Source: Cyclobacteriaceae bacterium
GTDB lineage: Bacteria > Bacteroidota > Bacteroidia > Cytophagales > Cyclobacteriaceae
Assembly: GCA_019694875.1 (NCBI GenBank)
Contig: JAIBBC010000002.1
Coordinates: 558,001-622,000 of the forward strand
DNA length: 64,000 bases
Direction: 5' to 3'
The translations under genes and the position numbers were made by a program. Below are positions 1-64,000 of this stretch, piece by piece. Positions within the stretch are counted from its first letter, which is position 1. Each line of letters opens with the position of its first letter. Under the pieces are notes generated by a model. It made no database searches. It was not told where the DNA came from and worked only from the letters and a program-made list of their open reading frames with translations.

Positions 1-297
1 TTTTGACGAATAAACAAAGAACTGAAAGATCAGACGGGTTCCCCAGAAGATAAACAATCCCAGGCTGATTGTTTTTCCAAATGATGTTTGGGTGAGTTCA
101 TCCGCATACAGCGTGCATAATAATCCCATTAAAAGGATGATCAGGCCGATGAAGAATGTGTGAACATACATCATCTGGGTATTGATTAGGCTCACCGGTT
201 GAAACTCAATCTTCCAGTTGAAATACCGCGGGAAAGCAATGTGCACGGTTGCCAGCACAAACATGATATAGCCGATGATGTTAAGATGCACTTCCAT
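1..297 (-). CDS. Small integral membrane protein, C-terminus cut by window edge
   Basis: An ATG at 297 opens 99 codons with no stop before the window edge, so the C-terminus is missing. The visible part is hydrophobic, with three likely membrane helices near residues 4-22, 44-64 and 76-95, and short polar loops between them (KIEFQPVS, YADELTQTS). It overlaps the last 17 bases of the upstream methyltransferase-like gene, so it is probably the last or next gene of the same operon (DoxX-like, DUF2071, methyltransferase-like, this). I do not recognise the family. No catalytic motif is visible and no function is assigned. Confidence 0.75.
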   Translation of the reverse strand, partial: MEVHLNIIGYIMFVLATVHIAFPRYFNWKIEFQPVSLINTQMMYVHTFFIGLIILLMGLLCTLYADELTQTSFGKTISLGLFIFWGTRLIFQFFVYSSK

Positions 298-1033
298 TTT
301 TCTGCAGAATAAAGGCGCTAATAAAAGGAGTTATTTTGAGTTCGGATTCAATCGTGAGACCGGCTTGTCGGAATACAGATAACCAGGATTTTTTCGAAAA
401 GAAGTGAAAGAAGCCGAGATTGAATGCCATAAAATTATTCAGATCGCGTAGATGCTCGATAACGATAATCCTTCCCTCGCGATTCAGCGAACCCGAGAGC
501 TTAGTAAAAAAAGATGAGCGTTCTTTTGCATCACGAATCTCATGCGCGGCAAGTACTAGGAAAATAATGTCGGTTGAATTTTCAGCAAGCGGGATATAGT
601 CGGTTGAAATTTTGATTGTTTCAGGCGGAGGGGGGAAAGCTCTTCTTGCCCTTTCAATGGACACTTCGGTATGCTTTTTCGGATCGTAGAAATCGAAAAT
701 CTTTAATTGAACCCCGGGGTAGATTTTTTTTATGAGGTGACTGGTTTCGTCAAATCCCGCGTGGATGTTAACAATGTGCGAAGCAGTGGACCAGACGTTC
801 AACCATTTGAATGTATAGAGATTTGAAAAGTCGTAGATATAGGAGGATACAACCAGTGATACAACTGTGCCTGACAAGATCAATGCAGCGAAAATGTTAA
901 GCATAGCCGAAGGAATGCCGGACATGAATGTGGAAGAAACAAACAGGAGAGCCGAGAGTAAGCCTGCCATTACGTAAAAATGCCAGTTAAACCGAACGAT
1001 GTTCGTTACGCCTGTAAATCTTGTTCTGTCCAT
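281..1033 (-). CDS. Membrane-anchored SAM methyltransferase-like protein
   Basis: 250 residues. Two hydrophobic segments at about 20-38 and 43-66 should anchor it in the inner membrane. The rest has the order of a class I methyltransferase: a degenerate motif I (VNIHAGFDETS), an acidic end of beta2 (KIFDFYDP), a motif-IV-like strand (STDIIFLVLAAHEIRD) and a post-IV strand (REGRIIVIEHLRD). The glycine-rich loop is weak, so SAM binding is inferred from fold order rather than from a perfect motif. The ATG at 1033 overlaps the end of the DUF2071 gene by 28 bases, and the stop overlaps the next gene. The substrate is unknown. It could also be a catalytically dead relative. Confidence 0.65.
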   Translation of the reverse strand: MDRTRFTGVTNIVRFNWHFYVMAGLLSALLFVSSTFMSGIPSAMLNIFAALILSGTVVSLVVSSYIYDFSNLYTFKWLNVWSTASHIVNIHAGFDETSHLIKKIYPGVQLKIFDFYDPKKHTEVSIERARRAFPPPPETIKISTDYIPLAENSTDIIFLVLAAHEIRDAKERSSFFTKLSGSLNREGRIIVIEHLRDLNNFMAFNLGFFHFFSKKSWLSVFRQAGLTIESELKITPFISAFILQKNGSAS

Positions 1034-1755
1034 GTTTCGATGCGGCCCTTTTTCCAGTAGTAAGGAATATTCTCAACGACAAACGCATTGGCCAATATAG
1101 CCTGGGGAAATTTGTTTTGAATGAAATCAACTCTGCTTTCCAGCACAGCCACCGGTTTTGGTTCCCAGTCCTGTCTCACGCCTTCAATAATCAACACTTC
1201 GCGTGTTTTGGCATTGTAGGTAAATGTAAACGGAAGGGGACCGGCATAGCGTCTCGCTTCTTTCCAATCAAGAAAAGGAGATCCGACAGGAAGATGTATC
1301 TCGTGATCGTGTTTGGTGATTGCAATTTCTATTCCTGATCGATTTGAACTAAAACGCAATGAGCCGGAGCTATTAGTTTCTTTGATGTCGGTGGTCGTGT
1401 AATTATAGTGTGTAAAGATGTTTCCGAAAAAGGACATTCTTGATTTATTCGTTTCCGACTTGATGATGTATAATCCCCGTAGTCTTTTGCCGGCTTTAGT
1501 TCGGTATCTCACAAAGATTCTAAATCCCGCCAGGATAAAATCGTTTCCAAGAAATTCAGGAAAACCCTTTGGTCTGAGATTTCTGGTTGTTACAAGCGCC
1601 ACGGCAACAAATCCCCATTGACCGTTGAGGGTATCAAGTTCGAGACATGGCGGAATTAGTGACTTGAGTGTTTCTTTTGGCAGTGCAAATGTGAGTACAA
1701 GAGAATGTTCAAAGAAGGTTTCGACTGCAAAGGGGTGGTTCTTAAGCGATAACAT
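1006..1755 (-). CDS. DUF2071 / YqjF-like protein
   Basis: 249 residues. The sequence matches the DUF2071 pattern (YqjF of Bacillus is a member): an N-terminal stretch with FEHSLVLTFALPKETLKSLIP, a central FVAVALV strand, FRIFVRYRTKAGKRLRGLYII, and a C-terminal segment ending in a predicted beta-strand region. The family is soluble and has no settled reaction. Its ATG overlaps the TAA of the DoxX-like gene in a TAATG junction, so translation is probably coupled. Neighbouring DoxX-like and methyltransferase-like genes suggest a small stress or envelope operon, but this is inference only. Confidence 0.75.
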   Translation of the reverse strand: MLSLKNHPFAVETFFEHSLVLTFALPKETLKSLIPPCLELDTLNGQWGFVAVALVTTRNLRPKGFPEFLGNDFILAGFRIFVRYRTKAGKRLRGLYIIKSETNKSRMSFFGNIFTHYNYTTTDIKETNSSGSLRFSSNRSGIEIAITKHDHEIHLPVGSPFLDWKEARRYAGPLPFTFTYNAKTREVLIIEGVRQDWEPKPVAVLESRVDFIQNKFPQAILANAFVVENIPYYWKKGRIETWTEQDLQA

Positions 1756-2153
1756 TATGCATGCGTTTGCTTTGTTCCGGTGAGAACAAATTCATTAATC
1801 GCAACTACTCCTGTAGACGCAAATGCAATTAACAGGTTTACCCTTCCGAACAATAATAAATCGGGCGCAAGTATGAATTCTATAACATTCATCGTGAGCA
1901 CAATAATGATCTGCAGAATAGCGCACAGCCGTGATTTTATTCCGGAGAGGATCCAAACAAACATAAGAATCTCGAGAAATCCGATTGCCAGCGTGATCAG
2001 GTTTGAGAAATCATCGCCCAGTATTCGGGTAACAATCAATTGATGGCGCGGAACGAAGTTTAATACCTTACAGAAAAGGCCATTGATGAGCCAGACAAGG
2101 GAAATGAGCATTTTAAGGACAATCCGGATAAGTACGCGATTGTCCTGTTGCAT
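1755..2153 (-). CDS. DoxX-like four-helix membrane protein
   Basis: 132 residues with about four hydrophobic helices (near 9-27, 52-70, 76-95 and 104-122). The layout and the opening pattern (LISLVWLINGLFCKVL) fit the DoxX-like family, whose members are small inner-membrane proteins, some linked to redox or thiosulfate metabolism. It starts two bases after the yebC stop and overlaps the DUF2071 gene by one base, so it sits inside an operon. There are no catalytic residues to test. The family call is good, the function is unknown. Confidence 0.65.
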   Translation of the reverse strand: MQQDNRVLIRIVLKMLISLVWLINGLFCKVLNFVPRHQLIVTRILGDDFSNLITLAIGFLEILMFVWILSGIKSRLCAILQIIIVLTMNVIEFILAPDLLLFGRVNLLIAFASTGVVAINEFVLTGTKQTHA

Positions 2154-2155
2154 TG

Positions 2156-2863
2156 TTACGCCAAATTATGGAACACACTCTGCACGTCATCGTCTGCTTC
2201 GAGTGTTTCAATCAGCTTCAGCACTTCATCCTGCTGGTCTTCCGGTAGTTCTTTTGTTGTGGTAGGAATATACTGAAGCTCGGAGCTTTTGGCTTCGAGA
2301 CCTTTTGATTCGAGGAACTTAGCCATTTGTCCGAAGTCGACAAACTTCGTGTACACGATTGTTTCTTCTTCGTCACGCTGAATGTCTTCCGCGCCAGCGT
2401 CAATCAGGTCGAGTTCAAGTTCATCGAGGTTGAGTTTTGCCGGATCGAATTTGAAAACTCCACGGTGTTCAAACATAAACGAAACAGATCCCGAATTACC
2501 CATGCTGCCACCACCTTTTGAGAAATGCAGGCGGATGTTCGCCACGGTACGGGTTGGATTATCCGTAGCAGCCACTACCAATACAGGAACGCCGTGAGGT
2601 GCATACCCTTCGTACACAACTTCCTGGTAGTCCTTTTCTTCTTTTGAGGAGGCACGCTTGATCGCATTTTCAACGCGGTCTTTCGGCATGTTCACGCCTT
2701 TCGCGTTCTGGATCGCCATGCGAAGCTTCGGGTTGTTATCGGGATTCGGACCGCCCTGCTTTACCGCAATGGCAATATCTTTCCCGATGCGCGTGAAGGC
2801 TTTCGCCATCTTGTCGAACCGCGCGAACATCTTATGCTTCCGTTTCTCAAAAATGCGTCCCAT
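2156..2863 (-). CDS. yebC: YebC/PmpR family protein (TACO1-like)
   Basis: 235 residues, normal length for the family. The N-terminal basic helical domain (KMFARFDKMAKAFTRIGKDIAIAVKQGG), the conserved segment NPKLRMAIQNAKGVNMPKDRVENAIKRA and the central YEGYAPHGVPVLVVAATDN are all typical. YebC proteins bind nucleic acid or the ribosome. Recent work on relatives links them to translation through proline-rich stretches, while older annotation calls them transcriptional regulators. A TAttTTTG box on this strand at 2902-2895 lies about 30 bases upstream and is a plausible own promoter. The gene precedes the DoxX-like operon with only two bases between. Confidence 0.92.
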   Translation of the reverse strand: MGRIFEKRKHKMFARFDKMAKAFTRIGKDIAIAVKQGGPNPDNNPKLRMAIQNAKGVNMPKDRVENAIKRASSKEEKDYQEVVYEGYAPHGVPVLVVAATDNPTRTVANIRLHFSKGGGSMGNSGSVSFMFEHRGVFKFDPAKLNLDELELDLIDAGAEDIQRDEEETIVYTKFVDFGQMAKFLESKGLEAKSSELQYIPTTTKELPEDQQDEVLKLIETLEADDDVQSVFHNLA

Positions 2864-2894
2864 GAGTGCTTATTCAGATAGTAATTGTCGGATG

Positions 2895-2902
2895 CAAAAA
2901 TA
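2895..2902 (-). promoter_or_regulatory. Bacteroidota -7 box (TAttTTTG) for yebC
   Basis: The plus-strand CAAAAATA reads TATTTTTG on the minus strand, matching the Bacteroidota -7 consensus TAnnTTTG. It lies about 30 bases upstream of the yebC ATG. I see no clear TTG -33 element at the right distance, so confidence is moderate. Confidence 0.4.
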
Positions 2903-2928
2903 AGCGGATTAGGGAAATGCGGAACAGT

Positions 2929-3996
2929 TTACGCACGGCTTTTTAAGGCCTTTTCAAGGGTTTTTATCCGGTTGATCTTTTGCGTTTCGGTACGCTCGAA
3001 TTGACGGGTTGGAAGAATCTCTTTCGGCATCTCGTATGCTGAAAGCGCCTGCTTAAGTTTTGCCGCAAGGTCAGCGGCAGGTGTGCCCTCAACAACCAGC
3101 ACCAGCTTTTGTCCGAGACGTTCATCCGCCACGCCCGCTACAAAAAAAGGCAGGTTGAGCACACCCTGTATCTTCTGTTCGATAGCCTCCGGCATCAATT
3201 TTACACCACCGCTGTTGATGATGTTGTCATAGCGACCCAGGACCTGAAAATGCTTCGGGTCGACAAGTTTAACTACATCGTTGGTGTGCAACGGTTGGTT
3301 AACTCGCGGCATTTCGATTACCAGGCAATCACGTTCATCGGCAGAGATTTTCACATCCGGAAAAACTTCGAAGGCGTGTTGTGCATCCGGGCCGTTAAGT
3401 TTCTGCAGCGCGATGTGCGACACAGTTTCAGTCATGCCGTACGTTGCGTACACGTCACACGAAAGCGTTTTGATCTTATTCAGCAATGCAGCATTAACGG
3501 CCGCGCCACCGATAATGACGGACTGAAACCTGTTTAACTTTTCTAAGGAGGTTTGAGCTTTAAATATCTCATCCAACTGAAGCGGAACGAATGCTCCAAA
3601 GTGGGCCTGAATATTTAATTCTTTAAATGGGTCAGCAGCAGGTTCAACTGCAACAATTTTCATGTTTGCCTGCAGCGCGCGCACCAGCATCATTTTGCCG
3701 GCAATGTATTTTGTATCGAGACATACGAACGCGGTGTGCTTGTCCGTCAGTTTGAGTTTGTTGATTGTCCGGTTGGCGCTGTCGATCAGTTGTTGTCGCG
3801 TGAGTGTTATTTCTTTCGGAGTTCCGGTAGAGCCGCTGGTTTTTAGTGTGAACTGCTGGGTATCGGTAAGCCAGATTTTAATGAATGCAAGTGTTTCACG
3901 TTCAAAGTCGGAATTAATGTTTACGCCTTCCGATAAAATATCATCGATGCTAACGAAATGATGATTGACCCATATATTTTGGTGTGAATAGAACAT
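2929..3996 (-). CDS. menE: o-succinylbenzoate-CoA ligase (MenE), short Bacteroidota form
   Basis: 355 residues. An adenylate-forming enzyme that activates o-succinylbenzoate to its CoA ester in menaquinone synthesis. Visible motifs: the P-loop TSGSTGTPKEI near residue 55, YGMTETVSHIA (A5 motif) near 186, and GRYDNIINSGGVKLMPEAIE (A7/A8 hinge) near 253. The length is well below the roughly 450-500 residues of proteobacterial MenE, mainly through a shortened N-terminal domain, which is usual in this phylum. Its ATG overlaps the TAA of the upstream Zeta-type kinase gene (TAATG), so the two are probably translated together. Other men genes lie just upstream. Confidence 0.9.
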   Translation of the reverse strand: MFYSHQNIWVNHHFVSIDDILSEGVNINSDFERETLAFIKIWLTDTQQFTLKTSGSTGTPKEITLTRQQLIDSANRTINKLKLTDKHTAFVCLDTKYIAGKMMLVRALQANMKIVAVEPAADPFKELNIQAHFGAFVPLQLDEIFKAQTSLEKLNRFQSVIIGGAAVNAALLNKIKTLSCDVYATYGMTETVSHIALQKLNGPDAQHAFEVFPDVKISADERDCLVIEMPRVNQPLHTNDVVKLVDPKHFQVLGRYDNIINSGGVKLMPEAIEQKIQGVLNLPFFVAGVADERLGQKLVLVVEGTPAADLAAKLKQALSAYEMPKEILPTRQFERTETQKINRIKTLEKALKSRA

Positions 3997-4586
3997 TACT
4001 TGTTTAATCGTCTGGAAATAAACAATGCCTCAGAAACCCATGCGGGAGTGTTTTGTTCCTCAAATACAATTTTTCCGGCCTGAATTTCCGCCATGAAAAT
4101 TGCCGTATCTTCTGACGTGTCGATCAGGAGGACCCTTTTGAATTTATGTAAGTTACTTTTTAAGTAACTCAGGCCGGTCTTGTAGCGATGCTCAATAATT
4201 GGTTGCGGAATGTCGTGACCACCTTCTGAAACACGTTTCTTTACCCGGTTTATATTTACAGAAACATCACACGTATACAAAAAATAAATAACGACTTCAT
4301 AGCCCTTCTTCGCTACCGCCTGCACCCAGTCGTAATCGTTTTGCATCGACAGATTACTTTCTATCATAAAGTCGTGCATGGCGTTTAAGTACGTACCGAT
4401 TTGAAGTCTCGCCTCATTATCGGCACGCTGAAAATTCTCAGCAGAATATGATCCAAATGATCTGGCTATCAGATCAACGTTTACAAAAGGCAGTTGTTTC
4501 TCAATGAACCCTTCGTTTACTGCAGTTTCGTAAAATGTTGTCTTCCCGGCTCCATTAGGTCCGGCAAGAATGTGAAGTGTGGGCAT
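3996..4586 (-). CDS. Zeta-toxin-family P-loop kinase
   Basis: 196 residues. Walker A is GPNGAGKTT at residues 8-16. The VNVDLIA stretch near 36-42 matches the Zeta-type strand carrying the catalytic aspartate. The basic block NRVKKRVSEGGHDIPQPIIEHRYKTGL near 113-140 is typical of bacterial Zeta-type ATPases. Classical Zeta toxins phosphorylate UDP-N-acetylglucosamine and block wall synthesis. Whether this one does is unknown. A 56-residue protein ends 7 bases upstream, in the place of an antitoxin. The stop overlaps the menE ATG. The gene therefore sits inside the menaquinone cluster, which suggests either a captured toxin-antitoxin pair or a kinase that has taken a housekeeping role. Confidence 0.8.
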   Translation of the reverse strand: MPTLHILAGPNGAGKTTFYETAVNEGFIEKQLPFVNVDLIARSFGSYSAENFQRADNEARLQIGTYLNAMHDFMIESNLSMQNDYDWVQAVAKKGYEVVIYFLYTCDVSVNINRVKKRVSEGGHDIPQPIIEHRYKTGLSYLKSNLHKFKRVLLIDTSEDTAIFMAEIQAGKIVFEEQNTPAWVSEALFISRRLNK

Positions 4587-4593
4587 TTACCAC

Positions 4594-4764
4594 CTACTTA
4601 GATAACTTGCTAATTATTTGGGAGTGATCACTAGGATTTTCTTCAATAAGGCTCCCGTTTTTTATGTAGAAAATTGTGTTCCCCACTTTGGCGGCCTTTG
4701 AACGCACGTGCGCCCGGTAGGCCTGAGAAAGCTTCTTAAAATTTATGTTTACCGGTTCCCGCAT
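4594..4764 (-). CDS. 56-residue protein, putative antitoxin partner of the Zeta-type kinase
   Basis: An ATG at 4764 (revcomp of CAT at 4762-4764) opens 56 codons closed by TAG at 4594. The product begins MREPVNINFKKLSQAYRAHV and ends QIISKLSK. It is rich in Lys, Ser and Ala and has no membrane segment. It ends 7 bases before the Zeta-type gene on the same strand, the usual place for an antitoxin. It does not obviously resemble the Epsilon or PezA antitoxins. The assignment rests on position and size, so the function is inferred. It is small enough to be missed by gene callers. Confidence 0.55.
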   Translation of the reverse strand: MREPVNINFKKLSQAYRAHVRSKAAKVGNTIFYIKNGSLIEENPSDHSQIISKLSK

Positions 4765-4831
4765 ATGCAAGTATAACGAAATTTACCCTGAACTTGTTCG
4801 ATTGTTAGTCAAATTCAGCCATGCTTGTAGT

Positions 4832-5320
4832 TCATGGTTTTTTCTTTTTCCGCTTGATCGCCAATTCGGGATAGCCGTACGTGGAATCAACTTCGCGTGT
4901 AAACTCGAGATCGGAAAGATTGGCTACAACAAGTTCGATGGTTGTGTAAACCAAATTCTCATCCAACAGATGTCCGCCAATGGTTTTACCGAGGCTGTCG
5001 GCAACAGAGAGGTGCAAATGCAATCCTGAATCTGAAAATGTTCCGCTCAGCGACAAAACTTCAAAATGGCCGGTTGCTTTGCTGTTATTCGGCTGATTGG
5101 CAAACCGAAGGTTGTATTGCTCCAGGCTGCCCACGCAGGTTACAATCACACCTGCTTTGATGGCATTGGCCTTTGCAAAATCACCAATGGATTGTTTCAG
5201 ATCGGCATGAGGCGTCAGCCGCAAAACGTACATGTCTTGTTGTTGAGATGTTGCCTGTGCCGATCCGATCATACAAACAAGATTAGCGAAAATAAATAGG
5301 AAGACCCTGCGCGCAGTCAT
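4832..5320 (-). CDS. Secreted PPC/DUF296-domain protein
   Basis: 162 residues. Residues 1-23 look like a Sec signal peptide (MTARRVFLFIFANLVCMIGSAQA). The mature part is one PPC (DUF296) domain: YVLRLTPHADLKQSIGDFAKANAIKAGVIVTCVGSLEQYNLRF, then GHFEVLSLSGTFS, LHLHLSVAD and TIGGHLLDENLVYTTIELVV, ending in a basic tail (KRKKKKP). PPC domains are trimeric. In plants they accompany AT-hooks, in bacteria they stand alone and are usually cytoplasmic with no known reaction. Export of this one is unusual. It lies 11 bases after menB on the same strand and so belongs to the men operon. Confidence 0.8.
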   Translation of the reverse strand: MTARRVFLFIFANLVCMIGSAQATSQQQDMYVLRLTPHADLKQSIGDFAKANAIKAGVIVTCVGSLEQYNLRFANQPNNSKATGHFEVLSLSGTFSDSGLHLHLSVADSLGKTIGGHLLDENLVYTTIELVVANLSDLEFTREVDSTYGYPELAIKRKKKKP

Positions 5321-5331
5321 GCAAGATTCCG

Positions 5332-6156
5332 TTACGGGAACTTCGGATATTTCGACCAGTCTGGATCGCGCTTTTCAAGGAATGCATTCTTGCCTTCCTT
5401 GGCTTCATCACTCAAATAGTAGAGCAATGTTGCATTTCCGGCAAGTTCCTGGATTCCGGCCTGACCGTCAAGTTCGGCATTGAATGAAGCTTTCAGCATG
5501 CGCAACGCCAGCGGACTCTTCGCAATAATCTTTTTACACCATTCAACGGTTGTTTCTTCAAGCTTATCAAGCGGAACAACTTTGTTTACCAGGCCCATTT
5601 CCAATGCTTCTTTTGCATCGTACTGATCGCACAGGTACCAGATTTCGCGAGCTTTCTTTTGTCCAACAATGCGTGCAAGGTATGATGCACCGAAACCACC
5701 GTCAAAGCTTCCTACTTTCGGACCGGTTTGTCCGAAGCGCGCATTTTCCGCAGCGATGGTAAGATCGCATACTACATGCAATACATGGCCGCCACCGATA
5801 GCCCATCCGGCCACAGCTGCAATAACCGGTTTAGGAATTGAACGAATAAGTTTTTGTAAATCGAGTACGTTCAGGCGTGGTATGGTGTCTTTTCCGACAT
5901 ACCCGCCATGACCGCGAACGCTCTGGTCGCCACCACTGCAAAATGCCTTTCCGCCTTCACCGGTAAAAATGATTACACGAATGTCGGCATCCTCGCGACA
6001 ATAGTACATCGCATCGATCATCTCATGTACGGTTAGCGGAGTGAACGCATTGTGAACCTGCGGCCGGTTGATGCTGATGCGGGCAATGCCTTCGTATTTA
6101 TGAAATAAAATCTCTTTGTATTCCTTAATCTGTTGCCAGGGATATTTATAACTCAT
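5332..6156 (-). CDS. menB: 1,4-dihydroxy-2-naphthoyl-CoA synthase (MenB)
   Basis: 274 residues. A crotonase-fold enzyme that closes the naphthoquinone ring of o-succinylbenzoyl-CoA. Crotonase motifs are in order: the oxyanion loop [15 protein letters not shown] near 72-86, [21 protein letters not shown] near 115-135, the MenB-specific [26 protein letters not shown] near 147-172, and the C-terminal [15 protein letters not shown] typical of MenB. The gene overlaps the menD stop by 11 bases. It shares an operon with menF and menD upstream and the secreted PPC protein downstream. Confidence 0.96.
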
Positions 6157-7873
6157 AGCTCTTCTTTATTTTCTGTTTAAGATTGTCAAAAATAGTTTTG
6201 TTCAGGTCGATCGCTGTTTCAAGTTCCAGAATTTTGGTTGTTCCGTCAAAATCAAAGAAGTCTTTCAGTGTATTCCTGATTTTGCGTTTGTTGTCGAGCT
6301 TCAGGTGATCGAACTCAAATTCTTCGCAAAGTTTTTTGGCATTCAGCTTTTGCTGCGTTACAAAGTATTCGTCTGTTTCCGGTAACGAACCGGGGCCGTC
6401 AATCATTTTGAATATGATTCCACCATGATTGTTCAGCAGAATGATTCTCAGGTTAGGCAGTTTGTAATTATGCCAGAAGGCATTGCGGTCGTAAAAGAAG
6501 GCCAGGTCGCCCGTAATTAGAAAATTCGGCAGCTCATTGATCAAACTGTGACCAACTGCTGTGCTGGTGCAGCCATCAATACCACTTGTACCTCTATTTG
6601 CGAATACGTTGATGTTCTTCTTCGGATCGTTCAACCCGACAAGGTTTGCATACCGCACGCTCATGCTGTTTGCCAGGTGCAGGTTGCAAAGCGGGGGAAG
6701 CTGTCGCAATACCTCGTGAATCAACTCAAGCTCACCAAAAGCTTCTTTCGAAAAGAAATCTTTCAGCGTACGCTCGGCACGGTGTTCTTCCGCTTCCCAG
6801 AGCTTTTGAAAATTACTTTGCTTTTGCTTTTCGAAAACCTTCGACTTTTCAGTTGTCTGCAAGGCATCAAAGAATGCGGCTGGGTTGGCGTGGACAACTT
6901 TGGTAATGCTTTGAAAGGGATCGGCAACCACTCCGGCCGGCTGAATGTGCCAGTGGGCTTTCGGGGAATATTTTCTGAGAAACAGCTTCAGACTTTTCGA
7001 AATCACCGACTTACCAAACGTAATCAGCAAATCGGGGCGAAGACTTTTCCTGACATCATCGGGTGCCTGCGGTAAAAAAACATCCGCATGACGAACAACG
7101 CCTTCCAGTGAATTGAGGTTTGAAATGATATCGCCTACAACGGCAGCGGGCTGCGTTTGCATAAAATTCCCCAGCGATGCGATGAGGTTGTTATCGTACT
7201 CATGCTGCCCGGCAACAACCAGTATTTTGCTGTACTTGCTCCACTCGCGTTTGAGCTGATCGGCCTGATCGCCTGCAATTGAGTAAGTATTCTGAATGCC
7301 CTCAACAATCCGCGCGTCTTTAGAATACGTGACTTTTTCTTTTGCATCCGGATAAAAGGGTTCGCGGAAAGGTGCATTGATGTGTACAGGGCCTTTCGGT
7401 TCCTGCATGGCGAGGTTAATCGCTTCGTTTACGATCCGGTTCACCGCCCACTGATCATCGGCATGATCGTATGTCTGCGGAAGCTGGTATGATTGCTTTA
7501 CATGCTTGCCAAAAATATCCTGCTGATGAATCGTTTGTCCATCGTGTTGCGCAATCCACTCGGCCGGCCGGTCGGCTGTAAAAATCAATAACGGTGTCTG
7601 TGAAAAGAAGGCTTCCGCAACCGCGGGAGCAAAATTGTATGCAGCTGTTCCGGATGTGCAAACCATCGCTGCAGGATTTCCGCTTTGCTGGGCAATGCCC
7701 AACGCCACAAAGCCTGCACTGCGTTCATCGCTGAACGTGCGGGTTTTAATTTTATCGTGCCGGGAGAAGGCGAGGGTTAACGGTGCACATCGCGACCCCG
7801 GACATAAAACAACCTGATTTACTTTTTTGCGTGCGCAGATTTCAGCGATATCGTAAATGGGTTGCAGGATCAC
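6146..7873 (-). CDS. menD: 2-succinyl-5-enolpyruvyl-6-hydroxy-3-cyclohexene-1-carboxylate synthase (MenD)
   Basis: 575 residues from a GTG start at 7873. This ThDP enzyme adds a succinyl semialdehyde unit to isochorismate. Visible: [17 protein letters not shown] near residue 25, the active-site Glu region [31 protein letters not shown], and the C-terminal ThDP site [17 protein letters not shown] with LNNHGGIIF. An upstream ATG at 7924 is in frame, but the 17 added residues do not look conserved. The GTG lies in a GTGA overlap with the menF stop, the usual sign of coupling, so I prefer it. Confidence 0.92.
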
Positions 7874-9072
7874 GCGCAGATAACTTTCAAAAGAGTGTTG
7901 AGCTTGATTTCGGTTTCGTCCCATTCGCTTTCCGGAATGGAATCGGCCGTTACGCCTGCTCCGGCATATAAAATCGCCTGCGTGTCAGCAAGCTGCATGC
8001 AGCGAAGGTTAACGAACAGACAAATATTGTTATTGACGTTTACCGGCCCGAGATAACCCGCATAAAATTCTCGATCGTGTCCTTCATTGGCTTTCAGGAA
8101 TGCAAGCGACTCTTCGAGCGGCATACCACACACAGCCGAGGTTGGATGGATGAGCTGAAGCATGACAGAACCCAATTGCGGGAAATTAGTTTCTTTCATG
8201 TCCACCGCGTAGGTTGTCTTCAGGTGCATTACGTTTCCGGCAATAACAGTCTTGGGACCCTGCTCATCGTATTCGCGTAAACGAATTTTTTTAAAATTGC
8301 TGATGATGTACCGCGACACGAGCGCCTGCTCTTCAATTTCTTTTTGTGTCCACGCTACGTTGCGGATGTCGGTGCCGGGTTCGTATCGTTTTGTTCCGGC
8401 CAGTGCCACCGTTTTGAAAATCCGGTTATTCTCGACCTGAATTAATAGCTCAGGCGAGGCACCCATCCAGGTTCCGACATTCGGAATGCTCACGAATGAG
8501 ATCAGGGCATTGGGGTAGGTGTCGCAAAGTTTTTGGAAGGTATCGATTGGATCAAATGAATCCGGAAGATCAACCCGTTTGGCCCGTGAAGGCACAATCT
8601 TTTCAAATGCACCTTCTTCGATTTGCTGAATGCCTTTTGCAACGAGCTGAAAGTAGCTTTCCTTATCCGAGGATGAAGTGGTCGTTTGCTTAAAGAAAAA
8701 AGATTTTGCGGGTTTCAATCCTGCCTTCGATGCAGCCTCATTAAACCATTCGCGCGAAGCTGTTGCTTCATCATGTGCGGGTTCGTTAAGCATCCCGTTT
8801 GAAAAAGTAAACATCATATCGGCCGGCAGGTAATAGCGGCTTTTTGTTTTGTCGAACGGAGCGAAAATAAATCCGGGTGCAAGGTCTTCGATGATTGCTT
8901 TCGGCTCCAGCGTTTTTGCGGTGTATGAAATGATCAGGTGTTTAACAGGATCGTTCGGTGACCGCCATAAGGCAAAAGAGAAATTGTTTTCAGAAGCATA
9001 ATTCAGCAGAATCTCGAATGCTTCAGCTTCGCCCGGTTTTTGAGTTTCCAATATGCCGACAACCTTCTCCAC
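7870..9072 (-). CDS. menF: Isochorismate synthase (MenF)
   Basis: 400 residues. A chorismate-utilising enzyme that turns chorismate into isochorismate, the entry step of menaquinone synthesis. Motifs in order: IVPSRAKRVDLP, GTWMGASPELL, ALAGTKRYEPG, the helix of the active site HPTSAVCGMPLEESLAFLKANEGHDREFYAGYLG, and C-terminal LYAGAGVTADSIPESEWDETEIKL. The N-terminal third is divergent, as usual. It follows the thioesterase by 3 bases and shares a GTGA junction with menD. It could in principle serve siderophore synthesis, but the menD/menB context decides for menaquinone. Confidence 0.93.
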   Translation of the reverse strand: MEKVVGILETQKPGEAEAFEILLNYASENNFSFALWRSPNDPVKHLIISYTAKTLEPKAIIEDLAPGFIFAPFDKTKSRYYLPADMMFTFSNGMLNEPAHDEATASREWFNEAASKAGLKPAKSFFFKQTTTSSSDKESYFQLVAKGIQQIEEGAFEKIVPSRAKRVDLPDSFDPIDTFQKLCDTYPNALISFVSIPNVGTWMGASPELLIQVENNRIFKTVALAGTKRYEPGTDIRNVAWTQKEIEEQALVSRYIISNFKKIRLREYDEQGPKTVIAGNVMHLKTTYAVDMKETNFPQLGSVMLQLIHPTSAVCGMPLEESLAFLKANEGHDREFYAGYLGPVNVNNNICLFVNLRCMQLADTQAILYAGAGVTADSIPESEWDETEIKLNTLLKVICA

Positions 9073-9075
9073 CGT

Positions 9076-9501
9076 TTATTTTTTATCAATCACTGCCATG
9101 GTTATCCGACTAACACATACCAGTTCGTTTTGTTCGTTCGAAATTTTTATTTCCCACACGTGAGTTTTCTTGCCCACATGTATGGGTCGGGTTACGCCTG
9201 TTACAAATCCTTCGCGCATGCTCTTGATATGATTGGCATTGATCTCGAGGCCCACGCAGTATTGTTTGCTCATGTCGATGCAGCATGTAGCGGCAACGCT
9301 TCCCAGTGTCTCAGCAAGCGTCACTGAGGCCCCGCCATGCAAAAGGCCGAGCGGCTGGTGGGTGCGGTGGTCAACCGGCATACGGGCTTCAATGAAATCA
9401 TCCCCGATTCGGGTAAACTCAATACCCAGGTGCGTAACCATGGTGTTTACCGACATCTTGTTGAGGGTTTCGGTAGTGATGTTCGGATTAAATAATGCCA
9501 T
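9076..9501 (-). CDS. Hotdog-fold thioesterase, likely DHNA-CoA hydrolase
   Basis: 141 residues. A PaaI/YdiI-type hotdog protein: the helix motif PLGLLHGGASVTLAETLGSVAA near 51-72 carries the HGG and the catalytic-type Glu, followed by VGLEINANHIKSMREGFVTGVTRPIHVGKKTHVWEIKI. Such enzymes hydrolyse 1,4-dihydroxy-2-naphthoyl-CoA in menaquinone or phylloquinone synthesis. As first gene of the menF-menD-menB run, three bases from menF, it is the natural candidate for that step (MenI role), though a general thioesterase cannot be excluded. A 73-base divergent region separates it from the histidine phosphatase gene. Confidence 0.85.
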   Translation of the reverse strand: MALFNPNITTETLNKMSVNTMVTHLGIEFTRIGDDFIEARMPVDHRTHQPLGLLHGGASVTLAETLGSVAATCCIDMSKQYCVGLEINANHIKSMREGFVTGVTRPIHVGKKTHVWEIKISNEQNELVCVSRITMAVIDKK

Positions 9502-9546
9502 GATTGTTAAGGAGTTACAAAAACGTGGTATTCACGTTTATTTCCC

Positions 9547-9554
9547 TATTTTTG
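9547..9554 (+). promoter_or_regulatory. -7 box (TAttTTTG) for the histidine phosphatase gene
   Basis: TATTTTTG matches the Bacteroidota -7 consensus TAnnTTTG and lies 20 bases before the TTG start of the next gene. I see no good -33 TTG at 19-21 bases spacing. It sits in the 73-base divergent region shared with the men operon. Confidence 0.5.
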
Positions 9555-9574
9555 CGCGCCAAATTAGCTGAAAA

Positions 9575-10213
9575 TTGAACACCAAAAAAGTTTACATCGT
9601 TCGCCACGGACAAACTGATTTTAATGCGCGGGGCATCGTGCAGGGCAGCGGTGTGGACAGCTCGTTGAATGAGAAGGGCAGGGCTCAGGCACAGGCATTT
9701 TACGAAGCTTACCGGCACGTAAAGTTTGATAAAGTCTATACGTCAGCGTTAAAACGTACGCGCGAGTCGGTGATCAAATTTATCGAATCGGGAGTTCCAT
9801 CCGAGTCGTTGTCGGGGTTAAATGAAATCAGCTGGGGTAAAAAAGAAGGTCAGCCCATTACACCGGAAGAAGATCAATACTACCACCACATGCTGAGCGA
9901 ATGGCAGCGTGGCGATACATCGTTACGAATTGAAGGTGGTGAAAGTCCGGACGATGTTGTAAAACGGATGAAACCTGCGGTTGATCACATCTTGTCGCAT
10001 ACCGATGAAAAAAATATCCTGATCTGCATGCACGGCCGTGCGATCCGTATTTTGTTGTGTTACCTGTTAAACTATCCGCTGAAAAGCATGGATATGTTTG
10101 AACATGAAAACTGTTGCCTGTACGTATTGAACTACACCGGTTCTATGTTTTCGGTGGAGGTGTATAACAACACCGACCACCTCCGGCCGGCAATTGATAA
10201 CATTGAAATGTAA
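9575..10213 (+). CDS. Histidine phosphatase family protein (phosphoglycerate-mutase-like)
   Basis: 212 residues from a TTG start. No ATG occurs upstream in frame, and the next in-frame Met lies past the catalytic motif, so TTG is the likely start. The RHG motif (YIVRHGQTDFNARGIVQG) is at residues 7-24, the second Arg is in TSALKRTRESV near 57-67, the acid is in LNEISWGKKEG near 81-91, and the second His is in ILICMHGRAIRIL near 147-159. The family removes or moves phosphate on many substrates (sugar phosphates, cobalamin precursors). The substrate is not evident from the neighbours. Confidence 0.88.
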   Translation: MNTKKVYIVRHGQTDFNARGIVQGSGVDSSLNEKGRAQAQAFYEAYRHVKFDKVYTSALKRTRESVIKFIESGVPSESLSGLNEISWGKKEGQPITPEEDQYYHHMLSEWQRGDTSLRIEGGESPDDVVKRMKPAVDHILSHTDEKNILICMHGRAIRILLCYLLNYPLKSMDMFEHENCCLYVLNYTGSMFSVEVYNNTDHLRPAIDNIEM

Positions 10214-10236
10214 AGACGCAAAATTTTGCGTCTTTA
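10211..10236 (+). terminator. Perfect palindrome at the gene end, probable terminator
   Basis: A 26-base perfect inverted repeat (arm TAAAGACGCAAAA) begins with the TAA stop codon of the phosphatase gene. The central AAAATTTT would form the loop, leaving a stem of nine pairs. A T-run after it is weak (TACTTTG), so termination may be inefficient. A second small palindrome (CGGCAAAATTGCCG) lies at 10313-10326, on the other side of the convergent gap. Confidence 0.5.
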
Positions 10237-10339
10237 CTTTGATAAAAAACGGTTCGCGAATGCGTTCATAAAAAAATGTTGCGTCTGCGTGTTTTAAATT
10301 TTTGACGTACACGGCAAAATTGCCGAACGATAATCAAAA

Positions 10340-11815
10340 TCATCTTTTCAAACGGGCCAGGGCCGATTTTGCCTTGCTGTCGATGCTGTTCTTGTATTCG
10401 TGCTTTTTGTAGGTGAGCGCTTTTGAAAAGTATTTCTTCGCTTCCGCGGAGTTATTCTCATCTACGAAAATATATCCGAGCTGAAGGCAGGCATTGGGCG
10501 CAAAGTACCAGGGTTCTTCACCTGCTTCGCTAATCGTGCGCAGATAGTTTTCTTTTGCCTCCGCCAGCTTGTTGGTTTTGTGAAACAGGCGCGCCTTGCG
10601 ATAAACAAATTCCGTTTTCTCTTTTTTAGAAGGAATGTCGCTGTCCGTTACAGACGCAGCGATGGTTTCCGCCTGAACGTAATAGCCTCCGTCTGTTGCG
10701 TACCGGATTTTTGAAAGTTTAATGTTTGGGTCGGTGGCTTCAGCCAGACTGCGGGATGCATACCGGTCTGCTTCGGTCGATTCGTTGCCGGCTGTTGCAG
10801 CGCGTGTGAAATATTTTTTAGCTTCTTTGGATTTACCCTGCAGCCAGTAGCAAATGCCGATTTTGTAATGCGCGTCTTTTACATAGTTCAGCCCGGTGTA
10901 CGCAGTAAGAAATTTCTGGTAGTGTTCGATAGATGATTTGTATTCGCCTTTGTGCAAGTACACTTCCCCGGTCTGGTAGTCCGCGTAAGCGATGGCTAAA
11001 CCCTTTTGATTTTCATGAAGCGTTTTGAAATAGCCAAGTGCTTTTTCGCTTTCGGAGTTCTTGATCGCCACACATCCACCGAGAAAGAGCAACAGCCGTT
11101 GGTCTGGATGTTCGTCAATCAACTTGCTGAGACCGGCAGCTGCAGAAGATGTCTGTTGCAGGATAAATGCTTTCGTGAGCTCGTGAATCAAAGCCGTTTC
11201 AAAACTAAGGTCCATGTGCGCGTACTTAACCCACTCCAGTTCTTCGAGCCCTTTCTCCACCGAACCTTCCATCCCAAACATGCTGATTATCCACTGGTAC
11301 TTTTCAGGAATGGAGCCAAGCATTACTTCCAGCACCCCCGATGTTTTTCGTATCGGAACAAACTGTGGAAATTTCTCTTTGCATTTCTGCACCTGCATAT
11401 AGGCCTGGCGGATACTCCATGCGGCATCCACTTCGTGCCCGAACTTTAAATAGGTGAATGCCCATTGTAACCGAAGCTCGGCCAGCGTGAACAGTGCGTC
11501 CGCAGTTACAGGTTCTACGTCTTCCAGCTTGTCGATCCGGTCGTTGTAATTGTCTTCGTACTTCCCGAACGCGGTTTCATCTTCCGTAATCAGAAGCTCA
11601 AGGATTTCGGAAAGCGAAGCGGCATAGATTTGTTGTGGCGTTTCTGGTTTGTCCAGGACGGCACGCGCCTCGGTCACTTCCAGGTTGAATGCAAGGCGAT
11701 AAGCTTGTGATGTGCGGTCATCCGTGATCCAGTGTGTTTCAACGGTCGCGTCTTTTTGAGCAGCACAAATCCATGCGCATAAAAAAAGACAGATCGTTAA
11801 ACCTGTCTTTTTCAT
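10340..11815 (-). CDS. Secreted tetratricopeptide-repeat protein
   Basis: 491 residues from the ATG at 11815. The reading frame extends 38 codons further up, but MKKTGLTICLFLCAWICAAQ is a clear signal peptide, so this is the start. The body is alpha-helical with recognisable TPR-like units, e.g. DYQTGEVYLHKGEYKSSIEHYQKFL, KIGICYWLQGKSKEAKKYFTRA and QLGYIFVDENNSAEAKKYFSKAL. TPR proteins act as scaffolds. This one is probably periplasmic. It is 19 bases after the coiled-coil gene and likely shares its transcript. No enzyme motif is visible. Confidence 0.8.
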   Translation of the reverse strand: MKKTGLTICLFLCAWICAAQKDATVETHWITDDRTSQAYRLAFNLEVTEARAVLDKPETPQQIYAASLSEILELLITEDETAFGKYEDNYNDRIDKLEDVEPVTADALFTLAELRLQWAFTYLKFGHEVDAAWSIRQAYMQVQKCKEKFPQFVPIRKTSGVLEVMLGSIPEKYQWIISMFGMEGSVEKGLEELEWVKYAHMDLSFETALIHELTKAFILQQTSSAAAGLSKLIDEHPDQRLLLFLGGCVAIKNSESEKALGYFKTLHENQKGLAIAYADYQTGEVYLHKGEYKSSIEHYQKFLTAYTGLNYVKDAHYKIGICYWLQGKSKEAKKYFTRAATAGNESTEADRYASRSLAEATDPNIKLSKIRYATDGGYYVQAETIAASVTDSDIPSKKEKTEFVYRKARLFHKTNKLAEAKENYLRTISEAGEEPWYFAPNACLQLGYIFVDENNSAEAKKYFSKALTYKKHEYKNSIDSKAKSALARLKR

Positions 11816-11834
11816 GTGTTGTATCGTGTGTGAT

Positions 11835-12644
11835 TTATTCAACCGTTTTTCTTCTGCGCGTAGTGGGAGCAGGAGTTGCACCAGCCTTCTTAGGCTTGTC
11901 GCTTTCGTCAAGCGACTCCATGTCCACATCTGCTAAGATACGACCTGAATGTTCATCAATTACAATTTTCTTCTTTTCGCGGATTTCGGCAATTTTCTGA
12001 GGCGGGATCACGATGTTACAGCCTTCCGCTGCGCCACGCACCACGCGTACCACGGCCAAACCGTTTGATAAGCTGCTCCGCAGTCTGTCGTAATGTTTCA
12101 GGATTGCCTTGTCTTCAATTTTCTTAACCGCCTTTTCGCGTTCAGCTAAAAGCTTCTTTTCTTCTTCTTCGCTTTCGCCCAGGATCTCACTAAGCTCTTT
12201 TTTCTTAAGTTCAAGGTGGGCCTTGCGCTCTTCGATCAGCGCTTCGGTTTTTTCGATCTCGGCTTTCTTGGCGGCTGTCAGGTCTTTGCCTTCTTTAACT
12301 TTCTTCTCGCAGATCTGAATCTCCAGTTCCTGAAGTTCAACTTCTTTGGTGATTGCATCGAACTCGCGGTTGTTGCGTACGTTCTTTTGCTGTTCTGCGT
12401 ATTTCTTGATAAGCTTCTCAGCTTCTTTCGCGGCTTCCTTGCTTTTCTTGATGTTGTCCTCGATGTCTTTTAGCTCAGTCTGGTGGCGCTGCAGGCGGGT
12501 GTTGTACCCCACCATTTCATCTTCCAGGTCCTGAACCTCGTCAGGAAGATCGCCTCTTAATTTCTTTAATTCGTCCAGTTTAGTGTCGATGCTCTGCAGT
12601 TTTACAAGGGCTTCGAGTTTCTGTGCTACGGTTTGATTTTCCAT
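11835..12644 (-). CDS. CdsZ/DUF164-like coiled-coil protein with degenerate zinc ribbon
   Basis: 269 residues. About 190 residues of antiparallel coiled coil rich in Glu and Lys lead into the C-terminal module known from the C4-type zinc ribbon family (zf-RING_7; CdsZ in Chlamydia). The conserved frame of that module is present (IPPQKIAEIREKKKIV...GRIL), but the ligands are mostly gone: the first pair is reduced to one Cys (AAEGCN) and the second pair reads DEHS. Zinc binding of the usual kind is therefore unlikely. An added basic tail ends TRRRKTVE. The gene follows the Nif3-like gene by six bases, the usual partner in this phylum. Function unproven. Confidence 0.8.
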   Translation of the reverse strand: MENQTVAQKLEALVKLQSIDTKLDELKKLRGDLPDEVQDLEDEMVGYNTRLQRHQTELKDIEDNIKKSKEAAKEAEKLIKKYAEQQKNVRNNREFDAITKEVELQELEIQICEKKVKEGKDLTAAKKAEIEKTEALIEERKAHLELKKKELSEILGESEEEEKKLLAEREKAVKKIEDKAILKHYDRLRSSLSNGLAVVRVVRGAAEGCNIVIPPQKIAEIREKKKIVIDEHSGRILADVDMESLDESDKPKKAGATPAPTTRRRKTVE

Positions 12645-12650
12645 TAATTC

Positions 12651-13744
12651 TTAAAAGTATCGTACAGGATTCGTATCAGTCGCAGAAAAATTGACCGCAA
12701 AAGTAAGAAATTTTTTGTTCAAAATCTCGCCTAAAAGCTCTTTCGTGAAAATCTCGCTTTCGTAATGCCCGATGTCGGCAATCGTGATTCTACCCTCGGC
12801 ATCGAAGAATTCGTGGTATTTGAAGTCGGCCGTCACAAAGAAATCGGCCTCGGAACGGATGGCCTGTGGGAGCAAAAAGCTGCCGGAACCGCCACAAACC
12901 GCCACTTTTTTCACTTTTCGATCTAACAGGCGCGTATGCCTGATCGCAGTCAAATTCATGCTGCTTTTTAAACGTTTTAGAAATTCGATTGGTTCCATCG
13001 GCTGGTCAAGTTCGCCCACCATTCCTGAACCGACCTCCTGGTTAATGTTAGAAACCCGGGAGATATAATAGGCAACTTCCTCATACGGATGAGCCGATTT
13101 CAAAGCCTCGATAATTCGTCCTTCCTGGTGAGCGGGGAAGATCACTTCGGCCCGGTCTTCCCGAACCTGTTCCTGTTTATTCAGTTGACCGGTGTGCGGA
13201 TTCGCGTCTCCGGTCGGCATAAACGTTCCGGTTCCTTCCGTTTGAAAGCTGCAGTTCTTGTATTCACCAATCTGACCGGCCCCGGCTTCGTACAATGCCT
13301 GTAAAACGTTGCCGGTATGCTCTTTTGGAATAAACGTGACAAGTTTGGTCAGTGTATCCGTTTTTGGTGCGAGTACCTTTAAATTCTTCAACCCGATTTT
13401 CTCTGAAATCTTCCGGTTCACGCCTGTATGCACATTATCAAGGTTTGTGTGAATGGCGTAGATGGCAATGTTGTTCCGGATCGCTTTCAGGACGGTGCGT
13501 TCAACGTAGTTGCTGCCGGTGATTTTTTTTAATCCTTTAAAGATGATCGGATGGTGTGCGATAATCAGGTTGCATTTTTTAGCGATCGCTTCTTCAACAA
13601 CTTCCTCGATGCAATCGAGCGTGATTAAAACTCCGGTAACATTCTGATTCGGTTCACCGGTCAGCAGGCCGGAGTTATCGTACGACTCCTGGTAGGCGCG
13701 GGGGCAATGGTTTCCAGGTAGTCGGTAATATCTTTTACGTTCAT
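12651..13744 (-). CDS. Nif3-like dinuclear metal-centre protein with apparent 1-base frameshift
   Basis: The family N-terminus is read from the ATG at 13744 (MNVKDITDYLETIAP), but the rest (RAYQESYDNSGLLTGEP onward) lies in another frame. The switch falls at the run of five G at 13700-13704 (plus strand), where one more G would restore a perfect family sequence. The long frame that starts at 13790 therefore has a nonsense N-terminus. The body is otherwise intact: LIIAHHPIIFKGLK, YAIHTNLDNVHTGVNRKI, a central insert domain, and the C-terminal HYESE metal-site segment. About 365 residues when repaired. The family chelates two metals and its reaction is uncertain. A sequencing error in the homopolymer is as likely as a true mutation. 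A TAGTTTTG box at 13795-13788 supports the 13744 start. Confidence 0.8.
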
Positions 13745-13787
13745 CGGTAATGCCAGAAAGCTGTTTTGTATTTTTACACGCAGTAGG

Positions 13788-13795
13788 CAAAACTA
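13788..13795 (-). promoter_or_regulatory. -7 box (TAgtTTTG) for the Nif3-like operon
   Basis: The plus-strand CAAAACTA reads TAGTTTTG on the minus strand. It lies 44 bases upstream of the ATG at 13744 and overlaps the alternative upstream start at 13790, which would fall before the transcription start. This favours the shorter, frameshift-requiring reading. Confidence 0.45.
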
Positions 13796-13805
13796 CACTT
13801 TATTC

Positions 13806-14852
13806 ATGTCTGTTTTGAGGTTTTTGCTCTTTCCGTTTGCTGCGCTGTATGATCTCATTACTGCGGTGCGTAACCGTTTGTATGACAGAGGCTATAAACC
13901 CGCGGTGAAGTTCGATGTGCCGGTAATCAGTGTCGGAAATCTTGCGGTGGGTGGAACGGGTAAGACGCCTTTGGCAGAACATCTTATCCGGTTGCTTTCT
14001 CCGGAATTTAAAATTGCAACGCTCAGTCGCGGTTATGGCCGCAAGACGAAAGGTTTCCGGGTCGCTAACGAAAGCGACTCCGCTGCAACCATCGGAGACG
14101 AACCTTTCCAGATCTATAAAAAGTTTGGTAATCAGGTTCATGTTACGGTTGGTGAGGAGCGGGCTTACGCAATTCCTATGCTGTTGCAGGATCATGAAGA
14201 TATAACCGCGATCATCCTGGATGATGCGTATCAGCACCGGAGTGTTATTCCGGGTTTGAGCATTTTATTGACGGAATATCAGAATCCATTTTATAACGAC
14301 TTTCTGCTTCCGGTTGGCCGCTTGCGCGAAGCGAAATCAGGCGCTGTCCGTGCGGATGTAATTGTTGTTACGAAGTGTCCCGATCACCTGACTGATGACG
14401 AGGTGATGGAAATTGAAGGCCACATTCACGCGTATGCAGTGAAACCTGTTTTCTTTTCAAAGATTCGTTATGCTGACCCGGTAGCCTTCGGTCATACTCA
14501 GGCAGAATTTTCGAAAAATGTAATCCTGGTTTCTGCAATAGCAAATTCACACATCCTGGAGGAATATGTGCGCAAGTCGTTCTCACTTATCCGGCATTTT
14601 TCGTTTCGCGATCATTATGTAATTACGGAAAGTGATCTCAACGATATCGAGACGGTCCTGAAAAAACAGGCAGGTGGCACGTGCATTCTGACCACGGAAA
14701 AAGATATGGTGAAGCTCAAACGAAATGAGTTGCGTGAACAGGTGAACCGGCTGCCGATTTTTTATTTGCCCATTGAAACCGAATTCATCAGAAATGGTAA
14801 GGATTTTGATACGCTCGTGCTGTCTTTCATGCGGAGTTTTAAACCTGACTAA
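13806..14852 (+). CDS. lpxK: Tetraacyldisaccharide 4'-kinase (LpxK)
   Basis: 348 residues. Inner-membrane kinase that phosphorylates the 4' position of the lipid A disaccharide. The N-terminal hydrophobic helix (FLLFPFAALYDLITAVRNRLYDRG) anchors it. Walker A is SVGNLAVGGTGKTPLAEHL near 42-60, the LpxK signature TLSRGYGRKTKGF is near 72-84, and the Walker B-like ILDDAYQHRSV is near 137-147. C-terminal LTTEKDMVKL is also typical. The gene is divergent from the Nif3-like operon across about 60 bases and is followed by a porin gene. Confidence 0.94.
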   Translation: MSVLRFLLFPFAALYDLITAVRNRLYDRGYKPAVKFDVPVISVGNLAVGGTGKTPLAEHLIRLLSPEFKIATLSRGYGRKTKGFRVANESDSAATIGDEPFQIYKKFGNQVHVTVGEERAYAIPMLLQDHEDITAIILDDAYQHRSVIPGLSILLTEYQNPFYNDFLLPVGRLREAKSGAVRADVIVVTKCPDHLTDDEVMEIEGHIHAYAVKPVFFSKIRYADPVAFGHTQAEFSKNVILVSAIANSHILEEYVRKSFSLIRHFSFRDHYVITESDLNDIETVLKKQAGGTCILTTEKDMVKLKRNELREQVNRLPIFYLPIETEFIRNGKDFDTLVLSFMRSFKPD

Positions 14853-14864
14853 GTAAAAGTATCT

Positions 14865-16769
14865 TTGAGCGTGTTTAGCCGGCATTTTTTAACCGTCTTG
14901 TTTGTTTTTGCATCGCTGGCCGTTTGGGCGCAGGATGATGAGCCGGGCTCGCGCGTAGGGTCCAGCATCATTGACGACAGCACAAAAAATGTATACGGCC
15001 CCAAGACCTCGCTCTATTTTTATGAGCCAGATTTCTTCCGGAATAATTTCCAACTCCACACCCTTGACACCGCTGCCTGGAACTTTCACCGGTTTAACTA
15101 TGTGCAGCGATACAACAATTTCTATCAGGATTTAGGTAACATCGGAACTGCTATCCGCCCGGTGTTCAATGAGGTGCCCGACATGATCGGAGCAACACCC
15201 GGCTTTACTGCATACGACCTTTACTGGAACAGCGAGACAGTTAAGTATTATAACACCAAGTCACCCTACGCGAACGTGAAATGGGTGCTGGGCGGAAAGG
15301 GGCGATCGTATGCGCGCATCACGTTTACCCGGAACATCAATCCGCGATGGAATGCAGGCTTTGACTATCGCATTCTTCAAATCGACAAGATCACTGCACG
15401 CAGAGCAAAAGGTGATCGCACAACGAAAAGCAATTACTTCGATTTCTTTACGTCATTTCAGTCCAAAGACAGTTTGTACAGCCTGTTTTTTAATGCAAGG
15501 CGCGACTTCATGCAACTGGATGAAAACGGAGGTGTTTTCACTGATCCTGAAACAGGTTTTAAGTACAGCGATCTTTTTCAGAAGCAGGGCGCATCTACCT
15601 GGCTGACGGAAGCGGAGAGCAACGACAAGCGTGGCGCACTGCACCTCTTTCATCAGCTAAATCTCGCTTCCGGACTGCAACTTTATCACACAAGCGATTT
15701 GTACCGGCAGATCAATCGCTTCAATGATTCGGATCCGGACAATGCGTATTATGATTTTATTGTAGTCGACAGTGCCAAGACACGCGATCGCACCGAATTT
15801 AAATCGTTCCGGAACGAAGTAGGTGTAAAAGGAAGTTTCTTCAAGGCTTTTTATAACGGTTATGCCGCACTGAGGCAATACAGCATCGACTACAAATACA
15901 TTTACGAAAACAACTTTTTCCTCGACACAAAAAAAGTCGAGCCGTATGTTGGCGGTCGCATCGGCTTGCAGGTTGATTCATTGGTAGAGGTTAAAGGCTG
16001 GGCTGAATGGATGCTGGATGACCGCTACATAATTCAAGGGTCTATTAAAACTAAATGGTTTGAAGCGGCAGCCAAACGTTCGGTTTCAACACCGGCATTT
16101 GTCCCGCAGGTGTACCGCGGCAGTCACGATTTGTGGGTGAATAAGTTTGGCAACACGGAGGGCACCGAGCTGAAGGGAAATCTGATCTATGAATCAAAAC
16201 GCTTTTCAATTTATCCGGGTATGAGGTTTTCGACCTTTCGGAATTACATCTTCTTTAAGGAGGACACATCGGCTGTCGGTCAAAAAGTATTACCGTATCA
16301 AACATCGGGTTATCAAACCTGGGTGTCACCCGAATTGAATATATCGCTTACGCTGTTCGAACATTTAACATTGAAGGGCCAGGGAATTTATACGCGTATT
16401 CTGGAAAACTCCGATGACGCAATGCAATTCCCAGAAATGTTTGTGAATGCACAGATTGCCTATGCTGATATCTGGTTCAATGGTAATTTCGATTTTCAGG
16501 CGGGTATTGATGCACACTGGAAGTCGAGCTACTACGCACCGGGCTATGACGTTACTTCGCAGCAATTCTATACGCAGAAACGGTATCTCGCACCTTCATT
16601 TCCGGTGGTTGATATTTTTCTCAATGTGCGGATCAAGCATGCGCGCATCTTCCTGAAATACAATAACTCGTTGATGCTCTTTTCGAGCTATGGCAACGTA
16701 CCTACACCGTTCTATCCGGGAATCCGAAACCTCGTTGACTTCGGCTTCGATTGGTCGTTTTTTGATTGA
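14865..16769 (+). CDS. Putative porin (Porin_10 family)
   Basis: 634 residues from a TTG at 14865 (an in-frame GTG at 14871 is the alternative). A signal peptide ends near AVWAQ. The mature protein is rich in aromatic and alternating residues typical of an outer-membrane beta-barrel, beginning with the family pattern YGPKTSLYFYEPDFFRNNF and FNYVQRYNNFYQDLGNIGTAIRP, and ending in an aromatic residue (FGFDWSFFD). This matches the Bacteroidota putative porin family. Its substrate is unknown. It starts 12 bases after lpxK and overlaps miaE by four bases. Confidence 0.8.
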   Translation: MSVFSRHFLTVLFVFASLAVWAQDDEPGSRVGSSIIDDSTKNVYGPKTSLYFYEPDFFRNNFQLHTLDTAAWNFHRFNYVQRYNNFYQDLGNIGTAIRPVFNEVPDMIGATPGFTAYDLYWNSETVKYYNTKSPYANVKWVLGGKGRSYARITFTRNINPRWNAGFDYRILQIDKITARRAKGDRTTKSNYFDFFTSFQSKDSLYSLFFNARRDFMQLDENGGVFTDPETGFKYSDLFQKQGASTWLTEAESNDKRGALHLFHQLNLASGLQLYHTSDLYRQINRFNDSDPDNAYYDFIVVDSAKTRDRTEFKSFRNEVGVKGSFFKAFYNGYAALRQYSIDYKYIYENNFFLDTKKVEPYVGGRIGLQVDSLVEVKGWAEWMLDDRYIIQGSIKTKWFEAAAKRSVSTPAFVPQVYRGSHDLWVNKFGNTEGTELKGNLIYESKRFSIYPGMRFSTFRNYIFFKEDTSAVGQKVLPYQTSGYQTWVSPELNISLTLFEHLTLKGQGIYTRILENSDDAMQFPEMFVNAQIAYADIWFNGNFDFQAGIDAHWKSSYYAPGYDVTSQQFYTQKRYLAPSFPVVDIFLNVRIKHARIFLKYNNSLMLFSSYGNVPTPFYPGIRNLVDFGFDWSFFD

Positions 16770-17377
16770 TGATAATGAAACCGGTTGACAAGTTTACCCT
16801 CGGCCTTGAGCTTCCTACGGATCCACGCTGGATTAACATTGCTGAGAAAAATATTGAAGACATTCTCGTTGATCATGCCTATTGCGAACAGAAAGCGGCT
16901 TCGTCATGCATCTCATTGATTATTCAATATCCTGAAAAGGAAAAGCTGGTGGAAATGCTGACACCCGTGGTTGCGGAAGAGTGGGCGCACTTCGAACGTG
17001 TGATCGAACAACTGAAAAAACGCGGCTATAAACTCGGCCACCAGCGCAAGGATGAGTATGCGGAAGAGCTTTATAAAGTGATCGTGAAGGGTGGAAGCCG
17101 TGAACAGCAGTTGGTTGAGCGGTTGCTGATGAATGCGCTGATCGAAGCGCGCAGCTGTGAGCGATTCAAAATCCTGTGGAAAAATATCGGTGACGAAGAG
17201 CTTTCAATTTTTTACTACGAACTGATGGTTTCCGAAGCTGGTCACTATAAAAATTTTCTTCAGCTAGCCCGCGAGTATATGCCCAACGACTATGTCACCA
17301 AACGCTGGAACGAGCTCCTCGAACAGGAAGCGGAAATCATGAAGCGTATGGAAGTGAGGGGTGACAGAATGCATTAA
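16766..17377 (+). CDS. miaE: tRNA-(ms2io6A37) hydroxylase (MiaE-like)
   Basis: 203 residues. A diiron hydroxylase that adds a hydroxyl to the isopentenyl group of ms2i6A37 in tRNA. Ligand-bearing helices are visible: ILVDHAYCEQKAASSC, VVAEEWAHFERVIEQL (ExxH), LLMNALIEARSCERFKIL and MVSEAGHYKNFLQLA (ExxH). The start ATG overlaps the porin stop (ATGA); a second ATG lies three codons later, so the exact N-terminus is uncertain by a few residues. The family call is strong. Confidence 0.9.
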   Translation: MMIMKPVDKFTLGLELPTDPRWINIAEKNIEDILVDHAYCEQKAASSCISLIIQYPEKEKLVEMLTPVVAEEWAHFERVIEQLKKRGYKLGHQRKDEYAEELYKVIVKGGSREQQLVERLLMNALIEARSCERFKILWKNIGDEELSIFYYELMVSEAGHYKNFLQLAREYMPNDYVTKRWNELLEQEAEIMKRMEVRGDRMH

Positions 17378-17472
17378 TCAATTACGAGGTTGGGTTTACG
17401 ATTGACGATTTGCCGATTGTATTTTTCAATTCGATTAGCAAAGAATTATTGCCAATCCTGAAGTTTTGAGTG

Positions 17473-17918
17473 TTACAAAAGGTATTTTCTGTCAAATTCT
17501 ACCTCCTGTTCTTTTAACAGGCTCAGATATTCTTCTCGAAAACTGACTTTTTGGTGATGTTCAATTTGATTGGCAACATATTGAATTAAAATCTTCTTTC
17601 GGTCTACAGAATACGTAAATGCTCCGTACCCATCTTGCCAGCCCTTGAAATTCCTGAACAGATTTTCTCTTTTATAAATTTTGTAGAAGCCAACTTAATA
17701 TCCTTAACCAGATCTGACAAAGCAATGGACGGATGAAGATGTGTTAGAATGTGGATATGATCTTCTACGCCATTGATTTGATACAGGTGACATTTATAGT
17801 TGGCGAGAATGCCTGAGATATATTTAAAAAGCTCATGTCGCGTATTGGCTGCTAGAGTTTGTTCGCGATTTTTAGTGCTGAATATTATTTGGTAAATTAT
17901 TTGGGTATAAGTGCTCAT
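17473..17918 (-). pseudogene. IS200/RAYT-like Y1 transposase, frameshifted
   Basis: From ATG 17918 the frame gives an IS200-type Y1 transposase: STKNREQTL, the HUH motif in NGVEDHIHILTHLHPSIALSDLVKDIK, then FIKEKI. There it leaves the family sequence and stops at 17604. In the next frame the normal C-terminus resumes at once (LFRNFKGWQDGYGAFTYSVDRKK..., IEHHQKVSFREEYLSLL) to the TAA at 17473, including the candidate catalytic Tyr in GYGAFTYS. One missing A in the run at 17663-17666 explains this. Repaired, the protein would be about 148 residues, normal for the family. Small hairpins of REP type lie immediately upstream (17927-18237). Confidence 0.8.
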
Positions 17919-17926
17919 GCGAAGTT

Positions 17927-18237
17927 GAACCGCTCCGCGGTTCGATGGGCTGATAATACTTCTTTTTTCAACGCAGACTTCGTCTGCGTTTATTAAAATT
18001 AATCCCTCCGGGATTGTTTACTACTGGTTTGCAAGTTTTTATAGATAAGGATTATAAGGAGTTCTATGGCCCCGTTTCTAACGCGGTCGGAAATCAGTGT
18101 TCAAACCTGATGCCTCGGGGTTATTGACACTTGCGAGGCAGTTTTGCATTTTGTAAGTGATATGTAAACACAACCCCGAAGGGGTTAAATATTAATAACA
18201 TGTATTGGGGAAGTATCGTCAACCCTGAAAGGGTTGA
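17927..18237. repeat. Cluster of five triloop mini-hairpins (REP-like)
   Basis: Five perfect inverted repeats, each with a three-base loop: 17927-17943 (arm GAACCGC, loop TCC), 17970-17990 (arm AACGCAGAC, loop TTC), 18001-18015 (arm AATCCC, loop TCC), 18172-18186 (arm AACCCC, loop GAA) and 18219-18237 (arm TCAACCCT, loop GAA). Read on the minus strand the first three loops are GGA, GAA, GGA, so all five are GNA triloops, in two opposite orientations. A looser pair TGCCTCG...CGAGGCA lies at 18111-18140. Apart from these, the 414-base gap 17919-18332 holds no gene that I can see. The position beside a RAYT-like gene suggests REP elements. Confidence 0.7.
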
Positions 18238-18332
18238 ATGACGAAGCTTGTGCTATGTTTCAAAATTACGATTGATGATTTTGAATCGGCTAATCCGAAA
18301 CTCGTAAATCGAAATTCGCACTTCGCATTAGA

Positions 18333-19589
18333 TCAGGTCTTTTGTTTCTTCTTTTTCGCTGCCGGGAATAGGATGTTGTTCAGGATCAGGCGATAGCCAG
18401 CGGAATTAGGATGTTGATTGAGATCGGTCGGTTCTTCACCCACCTGGTGCTGATAATCTTCGGGATCATGACCACCATAATACGTCCAGAAACCTTTGTT
18501 CAATACCCCGTGGATGTATTTGCTTTCGCGGATTTCTTTGTTTTCACCCATTACTAAAACGTCAGGTTTAATCAATGCGGTTTTAAATCCGGTTGTTTGT
18601 CCGAAGAAACCTTTGATCACTTTGGTGTGATTCTGCGTAAGCATAGTGGGGATGGGATCCCACTTGGCTGAGAATTCAAACAGCGTGAAGTAGTCATTGT
18701 CCTGCCTGAGGCCCCGTTCGCGCGGAGGATTGTCGATCGATGAAAATTCATATTCGTACGGATCGCGAACAAGTTTAAAGTCCGTAAACGCCAACGTTTT
18801 TTCAAAGTCGATTTTTTCCTGTGCGTCCGGGTCGGATCCATCGCCATCAAACATCCGCTCGCAGATGTCAACACCTTCCGCAGCAAGCGCGATGTCGAAA
18901 CTGTCGGTTGCCGAACACATCGCGAACATAAAACCACCGCCTGCTACAAACTCTTTAATTTTTTTTGCTACCGCCAGTTTTAGCAAAGAAACTTTGTGAA
19001 AGCCATGTTTCTGTGCAAGCTCTTCGGCTTCTTTTTGCTGTTCAATGTACCAGCCGATATTCGCAAACGAGCTGTAAAATTTTCCATATTGTCCGGTGAA
19101 GTCTTCATGGTGGAGGTGAAGCCAGTCGTATTTCGGAAGTTGTCCTGCGAGCACTTCGTCATCGAACACCATGTCGTACGGAATTTCTGCGTAAGTAAGA
19201 ACCAGTGTAACGGCATCGTCCCACGGTTGAGCACTTTTGGGTGTGTACACAGCAACGCGTGGACATTTCTCCAGCTTCATTACATCGTAGTTGTTTGCCG
19301 GACTTGCAATTTCATTCAGGATTTGATTGGCCTGTGCATCGGATATCACTTCGGAGGTAACTCCGCGCACTACGAGTTCGTTCTGGATGGCCGGGTGAAA
19401 CTTGATCATGAAGCTTCCGCCTCTGTAGTTCAGAAGCCAGTCGACTTCGGTTTCTGATTTCAACACCCAGTACGCAATGCCGTAGGCCTTCAGGTGATTG
19501 GCCTGCCGGTCATCCATCGGGATGAAAATATAGTTGGCCATGCCGGCCTTAAAAACAATCAGAAAGCAAAACAAAAGCAGTCCCCGCAT
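18333..19589 (-). CDS. Secreted protein of the family often labelled asparagine synthetase B
   Basis: 418 residues from the ATG at 19589; a GTG nine bases earlier is the alternative. The N-terminus (MRGLLLFCFLIVFKAGMA) is a signal peptide. The following IFIPMDDRQANHLKAYGIAYWVL is the hallmark of a conserved Bacteroidota protein that databases often name asparagine synthetase B. I see no ATP-pyrophosphatase motif or N-terminal Cys amidotransferase site, so that name looks wrong for this protein. A region such as FVAGGGFMFAMCSATDSFDIAL resembles a class I amidotransferase-like beta strand and nucleophile elbow. The role is unknown and the protein is probably periplasmic. Confidence 0.7.
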   Translation of the reverse strand: MRGLLLFCFLIVFKAGMANYIFIPMDDRQANHLKAYGIAYWVLKSETEVDWLLNYRGGSFMIKFHPAIQNELVVRGVTSEVISDAQANQILNEIASPANNYDVMKLEKCPRVAVYTPKSAQPWDDAVTLVLTYAEIPYDMVFDDEVLAGQLPKYDWLHLHHEDFTGQYGKFYSSFANIGWYIEQQKEAEELAQKHGFHKVSLLKLAVAKKIKEFVAGGGFMFAMCSATDSFDIALAAEGVDICERMFDGDGSDPDAQEKIDFEKTLAFTDFKLVRDPYEYEFSSIDNPPRERGLRQDNDYFTLFEFSAKWDPIPTMLTQNHTKVIKGFFGQTTGFKTALIKPDVLVMGENKEIRESKYIHGVLNKGFWTYYGGHDPEDYQHQVGEEPTDLNQHPNSAGYRLILNNILFPAAKKKKQKT

Positions 19590-19751
19590 CGTATTCACCC
19601 TGTTAATTCACTTAAATTTACCATTTGTGAGGCATTTCAAATCACCGTTGGTGGATTTACGGTCAAAACGGCAAAATAAATGCAGTTTTGCGTGTAACAT
19701 TATAGTCTGTTAATCAACGTATAACCGTATCCTTTTCGTTACAAAAATCAG

Positions 19752-20987
19752 ATGAATTTAGTCGAAAACATAAAAGAAGGACTTCGCTCGGTGCAGGCGA
19801 ACATGCTGCGGTCGGTGCTTACTGCTGTGATCGTGGCGATCGGCATCAGCGCGTTGGTGGGTATCTCTACCGCAATTGACGCGATCAACGCGTCTGTGAG
19901 TGCCAGCCTTTCTTCGCTGGGTGTGAACACATTCGACATATCCTCGAAGGTATACAGGGGTGGAAGTACGCAAGGCGTTACGCAGAAAGTTTATCCGCCT
20001 CTGAAACTCAATGAAGCGCAGCGTTTCGTTGAGCAGTATCGCGTACCATCCACGGTTTGTTTATCGTCTTACCTGTCGTGGGCCGCAGAAGTAAAGCATG
20101 CGTCATTGAAGACTAATCCGAACGTGAGCATCCTGGGCGCAAACGAAGAGTACATGCCCATCAAAGGCCTTGAGCTGCAGAAGGGCCGAGGCTTGTCGAG
20201 CATTGAGGTTCAGTACGGTTCCCACGTTGCCGTAATCGGACATAAAATCTATACCGCACTATACAAAGACAATGAAGACCCGATCAACTCCAAGATCAAC
20301 TATGGCGGCATGCAGTTAAAAGTTGTGGGTGTGATCATCGAGAAAGGTCAGATGGCCGAAAATAATTACGACAACATGGTTATCATCCCCATCAAGCTTG
20401 CCAACCAGATGGCGCAGGGCAGGGGCTTGCAATATGAATTGACCGTTGGCATTGAAGACCCGGCAAAAGTTGAATTCGCGATGGGTGAAGCCACCGGGTT
20501 AATGCGTTCGATCCGGGGCGATGAAGTCGGTCGTGAAGATTCTTTTACAATTGAACGCAGTGAAACAGCTGCCGAAACTCTGGCGGGTATTACGAACGCC
20601 CTTCGCATTGGAGGATTTGTGATTTCATTCGTTACGTTGCTCGGTGCATCCATTGCACTGATGAACATTATGCTGGTATCGGTAACGGAACGCACGCGCG
20701 AGGTAGGTGTGCGGAAGGCTCTGGGAGCCACTCCGCTTCGCATCCGGCAGCAATTTGTAATTGAGGCTATTGTGGTTTGTTTGTTGGGAGGGATAGTGGG
20801 TGTGCTGTTGGGCATCGGGTTCGGTAACCTTGTAGCGATGATCATGGAACTGAAGATTTTTGTGGTGCCTTGGTTCTGGATGTTTATTGGGTTAGCCGTG
20901 TGCGTCATGGTCGGGCTCCTTTCCGGATATTACCCGGCCAGCAAGGCATCGCGCCTCGACCCGATCGAATCACTTCGTTTCGAATAA
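19752..20987 (+). CDS. ABC transporter permease, MacB/FtsX type
   Basis: 411 residues. One N-terminal helix near 18-40 (LTAVIVAIGISALVGISTAI), a periplasmic MacB-type core domain to about 270, then three helices near 285-310, 335-360 and 370-395. The final ASRLDPIESLRFE is the usual end of MacB-type permeases. Such proteins work as mechanotransmitters with a MacB/LolD-type ATPase to drive lipoprotein release or efflux. No ATPase lies next to it, so its partner must be elsewhere (candidates at 25.2 and 35.2 kb). A good terminator follows. Confidence 0.88.
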   Translation: MNLVENIKEGLRSVQANMLRSVLTAVIVAIGISALVGISTAIDAINASVSASLSSLGVNTFDISSKVYRGGSTQGVTQKVYPPLKLNEAQRFVEQYRVPSTVCLSSYLSWAAEVKHASLKTNPNVSILGANEEYMPIKGLELQKGRGLSSIEVQYGSHVAVIGHKIYTALYKDNEDPINSKINYGGMQLKVVGVIIEKGQMAENNYDNMVIIPIKLANQMAQGRGLQYELTVGIEDPAKVEFAMGEATGLMRSIRGDEVGREDSFTIERSETAAETLAGITNALRIGGFVISFVTLLGASIALMNIMLVSVTERTREVGVRKALGATPLRIRQQFVIEAIVVCLLGGIVGVLLGIGFGNLVAMIMELKIFVVPWFWMFIGLAVCVMVGLLSGYYPASKASRLDPIESLRFE

Positions 20988-21010
20988 AGAATCGCAACTG
21001 AATAATTAAA

Positions 21011-21038
21011 AAAAAACTCTCCTCACGGGGAGTTTTTT
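21011..21038 (+). terminator. Rho-independent terminator after the ABC permease
   Basis: The arm AAAAAACTCTCC pairs with GGGGAGTTTTTT across a TCAC loop, with one G-T pair, and the 3' arm ends in a T-run. It lies 24 bases after the permease stop. Confidence 0.85.
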
Positions 21039-21102
21039 GTTTTGGAGGATTCGATAATTTTAGGCTGCAAAATTGCGTTCAATCGCTGCGGACAAACCAC
21101 AC

Positions 21103-21999
21103 ATGAGAATTACCCGACTTTTATTATTTCTCTTTGCAGCTCTCACAGCGGCCAGCGCTTCATTTGCACAAAAAAGGGATGAAAATTCCTATTTAAAGAT
21201 TGCTAACGTACGGTATGCAACACATACCCATTCCGATCCTTCGCTAAACATGCTGAATGTTTATATGCCCAAAAAGGGGAGTAATTCCCCCATGGTGGTT
21301 TGGGTACACGGAGGCTCGCTTGCGTATGGCGATAAAGATAATGTGCTGCATAAAGCGGAGTATTTCACTGCGCGTGGATATGTTTTTGTGTCGATCAATT
21401 ACCGTGTGTCTCCCGCTGTAAAGCACCCGGCAAATGCACAGGACGTTGCGGATGCGCTGGTGTGGCTTCATGAAAATGCCAGGCATTACAGCAGCGATCC
21501 TGAAAATATTTTTTTGATCGGACATTCGAACGGGGCCGACCTGGCCGCGCTGGTGACACTCGATGATAAATACTTTTTGAAAGCAGGGGGTAGTTCAGCT
21601 ATTCTTGACGGTGTTGTTTTATTGGATGGTACCGGGTATGATCTTTCGCTGTTAATGAAAAGTGCCGGCAATAAAATGAAAGAGTGGTATACCGAGTCGT
21701 ACGGAAAAACAAAAAAAGAGTGGGATCAGGCTTCGGTCATCAACTTTGTGAAAGCTGACAGCGGTGCACCTCCGTTTATGATCGCTTACGCGGATGATCA
21801 GGAGCCATCGCAAAAGCAGGCCATCACACTTTCCAAGAAGCTGTCGGAAGCCGGTATAAAGAATACAGTCTTTCATTACGAAAAGAAGACCAGTAATTCC
21901 ATCAATAAAGAGCTGGGTCGTGAAAACGACAAGCCTACGGAAGACGTCTACCGCTTTCTCCAGGAGATCCACTACATCGCGGTCAACCCGATTAAGTAA
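21103..21999 (+). CDS. Secreted alpha/beta hydrolase (esterase/lipase-like)
   Basis: 298 residues from the ATG at 21103. A TTG 30 bases upstream is in frame, but the signal peptide MRITRLLLFLFAALTAASASFAQ starts here. Hydrolase features: the oxyanion-type VVWVHGGSLAYG near 74-85, the nucleophile elbow LIGHSNGADLAAL near 138-150, and a likely acid in MIAYADDQEPS. The catalytic His cannot be placed with confidence. It resembles the BD-FAE/carboxylesterase group. The substrate is unknown. It stands alone between two ABC permease genes. Confidence 0.8.
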   Translation: MRITRLLLFLFAALTAASASFAQKRDENSYLKIANVRYATHTHSDPSLNMLNVYMPKKGSNSPMVVWVHGGSLAYGDKDNVLHKAEYFTARGYVFVSINYRVSPAVKHPANAQDVADALVWLHENARHYSSDPENIFLIGHSNGADLAALVTLDDKYFLKAGGSSAILDGVVLLDGTGYDLSLLMKSAGNKMKEWYTESYGKTKKEWDQASVINFVKADSGAPPFMIAYADDQEPSQKQAITLSKKLSEAGIKNTVFHYEKKTSNSINKELGRENDKPTEDVYRFLQEIHYIAVNPIK

Positions 22000-22105
22000 G
22001 TCATTTCGGGCCAGAATCTTACCGTTCGGAGCATTTTCCAGACGACTCATACGGTTTTTGTAACCTGGCATGCAGGATTCAGTACACGTATAAAACCTCC
22101 CGCCT

Positions 22106-24487
22106 ATGTTTAAGAATCTGCTGGTTATTTCATTCCGACTTATCAGCCGTTACAGGACCTACTCGCTGATCAATTTTTTTGGTCTTGCCCTCGGACTGTT
22201 TGCCTTCACCCTGATCTATCTCTACGTGACGTACGAATTAAGCTACGACCGGCACAATAAAAACTACAATAACATTTTCAGAGTTTACAAGGAATCAGAG
22301 CAGGAGTACATGGGCTCTAACAAGTTTGCTGTTACGCAGGCACCCCTGGCGGAATTAATGCGTCAGCAAATTCCGGAAATTGAGCGTACGAGCCGATTGC
22401 TAAACATTAACAACATCTTGATTACGGCAGGCAACGAGTCTTTTCTTGAAACTCAGTCTGCCGCAGTTGATCCTGGTATGTTTGATATTTTCACCTTTGA
22501 GGTTATTGCAGGATACAGGAACCAACTTTTGACAAATCCAGCGAGCGTTGTATTGGGTGAAACGCAGGCCATCAAATATTTCGGAAGTGCTGCAAATGCG
22601 GTTGGCAAAAACCTGCGTGCCGAAACGTTCATGAATTTGGGTGAGTTTGTTGTTGAAGCCGTCATAAAAGATATGCCTCCAAATTCTCATGTCAGGATGG
22701 GAATTATTTTTCAATTCGAAGCGATAGTGAAAGCCACTCAACCCGGTGATATTTTGAGTTGGGATAACAGTAATTATTATAACTACGTCTTATTTAAACC
22801 CGGTGCTGACATTTCAGCCGCGGAACACAAGCTTGCTCAGGCTGTTAAACCACATTTCAATAACAACGATCAACCTCCGGCCTACCGGTTCCAGTCTCTG
22901 CACGATGTTTATCTGGGGCCACGAATTAACTTTGAAATAGCGCAGACCGGCAGCATGAACCGGATTTATATTTTTTCATGCATTGCTGCTCTTATTCTGC
23001 TGATTGCCAGCATTAACTACACGAATATGGCAACGGCACATGCTTCAAAACGTGCCAAGGAAATCGGTTTACGAAAAGTTACCGGAGCAAGAAGAAGCGA
23101 ATTGATTTTTCAATTCTTGGGCGAGGCCTTATTCCTGACTATTCTGGCCATGATTATTGCCTGCATTTCTGTCAAACTGGCGCTACCATACTTCAATAAT
23201 TTCCTGGAGAAACAGATTTCATTCAGCCTGTTTACACAACCGATATTGTTTGCTGTTCTGCTGACGGTAACATCGCTGGTCGGAATTACCGCGGGTGTTT
23301 ACCCGGCTCTTGTTCTTTCGTCACTCAATCCGTCCAAAACTGTTAAAGGAAGTTACGCCAATGGACGCAGCAATTATTTGCGTGATGGATTGGTGATTGT
23401 CCAATTTGTAATCTCAGGCGCACTCATTTTCGCAACTCTTGTACTTTGGATGCAAATGAAATTTATTGGCGAAAAAGATCTGGGGTTCAACCGCGAGCAA
23501 ATTATAATCATTCAACTCCGTGACCAACAATTAAAGAACGGCACGGAAGTTATCAAAAGCAGGCTGCTGGAGAACAGCGACATCCTGAATGTGTCCGCTT
23601 CGTCCAGTGCGCCCAGTCAAATTAACAGCAGTCAGGGAAGAACCTGGCCTGCAAAGGGCGAGCAGAAAGATCTGCAGGTTTTTTATTGTAAGATCGATAC
23701 ATCGTTTCTTAACCTATACGAAATCAACCTGGTTGCCGGTCAGAATTTTTCGTCCTCAAGTCACTACAATGATGTGATTATAAACCAACGGCTGGTAAAG
23801 GAATTGGGCTATACGGATGAGGAAATCATCGGGACATTATTTGCGCACGGTGACTCAAGCCGTGTGACAGGAGTGGTGAAGGATTTTCACTTTCAGGATT
23901 TCAAGCAAATTATTCAGCCGCTTCGGTTGAGAAAAGTTACATCCGGGCCGTTGAGCTACTTATCGGTGAAAGTGAATGAGGCAAATATGCAAAACACACT
24001 CACGTTTATCGAGAAAACGCTTCGGTCTGTTTCAGACAAATACCCGTTTGAGTACAGCTTCTATGATGATTTGTTTCAGCGCGCGTATACAACCGAAATA
24101 AAAATCGGCAAGATGATGACTTGGTTTTCGGTGATGGCCATTGCAATTGCTTCGCTCGGTCTTTACGGCTTGATTCTGTTTGTTGTCAACCAGCGGATGA
24201 AGGAAATCGGGGTTCGAAAAGTACATGGGGCATCAGCCTTTTCGATTGCAAGATTGCTGTCGGCCCGTTTTTGCGTGCTTGTTCTGGCCGGGTATGTGCT
24301 GGCCTGCGGAATTGGTTTTTTTACAATGAAACGATGGCTTGACGAATTTGCCTACCGCATTCCGTTAAGTGGAGGATTGTTTGCGATAACCTTGCTGGTT
24401 ATGTTCACGATAACAGGATGTACGTTGTTTTTCCGGATCAGGCAGGCAACACGATTGAATCCGATAATTGTGCTCAAGCACGAATAA
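22106..24487 (+). CDS. ABC transporter permease, two-FtsX-domain Bacteroidota type
   Basis: 793 residues. An N-terminal helix (INFFGLALGLFAFTLIYLYV), a large periplasmic MacB_PCD region, three helices near 290-410 with the hallmark RAKEIGLRKVTGARRSELIFQF, then a second helix near 430, another periplasmic domain and a final trio of helices with QRMKEIGVRKVHGASAFSIARLL. This duplicated layout is very common in Bacteroidota, where such genes occur singly or in arrays and are often tied to sigma54 or two-component control. Substrate unknown. No ATPase is adjacent. Confidence 0.88.
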   Translation: MFKNLLVISFRLISRYRTYSLINFFGLALGLFAFTLIYLYVTYELSYDRHNKNYNNIFRVYKESEQEYMGSNKFAVTQAPLAELMRQQIPEIERTSRLLNINNILITAGNESFLETQSAAVDPGMFDIFTFEVIAGYRNQLLTNPASVVLGETQAIKYFGSAANAVGKNLRAETFMNLGEFVVEAVIKDMPPNSHVRMGIIFQFEAIVKATQPGDILSWDNSNYYNYVLFKPGADISAAEHKLAQAVKPHFNNNDQPPAYRFQSLHDVYLGPRINFEIAQTGSMNRIYIFSCIAALILLIASINYTNMATAHASKRAKEIGLRKVTGARRSELIFQFLGEALFLTILAMIIACISVKLALPYFNNFLEKQISFSLFTQPILFAVLLTVTSLVGITAGVYPALVLSSLNPSKTVKGSYANGRSNYLRDGLVIVQFVISGALIFATLVLWMQMKFIGEKDLGFNREQIIIIQLRDQQLKNGTEVIKSRLLENSDILNVSASSSAPSQINSSQGRTWPAKGEQKDLQVFYCKIDTSFLNLYEINLVAGQNFSSSSHYNDVIINQRLVKELGYTDEEIIGTLFAHGDSSRVTGVVKDFHFQDFKQIIQPLRLRKVTSGPLSYLSVKVNEANMQNTLTFIEKTLRSVSDKYPFEYSFYDDLFQRAYTTEIKIGKMMTWFSVMAIAIASLGLYGLILFVVNQRMKEIGVRKVHGASAFSIARLLSARFCVLVLAGYVLACGIGFFTMKRWLDEFAYRIPLSGGLFAITLLVMFTITGCTLFFRIRQATRLNPIIVLKHE

Positions 24488-24488
24488 C

Positions 24489-25094
24489 TTACAACAACGG
24501 CATCAGCACTTTGGTAACATTCTTTGCCACAATCTTGTGGCCCTCGATGTTCGGGTGAATGCCGTCTGCCTGGTTTAGTTTTTCATCACCGGCAACTCCG
24601 TCCAGTAAAAACGGCATGAGTGTGGCTTTGTTCTTTTTGGCAATTTCGGGGAACACAGCATTAAACTGTGTCGCGTATGTGCTGCCCATGTTCGGGGGAA
24701 CCATCATGCCAACCACCACAACTTTCACGGAGGGATTTTTTGCTTTCACTTTATCGATAATGGCCTGAAGATTTTTCTTCGTCTGGTCTACCGGCAATCC
24801 GCGCAAGCCGTCATTCGCGCCAAGTTCGAGTACAAACACATCGATCGGTTGCCGAAGCACCCAGTCGATACGCGACAACCCGCCCGCGGACGTTTCTCCG
24901 CTTAAACCGGCATTAACAATTTTCACGTTTTTACCGTTCTTAGTTAGTTGCTCGCCCGTTAAAGTCGGGAATGCTTCTTCTGGCGAAAGTCCGTATCCGG
25001 CCGTAAGACTATCGCCAAAAAATAGGATTACTTTTGGCTTGGTTTGAATGAATAAGGCGATAACAATAAATAGTGCGTATTTCCCGACTACCAT
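24489..25094 (-). CDS. tesA: SGNH-fold esterase / TesA-like lysophospholipase
   Basis: 201 residues. The N-terminus (YALFIVIALFIQT) is a short signal or anchor. SGNH blocks are present in order: GDSLTAGYGLSPEEAFP near 27-43 (Ser), NAGLSGETSAGGL near 61-73 (Gly), ELGANDGLRGLP near 92-103 (Asn), and QADGIHPNIEGH near 176-187 (Asp and His). The family includes TesA of E. coli, an acyl-CoA thioesterase and lysophospholipase of the periplasm. The divergent genes are an ABC ATPase and a permease like ybbA/ybbP, which is also the tesA neighbourhood in E. coli. Confidence 0.88.
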   Translation of the reverse strand: MVVGKYALFIVIALFIQTKPKVILFFGDSLTAGYGLSPEEAFPTLTGEQLTKNGKNVKIVNAGLSGETSAGGLSRIDWVLRQPIDVFVLELGANDGLRGLPVDQTKKNLQAIIDKVKAKNPSVKVVVVGMMVPPNMGSTYATQFNAVFPEIAKKNKATLMPFLLDGVAGDEKLNQADGIHPNIEGHKIVAKNVTKVLMPLL

Positions 25095-25175
25095 ATCAAA
25101 ATGTTAACGTCATGTTAAATGACAGATTAATTACAGCAATAACGATATAATTCCGAAATAGATTTAGCAAAAACC

Positions 25176-25868
25176 ATGTCACAAACTGTTCTCCAGGCCG
25201 AAGGTCTTACAAAAACATACCGATCCGGCACTAATTCTCTCACGGTACTCGATTCGGTAAGTTTTTCGGTGGCGCAGGGTGAAGCGCTTTCCATCATCGG
25301 CCCGTCTGGCAGCGGTAAAACAACCTTGCTCGGCCTGTGTGCAGGGTTAGACGTACCCAGCAGCGGAATTATTTCATTGATGGGCTTCAAGCTCAATGCC
25401 ATGAGTGAAGACGACCGCGCGCACATCCGGAACCAGTACGTGGGTTTTGTGTTTCAGAATTTCCAGTTGCTGCAAACCCTCACTGCGCTGGAAAACGTAA
25501 TGGTGCCGCTGGAACTGCGGGGGGAGAAAAATGTTTCTACGAAAGCGAAAGACTTGCTCGAACGTGTTGGCCTTGCCGAGCGCATGCATCATTACCCCAC
25601 ACAATTGTCGGGTGGCGAGCAACAACGCGTAGCCATGGCGCGTGCATTTATTACCGACCCGAAAATACTTTTTGCGGATGAGCCCACCGGTAATTTGGAC
25701 GAAGAGAATTCGAATCACGTTACGGATCTGTTGTTCTCGCTTAACAAACAACAACGCACCACGCTGATCCTGGTAACACACAATCTTGAATTGGCACAAA
25801 AAACCGAACGCATTTTGCGCATGCGCGGAGGCAAACTGGTCGATCAGCAATCCACAGCCGCGGTATGA
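25176..25868 (+). CDS. ABC transporter ATP-binding protein (YbbA/LolD-like)
   Basis: 230 residues. Walker [10 protein letters not shown] near 43-51, Q-loop VFQNFQLL near 89-96, signature [15 protein letters not shown] near 142-156, Walker [12 protein letters not shown] near 161-171 and the H-loop VTHN near 199. This is the MacB/LolD/YbbA class of ATPase, which powers type VII ABC mechanotransmission. The stop overlaps the start of the next gene, a YbbP-like permease, so the two form one complex. Confidence 0.92.
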
Positions 25869-28570
25869 TCGAATACATCATTAAGCTCAAGCGGAAGACC
25901 AGTAACATTTTTAACGATGGCTGGGTGTGGCGGATGGCATGGCGCGATGCACGTCATAATTTTTCACGACTGTTTCTTTTTGTTGCATCGCTCATTACGG
26001 GCATTGCTGCCGTGGTGGCGCTCGATTCGCTGAACAATTCTTTACAGGATGACATCGATCGGAATGCAAAAGAGCTTTTGGGTGCCGACTATGTTATCAA
26101 CACCAATCATAAGTTTGAGCCTGAATTAGTGGCTGCGTTCGATTCAACGAAAGTTGAACAGGCTTCGCAGGCCGATATGGCTTCGATGGTGCTGTTTTTG
26201 AATAACAACCAGTCGCGATTGATCAGGCTTGTTGCATTTGACGGGCCGTTTCCGTTTTACGGTGAACTTGAAACACAGCCGGCCGATGCTTACCAGAAAA
26301 TGAAAGGCGGCCGCTATGCAATGCTCGATGCCTCATTGGCCAGTCAGTATGAAGTCAGCTCGGGCGATTCGATCCGCATCGGTAACGTGGTGTTTAAAGT
26401 TGCCGGAGAAGTTAAACGTCTCCCGGGCGGAGGCGGAATACTGACAACGTTTACGCCTTCGGTTTACATTTCCATGAGCGAACTTGACTCTACAGGCCTT
26501 GTTCAGTATGGAAGCCGCGTTACCTACAAACGATTTTTCAAAACGGGCTCTGAAGCGGAAGCTGAAAAGCTAGTGGAAGATTTCAGGCCGCTGATCCGCA
26601 AGTACGGACACTCTTACGAAACTGTTGAAGGCAGAAGAGAAGGGTTGGGTGAGGGCTTTAATGCGATCTACCGGTTCTTTTCATTGCTGGCTTTTCTCGC
26701 GTTGATCCTTGGTTGTATCGGTGTTGCGAGTTCCGTTCATATTTATGCACGCGAAAAGCGCGATGAAGTTGCTGTGTTGCGATGTCTCGGCTCAACCGGA
26801 TGGCAGGCGTTTAATATTTATTTTATTCAGATTTTTTTCCTCGGTGTGATCGGAAGTGTGGCGGGTGCCTTTCTCGGTGCCGGCATCCAGCAAATTATTC
26901 CGGTGCTGTTCAGCGACATGTTGCCGCTGGAAGTAAGCTTCTCAGTTTCCTGGATATCGATCATTCAGGGCGTTGTGCTGGGCACGCTTGTGTCGGTTTT
27001 ATTCTCCATGCTTCCGTTGATCGGGGTTCGGTTTGTTCCGCCTTTGACGGTATTGCGTTCCGATTTTGAACGGGTAAAAACATTTTCGAAGTCGAGGCTG
27101 GCCGCCATTGTGCTGATTGGATTGTTTCCGTTGGCATTTGCGGCCTATCAAACGCACAGCCTGCGCATGGGTACGATGTTCTTCCTTGGATTGGCCGGAG
27201 CGCTCGGTTTGCTTACGCTTGTGGCGATCGGGTTGTTATATCTTGTCAGAAAATTCTTCCCTGCGAACGCTGCATTTGTGTGGCGCCATGCGCTGTCAAA
27301 CTTATTCAGGCCCAACAATCAGACGCGCATGCTCATGGTGTCGATCGGGTTGGGGGCGTTTATCATCGCTACGCTGAACATTGTTGAAAAGAGTTTATTG
27401 AGCCAGGTTGAGTTTACCGGGCAGGAGAATCAATCGAATACCATTTTGTTCGATATCCAGCCCTCGCAGAAAGATGGGGTTATCAAACTGATGAAAGACA
27501 ATAAGCTGGATGTGAAGCAGGTTGTGCCGATCATCACCTGCCGGATCAGCATGATCAATGGAAAAACAGTTGATGAGATCCAGAAGGATACTACCGACCG
27601 CATCCGCAACTGGGCACTGACACGTGAGTACCGCGTAACCTATCGCGACACGCTTACCGCTTCGGAAGAGTTGTTGAAGGAATACAAGAAAGACGAACTG
27701 GTTGTTAAGTATCCCGCTCCTGAATTGCAGCACCGTGTAAACAATCCGGCAGGACAACTTACAGTGCCCATTGTTACGAAAGAAGATGAAAAGCGCTATG
27801 GCGGAACAATCGGGGATTCAGCTGTAGTTAATGTACCTGTAACCAAAGACTCTGTTTTTGTAACGATCTCCGAAGGAATGACCGAAGACTTGCAGGTAAC
27901 GGTTGGCGATTCGCTCGTGTTTGATGTGCAGGGTATCCCGGTTCGCGTTCGCATCAGTGGTATCCGCAAAGTTGACTGGCCGAAAGATCCGCCCAACTTC
28001 ATTTTCGTTTTTCCGACCGGTGTACTGGAAAATGCTCCGCAGATTTTTGTCGCCACCACTCGCATTGACGACCAGCAGATTTCCAACCGCTTTCAGCAAC
28101 AACTGGTAACGCTGTATCCGAATGTGTCGCTGATCGACTTGCGACTGATTCTCAGCACGATCAACGAACTGTTCGACAAGCTCGGGCTGGTGGTTCGCTT
28201 CCTGGCATTGTTCAGCATCATCACAGGTTTGGTTGTGCTGGCCGGAGCGGTAATGAACAGCAAGTTTGTGCGCATGAAAGAAAACGTATTGCTCCGCACG
28301 ATTGGTGCGCGGTCGCGGCACATCCGGGGTATCACGCTGATTGAATATGCGTACCTCGGGTTGTTCTCCGCGCTTACTGGGCTGATCCTGTCGCTCGGGG
28401 GCGGCTGGCTGCTCACAAAGTTTTTCTTTGAGATCACGTTCGCGTTCGACTGGCTAGAACTGCTGATTATTACCGGTGGTGTGGTATTGCTTACGATGGT
28501 GATTGGCTGGTGGAACTCACGCGATGTGATCAATACGCCACCGCTGCAAATTTTGCGAAAGGAAGGGTGA
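25865..28570 (+). CDS. ABC transporter permease (YbbP-like, FtsX family)
   Basis: 901 residues, close to the usual length of YbbP. After a short cytoplasmic start comes a helix (LFLFVASLITGIAAVVALDSL), a periplasmic domain to about 270, several helices between about 270 and 500 with EKRDEVAVLRCLGSTGWQAFNIYF, a second large periplasmic domain, and three C-terminal helices with KENVLLRTIGARSRHIRGITLIEY. The end PPLQILRKEG is typical. It overlaps the ATPase gene by four bases. In E. coli the ybbA-ybbP pair sits beside tesA, as here, which hints at a lipid or lipoprotein task, still unproven. Confidence 0.92.
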   Translation: MIEYIIKLKRKTSNIFNDGWVWRMAWRDARHNFSRLFLFVASLITGIAAVVALDSLNNSLQDDIDRNAKELLGADYVINTNHKFEPELVAAFDSTKVEQASQADMASMVLFLNNNQSRLIRLVAFDGPFPFYGELETQPADAYQKMKGGRYAMLDASLASQYEVSSGDSIRIGNVVFKVAGEVKRLPGGGGILTTFTPSVYISMSELDSTGLVQYGSRVTYKRFFKTGSEAEAEKLVEDFRPLIRKYGHSYETVEGRREGLGEGFNAIYRFFSLLAFLALILGCIGVASSVHIYAREKRDEVAVLRCLGSTGWQAFNIYFIQIFFLGVIGSVAGAFLGAGIQQIIPVLFSDMLPLEVSFSVSWISIIQGVVLGTLVSVLFSMLPLIGVRFVPPLTVLRSDFERVKTFSKSRLAAIVLIGLFPLAFAAYQTHSLRMGTMFFLGLAGALGLLTLVAIGLLYLVRKFFPANAAFVWRHALSNLFRPNNQTRMLMVSIGLGAFIIATLNIVEKSLLSQVEFTGQENQSNTILFDIQPSQKDGVIKLMKDNKLDVKQVVPIITCRISMINGKTVDEIQKDTTDRIRNWALTREYRVTYRDTLTASEELLKEYKKDELVVKYPAPELQHRVNNPAGQLTVPIVTKEDEKRYGGTIGDSAVVNVPVTKDSVFVTISEGMTEDLQVTVGDSLVFDVQGIPVRVRISGIRKVDWPKDPPNFIFVFPTGVLENAPQIFVATTRIDDQQISNRFQQQLVTLYPNVSLIDLRLILSTINELFDKLGLVVRFLALFSIITGLVVLAGAVMNSKFVRMKENVLLRTIGARSRHIRGITLIEYAYLGLFSALTGLILSLGGGWLLTKFFFEITFAFDWLELLIITGGVVLLTMVIGWWNSRDVINTPPLQILRKEG

Positions 28571-28662
28571 TCGTATTTCTCAAGAGGGGTCGCGAAGCAA
28601 TGGATGTTAATTGTAAATAAAAATTCTTCTCCTTAACATTGCACTCTCTTTTCGCGAGAGAA

Positions 28663-28720
28663 GGGCCCATAGCTCAGCTGGTTACCCCGAATGCTTTCGG
28701 GATTGACTCATAATTCAACT
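28663..28720 (+). pseudogene. Decayed CAT-anticodon tRNA copy with inserted hairpin
   Basis: GGGCCCATAGCTCAGCTGG at 28663-28681 copies the 5' part of the intact tRNA 92 bases downstream. After the D-loop TTA the sequence is replaced by a hairpin, CCCGAA-TGCT-TTCGGG (28686-28701). Then an anticodon arm with the CTCATAA loop resumes at 28704-28718 with one extra base. No T arm or 3' acceptor strand follows. It cannot fold as a tRNA. The stretch 28571-28662 before it shows no gene. Confidence 0.7.
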
Positions 28721-28754
28721 ATGCTGGGTTTTGGTGTTCATAAAGTATATTATT

Positions 28755-28828
28755 GGGCCCTTAGCTCAGCTGGTTAGAGCACTTGACTCATAATCAAGGG
28801 GTCGGGGGATCGTGCCCCTCAGGGCCCA
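28755..28828 (+). tRNA. tRNA with CAT anticodon (elongator Met or Ile2)
   Basis: 74 bases fold fully: acceptor GGGCCCT/AGGGCCC, D stem GCTC/GAGC, anticodon stem CTTGA/TCAAG with loop CTCATAA (anticodon CAT), variable GGGTC, T stem GGGGG/CCCTC (one G-T pair). CCA is not encoded. The T loop reads ATCGTGC rather than TTCGANN, so the 54-58 pair is A-T instead of T-A. The acceptor and positions 8-9 resemble the Ile2 tRNA of E. coli, but sequence alone does not settle Met versus lysidine-modified Ile. A strong terminator follows at once. Confidence 0.85.
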
Positions 28829-28833
28829 CATTA

Positions 28834-28867
28834 GGGGCTGTCTCTCTTTTGAGACAGCCCCTTTTTT
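28834..28867 (+). terminator. Strong rho-independent terminator after the tRNA
   Basis: A perfect 11-pair stem (arm GGGGCTGTCTC) with loop TCTTTT is followed by six T. It begins five bases after the tRNA discriminator. Confidence 0.93.
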
Positions 28868-28910
28868 ATGATCGGTTTTTCGGTTTTTCGGAATGTGCTA
28901 GCCCCGAGAT

Positions 28911-29402
28911 TTAAAAAATTTCTGAAATAGTTTTCATAGGTAAGAACATTCGCCCGCTTTCAAGTTTGATAAAGCCGTATTGACTGTAAAAGGTTGTTGC
29001 ATCCGTGTCCAGAGGATCGACAAGTACTGCCATCGAACCGATTTCGTGTGATAACAAAAAGCATCGCTTTAGGGCATCGATTAATAAAAGTTCGCCAAGC
29101 CGTTGTCTCTGAAAACGAGTGTCCAAAGCGAGCCTGCCAATCAGCGTTGTTGGAAGATAATGATACGATGCTGGCATTTTCTTTTTGATTTCTGACGGAA
29201 CTATTACCAGTGGGATATTATCGCTTGAAAGCGTATAGTATCCTTTAATTTGGTAGTTGGCACCTTCAAGTACAAAACAAGCTGACAGTTTCCTTTTAAT
29301 GTCCTGATTGGCCTGTCTTTTTAGATAATGGTCAAGCGTTGGTTTTCCGCACGAAAAATCTTCGCGCCTGTGGTGCTCGCTCAACCGAACGGTTTTAAAC
29401 AT
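28911..29402 (-). CDS. GNAT acetyltransferase toxin (TacT-like)
   Basis: 163 residues. GNAT fold: the N-terminal FSCGKPTLDHYLKRQANQDIKRKLSACFVL is typical of the toxin branch (AtaT/TacT), followed by IKGYYTLSS, the acetyl-CoA loop LALDTRFQRQRLGELLLIDAL near 91-111 and the C-terminal FYSQYGFIKLESGRMFLPM. TacT-type toxins acetylate the amino group of aminoacyl-tRNA and halt translation. It is encoded four bases after a DUF1778 antitoxin gene, the standard order. An intact tRNA gene lies nearby. Confidence 0.9.
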   Translation of the reverse strand: MFKTVRLSEHHRREDFSCGKPTLDHYLKRQANQDIKRKLSACFVLEGANYQIKGYYTLSSDNIPLVIVPSEIKKKMPASYHYLPTTLIGRLALDTRFQRQRLGELLLIDALKRCFLLSHEIGSMAVLVDPLDTDATTFYSQYGFIKLESGRMFLPMKTISEIF

Positions 29403-29406
29403 GATG

Positions 29407-29688
29407 TTAAGCTTGTTTGTAAGCTTTCGCGGCCGATTTTAACTTGCTGTTAGCTTTAGGTGGGTTGAGTAAAGCGTTGAAAAATTTTTCGCGGTCCTTT
29501 TTGGATGTCCATAATGTTTTTTGCTCTTCCAAAATTCGCTTTGCCTTTTCCATTGCGCTGCTGATCACGAAATCTGAAAGCGACCGAAATCCACCCAATA
29601 TGACAGCTTCTTCGAAGAACTCTTTTTGTTCTTTAGAAAGCCGAGCATCAAACCTGGCAATGTGAGATTCTCTAGTTTTTGAAGCCAT
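29407..29688 (-). CDS. DUF1778 ribbon-helix-helix antitoxin (TacA-like)
   Basis: 93 residues from the ATG at 29688. A longer frame exists, but its extra N-terminus is just the translated operator repeats (two copies of YGIFPY), so the shorter start is right. The N-terminal RHH segment (SHIARFDARLSKEQKEFFEEAVILGGFRSLSDFVISSAMEKAKRILEE) binds DNA as a dimer. The C-terminal basic tail (LKSAAKAYKQA) would neutralise the GNAT toxin. Two palindromes upstream are its probable operators. Confidence 0.88.
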   Translation of the reverse strand: MASKTRESHIARFDARLSKEQKEFFEEAVILGGFRSLSDFVISSAMEKAKRILEEQKTLWTSKKDREKFFNALLNPPKANSKLKSAAKAYKQA

Positions 29689-29698
29689 ATTACAAATG

Positions 29699-29746
29699 TA
29701 CGGAAAAATACCGTATAAAGTTCTTGCGTACGGAAAAATACCGTAC
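29699..29746. promoter_or_regulatory. Two operator palindromes of the DUF1778/GNAT operon
   Basis: TACGGAAAAATACCGTA occurs at 29699-29715 and again, with one more pair each side, at 29728-29746. The copies are 30 bases apart, three helical turns, on the same face of the DNA. The first starts 11 bases upstream of the antitoxin ATG, so binding would block transcription. This fits autorepression by an RHH antitoxin. Confidence 0.75.
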
Positions 29747-29801
29747 ATTTTATATAAGGTTATTGATTCACTTTATCTTGCAAACACTCCCGATTAACCC
29801 G

Positions 29802-29831
29802 TTGATCGTTTGGTTAAAAAATCTATTTTTG
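29802..29831 (+). promoter_or_regulatory. Bacteroidota promoter for the DoxX-like gene
   Basis: TTG at 29802-29804, 19 bases, then TATTTTTG at 29824-29831 match the -33/-7 pattern of the phylum. The box ends 19 bases before the ATG at 29851. Confidence 0.6.
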
Positions 29832-29850
29832 ACCCAAATCCATCTCCCTC

Positions 29851-31137
29851 ATGGAAAATACACTCAATCTACAGCCCTGGACAACCATCCAGACAATAGC
29901 TTTTCGTTTCGGCTTTTTAGCCATCGGCCTTTTTATTCTCATTGAAAACAATGGCGCCTACCCGTTTTATGACGTCATCATGGCGTATCCGGGCGAGTTG
30001 CTCCATATTTTCATTCCATGGGTTGGTAAAAATGTTCTTCACCTCTCGTACGACATCACCGTGTTCACCAACGGCAGCGGTGATACAACGTATGACTACG
30101 TAATCCTCTTTGTGATCCTGTGCCTGTCGGTAACGGGCACCATCATCTGGTCACTGCTCGACCGCAGCCGGAAAAACTATTCAACGCTGTATTACTGGCT
30201 CACGGTTGCGGTACGTTTTTATGTGGGGCTCATGCTCTTCAACTACGGTATGTACAAAGTCATCAAGCTGCAGTTTCCCTTCCCGGGCGTTGGTCGCCTC
30301 ATGCAGCCCTATGGAAATTCATCGCCCATGGGCCTTGCCTGGACGTTCCTCGGTTTTTCGAAAGGCTATAACCTGTTTATGGGTGTTGCGGAAGTTGCAG
30401 CCCTGATGCTGCTGTTCAGAAGAACGGTTACCGTGGGCGCCATCATCACGCTCATGACCACCGCCAACGTGATGGCTGTAAACTATTTCTATGATGTACC
30501 GGTAAAAATCGTTTCTACCTCGCTTGTGGTCATGACGTTGTTCCTGCTGTTGCCCGATATGAAACGCCTGTTCAAATTCTTCTTTACCGGTGAGGCGATC
30601 AGCTTACCTGTGATGCCCGCCCCGGCCATTCGCAAGAAATGGTTACGAATCACTGGCTATTCATTAAAATACCTGTTGATCGGTTATGTGCTTATTGTGA
30701 CCTCAATTGAACTGGCTGATTCGGCCAAAGAATATGGCGATGCTGCCCCAAAGCCTCCGTTGTACGGTGCGTATACCGTTAAGTCGTTTGTGGTGAACCA
30801 CGATACGGTACCGCCTTTAACAACAGACTCCACGTACTGGAAGCATTTGATTATCCAATGGGGCGAGTATGCACAAATCAGGTTCCTGAACGACAGTACG
30901 CGCGGATATTCGATGAAGGTTGACACCACAGCGCACACTGTTTATCTGAAACAACGCCTCGATACCACTAATAAGAGTTTGCTGGCTTACAGCATGGTTG
31001 ATGAACGGAATATGCTTCTGAAAGGAACGATCAAACAAGACTCGGTGGTGATTCTCCTGAATCGCAAAACAGATAAAAACTTCCGGTTAATGAACCGCGG
31101 GTTCCACTGGATTAACGAGTATCCTTACAACCGGTAA
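29851..31137 (+). CDS. DoxX-family-like multi-spanning membrane protein
   Basis: 428 residues. About seven or eight hydrophobic helices occupy residues 15-280, including LTVAVRFYVGLMLFNYGMYKVIKLQFP, which matches the DoxX core around the conserved basic/aromatic residues. The last 130 residues (from about GAYTVKSFVVNHDTVPP) are hydrophilic, beta-rich and probably extracytoplasmic. This two-part layout is seen in uncharacterised Bacteroidota proteins. Function unknown. It is transcribed from its own promoter and convergent with the beta-barrel gene, only two bases away. Confidence 0.7.
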   Translation: MENTLNLQPWTTIQTIAFRFGFLAIGLFILIENNGAYPFYDVIMAYPGELLHIFIPWVGKNVLHLSYDITVFTNGSGDTTYDYVILFVILCLSVTGTIIWSLLDRSRKNYSTLYYWLTVAVRFYVGLMLFNYGMYKVIKLQFPFPGVGRLMQPYGNSSPMGLAWTFLGFSKGYNLFMGVAEVAALMLLFRRTVTVGAIITLMTTANVMAVNYFYDVPVKIVSTSLVVMTLFLLLPDMKRLFKFFFTGEAISLPVMPAPAIRKKWLRITGYSLKYLLIGYVLIVTSIELADSAKEYGDAAPKPPLYGAYTVKSFVVNHDTVPPLTTDSTYWKHLIIQWGEYAQIRFLNDSTRGYSMKVDTTAHTVYLKQRLDTTNKSLLAYSMVDERNMLLKGTIKQDSVVILLNRKTDKNFRLMNRGFHWINEYPYNR

Positions 31138-31139
31138 CG

Positions 31140-32072
31140 TTAGCCTTTAGGCTTCTTGTTCCTGGGTCCCGGCCATGGGTACTTATGTTTGGTTGGCCGG
31201 CTGGCTACGCGCTTCTTTTTCTTCGCTTCTTTTTCGCGATGCTCGATCGTTAACGTTCGTGCGATGCCAAACGTCAGCGACAGGAAAAGATCTCTCCGGT
31301 TTCCGTAGATATCATAAAGCGCTTCGTACTTTTTAACACGACTGGTGTAATCTGATGTGCGGGGCTCGAGTATGCCGATGTTTCCGCGAAGGTCGAACGA
31401 TGCGCGCCAGTTCTCGCTGAAGTCCCAGTCCGACCGGAAGCCGATGCTGCCGAACAATTGAAACTTCTGGAAGTCTTTCGTCTCGGAAAGTTTGGCGTTA
31501 ACATTTTTCACGATCACGCCATCGTATTCAACTTCTTCCACAAATGCCGAATACTTGCTTTCAAATTCATCGTTTTGTGCAGAAGGGAAGGGGCCGGTAA
31601 GTTGAATAGGGAACTTTAGCTTACCATCGGAATGGCGGATAGTCTCCTTTCCGTTCAGTAAAAAGCCAACACCCACCGATGCAACAAAGCTCACTTTGAA
31701 AAACGACATGTCGATGATGTGAAGCTTGATGCCTGCCGGAATCTGGATATAGGTAAGATCGATTTTACGTTCGCCAATCTCTCCGCCGGTGGAGTTGATC
31801 ACATTGAAGTTCTGACCGATGTGGATGATGCTCGGGTCGAACATAAACCCGTGGCCTTCACGGTCGATGCCGTAATGAACACCAATGGGACTGTACTTGA
31901 TATCGAAACGTGTGCGGTAGCGCGAGTCCTGGTTAATGCCTCCGTCCCAGGTATAGGGAACGGCAATACCCGTAAAAAGCCCGAGCGAATGCACTTCCTG
32001 CGCCTGGGTCGACACCACTGCCAAAAGCCAAAAAAATAGGAATAGACACGCAGGTAAAGGTTTTTTGGTCAT
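31140..32072 (-). CDS. Outer-membrane beta-barrel protein
   Basis: 310 residues from the ATG at 32072 (a GTG nine bases earlier is in frame). The signal peptide ends near VVSTQAQ. The mature part has repeated amphipathic strands (GFMFDPSIIHIGQNFNVI, FFKVSFVASVGVGFLL, WRASFDLRGNIGIL, LFLSLTFGIART) as in PorT/OMP_b-brl type barrels, then a strongly basic tail (KEAKKKKRVASRPTKHKYPW) that would lie outside the barrel. Specific role unknown. Confidence 0.72.
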   Translation of the reverse strand: MTKKPLPACLFLFFWLLAVVSTQAQEVHSLGLFTGIAVPYTWDGGINQDSRYRTRFDIKYSPIGVHYGIDREGHGFMFDPSIIHIGQNFNVINSTGGEIGERKIDLTYIQIPAGIKLHIIDMSFFKVSFVASVGVGFLLNGKETIRHSDGKLKFPIQLTGPFPSAQNDEFESKYSAFVEEVEYDGVIVKNVNAKLSETKDFQKFQLFGSIGFRSDWDFSENWRASFDLRGNIGILEPRTSDYTSRVKKYEALYDIYGNRRDLFLSLTFGIARTLTIEHREKEAKKKKRVASRPTKHKYPWPGPRNKKPKG

Positions 32073-32200
32073 GCACGACACTAATCAGAGAGCCAAAATA
32101 ATGATAAAATTTAATACTGCATTACTATTTGTTCAACTGGTTTACAGGTTCTTGCCCCATGTTTGTTCAATCCCTTCTTTTACAACAACTTTGCGCTTCC

Positions 32201-34153
32201 ATGATTAGTCAATCGTCTCGCTTTTTTAAAGGTCTTCAGCTTGGAGGCAATGTTTACTGGGCATTGTTCCTTCGGTTGTTGCTGGCAATGTTCTTATTCA
32301 TGCTTTGCCGCATCGGTTTCTTCCTGTATAACCTCAGCTACTTCCCTGAAATGACAACCTGGAACTTCATGCGCATTTTATGGGGCGGGTTTTGGTTCGA
32401 CCTGACGGCTGTTCTGTACATCAATGTGATTATCCTGATCCTTTCAATCATTCCGGTCGACCTTCGGTTCAGGGCAGGCTATCAAACTACGATTAAAGTT
32501 TTTTATTACGTACTGAACGGACTCGCCTTGGCCGCAAACGTGATGGACTTTATTTACTACAAGTTCACACTGCGCAGAACAACAGCCGATGTGTTTGACC
32601 AGTTTGAAAACGAAAGCAATTTGTTCTCGCTTTTTTTCCGTTTCCTGATTGACTACTGGTATGCGGTTTTGTTTTGGTTGTTGCTGATGTGGATTATGGT
32701 GAAGCTGTACAACCGGATTAAAGTTCAGGGCCCGCTCATGCAGCATCGCATCGCGTATTATGTTGCCGGTGTGCTGGCCATTCCGCTGATTGTCGGGTTG
32801 TTTATCGGTGCCGTGCGCGGAGGTTTCCGTCACAGTACCCGGCCGATCACGTTGAGTAATGCGGGCGAGTATGTCGAGCATCCGAATGAAGTAAGCCTGG
32901 TGCTGAACACTCCGTTTGCGATTTTCAGAACCCTCGGGAAAACGAAAATTCAGAAGATAAAATACTTTACAGACGAGAAAGAACTGAGTGAGGTTTACTC
33001 GCCCGTACACACACCGGTTGATTCGTCTGCGTTCCGGGCCGATAATGTTGTGGTGATTATCCTTGAAAGCTTTTCAAAAGAATTTTTCGGAGCATTCAAT
33101 CAGGATAAGCCGGGCTACAGGGGCTATACTCCATTTTTGGATTCACTGATTCAGCACAGCCGAACGTTTGAATACTCATTCGCGAACGGCCGCAAGTCGA
33201 TCGACGGCCTGCCTTCGGTTATGGCGAGCATTCCTTCGTTGGGTGTTCCGTATGTGTTAACCCCGTTTGCCAACAACCGCATCAACAGTTTGGGTAACCT
33301 GCTTCGCGACAAAGGGTATCATACGTCATTCTTTCACGGTGCGCCAAATGGATCGATGGGCTTCAGCTCATTCACGAACCTGGCAGGTATCGATCATTAT
33401 TACGGTAAGACTGAATACGGCAATGATGCCGACTTCGATGGAATGTGGGGAATCTGGGACGATAAGTTTTTTAGCTTTTATGCCGATAAGCTGAATGAAT
33501 TTCCACAGCCGTTCATGTCATCGATCTTTTCGGTGAGCTCACATCATCCGTTTGTAGTGCCGGAAGAGTTTGAAGGAAAATTCAAAGGCGGAGACCAGCC
33601 GATCCTGAAATGCATCGAATACACGGACTATGCGCTTCGTAGGTTTTTTGCGGAGGCATCAACCATGCCGTGGTATAAAAACACGTTGTTTGTTATCACG
33701 GCCGATCACGTTTCGTCCAACATTGTATTTCCGGAATCTCATACAACCTGGGGGCTGTTCTCAATACCGGTTATTTTCTTTAAGCCTGATAACAGTCTTG
33801 CGGAGCGCAGCGCTTCCATTGCACAGCAGATCGACATCATGCCTTCCGTGCTCGGGCAGTTGAAATACGACAAGCCGTATGTCGCATTCGGACACGATGT
33901 GTTTGATTCAACGTCAACTTCGTTTGCATTCAACTACCGCGATGATATTTACAATCTGTACGAAGGCGAATACCTGCTCATGTTCGATGGTAAACGAACG
34001 ATAAGCTTGTATAATTTTGTGAAAGACCGGATGCTTCAGCAGGATATTAAGAAACCCGATAAGGATGTTGCTGCACGCATGGAACAAAAAATCAAAGCGA
34101 TCATCCAGCAATACAACAACCGGATGGTGGAAGATAAGCTGACCGTGCAGTGA
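32201..34153 (+). CDS. LTA-synthase-family sulfatase-fold transferase
   Basis: 650 residues from the ATG at 32201; ATG 32159 and TTG 32129 are in-frame alternatives. Five N-terminal helices (to about 220) precede an alkaline-phosphatase/sulfatase domain. Visible: the metal and first-strand motif VVVIILESFSKEFFG, the nucleophile region NGRKSIDGLPSVMASIPS, HGAPNGSMGF, SVSSHHPFVVPEEF, and the metal site ITADHVSSN. LtaS relatives in Gram-negatives move phosphoglycerol or phosphoethanolamine onto envelope glycans or lipid A. The acceptor is unknown. A TTTG-N20-CAacTTTG promoter-like match at 32162-32193 lies just before this ATG and favours the short form. Confidence 0.85.
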   Translation: MISQSSRFFKGLQLGGNVYWALFLRLLLAMFLFMLCRIGFFLYNLSYFPEMTTWNFMRILWGGFWFDLTAVLYINVIILILSIIPVDLRFRAGYQTTIKVFYYVLNGLALAANVMDFIYYKFTLRRTTADVFDQFENESNLFSLFFRFLIDYWYAVLFWLLLMWIMVKLYNRIKVQGPLMQHRIAYYVAGVLAIPLIVGLFIGAVRGGFRHSTRPITLSNAGEYVEHPNEVSLVLNTPFAIFRTLGKTKIQKIKYFTDEKELSEVYSPVHTPVDSSAFRADNVVVIILESFSKEFFGAFNQDKPGYRGYTPFLDSLIQHSRTFEYSFANGRKSIDGLPSVMASIPSLGVPYVLTPFANNRINSLGNLLRDKGYHTSFFHGAPNGSMGFSSFTNLAGIDHYYGKTEYGNDADFDGMWGIWDDKFFSFYADKLNEFPQPFMSSIFSVSSHHPFVVPEEFEGKFKGGDQPILKCIEYTDYALRRFFAEASTMPWYKNTLFVITADHVSSNIVFPESHTTWGLFSIPVIFFKPDNSLAERSASIAQQIDIMPSVLGQLKYDKPYVAFGHDVFDSTSTSFAFNYRDDIYNLYEGEYLLMFDGKRTISLYNFVKDRMLQQDIKKPDKDVAARMEQKIKAIIQQYNNRMVEDKLTVQ

Positions 34154-34567
34154 TCAGATATTCTTTTTGTACTTGATGATGGTTGCCTTCACCTGCTGAC
34201 CTTTCGAGTACTTGGTTTTGGTGGTGAACAATCCAAAGAAAATACGTTTACGTCCTGCACCTGCTCCTGCGCCACCCGAGGTGCTTCCTGTATTGGTGAG
34301 AGAAACATCATCGAATATGATCGCGTCTGCGCCCTTCTTCTTCACATATTCGGTAAGTTTCGCCTGAACTTTGTCGGATGCTTTTTTGGCTGTCACTTCA
34401 TACGTGAGCTTGCCCATAATTTCATTGGGTTCGCTGATGTCGCCTTCGCGGAAATACAAGTCAACATTTTGTGTGGCCGGATAGGAGCGACCGTAGTAAA
34501 TGATCTTGTTTCCACAGGCGGAAAGTGCAAGCAACAAAAGGAAAAAAACGGGTTTTGAAAATTTCAT
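34154..34567 (-). CDS. Small lipoprotein
   Basis: 137 residues from the ATG at 34567 (a GTG six bases earlier is in frame). The N-terminus MKFSKPVFFLLLLALSACGN is a lipoprotein signal with lipobox LSAC. The mature part is basic, with a Gly/Ala-rich linker (GSTSGGAGAGAG) near residue 100. A stretch like LTEYVKKKGADAIIFDDVSL resembles small periplasmic YbjQ- or DUF4156-like folds, but I do not assign a family. It is convergent with the LTA-synthase-like gene. Confidence 0.65.
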   Translation of the reverse strand: MKFSKPVFFLLLLALSACGNKIIYYGRSYPATQNVDLYFREGDISEPNEIMGKLTYEVTAKKASDKVQAKLTEYVKKKGADAIIFDDVSLTNTGSTSGGAGAGAGRKRIFFGLFTTKTKYSKGQQVKATIIKYKKNI

Positions 34568-34634
34568 CTTCACCGGGTTGGAGTATTAAATATAACGCGT
34601 CTGTCGTAAATTGTATGCGTAACAAACAATCCTT

Positions 34635-35045
34635 ATGCCGCGTTCCTTGAGGCTGTTGGTTTTGTGTATAGTGATTGCTCCGGCTGCATTCGCGCAGGAA
34701 CAGGAAATCCGCATGAGCATTTACTTTGGCGGAGGCGATTATCATGTTGACACGCTGCAGTCGATTGAATTGCACCATTGGCTTGATTCAATTCCGAATC
34801 TTGAGAAATATGAGATCCATTTGATCAGTCATACTGATCCGATCGGGGGGCGGCAGTACAACGAATGGCTTTCGCAGATGCGGAGCGAAACCGTAAAAGA
34901 ACTGATCCTGCAAAAGCAGATTCCCGAGCATAAAATCAGCATCAAAGACTGGGGCCTCGACAATGCCGTGTATTCCAACCGAACTCGAAACGGCATGCGA
35001 ATGAACCGCAGGGTTGACGTCATTCTGTTCCCGATCGTCCTATGA
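34635..35045 (+). CDS. OmpA-like C-terminal domain protein
   Basis: 136 residues with a signal peptide ending near AAFAQ. The rest matches one OmpA-like peptidoglycan-binding domain: IYFGGGDYHVD, then LEKYEIHLISHTDPIGGRQYNEWLSQMRSETVKELIL, and the end MRMNRRVDVILFP, where Asp and Arg of the diaminopimelate site are present (HTDPIG, NRRVDV). Without an added barrel or lipid anchor, it would be a free periplasmic wall-binding protein. Confidence 0.8.
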   Translation: MPRSLRLLVLCIVIAPAAFAQEQEIRMSIYFGGGDYHVDTLQSIELHHWLDSIPNLEKYEIHLISHTDPIGGRQYNEWLSQMRSETVKELILQKQIPEHKISIKDWGLDNAVYSNRTRNGMRMNRRVDVILFPIVL

Positions 35046-35139
35046 CGGCACTGTCCGATTTAGGACGGCATTTTGCAAATCCGGACGAAAGAATCCCGTA
35101 AAATAACCGATATTTCAGTCTGCAGGCACGTTTAAGTGC

Positions 35140-35156
35140 TTGGCATATTATTAGCA
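35140..35156 (+). promoter_or_regulatory. Sigma54-type -24/-12 promoter
   Basis: TTGGCATATTATTAGCA carries GG at 35142-35143 and GC at 35154-35155 with ten bases between, matching TGGCAc-N5-ttGCa except for small changes. It ends 17 bases before the ABC ATPase start. There is no TAnnTTTG box here. Upstream binding sites for an enhancer protein are not evident. Confidence 0.6.
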
Positions 35157-35173
35157 ATTCAGCCCGAAATCTT

Positions 35174-35860
35174 ATGATCAAACTACGCGACATCGATAAG
35201 TACGTTGATTCCCGCTTTCAACGCACCTTCATTTTAAAAGGAATTAATCTGGACGTTAATCAGGGAGAGTTTCTTACCATTATGGGCCCCAGCGGGGCGG
35301 GTAAATCTTCCCTTATGAATATTATCGGCCTGCTGGACGAACCTTCAGCAGGTGAGTATTTCTTTTTCGATGAGCCTGTTCACAAGCTCCGCGAAAAGCA
35401 GAAGTCTGAAATGCACAAGAATTACATCGGTTTCATTTTTCAGGCCTATCACCTGATCGATGAGCTTACGGTGTATGAAAACATTGAAACCCCGTTGTTG
35501 TATAAAGGCGTGGCGGCAAGTCAGCGTAAAAGTATGGTGGCCGAGTTGCTCGACCGTTTCAACATGGTTGCGAAAAAAGACCTGTTTCCTGAGCAGCTTA
35601 GCGGTGGCCAGCAGCAACTGGTAGGTATTGCACGCGCCATTATCGGACAGCCGAAATTATTGCTGGCGGATGAACCTACCGGGAACCTTCATTCCGAGCA
35701 GGGAAAGCAAATCATGGAAATCTTCCGCAAACTGAATGATGAAGGAATCACCATTATCCAGGTAACGCATTCGGAAGAAAATGCGCGGTACGGTAAGCGT
35801 ATTGTTACTGTTGCCGATGGCGTAGTTCAGTCAGATGTACAAGTTGAAAAAAGAAATTAA
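35174..35860 (+). CDS. ABC transporter ATP-binding protein (MacB/LolD class)
   Basis: 228 residues. Walker A GPSGAGKSS near 38-46, Q-loop FIFQAYHLIDELTVYENIETPLLYKG, signature LSGGQQQLVGIARAI near 143-157, Walker [17 protein letters not shown] near 162-177, H-loop VTHSEENA. This is the efflux/mechanotransmission ATPase class. The next gene, six bases on, is a TolC-type channel, and no permease or adaptor follows, so the membrane partner must be encoded elsewhere. A sigma54-like promoter precedes the gene. Confidence 0.92.
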   Translation: MIKLRDIDKYVDSRFQRTFILKGINLDVNQGEFLTIMGPSGAGKSSLMNIIGLLDEPSAGEYFFFDEPVHKLREKQKSEMHKNYIGFIFQAYHLIDELTVYENIETPLLYKGVAASQRKSMVAELLDRFNMVAKKDLFPEQLSGGQQQLVGIARAIIGQPKLLLADEPTGNLHSEQGKQIMEIFRKLNDEGITIIQVTHSEENARYGKRIVTVADGVVQSDVQVEKRN

Positions 35861-35866
35861 TTGAGG

Positions 35867-37330
35867 ATGAAGATTGCAGTAAGTTTTTGTCTGGTTGTTA
35901 TTTCGTTCGGAGCATTCGCCCAAACTGATTCGACCAACATGCAGGTGTTGACGTTCGAGCAGGCCGTTAAGATTGCGTTGGAAAACAGTGTTAACCTGAA
36001 TACGCAGCGTAACAACCTTCAACTGAGCGAAGCGCAGCGTCTGGCGGGGTATGCCGGACTGGCACCAACCGTGAATGCGAGTGCATCTGCAGCGCGTAAC
36101 GATGGTAACTTCTTTAACTCGAATGCTGGTCAGGTGGTGAATGGTGTTACGGATAATATTTCGGGATCTCTTTCTGTAAACCTTAACCTGTTTACCGGCT
36201 TCAACCAGATTAACACCATCCGCCAATTCTCAAGCCAGTTGCAGGCGCAGAATTACCTCGTGCACCGTACTGCACAGGATGCGATCAACACGGTGTCTAC
36301 ACAATATCTCACCGTTATGCTTGATAAGCAACTGCTAATCATTGCAAAAGAGAACCATGAAGCACTGGAAAAGCAATACCAGCAAGTAAAGGAACAGGTT
36401 ACACTGGGTGCCAAATCTCCGGTTGATGAATACAATCAGGAGGCCCAGGCCAAAGCCGCTGAACTCCGCGCCATCCAGGCTGAAATTAAACTGAATAACG
36501 ACAAGGCGTTGTTGGCGCAAACGCTGTTGCTTGATCCTTTTGAATTATTCGATGTAGAACGCCCGAGCTGGGATATAAACACATTCGATACTGATGCGTT
36601 GAATCCGCAAGAACTTGCAGAACGTGCAAAGAAGTCACGCGGAGACTATCTCAGTGCGGTTAAAACTGCCGATGCGCAACGGTATGGTATGTATGCAGCG
36701 CGTGGCCTTCTCCTCCCGTCACTATCTGCTTTTTTTAACGTTCGTTCGGCATATAACAAACCACATGGCATACCTGACTCAGTCGAAAGTTTCAGATCCA
36801 TTATTATTGTCGATCCTGCGGAAGCATCCGGTTATGGCTTTGGCCGGGAGTCGCTTGGAATTCAGGCAAACCCGGAGGTTCCCCGTCCGTTCGATGAACA
36901 ATTCAGAAGAAACAACCTCCAGAAGACTTTCGGTTTTCAGTTGAACATTCCGATTTTCAACGGACTTCAAACCCGCACAACGTATGTGCAGCGTAAAATT
37001 CAGTATCGCAACGCCTTGCTTACCCGAAACAATCTGGAGTTCCAGGTACGCAATGATGTGATCCGCGCAATCCGTAACTACGAAGGTGCGAGAAGAGCGT
37101 TTACCGTAACATCCGATCAGGTTAAAGCGGCCGAGCTTGCCTTCCGGTATGAAACAGAGCGGTACAACCTGGGCGTTACAAACTTTGTAGAGTATGCGAA
37201 TGCTAACAGAGTGTATGTTCAGGCACAGACCGACAAAGCGCAGGCTGAGTATACACTGGTGTTCCAGAAAATCGTGCTGGAATACGCTGTTGGAACGCTG
37301 AAAACCGAGGATACCAACATGCAGAATTGA
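35867..37330 (+). CDS. TolC-family outer-membrane efflux protein
   Basis: 487 residues from the ATG at 35867 (TTG at 35861 is in frame). Signal peptide MKIAVSFCLVVISFGAFAQ. The two TolC repeats are visible: LTFEQAVKIALENSVNLNTQRNNLQLSEAQRL opens the first, and later LNIPIFNGLQTRTTYVQRKIQYRNALL...YEGARRAFTVTSDQVKAAELAFRYETERYNLGVTNFVEYANANRVYVQAQ the second. It forms the outer-membrane channel of a tripartite pump. It is in an operon with the ATPase. Confidence 0.92.
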   Translation: MKIAVSFCLVVISFGAFAQTDSTNMQVLTFEQAVKIALENSVNLNTQRNNLQLSEAQRLAGYAGLAPTVNASASAARNDGNFFNSNAGQVVNGVTDNISGSLSVNLNLFTGFNQINTIRQFSSQLQAQNYLVHRTAQDAINTVSTQYLTVMLDKQLLIIAKENHEALEKQYQQVKEQVTLGAKSPVDEYNQEAQAKAAELRAIQAEIKLNNDKALLAQTLLLDPFELFDVERPSWDINTFDTDALNPQELAERAKKSRGDYLSAVKTADAQRYGMYAARGLLLPSLSAFFNVRSAYNKPHGIPDSVESFRSIIIVDPAEASGYGFGRESLGIQANPEVPRPFDEQFRRNNLQKTFGFQLNIPIFNGLQTRTTYVQRKIQYRNALLTRNNLEFQVRNDVIRAIRNYEGARRAFTVTSDQVKAAELAFRYETERYNLGVTNFVEYANANRVYVQAQTDKAQAEYTLVFQKIVLEYAVGTLKTEDTNMQN

Positions 37331-37375
37331 GGCCTGGGGAATTAATCCGGACTTCCTTAATTCTTCAAAAATCAG

Positions 37376-37383
37376 TACATTTG
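37376..37383 (+). promoter_or_regulatory. -7 box (TAcaTTTG) upstream of rpsA
   Basis: TACATTTG followed by CAGC matches the phylum -7 consensus. A near copy, CAaaTTTGCAGC, stands at 37439-37450, so rpsA may have two start points about 63 bases apart. Confidence 0.5.
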
Positions 37384-37384
37384 C

Positions 37385-37414
37385 AGCCCTGTTCGTGTGA
37401 GCAGGGCTCTTTTT
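37385..37414 (+). terminator. Terminator or leader attenuator between tolC-like gene and rpsA
   Basis: AGCCCTG (37385-37391) pairs with CAGGGCT (37402-37408) around a 10-base loop and is followed by CTTTTT. It can end the upstream operon. Because it begins directly after the TAcaTTTG box, it would also be the first structure in an rpsA leader transcript. Confidence 0.6.
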
Positions 37415-37493
37415 ATGTTAAAAGGGGCTTAGTTTAACCAAATTTGCAGCATTCGGCCCGGATGCGGCATGTATCGAAGGGCAAGTTCATTTT

Positions 37494-39461
37494 ATGGCTA
37501 AGGAAAAAGCAAAACCTGCTTCCGCTGACGAGGAATCAAAAGCGGTTAAGAAAAAAGCTGTTGGAAACACAGCAGACCTCGATGAAGTAGATCCACTCGC
37601 AGAGGTTAAAGCTCTCCAGAAAGAAGAAATTGATTCAGAAGCGATCCCTGTTACCGAGCTCAGAAAGGCGGTAAAGGCTAAAGCTGTTCCAGGCGAATTC
37701 GACTGGGATGCGTACGATCGCAAAGGTTTTGGCGAAGGCTACTCCGCTAAAGACCGTGAGAAGATGGAGAAAATGTACGAGGGAACTGTTACTACTGTTG
37801 ATAGTGGCGAACTCGTAGAAGGCGTTGTGGTTGGTATTAACGACCGTGACGTTATTTTGAACATTGGATTTAAGTCTGACGGTCTTGTGCCGCTGGCTGA
37901 ATTCAAAGACATGCAGAACCTGAAAATTGGTGACAAGGTTGACCTCTTCATTGAAGAGCGCGAAAACCTGATGGGTCAGCTTGTACTCAGCCGCAGAAAA
38001 GCGAAGCTTGTGAAAGGCTGGGAGAATATCCAGAAGTCACTCGATAATGATGCAGTAATCGAAGGTTTCGTGAAGCGCAGAACAAAAGGTGGTTTGATTG
38101 TCGATGTATTCGGAATTGAAGCTTTCTTGCCGGGTTCACAAATCGATGTGAAGCCTATCCGCGACTTCGATGTGTATGTTAACAAGTCGATGGAAGTGAA
38201 AGTTGTGAAAATCAACTACACCAACGACAACGTAGTAGTATCGCACAAAGTGTTGATCGAGAAAGATCTCGAGCAGCAGAAGGTAGCAATCCTCAACAAC
38301 CTCGAAAAAGGTCAGGTACTGGAAGGTACAATCAAGAACATGACCAACTTCGGTGTGTTCATCGACCTTGGTGGTGTAGACGGCTTGTTGCACATTACTG
38401 ATATTTCATGGGGCCGCATCAATCATCCGGAAGAGCTGCTTAAGCTTGACCAGGTGGTTAAAGTTGTTGTGCTCGATTTCGATGGCGAGAAGAAGCGTAT
38501 CAGCCTCGGCATGAAACAACTTACTCCTCATCCTTGGGCTGGCCTGTCTGACGAAGTTCAGGTTGGTTCTAAAGTTAAGGGCAAGATTGTTAACGTTGCC
38601 GATTACGGTGCATTCCTCGAGCTTCAGCCTGGTGTTGAAGGTCTGATCCATGTATCGGAAATGAGCTGGTCACAGCACCTGCGCAACCCTCAGGATTTCA
38701 TGAAGGTTGGAGATGAAGTTGAAGCTGTTGTATTGACGATCGACCGCGAAGAGCGCAAGATGTCACTCGGTATCAAGCAACTCACCGAAGATCCATGGAC
38801 CCGTCAGGATGTTCTCAGCAAGTATGCTGTAGGAACCCGTCATAAAGGTATCGTTCGTAACCTCACAAACTTCGGCTTGTTCATCGAGCTGGAAGAAGGT
38901 ATCGATGGTCTCGTACACGTATCTGACTTAAGCTGGACCAAGAAGATCAAGCATCCTTCGGAGTTCGTGAAAGTAGGCGAGCAGATGGAAGTTGTTGTGC
39001 TGGAGCTTGATGCTGCTAACCGCAGACTGGCCCTCAGCCACAAGCACATCGAAGAGAACCCTTGGGATACATTTGAAAATGTATTCACAGTAGGTTCCGT
39101 ACACAAGTGTACCGTTACCAGCAAGAACGATAAAGGTGCAACGCTTGAGCTTCCTTATGGAATCGAAGGCTTCTGCTCTGCGAAGAACCTGGTGAAAGAA
39201 GACGGAAGCAAAGTTGAAACAGGTGAAAGCCTTGATTTCAAAGTGCTCGAGTTTTCGAAGGAAGACCGCAGAATCGTTCTTTCACACAAGGCGATGTACT
39301 CTGCAGAAGAGGCTCCGGTAGCGAAGAAAGCGCCTGCAGGTAAAGCTCCAAGCAAAGGCAAGACGATCGAAAAGATCAATCAGGAAGTTGAGAAGTCAAC
39401 CCTTGGTGATCTGGAAGCGTTGAGCGCCCTGAAGGACAAGATGAATACGAAAGGAGAGTAA
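37494..39461 (+). CDS. rpsA: 30S ribosomal protein S1
   Basis: 655 residues, longer than the 557 of E. coli. A charged N-terminal extension of about 85 residues precedes six S1 (OB-fold) repeats, each opening with a G-x-V pattern, e.g. GELVEGVVVGINDRDVILNIGFKSDGLVPL, GQVLEGTIKNMTNFGVFIDLGGVDGLLHITDISW, GSKVKGKIVNVADYGAFLELQPGVEGLIHVSEMSW and GTRHKGIVRNLTNFGLFIELEEGIDGLVHVSDLSW. The C-terminus is a low-complexity basic tail (APVAKKAPAGKAPSKGK). S1 helps mRNA bind the 30S subunit. The extended ends are usual in this phylum. The gene stands alone between two terminators. Confidence 0.96.
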   Translation: MAKEKAKPASADEESKAVKKKAVGNTADLDEVDPLAEVKALQKEEIDSEAIPVTELRKAVKAKAVPGEFDWDAYDRKGFGEGYSAKDREKMEKMYEGTVTTVDSGELVEGVVVGINDRDVILNIGFKSDGLVPLAEFKDMQNLKIGDKVDLFIEERENLMGQLVLSRRKAKLVKGWENIQKSLDNDAVIEGFVKRRTKGGLIVDVFGIEAFLPGSQIDVKPIRDFDVYVNKSMEVKVVKINYTNDNVVVSHKVLIEKDLEQQKVAILNNLEKGQVLEGTIKNMTNFGVFIDLGGVDGLLHITDISWGRINHPEELLKLDQVVKVVVLDFDGEKKRISLGMKQLTPHPWAGLSDEVQVGSKVKGKIVNVADYGAFLELQPGVEGLIHVSEMSWSQHLRNPQDFMKVGDEVEAVVLTIDREERKMSLGIKQLTEDPWTRQDVLSKYAVGTRHKGIVRNLTNFGLFIELEEGIDGLVHVSDLSWTKKIKHPSEFVKVGEQMEVVVLELDAANRRLALSHKHIEENPWDTFENVFTVGSVHKCTVTSKNDKGATLELPYGIEGFCSAKNLVKEDGSKVETGESLDFKVLEFSKEDRRIVLSHKAMYSAEEAPVAKKAPAGKAPSKGKTIEKINQEVEKSTLGDLEALSALKDKMNTKGE

Positions 39462-39478
39462 TCCCTTTGGCAATACAA

Positions 39479-39510
39479 AAAAGGTGGCTTTACGGCCACC
39501 TTTTGTTTTT
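39479..39510 (+). terminator. Rho-independent terminator of rpsA
   Basis: AAAAGGTGGC (39479-39488) pairs perfectly with GCCACCTTTT (39495-39504) around TTTACG, followed by GTTTTTT. Confidence 0.92.
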
Positions 39511-39517
39511 TACAGGC

Positions 39518-39548
39518 GTTGCAATCCGCAGTGATTTTTATAGTTTTG
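39518..39548 (+). promoter_or_regulatory. Promoter for tRNA-Cys
   Basis: GTTG at 39518-39521, 19 bases, TAGTTTTG at 39541-39548: a full match to the -33/-7 pattern. Transcription would begin near 39554, about 50 bases before the tRNA. Confidence 0.6.
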
Positions 39549-39569
39549 TGCTGTCGATTTTCGGCAGCA

Positions 39570-39600
39570 TCCTGATCAGCGTATCAGGACGTTTTTTTTT
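39570..39600 (+). terminator. Terminator-like hairpin in the tRNA-Cys leader
   Basis: TCCTGAT (39570-39576) pairs with ATCAGGA (39583-39589) around CAGCGT, then CG and nine T. It ends two bases before the tRNA. It looks like an intrinsic terminator but lies downstream of the best promoter for the tRNA, so it may attenuate it. It could also be a backup terminator for rpsA if the tRNA is promoted otherwise. Confidence 0.65.
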
Positions 39601-39602
39601 AT

Positions 39603-39673
39603 GGTCTCATGGCCGAGTGGCTAGGCAGAGCTCTGCAAAAGCTCCTACAGCGGTTCGAATCCGCTTGAGACCT
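39603..39673 (+). tRNA. tRNA-Cys(GCA)
   Basis: 71 bases fold fully: acceptor GGTCTCA/TGAGACC, D stem GCC/GGC, anticodon stem GAGCT/AGCTC with loop CTGCAAA (anticodon GCA), T stem AGCGG/CCGCT with loop TTCGAAT, discriminator T as expected for Cys (U73). CCA is not encoded. Its 3' part recurs in a tandem array downstream. Confidence 0.96.
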
Positions 39674-39680
39674 CGATAAG

Positions 39681-39706
39681 AAGCTGACTGTTTGGTCAGC
39701 TTTTTT
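39681..39706 (+). terminator. Rho-independent terminator of tRNA-Cys
   Basis: AAGCTGAC pairs with GTCAGCTT around TGTTTG, followed by a T-run and CTTTT. Identical stems recur at 39807-39828, 39933-39954 and 40059-40080 in the tandem array. Confidence 0.93.
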
Positions 39707-40172
39707 CTTTTAATCGCTTTTAAAGAGCTCTGGCTCTGCTTAATAATTTTTGCTCCTACAGCGGTTCGTCCCGATGGTTATCGGGACCGCTTGAGACCTC
39801 GATTAGAAGCTGACTGTTTGGTCAGCTTTTTTCTTTTAATCGCTTTTACAGAGTTCTGGCTCTGCTTAATAATTTTTGCTCCTACAGCGGTTCGTCCCGA
39901 TAGTTATCGGGACCGCTTGAGACCTCGATTAAAAGCTGACTGTTTGGTCAGCTTTTTTCTTTTAATCGCTTTTAAAGAGCTCTGGCTCTGCTTAATAATT
40001 TTTGCTCCGACAGCGGTTCGCCCCGATGGTTATCGGGACAGCTTGAGACCTCGATAAGAAGCTGACTGTTTGGTCAGCTTTTTTCTTTTAATCGCTTTTA
40101 CAGAGCTCTGGCTCTGCTTTACAATTTTTGCTCATACAGCGGTTCGTTTTGATGGTTATGGGGGACTTGAGA
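39707..40172 (+). repeat. 126-bp tandem array derived from the 3' part of tRNA-Cys plus terminator
   Basis: Three full units of exactly 126 bp (39707-39832, 39833-39958, 39959-40084) and a decayed fourth. Each holds a degenerate anticodon-arm remnant (AGAGCTCTG...GCTCC), the variable and T-stem bases CTACAGCGGTTCG, an 18-20 base hairpin with arm TCCCGAT in place of the T-loop AAT, then CCGCTTGAGACCTCG and the tRNA terminator. The acceptor 5' strand and D arm are missing, so no unit is a tRNA. The hairpins are at 39768-39787, 39894-39913, 40020-40039 and, mutated, 40146-40165. Because 126 is a multiple of three, a spurious repetitive frame stays open through it. Confidence 0.92.
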
Positions 40173-40179
40173 GGAGTTC

Positions 40180-41082
40180 TCAATCAAAAACATCCAGGTC
40201 TTTCCCGGAAATAACACTACCCTTGTAGCGATCGGTAATTTCTTTCAACAGTTTCTTCTCTGTTGAACTCCAGATCAACTGATGATAAAGGATCAAAAGC
40301 TTTGGCTTGGCAGCATTGGCAATCCTTGTCAGATCAGTAGTGGAGGTGTGTGCGTTTTTATGGTAAACCTGCCATTTCTCCGGCCGCTTTGACCAGCCTT
40401 CTTCCGAATACACTTCATGAATGAGTATGTCGCAACCTGTACTCATTTCAATTATCTTTTCATTAAATGTGCAATCACCCGAGATCACAATTGTTTTGTC
40501 GGGTGTGATAAATTTAAAGCCGTAAGCTTCGTCCCAGCCACCGTGCGGAACCGCAAACGCAATCACGGTGACCAGGCTATCGCGATAGATGACTCCTTCT
40601 TTGATCTCAGTCACTAAAGTTTTATACGCGGTTGAATCCCCTTTCTCCAATCCGAAGATTCGAACGTTGAAGTCGGGCCGATATGCTTCGGTAATCAGAT
40701 CATTCAGCTTCATTGTACCTGAAGGACCGAAGACCAACAGAGGTCCCTTTCGTTCGAGTACTGCTGGTGTCAGCAAAAAATCGGAATAGCCGGACGTGTG
40801 ATCAGAATGGAGATGTGTTATAAACAGATGGTTTAGCAGCGGAGGGTTCAAACCCTTTATACCCTTTTGAAAAGCTGCGGCTGCCCGTCTTACCACACCC
40901 GGACCGCAATCGACAACATACGGAGTTTCATCAACAACGATTGCCACAGAAGGTCCGAACCGTTCTGGATCCGCATTTGGTGTTCCGGTACCAAGCAGCA
41001 CAACCTGTGTACGGGCACTTTGGCTCATTGCGGGAATCCATCCTAACCAAGCGATTATCAGTAAAACGATTCGGATATTCAT
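40180..41082 (-). CDS. Secreted MBL-fold hydrolase (RNase Z-like superfamily)
   Basis: 300 residues from the ATG at 41082; an ATG six bases earlier is possible. Signal peptide MNIRIVLLIIAWLGWIPAMSQ. Metallo-beta-lactamase motifs: VVLLGTGTPNADPERFGPS near the start, the metal site FITHLHSDHTSGYSDFLLTP (HxHxDH), the second-site VISGDCTFNE and AHTSTTDL..LILYHQ. The GTGTP start and order resemble RNase Z and arylsulfatase-type members, but a secreted protein will not process tRNA. The substrate is unknown. The last unit of the tRNA-derived array abuts its 3' end. Confidence 0.85.
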   Translation of the reverse strand: MNIRIVLLIIAWLGWIPAMSQSARTQVVLLGTGTPNADPERFGPSVAIVVDETPYVVDCGPGVVRRAAAAFQKGIKGLNPPLLNHLFITHLHSDHTSGYSDFLLTPAVLERKGPLLVFGPSGTMKLNDLITEAYRPDFNVRIFGLEKGDSTAYKTLVTEIKEGVIYRDSLVTVIAFAVPHGGWDEAYGFKFITPDKTIVISGDCTFNEKIIEMSTGCDILIHEVYSEEGWSKRPEKWQVYHKNAHTSTTDLTRIANAAKPKLLILYHQLIWSSTEKKLLKEITDRYKGSVISGKDLDVFD

Positions 41083-41272
41083 ATGCATGCAGTGAAGGTA
41101 TGGAATTATGACATCGATTAAAACCAACGTTCGTGTAATGCGGTCGTGAATAATCTATTATGTATAAAACCAACTTCTATGGTCAAACTTGACTTTTATT
41201 ATAAATCTTTTTCTTCAATTCACGTGATTCACTACTGCTCAACGTCACGCAAACTTAGGCAAAAGTAGAAGC

Positions 41273-41353
41273 ATGAAACTTGTGGCTGATACAAAGTCAA
41301 GATTGGCCAAAGGTGACGAAAAGCTTCTTAATAGGTTACGCCTTATTTACTAA
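41273..41353 (+). CDS. Possible 26-codon leader ORF before susC-like gene
   Basis: An ATG at 41273 opens 26 codons (MKLVADTKSRLAKG...) closed by TAA 11 bases before the SusC ATG. Nothing else in 41083-41364 looks coding, and I see no clear TAnnTTTG promoter there. It could be a leader peptide or chance. I found no further support. Confidence 0.2.
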   Translation: MKLVADTKSRLAKGDEKLLNRLRLIY

Positions 41354-41364
41354 ACCTAAAGTCT

Positions 41365-44300
41365 ATGAGGAGAAATTTACAATCACTATTGATCATGTTA
41401 TGCCTGCTTACTGGCCTGCATGATTTGTGGGCGCAAGATCGGACGATCTCGGGGAAGGTGACAGCCGCCGAAGATGGTTCAGCCTTACCTGGTGTAAGCG
41501 TGGTTCTTAAAGGAACTGCTGTTGGAACGCAAACCGATGGCACTGGGTCATACACGCTGACGGTACCTGCCACTGGCGGGTCATTAATATTTTCATTTAT
41601 TGGCCTCGAATCGCGGGAGTTTGTTATCGGGTCGCAAACATCGATTGATGTAGCATTGGCTGTTGATGCACAACAGTTGAACGAAGTTGTTGTTGTTGCT
41701 GGTGGTTTGACTGTACAAAGACGTGAAATGGGTACACAGGCAACCACAGTTAAGGCAGAAGAAATTACTCAAGGAAAGGCCTCAAATCTTGCGGCTGGTT
41801 TGTCTGGTAAAGTGCCGGGACTATTAGTAAGCGCAGTGAGCAGTGGTGTTAACCCGAACTATCGCGTAGTGTTACGCGGTCAACGGTCGCTTTTGGGTAA
41901 TAATCAGGCGTTGCTTGTCCTCGACAATATCATTACACCTATTTCTGTTCTTGGAAACCTGAACCCGGAGGATATTCAAGATATTCAAGTGTTGAACGGT
42001 GCTGGCGCAGCTGCTCTTTACGGTTCTGATGCATCAAATGGTGCGCTTATCATTACAACAAAGCGAGGAAAGGCTGGTAAAACAGAAGTTAAATTTTCCA
42101 ATACAACCACTATTGAGCAAGTAAGCTATTTACCCAAACTTCAAAAGGAATTTGGTTCCGGTACCACTCCCGATCAGCCACCTGTTTATACGCCCTACGA
42201 AAATCAACAATTCGGGCCTCGTTTTGACGGTACTATACGCGCAATCGGAAAACCACTTCAGGATAATTCTCAACAATTTGTCAAATATTCTCCGACTGAT
42301 GCCAGGACGGAATTCTGGGAAACGGGCATTCAGAATCAATATGACTTCAGTGTTTCCGGAGGTGACGACAAGTCAACGATTTTTGCTTCCGCACAATATT
42401 TTAATCAGAAGTCTACTGTACCGTGGGATAAGTATAAGCGGTATAGCTTTAAAGCGAACCTCGACAGAAAGCTAAACGATTATTTAAAGATCGGAGTCTC
42501 AGCAAATTATATCGCGAATATCTTTGACATTAGCCTTGCGACTGGTCAGGCTTATAACAACGTGCTAATGTCTCCTGCGCAGGTTGATATAACCAAATAT
42601 TCCGACTGGCGTCACGATAAGTTTGCTAACCCCAATGGCTATTATAACGAATATTATCCAAACCCGTGGTTTACACTTTCAAACAACAGAAATAATACCA
42701 AGAACAACTATCTTCAGGGAGTGCTTGAATTAAAATGGAATCCGATTCGGGCGCTCACATTCACTGGCCGGTTGGGTTTAAGTGCGCGAAACATTTTTTC
42801 AAAATTTCGCACTGGAAAATTCGTGTTTTCGGATTACACAAAGAGCATCTCAGGAGGATCAAAACTCGATGTGCAGGGCTTCGCTGCGGACTTGGGTGCT
42901 TACGAGAATCAGTTAGTAGGTGATTTCTTTGGAGAATATAGAACCAACCTGTCTGATAATTTTACATTGAACGCAGTCGTTGGTGTTCAAACCCGAGAGA
43001 ATACCACTAAAAACGTCAACATTCAGGCAAACGGACTTGTAGTGGGGGGATTGTACAATGTAGGTAATACATTAACAAACCTAATCGGTGGTGAGTTTAA
43101 TAGCAAGACTTCACAAATTGGGATTTATTCAGACGTTCGTTTCGGTTTTAAAGAATATCTTTTTCTGCACATGACAGCGCGAAACGACTGGAGATCGGTT
43201 CTGGCAAAGGACAATCGATCTTTCTTGTACGGAGGCGCAGATATGTCATTTATAGCATCTGACGCAATTTCAGCTCTGAAAAACTCCGACTGGATTGATG
43301 CCATTAAGATCAGGGGTGGATACTCTCAGGTTGGTCAGGTAAACATTGACCCGTATGCCCTGACAACCACATACGATCAGCGATACGGTTATCCGTACTC
43401 CACGGGTGGCGGCTTCTCGCTTGGGAATCAACTTGTATCCCCGAGCCTTAAACCGGAGCTTACATCTACTCTTGAGGGCGGATTTGATATTGACCTGAAA
43501 AAGTACAGTGCAAGCATAGGATTGACGGTTTATCAAAGCCGTACGAAAGATCAAACCTTGCCAATATCGGTTTCGAGTGCTACTGGCTTTAATGCATACT
43601 TGACGAATGTGGGTGAGGTCGAAAACAAGGGTTTGGAAACCTATATTCGTGCAACACCAATCGAAACTTCCTTTGGACTGAGTGTAACAGTTGGTGCAAA
43701 TTATAGCTACAACAGAAACAAGGTTCTTTCTTTGTCTGATCAGTCAGATTTGCTAGTTCTTCCAAATCCTGGAGTTAATCCGGCATCCGCGAGAATTGTT
43801 GCAAAGGTGGGTTCACCGTTTCCGATGTTGCAGGTGAGCAAGTATAATCGCACTCCGGATGGAAAAGTTATTGTTGATGCAAACACAGGATTCCCTGCAA
43901 CTGACGGGAGCTTTCATGACGTGGGAATTGCAACCGCTCCGCATATCGTTGGCGTGAATGCGGAGATTAAATTCAAAGGTGTTCGCGTGGCAGCTGTGGC
44001 TGAATATCGCACAGGCCATTTCATTTACAACGCAGTTACCGTGCCTTTTGATTTCTCTGGCGCAGGTATTCGCACAACCTGGTATAACCGAGAGCGATTT
44101 GTGTTTCCTAACTCGGCATATCAGGATCCGGAAAATCCCGGGCAATACGTTGACAACACAAATGTGACTACCGCTACTGGTGGCGCTGACTTCTGGTCAG
44201 ATGGTTCCCGTAATACAGGTATCGGAGAGAACTACACGCACTCAGCTGGTTTTTGGAAGATTCGTGAGATTTCTATTCGATACGATTTTCCTTCATCACT

Positions 44301-44502
44301 TTTGTCTCAAACAAAATTCATAAAGAGTGCCTCTATTGGCATTCAGGGAAGGAACCTGTTTATCTGGGTGCCAAAAGCAAACCTCTATACTGATCCCGAA
44401 TACAGTGCAAACGGTAATAATAGCAACGCTATCGGATTTACCTCAATTAATCAGACGCCACCAGCCAGATATGTAGGTGGTACGATTTCCTTAACATTTT
44501 AA
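41365..44502 (+). CDS. SusC/RagA-family TonB-dependent outer-membrane transporter
   Basis: 1045 residues. Signal peptide ends near LHDLWAQ. Then a carboxypeptidase-D-like repeat (ISGKVTAAEDGSALPGVSVVLKGTAVGTQTDGTGSYTLTVP), the SusC-typical EVVVVAGGLTVQRREMG, a plug domain (GLSGKVPGLLVSAVSSGVNPNYRVVLRGQRSLLGNNQALLVLDNI, then GAAALYGSDASNGALIITTKRGK) and a C-terminal barrel ending in RYVGGTISLTF. It imports a ligand with the SusD partner encoded four genes' first position downstream. The substrate is not evident: no glycoside hydrolase is nearby. Confidence 0.95.
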   Translation: MRRNLQSLLIMLCLLTGLHDLWAQDRTISGKVTAAEDGSALPGVSVVLKGTAVGTQTDGTGSYTLTVPATGGSLIFSFIGLESREFVIGSQTSIDVALAVDAQQLNEVVVVAGGLTVQRREMGTQATTVKAEEITQGKASNLAAGLSGKVPGLLVSAVSSGVNPNYRVVLRGQRSLLGNNQALLVLDNIITPISVLGNLNPEDIQDIQVLNGAGAAALYGSDASNGALIITTKRGKAGKTEVKFSNTTTIEQVSYLPKLQKEFGSGTTPDQPPVYTPYENQQFGPRFDGTIRAIGKPLQDNSQQFVKYSPTDARTEFWETGIQNQYDFSVSGGDDKSTIFASAQYFNQKSTVPWDKYKRYSFKANLDRKLNDYLKIGVSANYIANIFDISLATGQAYNNVLMSPAQVDITKYSDWRHDKFANPNGYYNEYYPNPWFTLSNNRNNTKNNYLQGVLELKWNPIRALTFTGRLGLSARNIFSKFRTGKFVFSDYTKSISGGSKLDVQGFAADLGAYENQLVGDFFGEYRTNLSDNFTLNAVVGVQTRENTTKNVNIQANGLVVGGLYNVGNTLTNLIGGEFNSKTSQIGIYSDVRFGFKEYLFLHMTARNDWRSVLAKDNRSFLYGGADMSFIASDAISALKNSDWIDAIKIRGGYSQVGQVNIDPYALTTTYDQRYGYPYSTGGGFSLGNQLVSPSLKPELTSTLEGGFDIDLKKYSASIGLTVYQSRTKDQTLPISVSSATGFNAYLTNVGEVENKGLETYIRATPIETSFGLSVTVGANYSYNRNKVLSLSDQSDLLVLPNPGVNPASARIVAKVGSPFPMLQVSKYNRTPDGKVIVDANTGFPATDGSFHDVGIATAPHIVGVNAEIKFKGVRVAAVAEYRTGHFIYNAVTVPFDFSGAGIRTTWYNRERFVFPNSAYQDPENPGQYVDNTNVTTATGGADFWSDGSRNTGIGENYTHSAGFWKIREISIRYDFPSSLLSQTKFIKSASIGIQGRNLFIWVPKANLYTDPEYSANGNNSNAIGFTSINQTPPARYVGGTISLTF

Positions 44503-44512
44503 ATCAGTGACT

Positions 44513-46105
44513 ATGAACGGTATGAAACTAAAAATAGGGGCAGGAATATTAATATTTACTTTCCTAGTCTCATCGTGTGCAGATTTCCTGGATGTTAACG
44601 ACAATCCTAATCAAGCCACGTCTGTTGGTGCAGATTTAATACTTCCGCAAGCCATTGTGGCAACGGCAAACGTTGGCAGTTTTTTTAATGGATATGGTGG
44701 TCATTTTGGAGGGTACCTTGCAAATGCAGGTGGATTTTCTGGATTTGGAATTTTGCTAAGTTATAATCTGACCCCTGGCGCATATGACTTTCTCTGGACA
44801 ACCACGTATCAGGACCCGTTGCAGGACTTGAAAGTTGTGATTGACAACACAGAAGGGAAAGATGAGTTGGCGTATTTTAACGCTGCAGCTAAGATTATGC
44901 AAGTTGTGAATTACCAGCGGCTGGTTGATGCATTTGGTGACGTTCCGTATAGCGAGGCGTTGAGGGGTGCAGCCGCGCTGGCTCCTAAATATGATGATGC
45001 CGCAACTATTTACACAGACCTGATTGCCACGCTCGATGAAGCTATTGATATTATCGATAACGCTGAGTTTCCGCTTCGATTGACGAAAGCTTCAGATCCG
45101 CTGTTTGGCGCAGATCCATCATCCGGAGGAGAACGGGATATTGACGATCAAATGATGGATTGGAAGAAATATGCCAATACTCTCAAATTAAGAATGCTCA
45201 TTCGTTTGTCGAGTACACGAGATGTAACTTCCGGGTTCGCCACAATTGATCAATCCTTGGGCTTTCTTACGGATGATGCACTTGTTGATCCGGGTTTTGA
45301 AAAAAACCGTCCTAACCCAACATGGACAGCCTGGGGTCGAAATATTGCAGGGGCGTTGTCAAATCCTGCACGCATTCCAACAACTTTTTCCTTTGGATTT
45401 TATAATGGTACGAAAATTTCGGATCCAGGCAGGGGCGAGGCATCGTTTGTAAATTTTCCGACTACACCAACAAACCAATTAGGCAATGAAGTCGGCAATC
45501 CTACTGCGGTTGCGGGAAGCGTAACCTGGGCCTCTAACGATCCGGCTACGGAAGGTCTTGGTATTTTAAAAGGTCCTGGCATGGGAGAACCTCTAATGCT
45601 TGCCGCAGAGGCTCATTTCTTGGTTGCTGAAGCACAGGTACGAGGACTTCTTGCCGGTGGGATAGCTGCGGCCAAAGCGAGTTTCAACAATGGCATTAAG
45701 GCTTCATTTGCGTATCTCTATAAAGATGAGAACGAAACCCTGCAGGATACCACGGGATTGGTTGACAATTACTTTGGTCTAAATCCAACAAATGATCTTG
45801 TAATTTTTGACTTAGCAACAACAGAAGCAGCCAGGATTGAAGCGATTATCACCCAGAAATACATCGCGATGAATATGATTACGTCCGATGAATCTTATAA
45901 TGAATATCGGAGAACGGGATTTCCTGTAACTGTACCAGGTGGTGGACCCTCTCTTGACATTGCTTCTAATAAGTCAACGATCACCAGCCGGGCTGACCGG
46001 TTGCCTACCCGGATTATGTACCCGGCAACCGAACAATCGTACAATAATTCAAATTACCGCACAATCGACTACGCTGGTGATTTGATTTTCTGGGATCCTA
46101 ATTAA
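44513..46105 (+). CDS. SusD/RagB-family lipoprotein (SusD-like_2 type)
   Basis: 530 residues from the ATG at 44513; GTG 44507 and ATG 44522 are alternatives. Lipoprotein signal with Cys in FLVSSCADFLDVNDNPNQAT, the family opening. The helical body includes QVVNYQRLVDAFGDVPYSEALRG (a SusD-type TPR helix) and ends with the conserved RTGFPVTVPGGG...LPTRIMYPATEQSYNNSNY. SusD proteins cap the SusC barrel and bind the ligand at the cell surface. It starts about ten bases after the SusC stop. Confidence 0.93.
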   Translation: MNGMKLKIGAGILIFTFLVSSCADFLDVNDNPNQATSVGADLILPQAIVATANVGSFFNGYGGHFGGYLANAGGFSGFGILLSYNLTPGAYDFLWTTTYQDPLQDLKVVIDNTEGKDELAYFNAAAKIMQVVNYQRLVDAFGDVPYSEALRGAAALAPKYDDAATIYTDLIATLDEAIDIIDNAEFPLRLTKASDPLFGADPSSGGERDIDDQMMDWKKYANTLKLRMLIRLSSTRDVTSGFATIDQSLGFLTDDALVDPGFEKNRPNPTWTAWGRNIAGALSNPARIPTTFSFGFYNGTKISDPGRGEASFVNFPTTPTNQLGNEVGNPTAVAGSVTWASNDPATEGLGILKGPGMGEPLMLAAEAHFLVAEAQVRGLLAGGIAAAKASFNNGIKASFAYLYKDENETLQDTTGLVDNYFGLNPTNDLVIFDLATTEAARIEAIITQKYIAMNMITSDESYNEYRRTGFPVTVPGGGPSLDIASNKSTITSRADRLPTRIMYPATEQSYNNSNYRTIDYAGDLIFWDPN

Positions 46106-46128
46106 TTGGTAACTGATACAAAAAGACT

Positions 46129-47082
46129 ATGAAAAGAAATTTGGTAAAAATACTTGCAGCCCTGCTCGGAGTTGTTTCGGTGTCATGCCTGGACGATAGT
46201 AAATATGCTCTCGACCCTGCGGGAACAAAAAATGTAATTGAGTTTTATGACCCCTCAGTCCCCACATCTCCCTCAGGTGCAATTTATCCGGTGTGGACAA
46301 CAACAACTGAGATCAGGGAGGTGTTCACCTTTGAGCAAACAATCAGCTACTCAGGCCCGAACGATAACAAACGGGACATCGACTTAACACTGGCGATCGA
46401 TCCTGTTGCGCTGGTTGAATATAATGAGCAAATGAATACGCTTGGGGGCGGAAAGTACGAATTGATGCCGGATTCCTACTATGACTTTTCTGATGTGACA
46501 GCAACCATCCCAAAGGGCCAGACAAAAGTCAAAATTTCCATTACTACTCATCCGGATCAATTTGATTTAAGTAAAAACTGGGCACTCCCTATCCGGATTA
46601 TTTCTTCTTCGGAGGGGATACTTAGTGCACACTGGAGTGTCGCGATTCTTGCAGTGGTAGTTAAAAATAAATATGACGGTATTTATGAAATCAAAGATGG
46701 ATCAATCACTCGAAACTCTGCCACTGGTCCGGACTTGGCTCTGGGCGGTGACTACGAAGAAGGACTTGAAATGTCATTGTCTACCGTAAATTCAAATACG
46801 GTCGGGATTGCTCCGCTTTGGAAAGATGGAAGTCTTGTTGGGGCCATTGGTGGTACAACGTTACAAATTGATGAAGCAACAAATCTGGTGACCGTAAAGT
46901 CCTCAGCAAACGCATCATTAAAAAATACTCCTGCTTCGGTTAATGAGTTTTTCCCAGGTAAACCAAGTACACCGGATGCTGTTGATCCTCAAACTTTCAT
47001 TTTAAACTTTGATTGGGGCACTGCACCTTCTACAAGGATTATTGCTGATTTGAAACTTGAATACATCCGCCCGCGCGACTAA
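46129..47082 (+). CDS. DUF1735-domain (BT_3987-like) surface lipoprotein
   Basis: 317 residues. Lipobox in LLGVVSVSCLDD. The mature part has the DUF1735 pattern: IREVFTFEQTISYSGPNDNKRDIDLTLAIDPVALVEYNEQMNT...YELMPDSYYDFSDVTATIPKGQTKVKISITTHPDQFDLSKNWALPIRI, followed by a second beta domain (KYDGIYEIKDGSITRNS). Such proteins follow SusCD pairs and are thought to bind glycans or proteins at the surface. It is 23 bases after the SusD gene. Confidence 0.85.
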   Translation: MKRNLVKILAALLGVVSVSCLDDSKYALDPAGTKNVIEFYDPSVPTSPSGAIYPVWTTTTEIREVFTFEQTISYSGPNDNKRDIDLTLAIDPVALVEYNEQMNTLGGGKYELMPDSYYDFSDVTATIPKGQTKVKISITTHPDQFDLSKNWALPIRIISSSEGILSAHWSVAILAVVVKNKYDGIYEIKDGSITRNSATGPDLALGGDYEEGLEMSLSTVNSNTVGIAPLWKDGSLVGAIGGTTLQIDEATNLVTVKSSANASLKNTPASVNEFFPGKPSTPDAVDPQTFILNFDWGTAPSTRIIADLKLEYIRPRD

Positions 47083-47098
47083 TAAATTGAGAGTGGTA

Positions 47099-47117
47099 AG
47101 ACGGCAATTTGCCGTCT
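47099..47117 (+). other. Intercistronic hairpin
   Basis: AGACGGCA and TGCCGTCT form a perfect 8-pair stem with an ATT loop between two lipoprotein genes. No T-run follows, so it is more likely an mRNA stability or processing site than a full terminator. Confidence 0.5.
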
Positions 47118-47153
47118 ACTGCTTTTCTATATTTAACTTTTAATAATGCCACG

Positions 47154-47927
47154 ATGAAAAAAACCAAATTAATAAAACTTTTAGTTGCATTTGGCCTTTC
47201 GGCCATAGTGATCAGTTGCGGAGATGACGGAGTTGGTAAACTGTCTCCAGGCTTTGCCGGAATCGCTTCCTCGTACCTCGAAGCTGACGGGGACGTTACC
47301 TTGACAATCCCTTTTGTAAATGGAAGTGTATCTGAATCAGATATTAAATTTGATGGATCAGCAGTCGAAGGTGAGGACTATGAGATCATAAGTATTACAG
47401 AAGCAGGTGTAGAAATCAAGTTTTTAGATGATGATCAATGGGAAGATATCGAAAAACTCCGACTCACAATTACTTCCGGATCCAATGGAGTGAATAAGAT
47501 GCACTCAGTTACGTTATTGAGTAACAATACCGACTGTGGCGACCCAATAGGAATGCAGGCGACCGATTTGAAGGGTACTTACACTGTTGTTACGGATGAC
47601 TGGGAAGATTTTGCGCCTGGCGATCATGTAACAATCGAAGCAGTTGATGAAACTCATGTGCGAATTGTTGAATACCCTGGAACTACTTTCGATCATCATG
47701 GTTTAGTGTTAACAATCGGTGATCCTATCTCAGATTTGGGAACTGCTGATATTTCGATTGAGTCTCAGGTAAGTGGTTCTTATAATGCTAGTGGTACACA
47801 ACGCGCAACTATAGTAGGTTCGGGAAGTTTGACTAGTCCATGCGACATCGAACTGACATTCAACCTTTCTTTGCCTTGTTGTGGTAACTTTAACGGTCTT
47901 GAACTCGTACTTCACCGCGTGCAATAA
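47154..47927 (+). CDS. Hypothetical surface lipoprotein of the Sus locus
   Basis: 257 residues from the ATG at 47154 (a TTG at 47109 is in frame but lacks a signal). Lipobox in LSAIVISCGDD. The mature part looks all-beta, with a Calx-beta-like opening (GDVTLTIPFVNGSVSESDIKFDGSAVEGEDYEIIS) and a second domain containing several Cys (NNTDCGDP, TSPCDIELTFNLSLPCCGNFNG). Domains of this order often close Sus-like operons and may bind ligand. No catalytic motif is visible. A terminator follows. Confidence 0.7.
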   Translation: MKKTKLIKLLVAFGLSAIVISCGDDGVGKLSPGFAGIASSYLEADGDVTLTIPFVNGSVSESDIKFDGSAVEGEDYEIISITEAGVEIKFLDDDQWEDIEKLRLTITSGSNGVNKMHSVTLLSNNTDCGDPIGMQATDLKGTYTVVTDDWEDFAPGDHVTIEAVDETHVRIVEYPGTTFDHHGLVLTIGDPISDLGTADISIESQVSGSYNASGTQRATIVGSGSLTSPCDIELTFNLSLPCCGNFNGLELVLHRVQ

Positions 47928-47948
47928 ACAACACAATGGTTAGTGTAT

Positions 47949-47979
47949 AGGCTATATGGCAACATGTAGCCTTTTTTTT
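47949..47979 (+). terminator. Rho-independent terminator of the SusCD operon
   Basis: AGGCTATATG pairs with CATGTAGCCT (one G-T pair) around GCAA and runs into eight T. It separates the lipoprotein gene from the esterase gene. Confidence 0.9.
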
Positions 47980-47998
47980 ATATATAACTAAGTTATTT

Positions 47999-48901
47999 AT
48001 GTTGGTTACCACCGCTCTTAAAAGGCTAAAGAAATATCTTTTCAGTTGCGTTTTTCTGTCATGCCTGTTATGTTACTCGTTTGCTCAGAATGATGAACCT
48101 GTTTTGAATATTGATGAGCGTATTGTAATTGAATCTGTCATCTTAAATGAACAGCGCACGATCTGGATATCCTTGCCCAGCGGTTATCACGCTGGTACAG
48201 ACAATAAACGTTATCCTGTTTTATATTTGTTGGATGGTCAAGATCACTTCCAATTGGCAAAATTGATCCTGAATTGCTTAAAGGAAAAAACAAATGAACC
48301 TTGCGCATTTTCTGAGATGATTCTGGTGGCAATATGGAGCAAAAATCGTTTTCGCGATTTTACACCCTCACCATCCCAAATAGGATTAGATGGTAAAACC
48401 AAAGAACATCTTAAAATTAGCGGTGGTGGCGATAATTTCCTGAAATTTATGTCTTCTGAATTGATTCCGTGTATTGATTCGGCTTATCGCACCTCTAAAA
48501 GTAGATTTTTTGCGGGTCATTCCTTAGGTGGCTTATTGGTAATGTACGCTCTGCAAACTTGCCCAGCATTGTTTGACGCTTACATTGCGATTGACCCCAG
48601 TTTATGGTGGGATGACCATCTATTAGTCAGGCAGGCTGAGGTTTACTATAGCCTTGCTCGTTTGGAGGGTAAGTACTTGTTTTTGGCACAAGCGAATACT
48701 CGGTCGAGCAAAAAGGCAGCGAATGATCATTACAAGTCAATTAGACGGATGAAACACTTATTTGATAAAAAAACTAGGTCAGGCTTGGATTGGACATATC
48801 AATTTTATGAGCATGATAATCATAACTCTGTGGTTTCTGTAGCGGTAAATGATGCCTTGCGATTGATTTTAAAAAAAAATTTTTCAGATAAGTCAAAATA
48901 G
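47999..48901 (+). CDS. Secreted esterase (Esterase D / PF00756 type)
   Basis: 300 residues. Signal sequence ends near LLCYSFAQ. The IroE/Fes/esterase D layout is clear: RTIWISLPSGYHAGTDNKRYPVLYLLDGQDHF, then LVAIWSKNRFRDFTPS, the nucleophile elbow FFAGHSLGGLLVMYAL, IAIDPSLWWDDHLL and the catalytic His region YEHDNHNSVV. Members cleave siderophore esters, acetyl or feruloyl groups, or other esters. Its place after a SusCD locus would fit removal of ester groups from an imported glycan or siderophore, which is inference. It lies beyond a terminator, so it has its own promoter. Confidence 0.88.
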   Translation: MLVTTALKRLKKYLFSCVFLSCLLCYSFAQNDEPVLNIDERIVIESVILNEQRTIWISLPSGYHAGTDNKRYPVLYLLDGQDHFQLAKLILNCLKEKTNEPCAFSEMILVAIWSKNRFRDFTPSPSQIGLDGKTKEHLKISGGGDNFLKFMSSELIPCIDSAYRTSKSRFFAGHSLGGLLVMYALQTCPALFDAYIAIDPSLWWDDHLLVRQAEVYYSLARLEGKYLFLAQANTRSSKKAANDHYKSIRRMKHLFDKKTRSGLDWTYQFYEHDNHNSVVSVAVNDALRLILKKNFSDKSK

Positions 48902-49093
48902 GATCAGAAAGAGTGGCCGGAGATAACTCAATTCTTCAGGACGGCTCGTATACTTTCTTAGCAATAGAAATCGTTGTGCTTTAAAATCGTCTCCATGTCT
49001 TTTGCGTTTCTCAGATTGTTAATGATCTTATCCATATTTCGCCCTTTGCATAGGCATCTTTTGTCCACGAAGGGTAAGTCATCTAACAAAGCA

Positions 49094-49459
49094 TTACCTG
49101 CGCCTGCTCTGTTTTTTCCCGGATGCTATCCCTAAAAACCTGAATGCGTCTACCAACAGAATGGTTCCTGTAACACCGGTTGCTCCGCCTGTAATAAGCA
49201 ATGCTTTACCAAGCTCATCATTTTTGCGGCCCAGCATTAGGCCACCCGTAATAACGATTGAATATCCTAACGTTGAAACAAAGATGCCGGTTTTGAAACG
49301 GTTTTCTGAACGTCCGAGGTTGATCTTAATGTTGTCGACATCCTTGCGAAGTAAAAGCAGGTCAGTCTTCAGTGAATCTGACGGCAACTGCAACGTGGTT
49401 TGCGCCTGGGTTGCAAAGGAAATGATAAGGAGGGAAATGATTACGTATGATTTGATCAT
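49094..49459 (-). CDS. Small exported protein with two membrane helices
   Basis: 121 residues. Signal peptide MIKSYVIISLLIISFATQAQ, a short helical region (SLKTDLLLLRKDVDNIKINLGRSENRFKTG), then hydrophobic stretches near 58-75 and 86-106 and a basic end (GKKQSRRR). No family recognised. It follows the LytTR regulator by 12 bases on the same strand, so it may be the end of that operon. The 48902-49093 gap before it holds only a short frame on the minus strand (ending ...MDKIINNLRNAKDMETIL) that may be a gene remnant. Confidence 0.55.
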   Translation of the reverse strand: MIKSYVIISLLIISFATQAQTTLQLPSDSLKTDLLLLRKDVDNIKINLGRSENRFKTGIFVSTLGYSIVITGGLMLGRKNDELGKALLITGGATGVTGTILLVDAFRFLGIASGKKQSRRR

Positions 49460-49471
49460 AAAAAATTAGGG

Positions 49472-50230
49472 CTAACGGTCTAACCATTTTTTAAAGTCGA
49501 TTATTTTATCCCGGCTTACGGATACCGGAAATTCAATTCGTTGATTGAGGGAAACTTCCATACCGCTGCTAACAGAACCCTTTACTTCGGTTATCGCTTC
49601 AATATTAACAATGAACTTGCGGCTTATTCGGAAAAAGTTTTCGGGATTAAGCATGTGCTCCAGTTCCTCCAGGGTATGGTCTATCACAAACTTTTTATTA
49701 TCGTTTGTAACGAGGTACGCAAGTTTGCCATCCGCAAAAAAGCAGGCGATGCTGGAGGCTTGCTTATAAAGTAATTTGTTGCCCGACTTAACCAAAAACC
49801 GTTGCTTGAAAGGTTGCACTGGTATTTTAGCCAATTCCTTCAAGACGTCCCACTGATTGCCGGTTAGTGTCTGGGATGCCTTCAGCATTTTGAATTTTTT
49901 AAGTGCAGTAACCAATTCATGTTGTTGAATAGGTTTCAGCAAATAGTCGATGCTATAGAGCTTAAATGCCTGAAGGGCGTACTGATCGTAAGCGGTTGTA
50001 AAAATAACCGGTGTTAATAGGTTCACCCGATTAAAAACCTCAAAGGCCTTTCCATCTGCAAGTTGGATATCCATAAAGAGCAGATCTACCGTGCTGTTCT
50101 GGAAGTAGGTAATAAGTTCCTGTACGGAGTCATATCGCGCAACGATCCGGATCGAAGGATCGAATGCCAGTACCATTTCGGCCAATCTTTCGGCTGCTAA
50201 CGTCTCATCCTCTGCTATTATCACATTCAT
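49472..50230 (-). CDS. LytTR-family response regulator
   Basis: 252 residues. Receiver domain 1-115 with the acidic pair AEDE near 6-9, phospho-acceptor Asp in DLLFMDIQLADG, Thr/Lys in IFTTAYDQYAL and YLLKPIQ. The C-terminal 110 residues are a LytTR DNA-binding domain (FLVKSGNKLLYKQASSIACFFADGKLAYLVTNDNKKFVIDHTLEELEHML...FFRISRKFIVNIEAI). It is translated in an ATGA overlap after its kinase. Its targets are not known. Confidence 0.93.
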   Translation of the reverse strand: MNVIIAEDETLAAERLAEMVLAFDPSIRIVARYDSVQELITYFQNSTVDLLFMDIQLADGKAFEVFNRVNLLTPVIFTTAYDQYALQAFKLYSIDYLLKPIQQHELVTALKKFKMLKASQTLTGNQWDVLKELAKIPVQPFKQRFLVKSGNKLLYKQASSIACFFADGKLAYLVTNDNKKFVIDHTLEELEHMLNPENFFRISRKFIVNIEAITEVKGSVSSGMEVSLNQRIEFPVSVSRDKIIDFKKWLDR

Positions 50231-51252
50231 TTTTCTTCCAGACTGAGCAACGGTATACGGACTACAAAATGATTATTCTCTTCACGAACAAGTACATTCC
50301 GGTTACTTAAAAACAAATATCGGCTGACAATGTTTTGAAGCCCGACTCTTGTAGAGGGTTCTTTTATTTCTTTAGGCTGTAAATTGTTGGATATGACCAG
50401 CATATCCGATTCCTTCCAAATTGAAATCGTGAGAGGCATTTTGCGGGAAACGATATTGTGTTTGATCGCATTTTCAATAAGCATCTGGAGCGTGGCGGGA
50501 GCAACATACAAATCCTGGTCATCAAATTTTTCAATGTTGATTCGTAAGTTATCCCCAAACCTGATCTCCAGTAGGAACAGATAGGCCCGGATAAACTCCA
50601 TTTCTTCGTTTAATAAAACGACCTTCTTCTCCTGACTGTATAACAGATATCGGTAAACATGGGAGAGTTGGCCAACAAATTTTGCAGACGTGTCGGGATC
50701 TTTGTATACCAAACTGGAAAGAACATTGAATGAATTGAAAAGGAAGTGTGGGTTTATCTGGTTTCGCAATGCCTCAAATTGCGCTTCCGCACTAACCTTC
50801 TTGAATTGCTCAGCTTCCAGTTGAGCTTTCTTGGTGCGATTCATGTAGAAAACTATTGCGTTAATGCAATTCAAAAACAGGTTAACGCGAAACCCGAATG
50901 CGAGCAGCAGGGTTATGTGATCTCGTTGAAGCGGAAATGACATTCCAACAGTCAGGTATAGCAGCGCTAGTACGATAACACCAGCAATAACGACATTGAT
51001 AAGACTGGCAACAAAAAGCAGGATTAACGGATGAACTTTGTTTTTAAAAAGATTCCGGATTTCAGGCAGGTAGTTTTCAATTAGCCGGTTCAGCTCCCAA
51101 ACGATGTAGACCACACCGAGCAGTGCAAAGAACAGTTCGGTTTTGCTGACCTCGAAGTCGAATAATCTTTGCCCTACCGTGAATAAAATATTCAGGTAAG
51201 AGTATACCGCCAACAGCAGGATAACTAAATATCGATAACGTACGCCAAACAA
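50227..51252 (-). CDS. LytS/YehU-type sensor histidine kinase
   Basis: 341 residues. Four hydrophobic helices in the first 145 residues form the sensor, followed by a coiled linker and the His_kinase domain: the phospho-acceptor His in LRNQINPHFLFNSFNVLSSLV, then the ATPase N box LQMLIENAIKHNI and a shortened end STRVGLQNIVSRYLF. The family pairs with LytTR regulators, here the gene directly downstream. No ligand-binding domain beyond the membrane helices is visible. Confidence 0.92.
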   Translation of the reverse strand: MFGVRYRYLVILLLAVYSYLNILFTVGQRLFDFEVSKTELFFALLGVVYIVWELNRLIENYLPEIRNLFKNKVHPLILLFVASLINVVIAGVIVLALLYLTVGMSFPLQRDHITLLLAFGFRVNLFLNCINAIVFYMNRTKKAQLEAEQFKKVSAEAQFEALRNQINPHFLFNSFNVLSSLVYKDPDTSAKFVGQLSHVYRYLLYSQEKKVVLLNEEMEFIRAYLFLLEIRFGDNLRINIEKFDDQDLYVAPATLQMLIENAIKHNIVSRKMPLTISIWKESDMLVISNNLQPKEIKEPSTRVGLQNIVSRYLFLSNRNVLVREENNHFVVRIPLLSLEEK

Positions 51253-51352
51253 AATTTCAGACTAATTAGCCGAACTAAAGATTACGATAAAAGTTCCGCC
51301 CATGGGCGGAACTTTGTTCACCAAAACAATCAACCTATTCTTAAAAAATCCC

Positions 51353-52402
51353 TTATGGGAGTAATACTTTGTCAATTACATGTATAACACCGTTTGTAGC
51401 TGAAATGTTTGCTGCAGTTACAGTGGAAGGGTCAGATGCCGATCCGTCAACGGTAACAGATGAGCCTATGCCTATGGTAACAGTTTTTGGGGCATCGGTC
51501 TTAACAGTTGTTAAAACCTGATTGTTGCTCAGGTTGATGGAGTAGCCGGATGCAGGTACCACGTGATACAATAATACCTGCGTAAGCGTGGTTAAACTGA
51601 GCGGAGTTGAACTGCTTGTTGATGTGTTAATATATTCAATTACCTGAGCTTCTGTTAAATCGGGATTATTAAAAAAAGCTGCCGAACGAAGTAATGTCAG
51701 GAATGCGTCATCAGTAGGTGCAAAAACCGTAAATGGCCCGCTTCCCTGCAACGTGGTTATTAAGTCAGCCTTCGTTAATGCAGCAGCCAGAATGCCAAAG
51801 TTCGGAGCATTTGCAGCCGAAGTTGCAACCGCAATGATATCTCCGGCCGGAGGTGTAAGAACAGCATCGATAATATGGATTACGCCATTTGAAGCATCAA
51901 CATCAGCCGTTGTTACGCGTGCGTTGTTGATGGTGACATTAGCTCCTGACTTGGTCACGAACGCTTTGTTATTGGCAGAACGTGCTGTAGTGATCGCTGT
52001 TGTTCCGGCAGCAATATCGGCTGCTTTAATTTCAGAACCCGAAACCACATGGAATTTTAGCAGATCAGCCGCAGCCGTCGGTGTTAAACCACTTACGGCA
52101 GCAATCGCTGCTGCCTCGTTAGCCACGTCCAGGTATTCTACGAATGCTGCGTCTGTTGGTGCAAAAACAGTTATTTGTGTAGAACCACCCAGTACGTTTG
52201 TAACCTCTGTTCCGGCCTGGACAGCAGCTGCTGCCAATACGTCAAAGTCGGTATTAGCTACGGCAATCTCCAGCACAGTTTGCTGGGGCGCAGGTGAATT
52301 ATCATCATCATCGCTGCAGCCAATGGCTACTGCTGCGAACGTGAACGTCAGCAACAACATCTTTGCGCTGAGTAATAAAGGGTTTGATCTTCTTAGTTTC
52401 AT
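51353..52402 (-). CDS. Two-domain fasciclin (FAS1) lipoprotein
   Basis: 349 residues. Lipobox in AAVAIGCSDDDDN; the acidic run right after the Cys resembles the Bacteroidota surface-export signal. Two FAS1 domains: the first with TQITVFAPTDAAFVEYL and a closing NGVIHIIDAVLTPP, the second with GPFTVFAPTDDAFLTLL and NGVIHVIDKVLLP. FAS1 domains mediate adhesion. A single-domain FAS1 lipoprotein lies in the nearby nos operon. Confidence 0.92.
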   Translation of the reverse strand: MKLRRSNPLLLSAKMLLLTFTFAAVAIGCSDDDDNSPAPQQTVLEIAVANTDFDVLAAAAVQAGTEVTNVLGGSTQITVFAPTDAAFVEYLDVANEAAAIAAVSGLTPTAAADLLKFHVVSGSEIKAADIAAGTTAITTARSANNKAFVTKSGANVTINNARVTTADVDASNGVIHIIDAVLTPPAGDIIAVATSAANAPNFGILAAALTKADLITTLQGSGPFTVFAPTDDAFLTLLRSAAFFNNPDLTEAQVIEYINTSTSSSTPLSLTTLTQVLLYHVVPASGYSINLSNNQVLTTVKTDAPKTVTIGIGSSVTVDGSASDPSTVTAANISATNGVIHVIDKVLLP

Positions 52403-52655
52403 ATACAGAATTTGTGTTTGATTTACAGAAGAACAAGTTTTCCGGACAGGAGTTGTCAGGTAAGGAGTGAGTCGTGCATTAAGGCGGATGTATTGCCGGT
52501 AAAGCGGAGTGAGTGAAAAACTGAAGGGTAGCGGGATTTGATGCCCGTCAGGTATTTCTGGCAGTTTGAACGGCCGGCCGGATTAAATGACTTTCGCGAT
52601 TCAGCAGCGTCAGGAGATTTGTGCTTAAACTTCTGCTCAATGGTTAGAGCGGTAT

Positions 52656-53009
52656 TTAGGCCCTCAAAATCTTCTCCATGGCTTTGCCTTTTGCCAGCTC
52701 GTCAATAAGTTTATCCAGGTACCGAACTTTCTGCATCAGCTTGTCTTCAATCTCTTCCACACGATAACCACAAATCACTCCGGTAATTTTTGACACGTTT
52801 GGGTTGATACGGGGCGCTTGCGAAAAGAAGTTATCAAAATTAGTTTTCTTCTCGATGTGCTGGCTGAGTGTGTTCGCATCATATCCCGTGAGCCAGAAAA
52901 TGATTTCATCCACCTCCGCTTTGGTGCGACCTTTCTTTTCGGCTTTTGCGATGTAATGCGGGTACACGCTTGCGAATGACATTCGGTAGACGCGTTCACT
53001 GTTGTTCAT
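52656..53009 (-). CDS. DUF2200-family protein
   Basis: 117 residues from the ATG at 53009. The frame extends 38 codons further, but [44 protein letters not shown] is the family N-terminus. It ends with the usual [26 protein letters not shown]2200 proteins are small, soluble and of unknown function. It stands divergent from the nos operon. The 250 bases between it and the FAS1 gene show nothing clear. Confidence 0.88.
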
Positions 53010-53109
53010 GGGTGGATGGTAGCAAATGTTCGCGAAAAGATACAAAATGAAGACGGCATGTCTTATATCGTCCGTGAAGTGCGTCAAATTACTGAAAATG
53101 ACTCGCTTA

Positions 53110-53137
53110 CTGATAAAAATCACATTCCGTTTGTGAT
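53110..53137 (+). promoter_or_regulatory. Fnr/Dnr-type box and second dyad upstream of the nos operon
   Basis: CTGATAAAAATCAC at 53110-53123 contains TGAT-N4-ATCA, the core of the Fnr/Dnr consensus TTGAT-N4-ATCAA. It shares its right half with a second dyad, ATCACA-N7-TGTGAT (53119-53137). They lie about 75-100 bases upstream of the cytochrome start, a position suited to activation. The same core occurs before the Crp/Fnr gene at 61190. Confidence 0.6.
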
Positions 53138-53212
53138 CCCAATCATAAGGCAGGGAATGCCCCTCCGGTATATTGATGATGAATTTTCACGCACCCAACT
53201 AACATATCTAAC

Positions 53213-53677
53213 ATGAAAAAATCATTCGTTATTACCGCATTATTGATGGGCGCATTTGCAGCGTGCGCCCCCGAAAAGCCACACACTGAAAGCGAGGCAA
53301 AACCCGAAAAGAGTGCCGTTGAAGAAGTGATCGATCCCACAAAAGGAATCGGTCAGGTTAAAAATGTAACTCTTGAAAGTCCGCTGGATCAGGACCGTGT
53401 AAAACGTGGTGTCGCGATCTATGAAATGAAGTGCCAGTCATGCCACAAGCTTGATGAAACCCGGCTGGTTGGACCTGGCTGGAAAGGGGTGACCAAAAAG
53501 AGAAAGCCTGAATGGATCATGAACATGATTACCAATGTTGACATGATGCTGGATAAAGATCCTGAAGCTCAGAAATTACTGGAGCTCTGCTTGATGCGAA
53601 TGCCCAATCAGAACATGTCAATCGGGGATGCCCGTGATGTGCTGGAGTATATGCGCTCGAATGACGGAGAGAAATGA
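53213..53677 (+). CDS. Lipid-anchored mono-haem cytochrome c of the nos cluster
   Basis: 154 residues. Lipobox in MGAFAACAPE (Cys 18), an acidic linker, then one class I cytochrome c domain with the haem site CQSCH (Cys 74, Cys 77, His 78) and a likely distal Met in LCLMRMPNQNMS. As the first gene of the nos operon it is the probable electron donor to NosZ, taking electrons from the quinol chain. Clade II nos clusters usually carry such cytochromes in place of NosR. Confidence 0.9.
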   Translation: MKKSFVITALLMGAFAACAPEKPHTESEAKPEKSAVEEVIDPTKGIGQVKNVTLESPLDQDRVKRGVAIYEMKCQSCHKLDETRLVGPGWKGVTKKRKPEWIMNMITNVDMMLDKDPEAQKLLELCLMRMPNQNMSIGDARDVLEYMRSNDGEK

Positions 53678-53698
53678 AAACCAACCTAAAAACTGTAT

Positions 53699-54247
53699 AT
53701 GAAACGCTTATCCATTATTCCTCTGCTTTTGTTGTTGGCCTGTGGTCAGCAGCAAGCCCCGGGCAACGAAAGCAGTGTTGCTGAAGCAGCACCTGGTGCC
53801 GGCCAGTCAGCCGTTCAGGATGAAACCTCGGAGCGTGATGTTGTCCGTGTTGCTGTAAACTCACCAGTGCACACAACGCTTGTTACCGCGCTCAAAACTG
53901 CCGAGTATGTTGATGCACTTTCAAATGCCGGCCCTTTCACCGTGTTTGCGCCTACCAATGAAGCGTTCGACAAACTTCCAGCGGGTACTGTTGAAAACCT
54001 GTTGAAACCTGAAAATAAGGATGCGCTCCGGAATATCCTCGAATACCATGTTTATGTGGGGGTTATCACCGAAGCTATGGTTCAGGATGGCATGACACTG
54101 AATCAGGTTAACCTCGACAACATCACACTTAGCAAAAAAGACGGAAAGATTACTGTAAATGATGCTAATGTGCTGGGCGTGGTGAAGGCATCCAATGGAG
54201 TGGTGTATGTAATTGATGCAGTGTTGCTTCCTCCTGAAAAGAAATAA
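53699..54247 (+). CDS. Single-domain FAS1 lipoprotein in the nos operon
   Basis: 182 residues. Lipobox in LLLLLACGQQ (Cys 15), a low-complexity linker, then one FAS1 domain: HTTLVTALKTAEYVDALSNAGPFTVFAPTNEAFDKLPAGTVENLL and the closing NGVVYVIDAVLLPPEKK. It lies 21 bases after the cytochrome gene and overlaps an upstream in-frame ATG of nosZ (TAATG). FAS1 is an adhesion fold. A role in N2O reduction is not established; docking of the cytochrome or NosZ at the membrane is one guess. Confidence 0.9.
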   Translation: MKRLSIIPLLLLLACGQQQAPGNESSVAEAAPGAGQSAVQDETSERDVVRVAVNSPVHTTLVTALKTAEYVDALSNAGPFTVFAPTNEAFDKLPAGTVENLLKPENKDALRNILEYHVYVGVITEAMVQDGMTLNQVNLDNITLSKKDGKITVNDANVLGVVKASNGVVYVIDAVLLPPEKK

Positions 54248-54273
54248 TGAATTTCACTTCTAAACATTACGAT

Positions 54274-56274
54274 ATGAAACGTAAAACTATATACAGATCA
54301 CTCTTCCTGTTCGGTACTCTGGCTTTGGTCAGTATTTTGTTCCAGTTATGTAAACCCAAAGGACCTGCTGAAGTAACAACAGGCAACGCAGCATCGCAAG
54401 CATACGTTGCACCTGGCAAATATGACGAGTTCTACAATTTCGTTTCGGGCGGATTTAACGGTCAGATGAATGTTTATGGTCTTCCATCCGGAAGGCTTTT
54501 CAGAATCATTCCTGTTTTTTCAGAAGATCCAACCTCAGGTTACGGATTCAGTGAAGAAACCAAGCCTATGCTCAATACATCACACGGTTATGTTCCGTGG
54601 GATGACCTGCATCATCCTGCCTTATCAACTACCAATGGGGAACACGATGGCCGCTGGGTTTTCGGCAATGCCAACAACACGCCCCGTGTAGCCCGCATTG
54701 ATTTAAAAACTTTCCGTACTGCTGAAATTATTGAACTTCCAAACAGCGGTGGTAATCACTCATCTCCATTTATTACAGAGAACACCGAATATGTTGTGGC
54801 GGGAACCCGCTTCAGCGTACCGATGGGGGATAAGACCGATGTTCCGATCAGCACCTACAAAGAAAACTTTAAAGGAACCATCAGCTTTATTTCTGTCGGT
54901 AAGGAGGATGGTAAAATGAAAATTGCCTTCCAGATCAAAACACCGGGTGTAAACTTTGACCTTGCACGTGCAGGTAAAGGCCCGTCTCACGGCTGGTTCT
55001 TCTTCTCGTGCTATAACACCGAACAGGCCTACACACTGCTTGAAGTAAACTCAACACAGAAAGATAAGGACTTCATTATGGCTGTAAACTGGAAAAAGGC
55101 TGAAGAATATCTCGCTGCCGGTAAAGGTGAAAAAGCTAAAGCGAAGTATGTGCACAACTGGTATGATGAAAAGACACATACTGCTACGTCTGAAATGCTG
55201 AACGAGGTTATGCAGCTCGACCCGACTGTTTTGAAAGACATGGTGTACTTCATTCCTTGTCCGAAGTCTCCGCATGGCTGCGATACTGACCCTTCCGGGG
55301 AGTATATCGTGGGAAGCGGAAAGCTCGCAGCGTTGATTCCGGTTTTCTCGTTCACTAAAATTCAGCAGGCTATCGCTAGCAAAGAATTTGAAGGCGATTT
55401 TGGCGGTATACCTGTAATAAAATATGAAGCTGCCTTGCATGGTGAAGTGAAGAAGCCCGGCCTCGGGCCTTTGCACACCGAATTTGATGCAAACGGCAAT
55501 GCCTATACTTCCTTCTTTGTGTCGTCTGAAATTGTGAAATGGAATGTGAAATCTCTTGAGGTGCTTGATCGCGTTCCTACTTACTATTCAATCGGTCACT
55601 TGTGCGTGCCGGGCGGTCCAACCCGTAAACCTCACGGCAAATATGTAATCGCATATAACAAGATTACGAAAGATCGTTACCTGTCAACCGGCCCTGAGTT
55701 AACGCAATCTGCGCAACTCTACGATATCAGTGGCGATAAGATGAAACTTATCCTCGACTTCCCTACCACAGGGGAACCTCACTATGCAGAAGCTATCCCG
55801 GCCAGTCTGGTAATGCCTAACTCGGTAAAAATCTTCAAGATTGAAGATAATAATCACCCATATGTAGCGAAGGGTGAAAGCAAAACAAATGTGGAAAGAA
55901 AAGGTAATCAGGTTCATATTTCTATGACAGCCATCCGCTCACACTTAACACCTGACAACATTGAGGGTGTGAAACTTGGTGATGAAGTGTATTTCCATGT
56001 AACCAACCTCGAACAGGACTGGGATGTGCCGCACGGCTTTGCTATCAAAGGTGCAAACAATGCTGAGTTGCTGATTATGCCGGGTGAAACGCAAACACTG
56101 AAATGGAAACCACTTACAACCGGTGTGTTTCCATTCTACTGTACCGACTTCTGTTCAGCGCTACACCAGGAGATGCAAGGATACATCCGGGTATCTCCGG
56201 CAAACAGCAATATTCCGATAAAATTTTCAACCGGAAAAACTGAGGCCCCGGCTGGTGCCACAGGTAGTAAGTAG
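54274..56274 (+). CDS. nosZ: Nitrous oxide reductase, Sec-type (clade II) NosZ
   Basis: 666 residues from ATG 54274. An ATG at 54247 overlaps the FAS1 stop and is the alternative. The N-terminus has a hydrophobic Sec-type signal and no twin arginine, so clade II. The beta-propeller carries the seven His contexts of CuZ: DDLHHPALS, GGNHSSP, GPSHGWFF, PKSPHGCD, GPLHTEFD, RKPHGKY. The C-terminal cupredoxin domain has the CuA site, with DVPHGFAI and YCTDFCSALHQEMQGY (two Cys, His, Met). It reduces N2O to N2 in the periplasm. A 9-pair hairpin follows the stop. Confidence 0.96.
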   Translation: MKRKTIYRSLFLFGTLALVSILFQLCKPKGPAEVTTGNAASQAYVAPGKYDEFYNFVSGGFNGQMNVYGLPSGRLFRIIPVFSEDPTSGYGFSEETKPMLNTSHGYVPWDDLHHPALSTTNGEHDGRWVFGNANNTPRVARIDLKTFRTAEIIELPNSGGNHSSPFITENTEYVVAGTRFSVPMGDKTDVPISTYKENFKGTISFISVGKEDGKMKIAFQIKTPGVNFDLARAGKGPSHGWFFFSCYNTEQAYTLLEVNSTQKDKDFIMAVNWKKAEEYLAAGKGEKAKAKYVHNWYDEKTHTATSEMLNEVMQLDPTVLKDMVYFIPCPKSPHGCDTDPSGEYIVGSGKLAALIPVFSFTKIQQAIASKEFEGDFGGIPVIKYEAALHGEVKKPGLGPLHTEFDANGNAYTSFFVSSEIVKWNVKSLEVLDRVPTYYSIGHLCVPGGPTRKPHGKYVIAYNKITKDRYLSTGPELTQSAQLYDISGDKMKLILDFPTTGEPHYAEAIPASLVMPNSVKIFKIEDNNHPYVAKGESKTNVERKGNQVHISMTAIRSHLTPDNIEGVKLGDEVYFHVTNLEQDWDVPHGFAIKGANNAELLIMPGETQTLKWKPLTTGVFPFYCTDFCSALHQEMQGYIRVSPANSNIPIKFSTGKTEAPAGATGSK

Positions 56275-56297
56275 TTCCAGTAGTTTACAGGTTGAGT

Positions 56298-56323
56298 GCC
56301 CCGGCAAGCGAAAGTGCCGGGGC
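56298..56323 (+). other. Hairpin between nosZ and the next gene
   Basis: GCCCCGGCA pairs with TGCCGGGGC (9 pairs) around AGCGAAAG. There is no T-run, so it is probably a processing or 3' stability element that lets nosZ exceed the downstream assembly genes. Confidence 0.55.
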
Positions 56324-56342
56324 TAATTAAACCACCAATCGT

Positions 56343-56927
56343 ATGACTTCGATCAAACCCACATCGCGCGTAATAATTGTTGTTGCATCGCTGATACTAG
56401 TCGCGGGCTTTTTTGTACCGCTCTGGCAAATCCTGATGTGGGCTCCGCAATATCCTGAAGGCCTTGAAATGGATATCTGGTACAACGACATCACTGGCGA
56501 TGTTAAAATCATTAGTGCGCTGAACCATTACATCGGGATGAAGCACATTGAAGTGGGTATGTTTCCGGAATTTCAGTATATCGTTTACATCATCTGGTTT
56601 TTAATAGGCTTCGGCTTACTGGTTGCTATATCGGGCAAACGTTTTATGGTATGGCTAAATGCCGGTGTATTGTTGATTACCGGGGCCGCTGCACTAATCG
56701 ACTTTTATCTGTGGGGCTATGAGTATGGCCACAGCCTTGATCCTACGGCCGCCATCATTGTTCCGGGCATGTCATATCAACCACCACTGATCGGAACAAA
56801 AGTACTGCTCAACTTCACCGCATTTTCCGGGCCCGATTTGGGCGGATGGTTTTTCGTAATCGCATTTTGCCTGGTGATTCTGGTGATCATCTTAGAAAGA
56901 TTCTTCTTCAATTGGAAAAAAACCTGA
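56343..56927 (+). CDS. Four-helix membrane protein of the nos cluster (NosB-like position)
   Basis: 194 residues. Helices near 10-32, 75-95, 102-122 and 163-187, with a conserved-looking extracytoplasmic loop (WAPQYPEGLEMDIWYNDITGDVKIISALNHYIGMKHI) containing His and Met that might touch copper. It lies directly after nosZ, the place held in clade II clusters by the membrane protein NosB. I cannot prove homology. The next gene, nosL, starts 14 bases downstream. Confidence 0.75.
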   Translation: MTSIKPTSRVIIVVASLILVAGFFVPLWQILMWAPQYPEGLEMDIWYNDITGDVKIISALNHYIGMKHIEVGMFPEFQYIVYIIWFLIGFGLLVAISGKRFMVWLNAGVLLITGAAALIDFYLWGYEYGHSLDPTAAIIVPGMSYQPPLIGTKVLLNFTAFSGPDLGGWFFVIAFCLVILVIILERFFFNWKKT

Positions 56928-56941
56928 AATGGTTAATAGTT

Positions 56942-57373
56942 ATGAAAAAACTTACCCTGACACTAATCCTCTTTGTTTTTATTTCCTGCAGTTCAAATCC
57001 GGAACCATTGCGCTATGGAAAGGATATTTGCTACTCGTGTAAAATGACACTGGTAGAAAAAAAATTCGGTGCGGAAATCGTAACGAAGAAAGGTAAAGTC
57101 TACAAGTTCGATGATCTCAATTGTGTGGTGGGCTTTTATAATTCAGATTATGAAGCCCATGAAAATATGGAGCACATTCTGGTTACCGATTTCGCCCATC
57201 CGGGAACATTAATTGCTGTCCAGCAGGCGTTCTTTGTAAAATCGAGTGAAGTCCGAACGCCAATGGCTGGCGGCATAGCTGCGTTCGGCAACAAAGAGGA
57301 TCAGGCAACTCAAAACGAAAAGTGGAAAGGTACTTTGCTCGAATGGCCCGATGTTATAGCTGAGTTCAAGTAG
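56942..57373 (+). CDS. nosL: NosL copper chaperone lipoprotein
   Basis: 143 residues from the ATG at 56942. A longer frame overlaps the previous gene but lacks a signal, whereas MKKLTLTLILFVFISCSSN is a lipoprotein signal (Cys 16). NosL binds Cu(I) and delivers it to NosZ. The metal-binding segment DICYSCKMTLVEKKFGAEIVTKKGKVYKFDDLNCVVGF has Cys 30, Cys 33 and Met 35. The C-terminal TPMAGGIAAFGNKEDA-like stretch is also typical. Confidence 0.92.
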   Translation: MKKLTLTLILFVFISCSSNPEPLRYGKDICYSCKMTLVEKKFGAEIVTKKGKVYKFDDLNCVVGFYNSDYEAHENMEHILVTDFAHPGTLIAVQQAFFVKSSEVRTPMAGGIAAFGNKEDQATQNEKWKGTLLEWPDVIAEFK

Positions 57374-57382
57374 CACTACGGA

Positions 57383-58627
57383 ATGAAAAAACTCCTTGTC
57401 ATACCGTTTCTGTGTACTTGTTTAATATCCTTCGGAACTGCAATCCCGGTTGGCTCAACGCATGCAGTAAAAACAATCAAGCAGGCGATTGAGAAAGCCA
57501 GTCATGGTGATACGCTGATCATCTATCCGGGCGTGTATCGCGAGGGAAACATCGTGCTGGAAAAAAGACTTACGATTATTGGAAAAGATTACCCGGTAGT
57601 TGATGGTGAAAACAAGTATGAGATTTTCACCATTCATGCTGACCATGTTACGGTATCCGGGTTAAAATTTATCAATACCGGTGTAGCCAGCATTAATGAC
57701 CTGGCTGCTATTAAAGTACTTGAATCGAACGACCTGCGGGTTCAAAACAACAAGTTCGAAAACACATTTTTTGGAATCTATTTTGCCAACTCCACGAATT
57801 GCAGGGTAGAAGGGAATGAATTAAAATCGGATGCCGAATCGGAACATCAGATCGGAAACGGCATTCACCTGTGGAAGTGTGAACACATGACGCTCGATAA
57901 CAACCGGATAAGCGGTCATCGTGACGGTATTTATTTTGAGTTCGTTACAGAATCACTCATCACCAACAACTACAGCGAGGGCAACATGCGGTATGGTCTG
58001 CATTTTATGTTTTCGCATAACGATGAATACAGGAATAACACCTTCATCAACAACGGAGCGGGTGTTGCTGTCATGTACACGAAGGGTGTAAAAATGATCG
58101 GCAATACGTTTGAGCACAACTGGGGTCCCTCAGCCTACGGTCTGCTCTTAAAAGATATCCGCGACAGCTTTGTTACCGGCAACATTTTTAAAAAGAATTC
58201 GGTTGGAATATTTATGGAAGGCAGCAGCCGGATTGACTTTAAGGAGAATACGTTCTCTGAAAACGGATATGCGGTTCGGTTGCAGGCAAGCTGTGATGAT
58301 AACGTTTTTGAACGCAATAATTTCTCTGCCAACACTTTTGATCTTGTGACCAACGGCACGCTGGTTCTCAATACGATCAATCACAACTATTGGGATCACT
58401 ACGAGGGTTATGATCTGAACCATGATGCGGTTGGTGATGTTCCTTATCGCCCCGTGAGTTTATACGGAATGGTGATCGAACACATGCCAAGTGCGGTTTT
58501 ACTATGGAGAAGTTTCTTTGTTTTTTTGATGGACCGCGCTGAAAAAGCAGTTCCCGCAATCACGCCTGATAATTTGAAAGACAATTCACCCGCGATGAAC
58601 CCCTATGATTTCCATAAAGCAAATTGA
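57383..58627 (+). CDS. nosD: NosD periplasmic beta-helix protein
   Basis: 414 residues. Signal peptide ends near LISFGTA. The rest is a right-handed parallel beta-helix of the CASH/PbH1 type, with repeats such as NDLRVQNNKFENTFFGIYFANSTNCRVEGNEL, HMTLDNNRISGHRDGIYFEFVTESLITNNYSEGNMRYGLHFMFSHNDEYRNNTFINNG. NosD works with NosF and NosY to mature the copper centres of NosZ. Its end overlaps the nosF start by 23 bases. Confidence 0.95.
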   Translation: MKKLLVIPFLCTCLISFGTAIPVGSTHAVKTIKQAIEKASHGDTLIIYPGVYREGNIVLEKRLTIIGKDYPVVDGENKYEIFTIHADHVTVSGLKFINTGVASINDLAAIKVLESNDLRVQNNKFENTFFGIYFANSTNCRVEGNELKSDAESEHQIGNGIHLWKCEHMTLDNNRISGHRDGIYFEFVTESLITNNYSEGNMRYGLHFMFSHNDEYRNNTFINNGAGVAVMYTKGVKMIGNTFEHNWGPSAYGLLLKDIRDSFVTGNIFKKNSVGIFMEGSSRIDFKENTFSENGYAVRLQASCDDNVFERNNFSANTFDLVTNGTLVLNTINHNYWDHYEGYDLNHDAVGDVPYRPVSLYGMVIEHMPSAVLLWRSFFVFLMDRAEKAVPAITPDNLKDNSPAMNPYDFHKAN

Positions 58628-59336
58628 CAAGAAATTCGGAAAGCTGACGGCACTTGAAAACGTGAGTCTTGAACTACAGACGGGCAAGAGCTATGCACTC
58701 GTTGGTCCGAATGGTTCGGGCAAAACCACACTTATTAAAAGTATTCTAGGTTTGGTGATCCCCACGTCAGGCGACATCCTTTTTAGCGAAAAGAGTATCC
58801 GGCACGATTGGAAGTACCGGGACAAGATCGGGTACATGCCGCAAATCGGACATTATCCGGAAAATATGTCGATCGGCCAGTTGTTCGACATGATGAAGAA
58901 TATTCGCGGTGAAAATCAGCGTAGTGACGAAGAGCTGATTGACGCGTTCAAGCTGTACAAGATGTATGATAAAAGAATGCATGCCCTTTCGGGAGGAACG
59001 CGCCAAAAAGTGAGCGCAGCTCTGGCATTTCTTTTCCCTGCACCTGTTTATATTCTGGATGAACCTACTGCCGGGCTGGATCCAATCTCGACTGAGATAT
59101 TAAAGGAAAAGATAATTCACGAAAGAAGAATGAATAAACTCCTGATGATCACTTCTCACATTTTGAGCGACCTGGAGGAGCTGACCAGCAGTATGGTTTA
59201 CATGTTTGAAGGGAAGGTTCATTTCAACAATACGATCGAGCAACTGAAGCATGAAACGAATGAAGTAAAACTGAGCAAAGCGCTCACCACCTTTATCCGG
59301 CAAAAAGAACTTGTAGCCTCTGTATCAGAAGTATGA
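58605..59336 (+). CDS. nosF: NosF ABC ATPase
   Basis: 243 residues. Walker A GPNGSGKTTL near 34-43, Q-loop YMPQIGHYPENMSIGQLF, signature LSGGTRQKVSAALAF near 128-142, Walker B VYILDEPTAGLDP near 148-160. It powers NosY in the NosDFY complex that serves copper-site assembly of NosZ. The ATG overlaps nosD, and the stop overlaps the nosY start by four bases. Confidence 0.95.
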   Translation: MISIKQIDKKFGKLTALENVSLELQTGKSYALVGPNGSGKTTLIKSILGLVIPTSGDILFSEKSIRHDWKYRDKIGYMPQIGHYPENMSIGQLFDMMKNIRGENQRSDEELIDAFKLYKMYDKRMHALSGGTRQKVSAALAFLFPAPVYILDEPTAGLDPISTEILKEKIIHERRMNKLLMITSHILSDLEELTSSMVYMFEGKVHFNNTIEQLKHETNEVKLSKALTTFIRQKELVASVSEV

Positions 59337-60100
59337 CACGTGTACTGAAATATATCTTATACGATATCCTGCGGACCCGGTTTATCTTGTTGTATACCGC
59401 ATTCCTGTTCATCAGCACCTTTGGCCTGTATCAGCTCGACAGTGATGCGGGCAAAGTGGTACTCAGCTTGCTCAACATCGTGTTAATGGTTGTGCCATTG
59501 GTAAGCATTGTGTTTTCAACGATCCATTTTTTTAATTCTTACGAGTTTATCGAACTCATGCTGGCACAGCCGGTTAAACGGAGTACCGTTTTTTTAGGCG
59601 AATACATGGGCGTAGCTTGTTCGCTGTGTGCGGCATTTGTTACGGGGGTGGGAGTACCAATGCTTTTGTTTGGGATCAACGCGAATGCATTAACCATGCT
59701 TTACACGGGTGTAACGTTAACGCTTGTTTTTGTGTCACTTGCCTTTTTATCATCGGTGCTAACGCGTGATAAAGCAAAAGCCATCGGCATTGCGTTGCTG
59801 TTCTGGTTATATTTTTCTTTGATTTATGATGGTCTTCTGCTTTGGGTAGTGTACAGTTTCAGCGATTACCCGTTGGAAAAAATTACACTGGTGCTCATTG
59901 CCTTTAATCCGGTTGACCTTGCACGCATCATCATGCTCCTGCAACTTGATATTTCGGCATTGATGGGATTTACAGGGGCCTTTTACCAGGAGTTTTTTGG
60001 AAGCTACCTCGGGATGGTACTTTCCACACTCGTGCTTTTTATCTGGATCGTGTTACCGATCGCTTTGGCGCAACGGATTTTTAACCGGAAGGATTTGTGA
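59333..60100 (+). CDS. nosY: NosY ABC permease
   Basis: 255 residues with six helices (near 15-33, 45-65, 93-115, 120-142, 150-170 and 225-248). The loop after helix 2 has FNSYEFIELMLAQPVKRSTVFLGEY, the NosY-type coupling segment. It forms the membrane part of NosDFY. The stop overlaps the GTG start of the next gene. Confidence 0.93.
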   Translation: MTRVLKYILYDILRTRFILLYTAFLFISTFGLYQLDSDAGKVVLSLLNIVLMVVPLVSIVFSTIHFFNSYEFIELMLAQPVKRSTVFLGEYMGVACSLCAAFVTGVGVPMLLFGINANALTMLYTGVTLTLVFVSLAFLSSVLTRDKAKAIGIALLFWLYFSLIYDGLLLWVVYSFSDYPLEKITLVLIAFNPVDLARIIMLLQLDISALMGFTGAFYQEFFGSYLGMVLSTLVLFIWIVLPIALAQRIFNRKDL

Positions 60101-60531
60101 AGTGGCTTATCCTCTTTCACGTATTCGGAGCAACGATTTGGGCAGGCGGGCATTTGATTCTGTCGTTTGCGTTTCTTCCGCAAGCCCTGAAGCACCGGGA
60201 TATTTCCATTATTCTCAATTTCGAAAAATACTTTGAGCGAATCGGACTTCCTGCATTACTGGTTCAGGCAGTAACTGGTGTAAGCATGGCATTGATATAT
60301 GTCCCGTTTTCAGCGTGGGGAAGCCTCGAAACTTCGCATCATGTTTACCTGTGGATAAAACTCGGTTTACTGATCGCTACCCTCGCGCTAGGTATCCATG
60401 CACGGTTGTTTATTATTCCCCGGCTTACGGCAGAAAAATTATCCTTACTTGCCTTGCATATTATTTTGGTTACCATGCTGGGCGTGGCGCTGGTGATTAC
60501 AGGGATGAGCTTTCGCTTCACGTTCTTCTAA
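60097..60531 (+). CDS. CopD-like four-helix membrane protein
   Basis: 144 residues from a GTG at 60097 in a GTGA overlap with nosY. Helices near 1-20, 45-68, 78-102 and 118-140. The first helix has LFHVFGATIWAGGHLIL, the CopD pattern (His, then W-x-GG-H), and a second His lies in helix 3/4 (GIHARLF). CopD proteins are linked to copper uptake, while some relatives bind haem. As last gene of the nos operon it may help supply copper to NosZ, which is inference from place and family. Confidence 0.8.
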   Translation: MKWLILFHVFGATIWAGGHLILSFAFLPQALKHRDISIILNFEKYFERIGLPALLVQAVTGVSMALIYVPFSAWGSLETSHHVYLWIKLGLLIATLALGIHARLFIIPRLTAEKLSLLALHIILVTMLGVALVITGMSFRFTFF

Positions 60532-60550
60532 CGACACCAAACAGGTCAGA

Positions 60551-61144
60551 CTAAATTTTTATTTTTCTGTTTTCGAGCGTAAGCGCACCGTCCTGTTCCA
60601 TTTTCTTAATTGTGCGGATAACGGTTTCCACGCGCAGCCCGGTCATGTCGGCTAACTCCTGACGGGTATACGGAATGGTAATTTTCTGATGATGTTCAAC
60701 CTGCATTTTCGATTTGATGTACTTCATAATCGTTTTCAGGCGATGTTCGGGTTGATGCGTTGATATTTCGGTGAGGATCATCGTCTTGTATTGAAGTCGC
60801 TGGCACAGTACATGATCAAGCTTCAGGTGCAGGTCAAAATGATCCTTTAACAATCGAAGAAAATCGTATTTGGAGAGTCGCCAAACTTTTCCGGCTGTAA
60901 TGGCTACCGCAGATGCGGGATACGGGAAATCACCCAGTAAAGCGGGCTCGGCAAAACTTTCGCCTGCTTCGAAAACTCCGTGTGTGAACTCACGACCTTC
61001 GTCATTCAATACAAACATTTTGATTTGCCCTTCTTCAACCTGGAAGAAATCGGTTGCCTGATCACCCTCCTCAAACAGAAGCTGATCTTTTCGCACGCTT
61101 ACTAAACGCGCATGATACGATTCCAGAATTTTGACTGGTACCAT
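60551..61144 (-). CDS. Crp/Fnr-family transcription regulator, likely controller of nos
   Basis: 197 residues. Cyclic-nucleotide-type beta-barrel near 10-105 (LLFEEGDQATDFFQVEEGQIKMFVLNDEG...FAEPALLGDFPYPASAVAI), a dimer helix, and a C-terminal Crp helix-turn-helix (YTRQELADMTGLRVETVIRTIKKMEQDGAL). The N-terminal Cys cluster of oxygen-sensing Fnr is absent, so a Dnr/NnrR-like or metabolite-sensing type is more likely. It converges on the nos operon, and a TGAT-N4-ATCA site lies 45 bases before its own start. Confidence 0.88.
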   Translation of the reverse strand: MVPVKILESYHARLVSVRKDQLLFEEGDQATDFFQVEEGQIKMFVLNDEGREFTHGVFEAGESFAEPALLGDFPYPASAVAITAGKVWRLSKYDFLRLLKDHFDLHLKLDHVLCQRLQYKTMILTEISTHQPEHRLKTIMKYIKSKMQVEHHQKITIPYTRQELADMTGLRVETVIRTIKKMEQDGALTLENRKIKI

Positions 61145-61189
61145 AAGGGGATTCGCACTGAAAGTAGAGACTCCTGTATCGTTTAAAAA

Positions 61190-61201
61190 TGATTTTAATC
61201 A
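61190..61201 (-). promoter_or_regulatory. Fnr/Dnr-type box before the Crp/Fnr gene
   Basis: TGATTTTAATCA is TGAT-N4-ATCA, the same core as at 53111-53122 before the nos operon. It lies 45 bases upstream of the regulator ATG, which suggests autoregulation. Confidence 0.6.
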
Positions 61202-61251
61202 GGTATTGCAGACAGCTGCGTGTCTGTGCTTAAAACGAAGGGTTTTAGAGC

Positions 61252-62277
61252 TTAAATGAGCTTTTTTCCGGGCAGTAATTCCCGGATGTGCTGCCTTCCC
61301 AGGTGTACTTTATGTGTGATGCAGCGAAGGTTTCCGATGCTGCTGGAAAACAAGGTTACACCTTTGTCGAACCGGATGTTTTGCATCAGGTCGAACATCT
61401 CGAGCGGAAAACTTCGGGGTATTTCAATGAAGTTTCGGCCGAGCTGCTCACGGTAATTGGTAAGTTCGCGCGGATGTGGTTTGATATACACCTCGTGATC
61501 TGCAGCATGCTCATCGATCAGCTCCGCATACAGCGAAACCTTATATTGCTCCGTCACGAAATTATCCTCGGAGAGCGGTTGAGTGATGATCAGTATTTTC
61601 TTTTTGTCATTAAGGTTTACCGTTTCACCCTTCATAAACACATTCAGGATTCTCGCGCTGTCATCAGGAGAGAGGTTGTCCTGCATTTCTTTCAGGTTTA
61701 ATCGTGTACCCTTGTGCTTAAGCCTCGGGTCGAGTTGTTCGGGAAACTGGAGGTTGATTTCTTTCACTGCATCATCAAATCCGTCACCGATGTATGTTCG
61801 GAGTATGTACTTTCGTTTGATAAGTTTCAGCTTGCTGATGCGGACAATATAATTCCGCGCACCGTCTTCCAGAATCCGCAGATAAGTACCCGGAAAGCGA
61901 AATACGAAATAGGCAGTGGGGTAGCCCCAAAGATAAAATGAGTTGATCTCACTCTCGCGAATGAACGGAGTGAATCGATTGATGTTTGAATTTGTTTCTA
62001 CTGCGCGGATCATCGCCCGGGTTCGAAAAAGTGTCCGCGAAATGAATGAGCCGGTGTTTCGTTCGTCTGCTTCAATCTTCCGGAAAGGAAGCAGTAAAAA
62101 CTCGTCAAAGAATTTGTTTGCCTTTAAAGCCGGGATAATATTTTCCAGACCCGGTGTGTGGTCGTTCAGGATCAGGAGACTCTTGCTGTTTTTGTTTGTG
62201 CGATTAAGTTGCTTGAGAATACTGACGTATACATGAAAGTAAGTACCGCAAATGTAGACCTGATTCATGCTATTCAT
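61252..62277 (-). CDS. GT52/polysialyltransferase-like glycosyltransferase
   Basis: 341 residues. The opening VYICGTYFHVYVSILKQLNRTNK..SLLILND fits the first Rossmann half of GT52 and related sialyltransferases. The C-terminal half has the diagnostic YIKPHPRELTNY near 260-271 and the CMP-site-like VTLFSSSIGNL near 311-321. Such enzymes add sialic-acid-like sugars to surface glycans. The exact donor is unknown. It overlaps the GT4 gene by four bases (ATGA), so it is in the glycosyltransferase operon. Confidence 0.75.
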   Translation of the reverse strand: MNSMNQVYICGTYFHVYVSILKQLNRTNKNSKSLLILNDHTPGLENIIPALKANKFFDEFLLLPFRKIEADERNTGSFISRTLFRTRAMIRAVETNSNINRFTPFIRESEINSFYLWGYPTAYFVFRFPGTYLRILEDGARNYIVRISKLKLIKRKYILRTYIGDGFDDAVKEINLQFPEQLDPRLKHKGTRLNLKEMQDNLSPDDSARILNVFMKGETVNLNDKKKILIITQPLSEDNFVTEQYKVSLYAELIDEHAADHEVYIKPHPRELTNYREQLGRNFIEIPRSFPLEMFDLMQNIRFDKGVTLFSSSIGNLRCITHKVHLGRQHIRELLPGKKLI

Positions 62278-63392
62278 TTCGATTGTACGGCCTGTGCGGC
62301 AACTTTGAACAGCCTGTTGATTTGATTTTCCTGTTCGTAATGTTCAGCAACATGTTTTCTTGCTGCTTCACGCATACGGGTGACCATGTGTTCATCTTCC
62401 AGTAGTGTATTCATGTATGTTGCCATCGCAGCAACGTCACCTTCCTTAACAAGGTATCCGGTTACTCCGTGAACAACGGCTTGTGGGATACCGCCATGCA
62501 GCGTGCTTACAACCGGTAATCCGGTTGCAGAAGCCTCAAGGATGCCAACCGGTGTTCCTTCTGTGTCGCCATTGCAGGCAGTAAGCGAATGCTGAACAAA
62601 AGCGAATGACCGGTTCATCCACTCCTGTACCTGATCATGATTCAGTATTCCGGGAAACAAAACCGAATCCTGCATATCAAGTGACTCGGTAAGTTTTTTG
62701 CAGGCAGCGTACAAACCGGTATGTGCGCCCGCCATAACAAGTTGTGCGTCCGGGTGTTTTTTCCAAACTTCATGAAATGCCCGGATGGTGTATAAAGGGC
62801 CTTTCTTTTCTACGAGTCGCCCGACTGACAAAAATATTTTTTCCCGCGATTGTGATGACGGTTTAAATTTCTCCGTGTCAACACCACATGAAATTACCTG
62901 TACTTTGCCGGGATCCGCGCCAAGCGCAATGAGCTTATTCCGGATGTCGTGCGATACAGCAACGAGTGTGTGAGCATATTCAAATAGAGTTGCGTAGTTT
63001 TTTCTGTATTGTTTCAAAAGTTTTTTGTCGCCCGCATCGTGACCATGAAAGATGGCTATTATCGGAATATTAACCTCTCTGCATATCGGGGCGAGGTGCG
63101 CTGCCGTGAGCCCATAATTCGCCACCACTACGTCAATGTTATACCCGATCAGAAATTTTTTTAAACCGAAGTGACTAAAGTAATTGTTCCTTTTCCCGGT
63201 AACGGCTTTAATAACCTTATGAATAATCCAAAACGGCCACGGTGAGAGTAATGCGCCTTCTTCGCTACGTTCCGGTAAACGACTTGTGTGAATTGAGCGT
63301 ACTTCAGCCAGCCTGGCAAAACCGTTAAGTTGATCACGGATAAATGTTTCCGAGTACGAACCGGGCTCTGACCGGGCAATGCATACCTTCAC
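62274..63392 (-). CDS. GT4-family glycosyltransferase
   Basis: 372 residues from a GTG at 63392. A longer frame starts at 63434, but the GTG lies in a GTGA overlap with the upstream gene, and VKVCIARSEPGSYSETFIRDQL is a natural beta1 start. GT-B features: IAIFHGHDAGDKK, VSHDIRNKLIALGADPGKVQVISCGVDTEKFKP, the nucleotide-binding IFLSVGRLVEKKGPLYTIRAF, and the E-x7-E site GTPVGILEASATGLPVVSTLHGG. It adds a sugar in surface polysaccharide synthesis. Confidence 0.92.
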   Translation of the reverse strand: MKVCIARSEPGSYSETFIRDQLNGFARLAEVRSIHTSRLPERSEEGALLSPWPFWIIHKVIKAVTGKRNNYFSHFGLKKFLIGYNIDVVVANYGLTAAHLAPICREVNIPIIAIFHGHDAGDKKLLKQYRKNYATLFEYAHTLVAVSHDIRNKLIALGADPGKVQVISCGVDTEKFKPSSQSREKIFLSVGRLVEKKGPLYTIRAFHEVWKKHPDAQLVMAGAHTGLYAACKKLTESLDMQDSVLFPGILNHDQVQEWMNRSFAFVQHSLTACNGDTEGTPVGILEASATGLPVVSTLHGGIPQAVVHGVTGYLVKEGDVAAMATYMNTLLEDEHMVTRMREAARKHVAEHYEQENQINRLFKVAAQAVQSK

Positions 63393-64000
63393 GCGGCCTG
63401 CAGATTTGAATTGATGATGCCATTGCGCGTCCACACTTTGCGCTGGAAGCGGGTTTGCTGACGAATCTTCCTGTTTTTATGAATCGATTCGGGCGTGTTG
63501 TAGCCACGTTTATGATCAAGGTGCACACAAACAGCGCTGTAGCGGATTTGCTTTCCCTTGATGCCCAGGTTTACAAGCCGTTCACCGAGTTCGCGATCTT
63601 GACCGCCATATTGCATCTCTTCATTATACCCGTTTACTGCAAGTATATCTTTTTTCCACCCGGACGATCCGTGACCATTCCAGGTGGGCTTGGTTGGTGT
63701 TAACCAATTCAGCAGATATTGCTGCAACCCGCGACTGACAAGTTTAAGTTCCTTGTATGTCTTCTTTAATCCATGAGCATGCAGCCAGTTTACATTAAAT
63801 GCATTTTGATTTTCAACATCTTCACGGCTAACGGCTTTGCTTGTTTCCATCGGGAGCTTGAAATATCCGCCTGAAAGAAAATAGCCCTGCTTTGCATTTC
63901 GAACGTGCGTTTCCACAAAATCCTTTCTTGGAATGCAATCTCCATCGGAAAATATTAAGTAGGATGTGGTAGATGCAGCAACGGCTTTGTTTAGAATAGC
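63389..64000 (-). CDS. GT2-family glycosyltransferase, N-terminus cut by window edge
   Basis: 203 codons are visible and the frame is open at the right edge, so the N-terminal part is missing. The visible part starts AILNKAVAASTTSYLIFSDGD, with the DxD-type metal site in FSDGDCIPRKDFVETHV, then the family C-terminal region WNGHGSSGWKKDILAVNGYNEEMQYGGQDRELGERLVNLG (GQDRELG acid site). This is the GT-A galactosyltransferase-type subfamily. First visible gene of the operon with GT4 and GT52. Confidence 0.9.
   Translation of the reverse strand, partial: AILNKAVAASTTSYLIFSDGDCIPRKDFVETHVRNAKQGYFLSGGYFKLPMETSKAVSREDVENQNAFNVNWLHAHGLKKTYKELKLVSRGLQQYLLNWLTPTKPTWNGHGSSGWKKDILAVNGYNEEMQYGGQDRELGERLVNLGIKGKQIRYSAVCVHLDHKRGYNTPESIHKNRKIRQQTRFQRKVWTRNGIINSNLQAA

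Follow-up and report, generated by a model that had tools for sequence, protein, structure and literature searches.

The 64-kb window (i.e. the whole stretch of DNA that was analysed) contains a single tandem array, located at positions 39661-40163 and detected with Tandem Repeats Finder (period of 126 bp, 4.0 copies, 93% matches, 0% indels). The array adjoins an intact tRNA-Cys(GCA) gene, placed at 39603-39674 by ARAGORN and at 39603-39673 by Rfam, and its first unit starts within this gene, at the 3' strand of the T-stem. The gene is preceded by a promoter-like site, which was judged by the Bacteroidota consensus (TTG-N19-TAnnTTTG). The features of the locus are as follows:

39519-39548, + strand: promoter-like site of tRNA-Cys, Bacteroidota type (TTG at 39519-39521, N19, TAGTTTTG at 39541-39548)
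39603-39674, + strand: intact tRNA-Cys (GCA)
39661-39786, + strand: unit 1 (T-stem and acceptor 3' strands common to the intact tRNA; then terminator and spacer; then anticodon-arm remnant, T-stem 5' strand and palindrome)
39681-39706, + strand: terminator-like hairpin and T run of unit 1 (repeats at 39807-39832, 39933-39958 and 40059-40084)
39724-39739, + strand: anticodon-arm remnant as a small hairpin, AGAGCTCTGGCTCTGC (repeats at 39850-39865, 39976-39991 and 40102-40117)
39752-39768, + strand: tRNA piece GCTCCTACAGCGGTTCG, comprising the anticodon-stem 3' strand, the variable loop and the T-stem 5' strand (repeats at 39878-39894, 40004-40020 and 40130-40146, with one change in each of the last two)
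39769-39786, + strand: T-loop palindrome TCCCGATGGTTATCGGGA (further copies at 39895-39912 and 40021-40038; decayed at 40147-40165)
39787-39912, + strand: unit 2
39913-40038, + strand: unit 3
40039-40164, + strand: unit 4, with the palindrome decayed
40166-40172, + strand: CTTGAGA at the right edge of the array, a probable leftover of the old, displaced 3' end of tRNA-Cys

The leader between the promoter-like site and the tRNA (39549-39601) contains two hairpins, the second of which (TCCTGATCAGCGTATCAGGA) is followed by a terminator-like T run immediately before tRNA-Cys.

Each unit of the array is composed, in this order, of CCGCTTGAGACC (the 3' strands of the T-stem and the acceptor stem), a terminator, a spacer, the small anticodon-arm hairpin, GCTCCTACAGCGGTTCG and an 18-bp palindrome. 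Units 1-3 are identical to one another at 120-122 of 126 positions, and unit 4 matches them at 112-116 of 126. The T-loop triplet AAT is swapped for TCCCGAT[GA]GTTATCGGGA at 39769-39786 and 39895-39912, for CCCCGATGGTTATCGGGA at 40021-40038 and for a decayed form at 40147-40165; AAGCTGACTGTTTGGTCAGCTTTTTT is present in all four units. The pattern CCCGATN4ATCGGG (with at most one mismatch) occurs three times in the window, compared with 0.17 expected, and none of 100 shuffles reached this number. A complete 126-bp unit has no second occurrence in the host genome. An earlier note on this DNA had described three full units and one decayed unit of 126 bp following tRNA-Cys, each of them retaining the T-stem, the 3' acceptor strand and the terminator, with a palindrome in place of the T-loop AAT. 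Tandem Repeats Finder and the pairwise identities agree with this description; the retained parts were located in all four copies, and the palindrome in three, being decayed in the fourth. The further statement that the 5' half of the tRNA is gone is not wholly accurate: every unit holds the anticodon-arm remnant AGAG[CT]TCTGGCTCTGC (39724-39739 and its repeats), which in three of the four units matches tRNA positions 24/25-33. Tandem repeats misassemble easily, but the units differ from one another, and similar arrays are found in other genera and in a chromosome recorded as complete, which makes it highly improbable that the array is an assembly artefact.

Comparison with congeners (DISPLACEMENT) revealed the same tRNA-Cys array in genome G002, with units of 132 bp and another T-loop palindrome, inserted in GTTCGAA|TCC. 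The anticodon-arm remnant of this genome reads GCAGAGCTCTTTGCTCTGC and is itself a small hairpin. A third congener, G009, has no array, and a terminator lies directly 3' of its tRNA-Cys. A similar terminator is located behind the last displaced copy of G002. The DNA 3' of tRNA-Cys in G009 aligns behind the last displaced copy of G002 (score of 61 with the tRNA part excluded; maximum of 29 in 200 letter shuffles), whereas its score against the DNA behind the intact tRNA of G002 is only 29. This argues that DNA probably entered the tRNA gene. Judging from this one comparison of three congeners, the incoming DNA probably provided tRNA-Cys with a fresh 3' end and terminator while pushing the previous ones away. 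G009 also carries, 152 nt downstream of its intact tRNA-Cys, a palindrome-free 17-nt remnant of the tRNA-Cys 3' end (L055 2440-2456); it is therefore array-free but not free of such events, and does not offer a clean empty site. The remnant counts against the idea that every displaced end bears a hairpin. Relatives lacking a hairpin in the matching copies, which the earlier note had named as evidence against its reading, were not found as regards the array (G002 has a hairpin), but G009 has this one hairpin-less remnant.

Two further tRNA-Cys loci were observed. In genome G026 (L056 2341-3314), 11 alternating tRNA-Thr and tRNA-Cys genes are arranged in tandem with a period of 180 bp. In genome G216 (L140 1500-2545), a frame of 272 aa, lipoprotein-like by eye, lies between tRNA-Cys and a displaced, palindrome-bearing 3' end; such insertions may therefore carry other cargo.

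A census of the host genome revealed clear partial copies beside 10 of its 35 Rfam tRNA hits (29 loci), a total that may count genes at contig ends twice (Pro, Arg). These ten tRNAs are Lys, Thr(GGT), Thr(TGT), two Met, Arg(CCG), Leu(TAA), Leu(CAA), Pro and Cys. By reading, nine of the ten have a palindrome in, or replacing, the D-, anticodon- or T-arm, the displaced ends of tRNA-Lys being without a clear one. A match beside tRNA-Leu(GAG) was taken as a neighbouring tRNA or chance, and other matches of 9-12 nt beside the remaining tRNAs as chance. One of the tRNA-Met cases lies within the window:

28663-28754, + strand: incomplete copy of the 5' part of tRNA-Met, located ahead of the intact gene (palindrome CCCCGAATGCTTTCGGG at 28685-28701)
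28755-28829, + strand: intact tRNA-Met to which the partial copy belongs

Copies of tRNA-Thr(TGT) occur at four places about 104 bp apart and contain another kind of palindrome. The copies beside tRNA-Leu(CAA) and tRNA-Arg(CCG) follow the same unit plan as the array, with a frame for a GIY-YIG nuclease inside. At tRNA-Arg there are two units of 426 bp, each with a GIY-YIG frame (broken in the second), and the tRNA copy in these units is near-complete, with palindromes in both the D-loop and the T-loop.

We also scanned the genomes of 84,980 species with a pattern consisting of AGCTC and the palindrome, which yielded at least 117 stretches, and 80 loci were analysed. Among the matches listed, 78 of the 80 titles name Bacteroidota or their subgroups, one Chlorobiota and one only a "bacterium". 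Among the same matches, 50 of the 80 loci have, by position, the palindrome upstream of a tRNA at a distance below 140 bp, although in at least two of these (L180 and L191) the copy is not of the nearby tRNA. Alignment (threshold score of 16; some other loci lose sequence at contig ends) assigned 67 of 114 listed sites, in 45 of 80 loci, as partial copies of the nearby tRNA. Of these assigned sites, 65 are upstream of the tRNA, with 3-4 bases of the D-loop replaced, and two are downstream, with the palindrome in the T-loop; the position within the loop is partly given by construction, through the fixed AGCTC, which favours the D-loop, and the fixed GTTCR of a second pattern. Neither pattern determines whether a tRNA is nearby, on which side it lies or how far the match continues past the palindrome. 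The second pattern (GTTCR and the palindrome) has matches in 15 of 295 genomes of the family, and all T-loop sites scoring at least 16 are downstream of their own tRNA. In the assigned cases, 5' copies thus stand upstream and 3' copies downstream of the tRNA. At the assigned D-type loci (45 among the matches listed) the similarity reaches 5-34 nt past the palindrome (median of 12). Sites or copies with no assigned nearby tRNA are present at L138, L139, L142, L144 and L145, and at one site of L141; at L217, where the spacing is 52 bp, derivation from a tRNA is putative.

Two simple rules for the copies were rejected. The retention of both strands of the arm fits the assigned D-type loci, but several Asp and Gly loci lack the T-stem 5' strand. 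The replacement of exactly three T-loop bases holds in the focal case, but clean insertions between C56 and R57 (standard tRNA numbering) are found in tRNA-Thr(TGT), tRNA-Leu(CAA) and tRNA-Arg.

Of the 46 listed D-loop loci with at least 60 nt of upstream sequence, 25 have a TAnnTTTG box no more than 60 nt ahead of the 5' copy and one has it in the spacer that separates the copy from the tRNA; none has it on the reverse strand. These 5' copies should therefore be part of the tRNA leader, co-transcribed and processed away. The same distribution argues against the copies being separate transcription units, and so bears on the proposal that the units have been selected as small terminated RNAs (tRNA-like decoys or regulators) with their own promoter, extended hairpin and terminator. 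The earlier note had offered small terminated tRNA-mimic RNAs as one of its two readings. In agreement with this proposal, the focal unit keeps its terminator, has an AT-rich promoter-like box ahead of GCTCC, and folded better than its shuffles (z of -3.4, 0 of 200) when five stretches were folded in this way. Better folds than shuffles were also obtained for the arm of an 80-bp unit (z of -2.5; this unit is described below) and for the T-arm of tRNA-Arg (z of -2.9), and not clearly better ones for the T-arm of tRNA-Thr(TGT) (z of -0.2) and for a tyrT repeat of Escherichia coli (z of -1.3, 21 of 200), the region of which has an annotated RNA, rttR. A weak SorY-like match of the units (40.6 bits, where the gathering score is 111) points the same way, but this resemblance, like those to MicX and other Rfam families, is far under the gathering score and was taken as a coincidence of fold. 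Moreover, the spacers differ from locus to locus among those read, the palindromes differ between two congeners, and the fourth focal palindrome decays. We therefore regard selection as small RNAs as quite unlikely. A terminator in each unit would be explained if the unit serves to replace the 3' end of the tRNA gene, so that a tRNA-mimic RNA need not be invoked.

Frames located between a tRNA and its displaced end were compared with protein families, and all five of those tested matched PF01541 (GIY-YIG). In nine aligned sequences the residues Y, Y-x-G, R, H, E and K are invariant. From the 28 GIY-YIG matches in three genomes of the genus we first set aside six whose open frames measure 463-602 aa; of the 22 short ones left, 12 lie within 500 bp of a tRNA (approximately 1% expected, P of about 5e-19), all on the strand of the tRNA, and the other 10 do not. 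Three of these ten, tandem GIY-YIG genes in G001, alternate with palindromic repeats of the CCTTCGACAAGCTCAGG / GTCATGCTGAGC type about 47 kb from a tRNA (L381; G001:C1:1512500-1515500), and GIY-YIG nucleases may also be tied to palindromic repeats generally.

A sample of the phylum was drawn by similarity to one of these proteins, P0003, with matches listed in 40 of 198 genomes and 29 of 102 genera. We examined 30 loci, one per genome (30 genomes, the host included), of the 57 matches listed. A tRNA lies within 500 bp in 27 of the 30 loci and is absent from this distance in three, in a sample that favours the subfamily of P0003, which itself comes from a tRNA-linked locus. The tRNA would be the target of the adjoining GIY-YIG gene. 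For 24 of 27 tRNAs (L396 and L406, with no tRNA, and L400, with no canonical T-loop, being omitted) a displaced 3' end was found downstream; at L408 the displaced end is not clear. When the measure was confined to the T-loop, a stem of at least 6 bp was present in only 12 of 24 displaced copies. Seven further copies have, by reading, a normal T-loop and a palindrome in the anticodon arm, and the assumption that the palindrome of a 3' copy is always in the T-loop was abandoned. Under a position-blind rule, a GC-rich stem of at least 5 bp was found in 18 of 26 displaced copies (L394-L396 and L406 omitted), compared with 15 and 41, respectively, among 520 random windows and 520 shuffles. Eight of the 26 fail this strict rule. 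Palindromes are visible by eye in the rule-failing loci L397, L411, L412, L414, L415 and L418, and for L414 and L415 the best stem found is one native to the tRNA, which failed the GC requirement.

The clearest example is CP012155.1, a chromosome recorded as complete. On the 5' side of one tRNA-Asn, an 80-bp unit with a D-loop palindrome is repeated 11.3 times, and on the 3' side a 410-bp unit with a GIY-YIG frame and a T-loop palindrome is repeated 8.1 times. Arrays on both sides of a tRNA are also present at L393 and L408. The focal 126-bp units encode no GIY-YIG domain, and the GIY-YIG profile had no match at the tRNA-Cys loci of 17 genomes of the genus (1.5-kb flanks where the contig allows).

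We propose, as a reading that is rather better than an even guess, that the focal array is an ORF-less, tandemly amplified form of elements of Bacteroidota that invade tRNA genes and, in fuller versions, carry a GIY-YIG gene. This proposal builds on the anatomy of the units, the rule for the side of the copies, the link to GIY-YIG genes and tandem amplification in independent genomes. A unit would consist of (i) a replacement tRNA end with a terminator, (ii) a spacer, occupied in fuller versions by a small GIY-YIG nuclease gene, and (iii) a partial tRNA arm closed by a palindromic hairpin. On inserting in a tRNA gene it would restore the tRNA and push the old end away, so that the displaced copy carries the hairpin in, or in place of, the loop of the T-, D- or anticodon arm. 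The nuclease may cut tRNA genes that lack the element, and units would be inserted and multiplied by recombination, the partner being a tandem unit, a circular one or one from another cell. By abolishing the target and disrupting the tRNA fold in the displaced copy, the hairpin may spare the element's own tRNA copy from cutting and from acting as a tRNA. ORF-less units may spread passively by recombination, or by means of a nuclease provided in trans; lacking a nuclease gene, the focal array would count as such a gene-less and passive form. An argument against the cutting step is that the intact adjoining tRNA should be cut too, unless the target includes the native flank. The lack of a nuclease gene in the focal units and at the tRNA-Cys loci of the genus also weighs against the proposal, as do the GIY-YIG genes away from tRNAs, the displaced copies that fail the stem rules and the two stretches whose folds are not clearly better than those of shuffles.

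The distribution of the palindromes themselves bears on a different explanation, in which REP-like palindromes that enter the loops of hairpin DNA are the sole mobile part, and the GIY-YIG genes are separate lodgers near tRNAs. Insertions into functional tRNA arms would be lethal, and the survivors, in chance tandem duplications of tRNA ends, would have been amplified neutrally. The focal palindrome (TCCCGATNNNTATCGGGA) is present in 11 and the G002 palindrome in 6 of 17 genomes of the genus, with no match to the reversed control pattern in either case, and two palindromes of the tRNA copies are thus interspersed families. By reading, 14 of the 53 sites of the focal palindrome in the genus are in partial tRNA copies near an intact tRNA; the other 39 are outside tRNA copies, which counts against the GIY-YIG element reading, and many of these are nested in other palindromic repeats. 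Outside the genus, the focal palindrome is contained in a cobalamin riboswitch (RF00174; L138 1356-1585). These findings, together with the palindrome-free remnant of G009, favour the REP-like explanation. REP elements and their Y1 transposases (RAYTs) provide the precedent, being short interspersed palindromes whose clusters are repeated in tandem with flanking DNA (PMC3733652). Against this explanation stands the fact that most displaced copies examined hold palindromes, of many sequences, despite the tiny target, and that GIY-YIG genes lie between the tRNA and its displaced end and, in several loci, inside the repeat unit. Furthermore, the palindromes palA, palB, CCTGCC..GGCAGG and GTCATTGCGAGG were absent from the flanks (approximately 1.5 kb) of all 12 Y1 transposase loci in six genomes of the genus, and mobilisation by Y1/RAYT proteins was rejected on these grounds. 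The flanks of the focal palindrome, the only one inspected in this respect, are TTCG and CCGC, and so lack the GTAG/CGTC tag of the REP type. The present system differs from REP/RAYT in that no Y1 link was found and in that the palindromes recur in tRNA loops. On balance, we consider palindromes as the sole mobile part to be unlikely, at roughly one chance in a handful.

The earlier note had itself proposed a selfish palindrome within a tRNA remnant. The interspersion of the palindrome family in the genus and the existence, in other genomes, of arrays amplified with tRNA pieces are in line with this. What recurs, on the other hand, is not one palindrome, as the same tRNA loops hold different ones, and what is amplified is a restored tRNA end, to which the fuller versions add a GIY-YIG nuclease gene.

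Integration of integrase-type elements into tRNA genes usually leaves a restored tRNA and a displaced end, both of which are present at the focal locus, and the copies could accordingly be attachment-site remnants of such elements. We think this very doubtful. The units read are only 61-447 bp long and contain no integrase; no recombinase gene is present in the 126-bp units, and none was recognised among the listed frames between a tRNA and its displaced end. The displaced ends mostly bear palindromes, the tandem arrays are regular, the insertion points vary among the D-, anticodon- and T-arms, and 5' and 3' versions occur at one tRNA.

The reading as tRNA-invading GIY-YIG elements has its closest parallel in phages. 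In phage T6, a unit of tRNA-Tyr and segB is amplified in tandem through the action of SegB, a homing endonuclease of the free-standing GIY-YIG type, and phage tRNAs have more homologues of segB in their vicinity than expected (PMC13096335). In the T4/T6 system, as here, a small GIY-YIG gene is placed beside tRNAs and takes part in tandem amplification at the tRNA locus; in the phage this proceeds by recombination, as it would here (PMC13096335). It differs in being carried by a phage rather than a chromosome and in having a full tRNA in the amplified unit, and the available text makes no mention of palindromic loop inserts or restored tRNA ends (PMC13096335).

A bacterial parallel is provided by the 178-bp repeats of tyrT (tyrV) of E. 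coli K-12, which, like the focal array, are arranged in tandem directly 3' of a tRNA, each with a tRNA 3' end. The repeat contains AAGGTTCG, an insert (that of the first repeat begins with ACTC and ends with GAGT) and AATCCTTCCCCCACCACCA, i.e. a T-loop insertion. With the 5' strand of the T-stem, an insert in the T-loop and the 3' end of the tRNA in this order, its plan is that of the focal units. It differs from them in that no GIY-YIG gene is annotated, the insert is longer, with a fold not significantly above shuffles, and there is an annotated protamine-like ORF, tpr. To our knowledge, repeats of the tyrT type have been known as a single locus. As in the 178-bp repeats, a displaced tRNA 3' end whose T-loop holds an insert is present in the tyrT/tyrV spacer of E. 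coli (L389, reverse strand).

A broader possibility, which we put forward tentatively and at somewhat less than even chances, is that these loci together represent an undescribed class of elements of Bacteroidota, with tRNA halves as ends, targeting by a GIY-YIG nuclease, a required hairpin, gene-less followers and the tyrT repeats as kin. Each new unit would bring a fresh tRNA end, and the loop hairpin of the displaced copy would both protect the element and serve as a recombination end. The focal array would be a MITE-like follower, and the tyrT repeats of E. coli would have arisen, as a distant case, in the same way. The titles and abstract beginnings listed from the open-licence part of PMC gave no match for GIY-YIG genes combined with palindromic tRNA copies in bacteria, which is weak evidence of absence.

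If this is true, one process would lie behind many tRNA fragments, hairpins and orphan GIY-YIG genes beside the tRNAs of one phylum, and the long-known tyrT repeats of E. coli would gain a wider setting. The GIY-YIG-driven amplification of tRNA loci shown in phages would extend to bacterial chromosomes. The reading also suggests that the leaders and trailers of tRNA genes undergo fast change.
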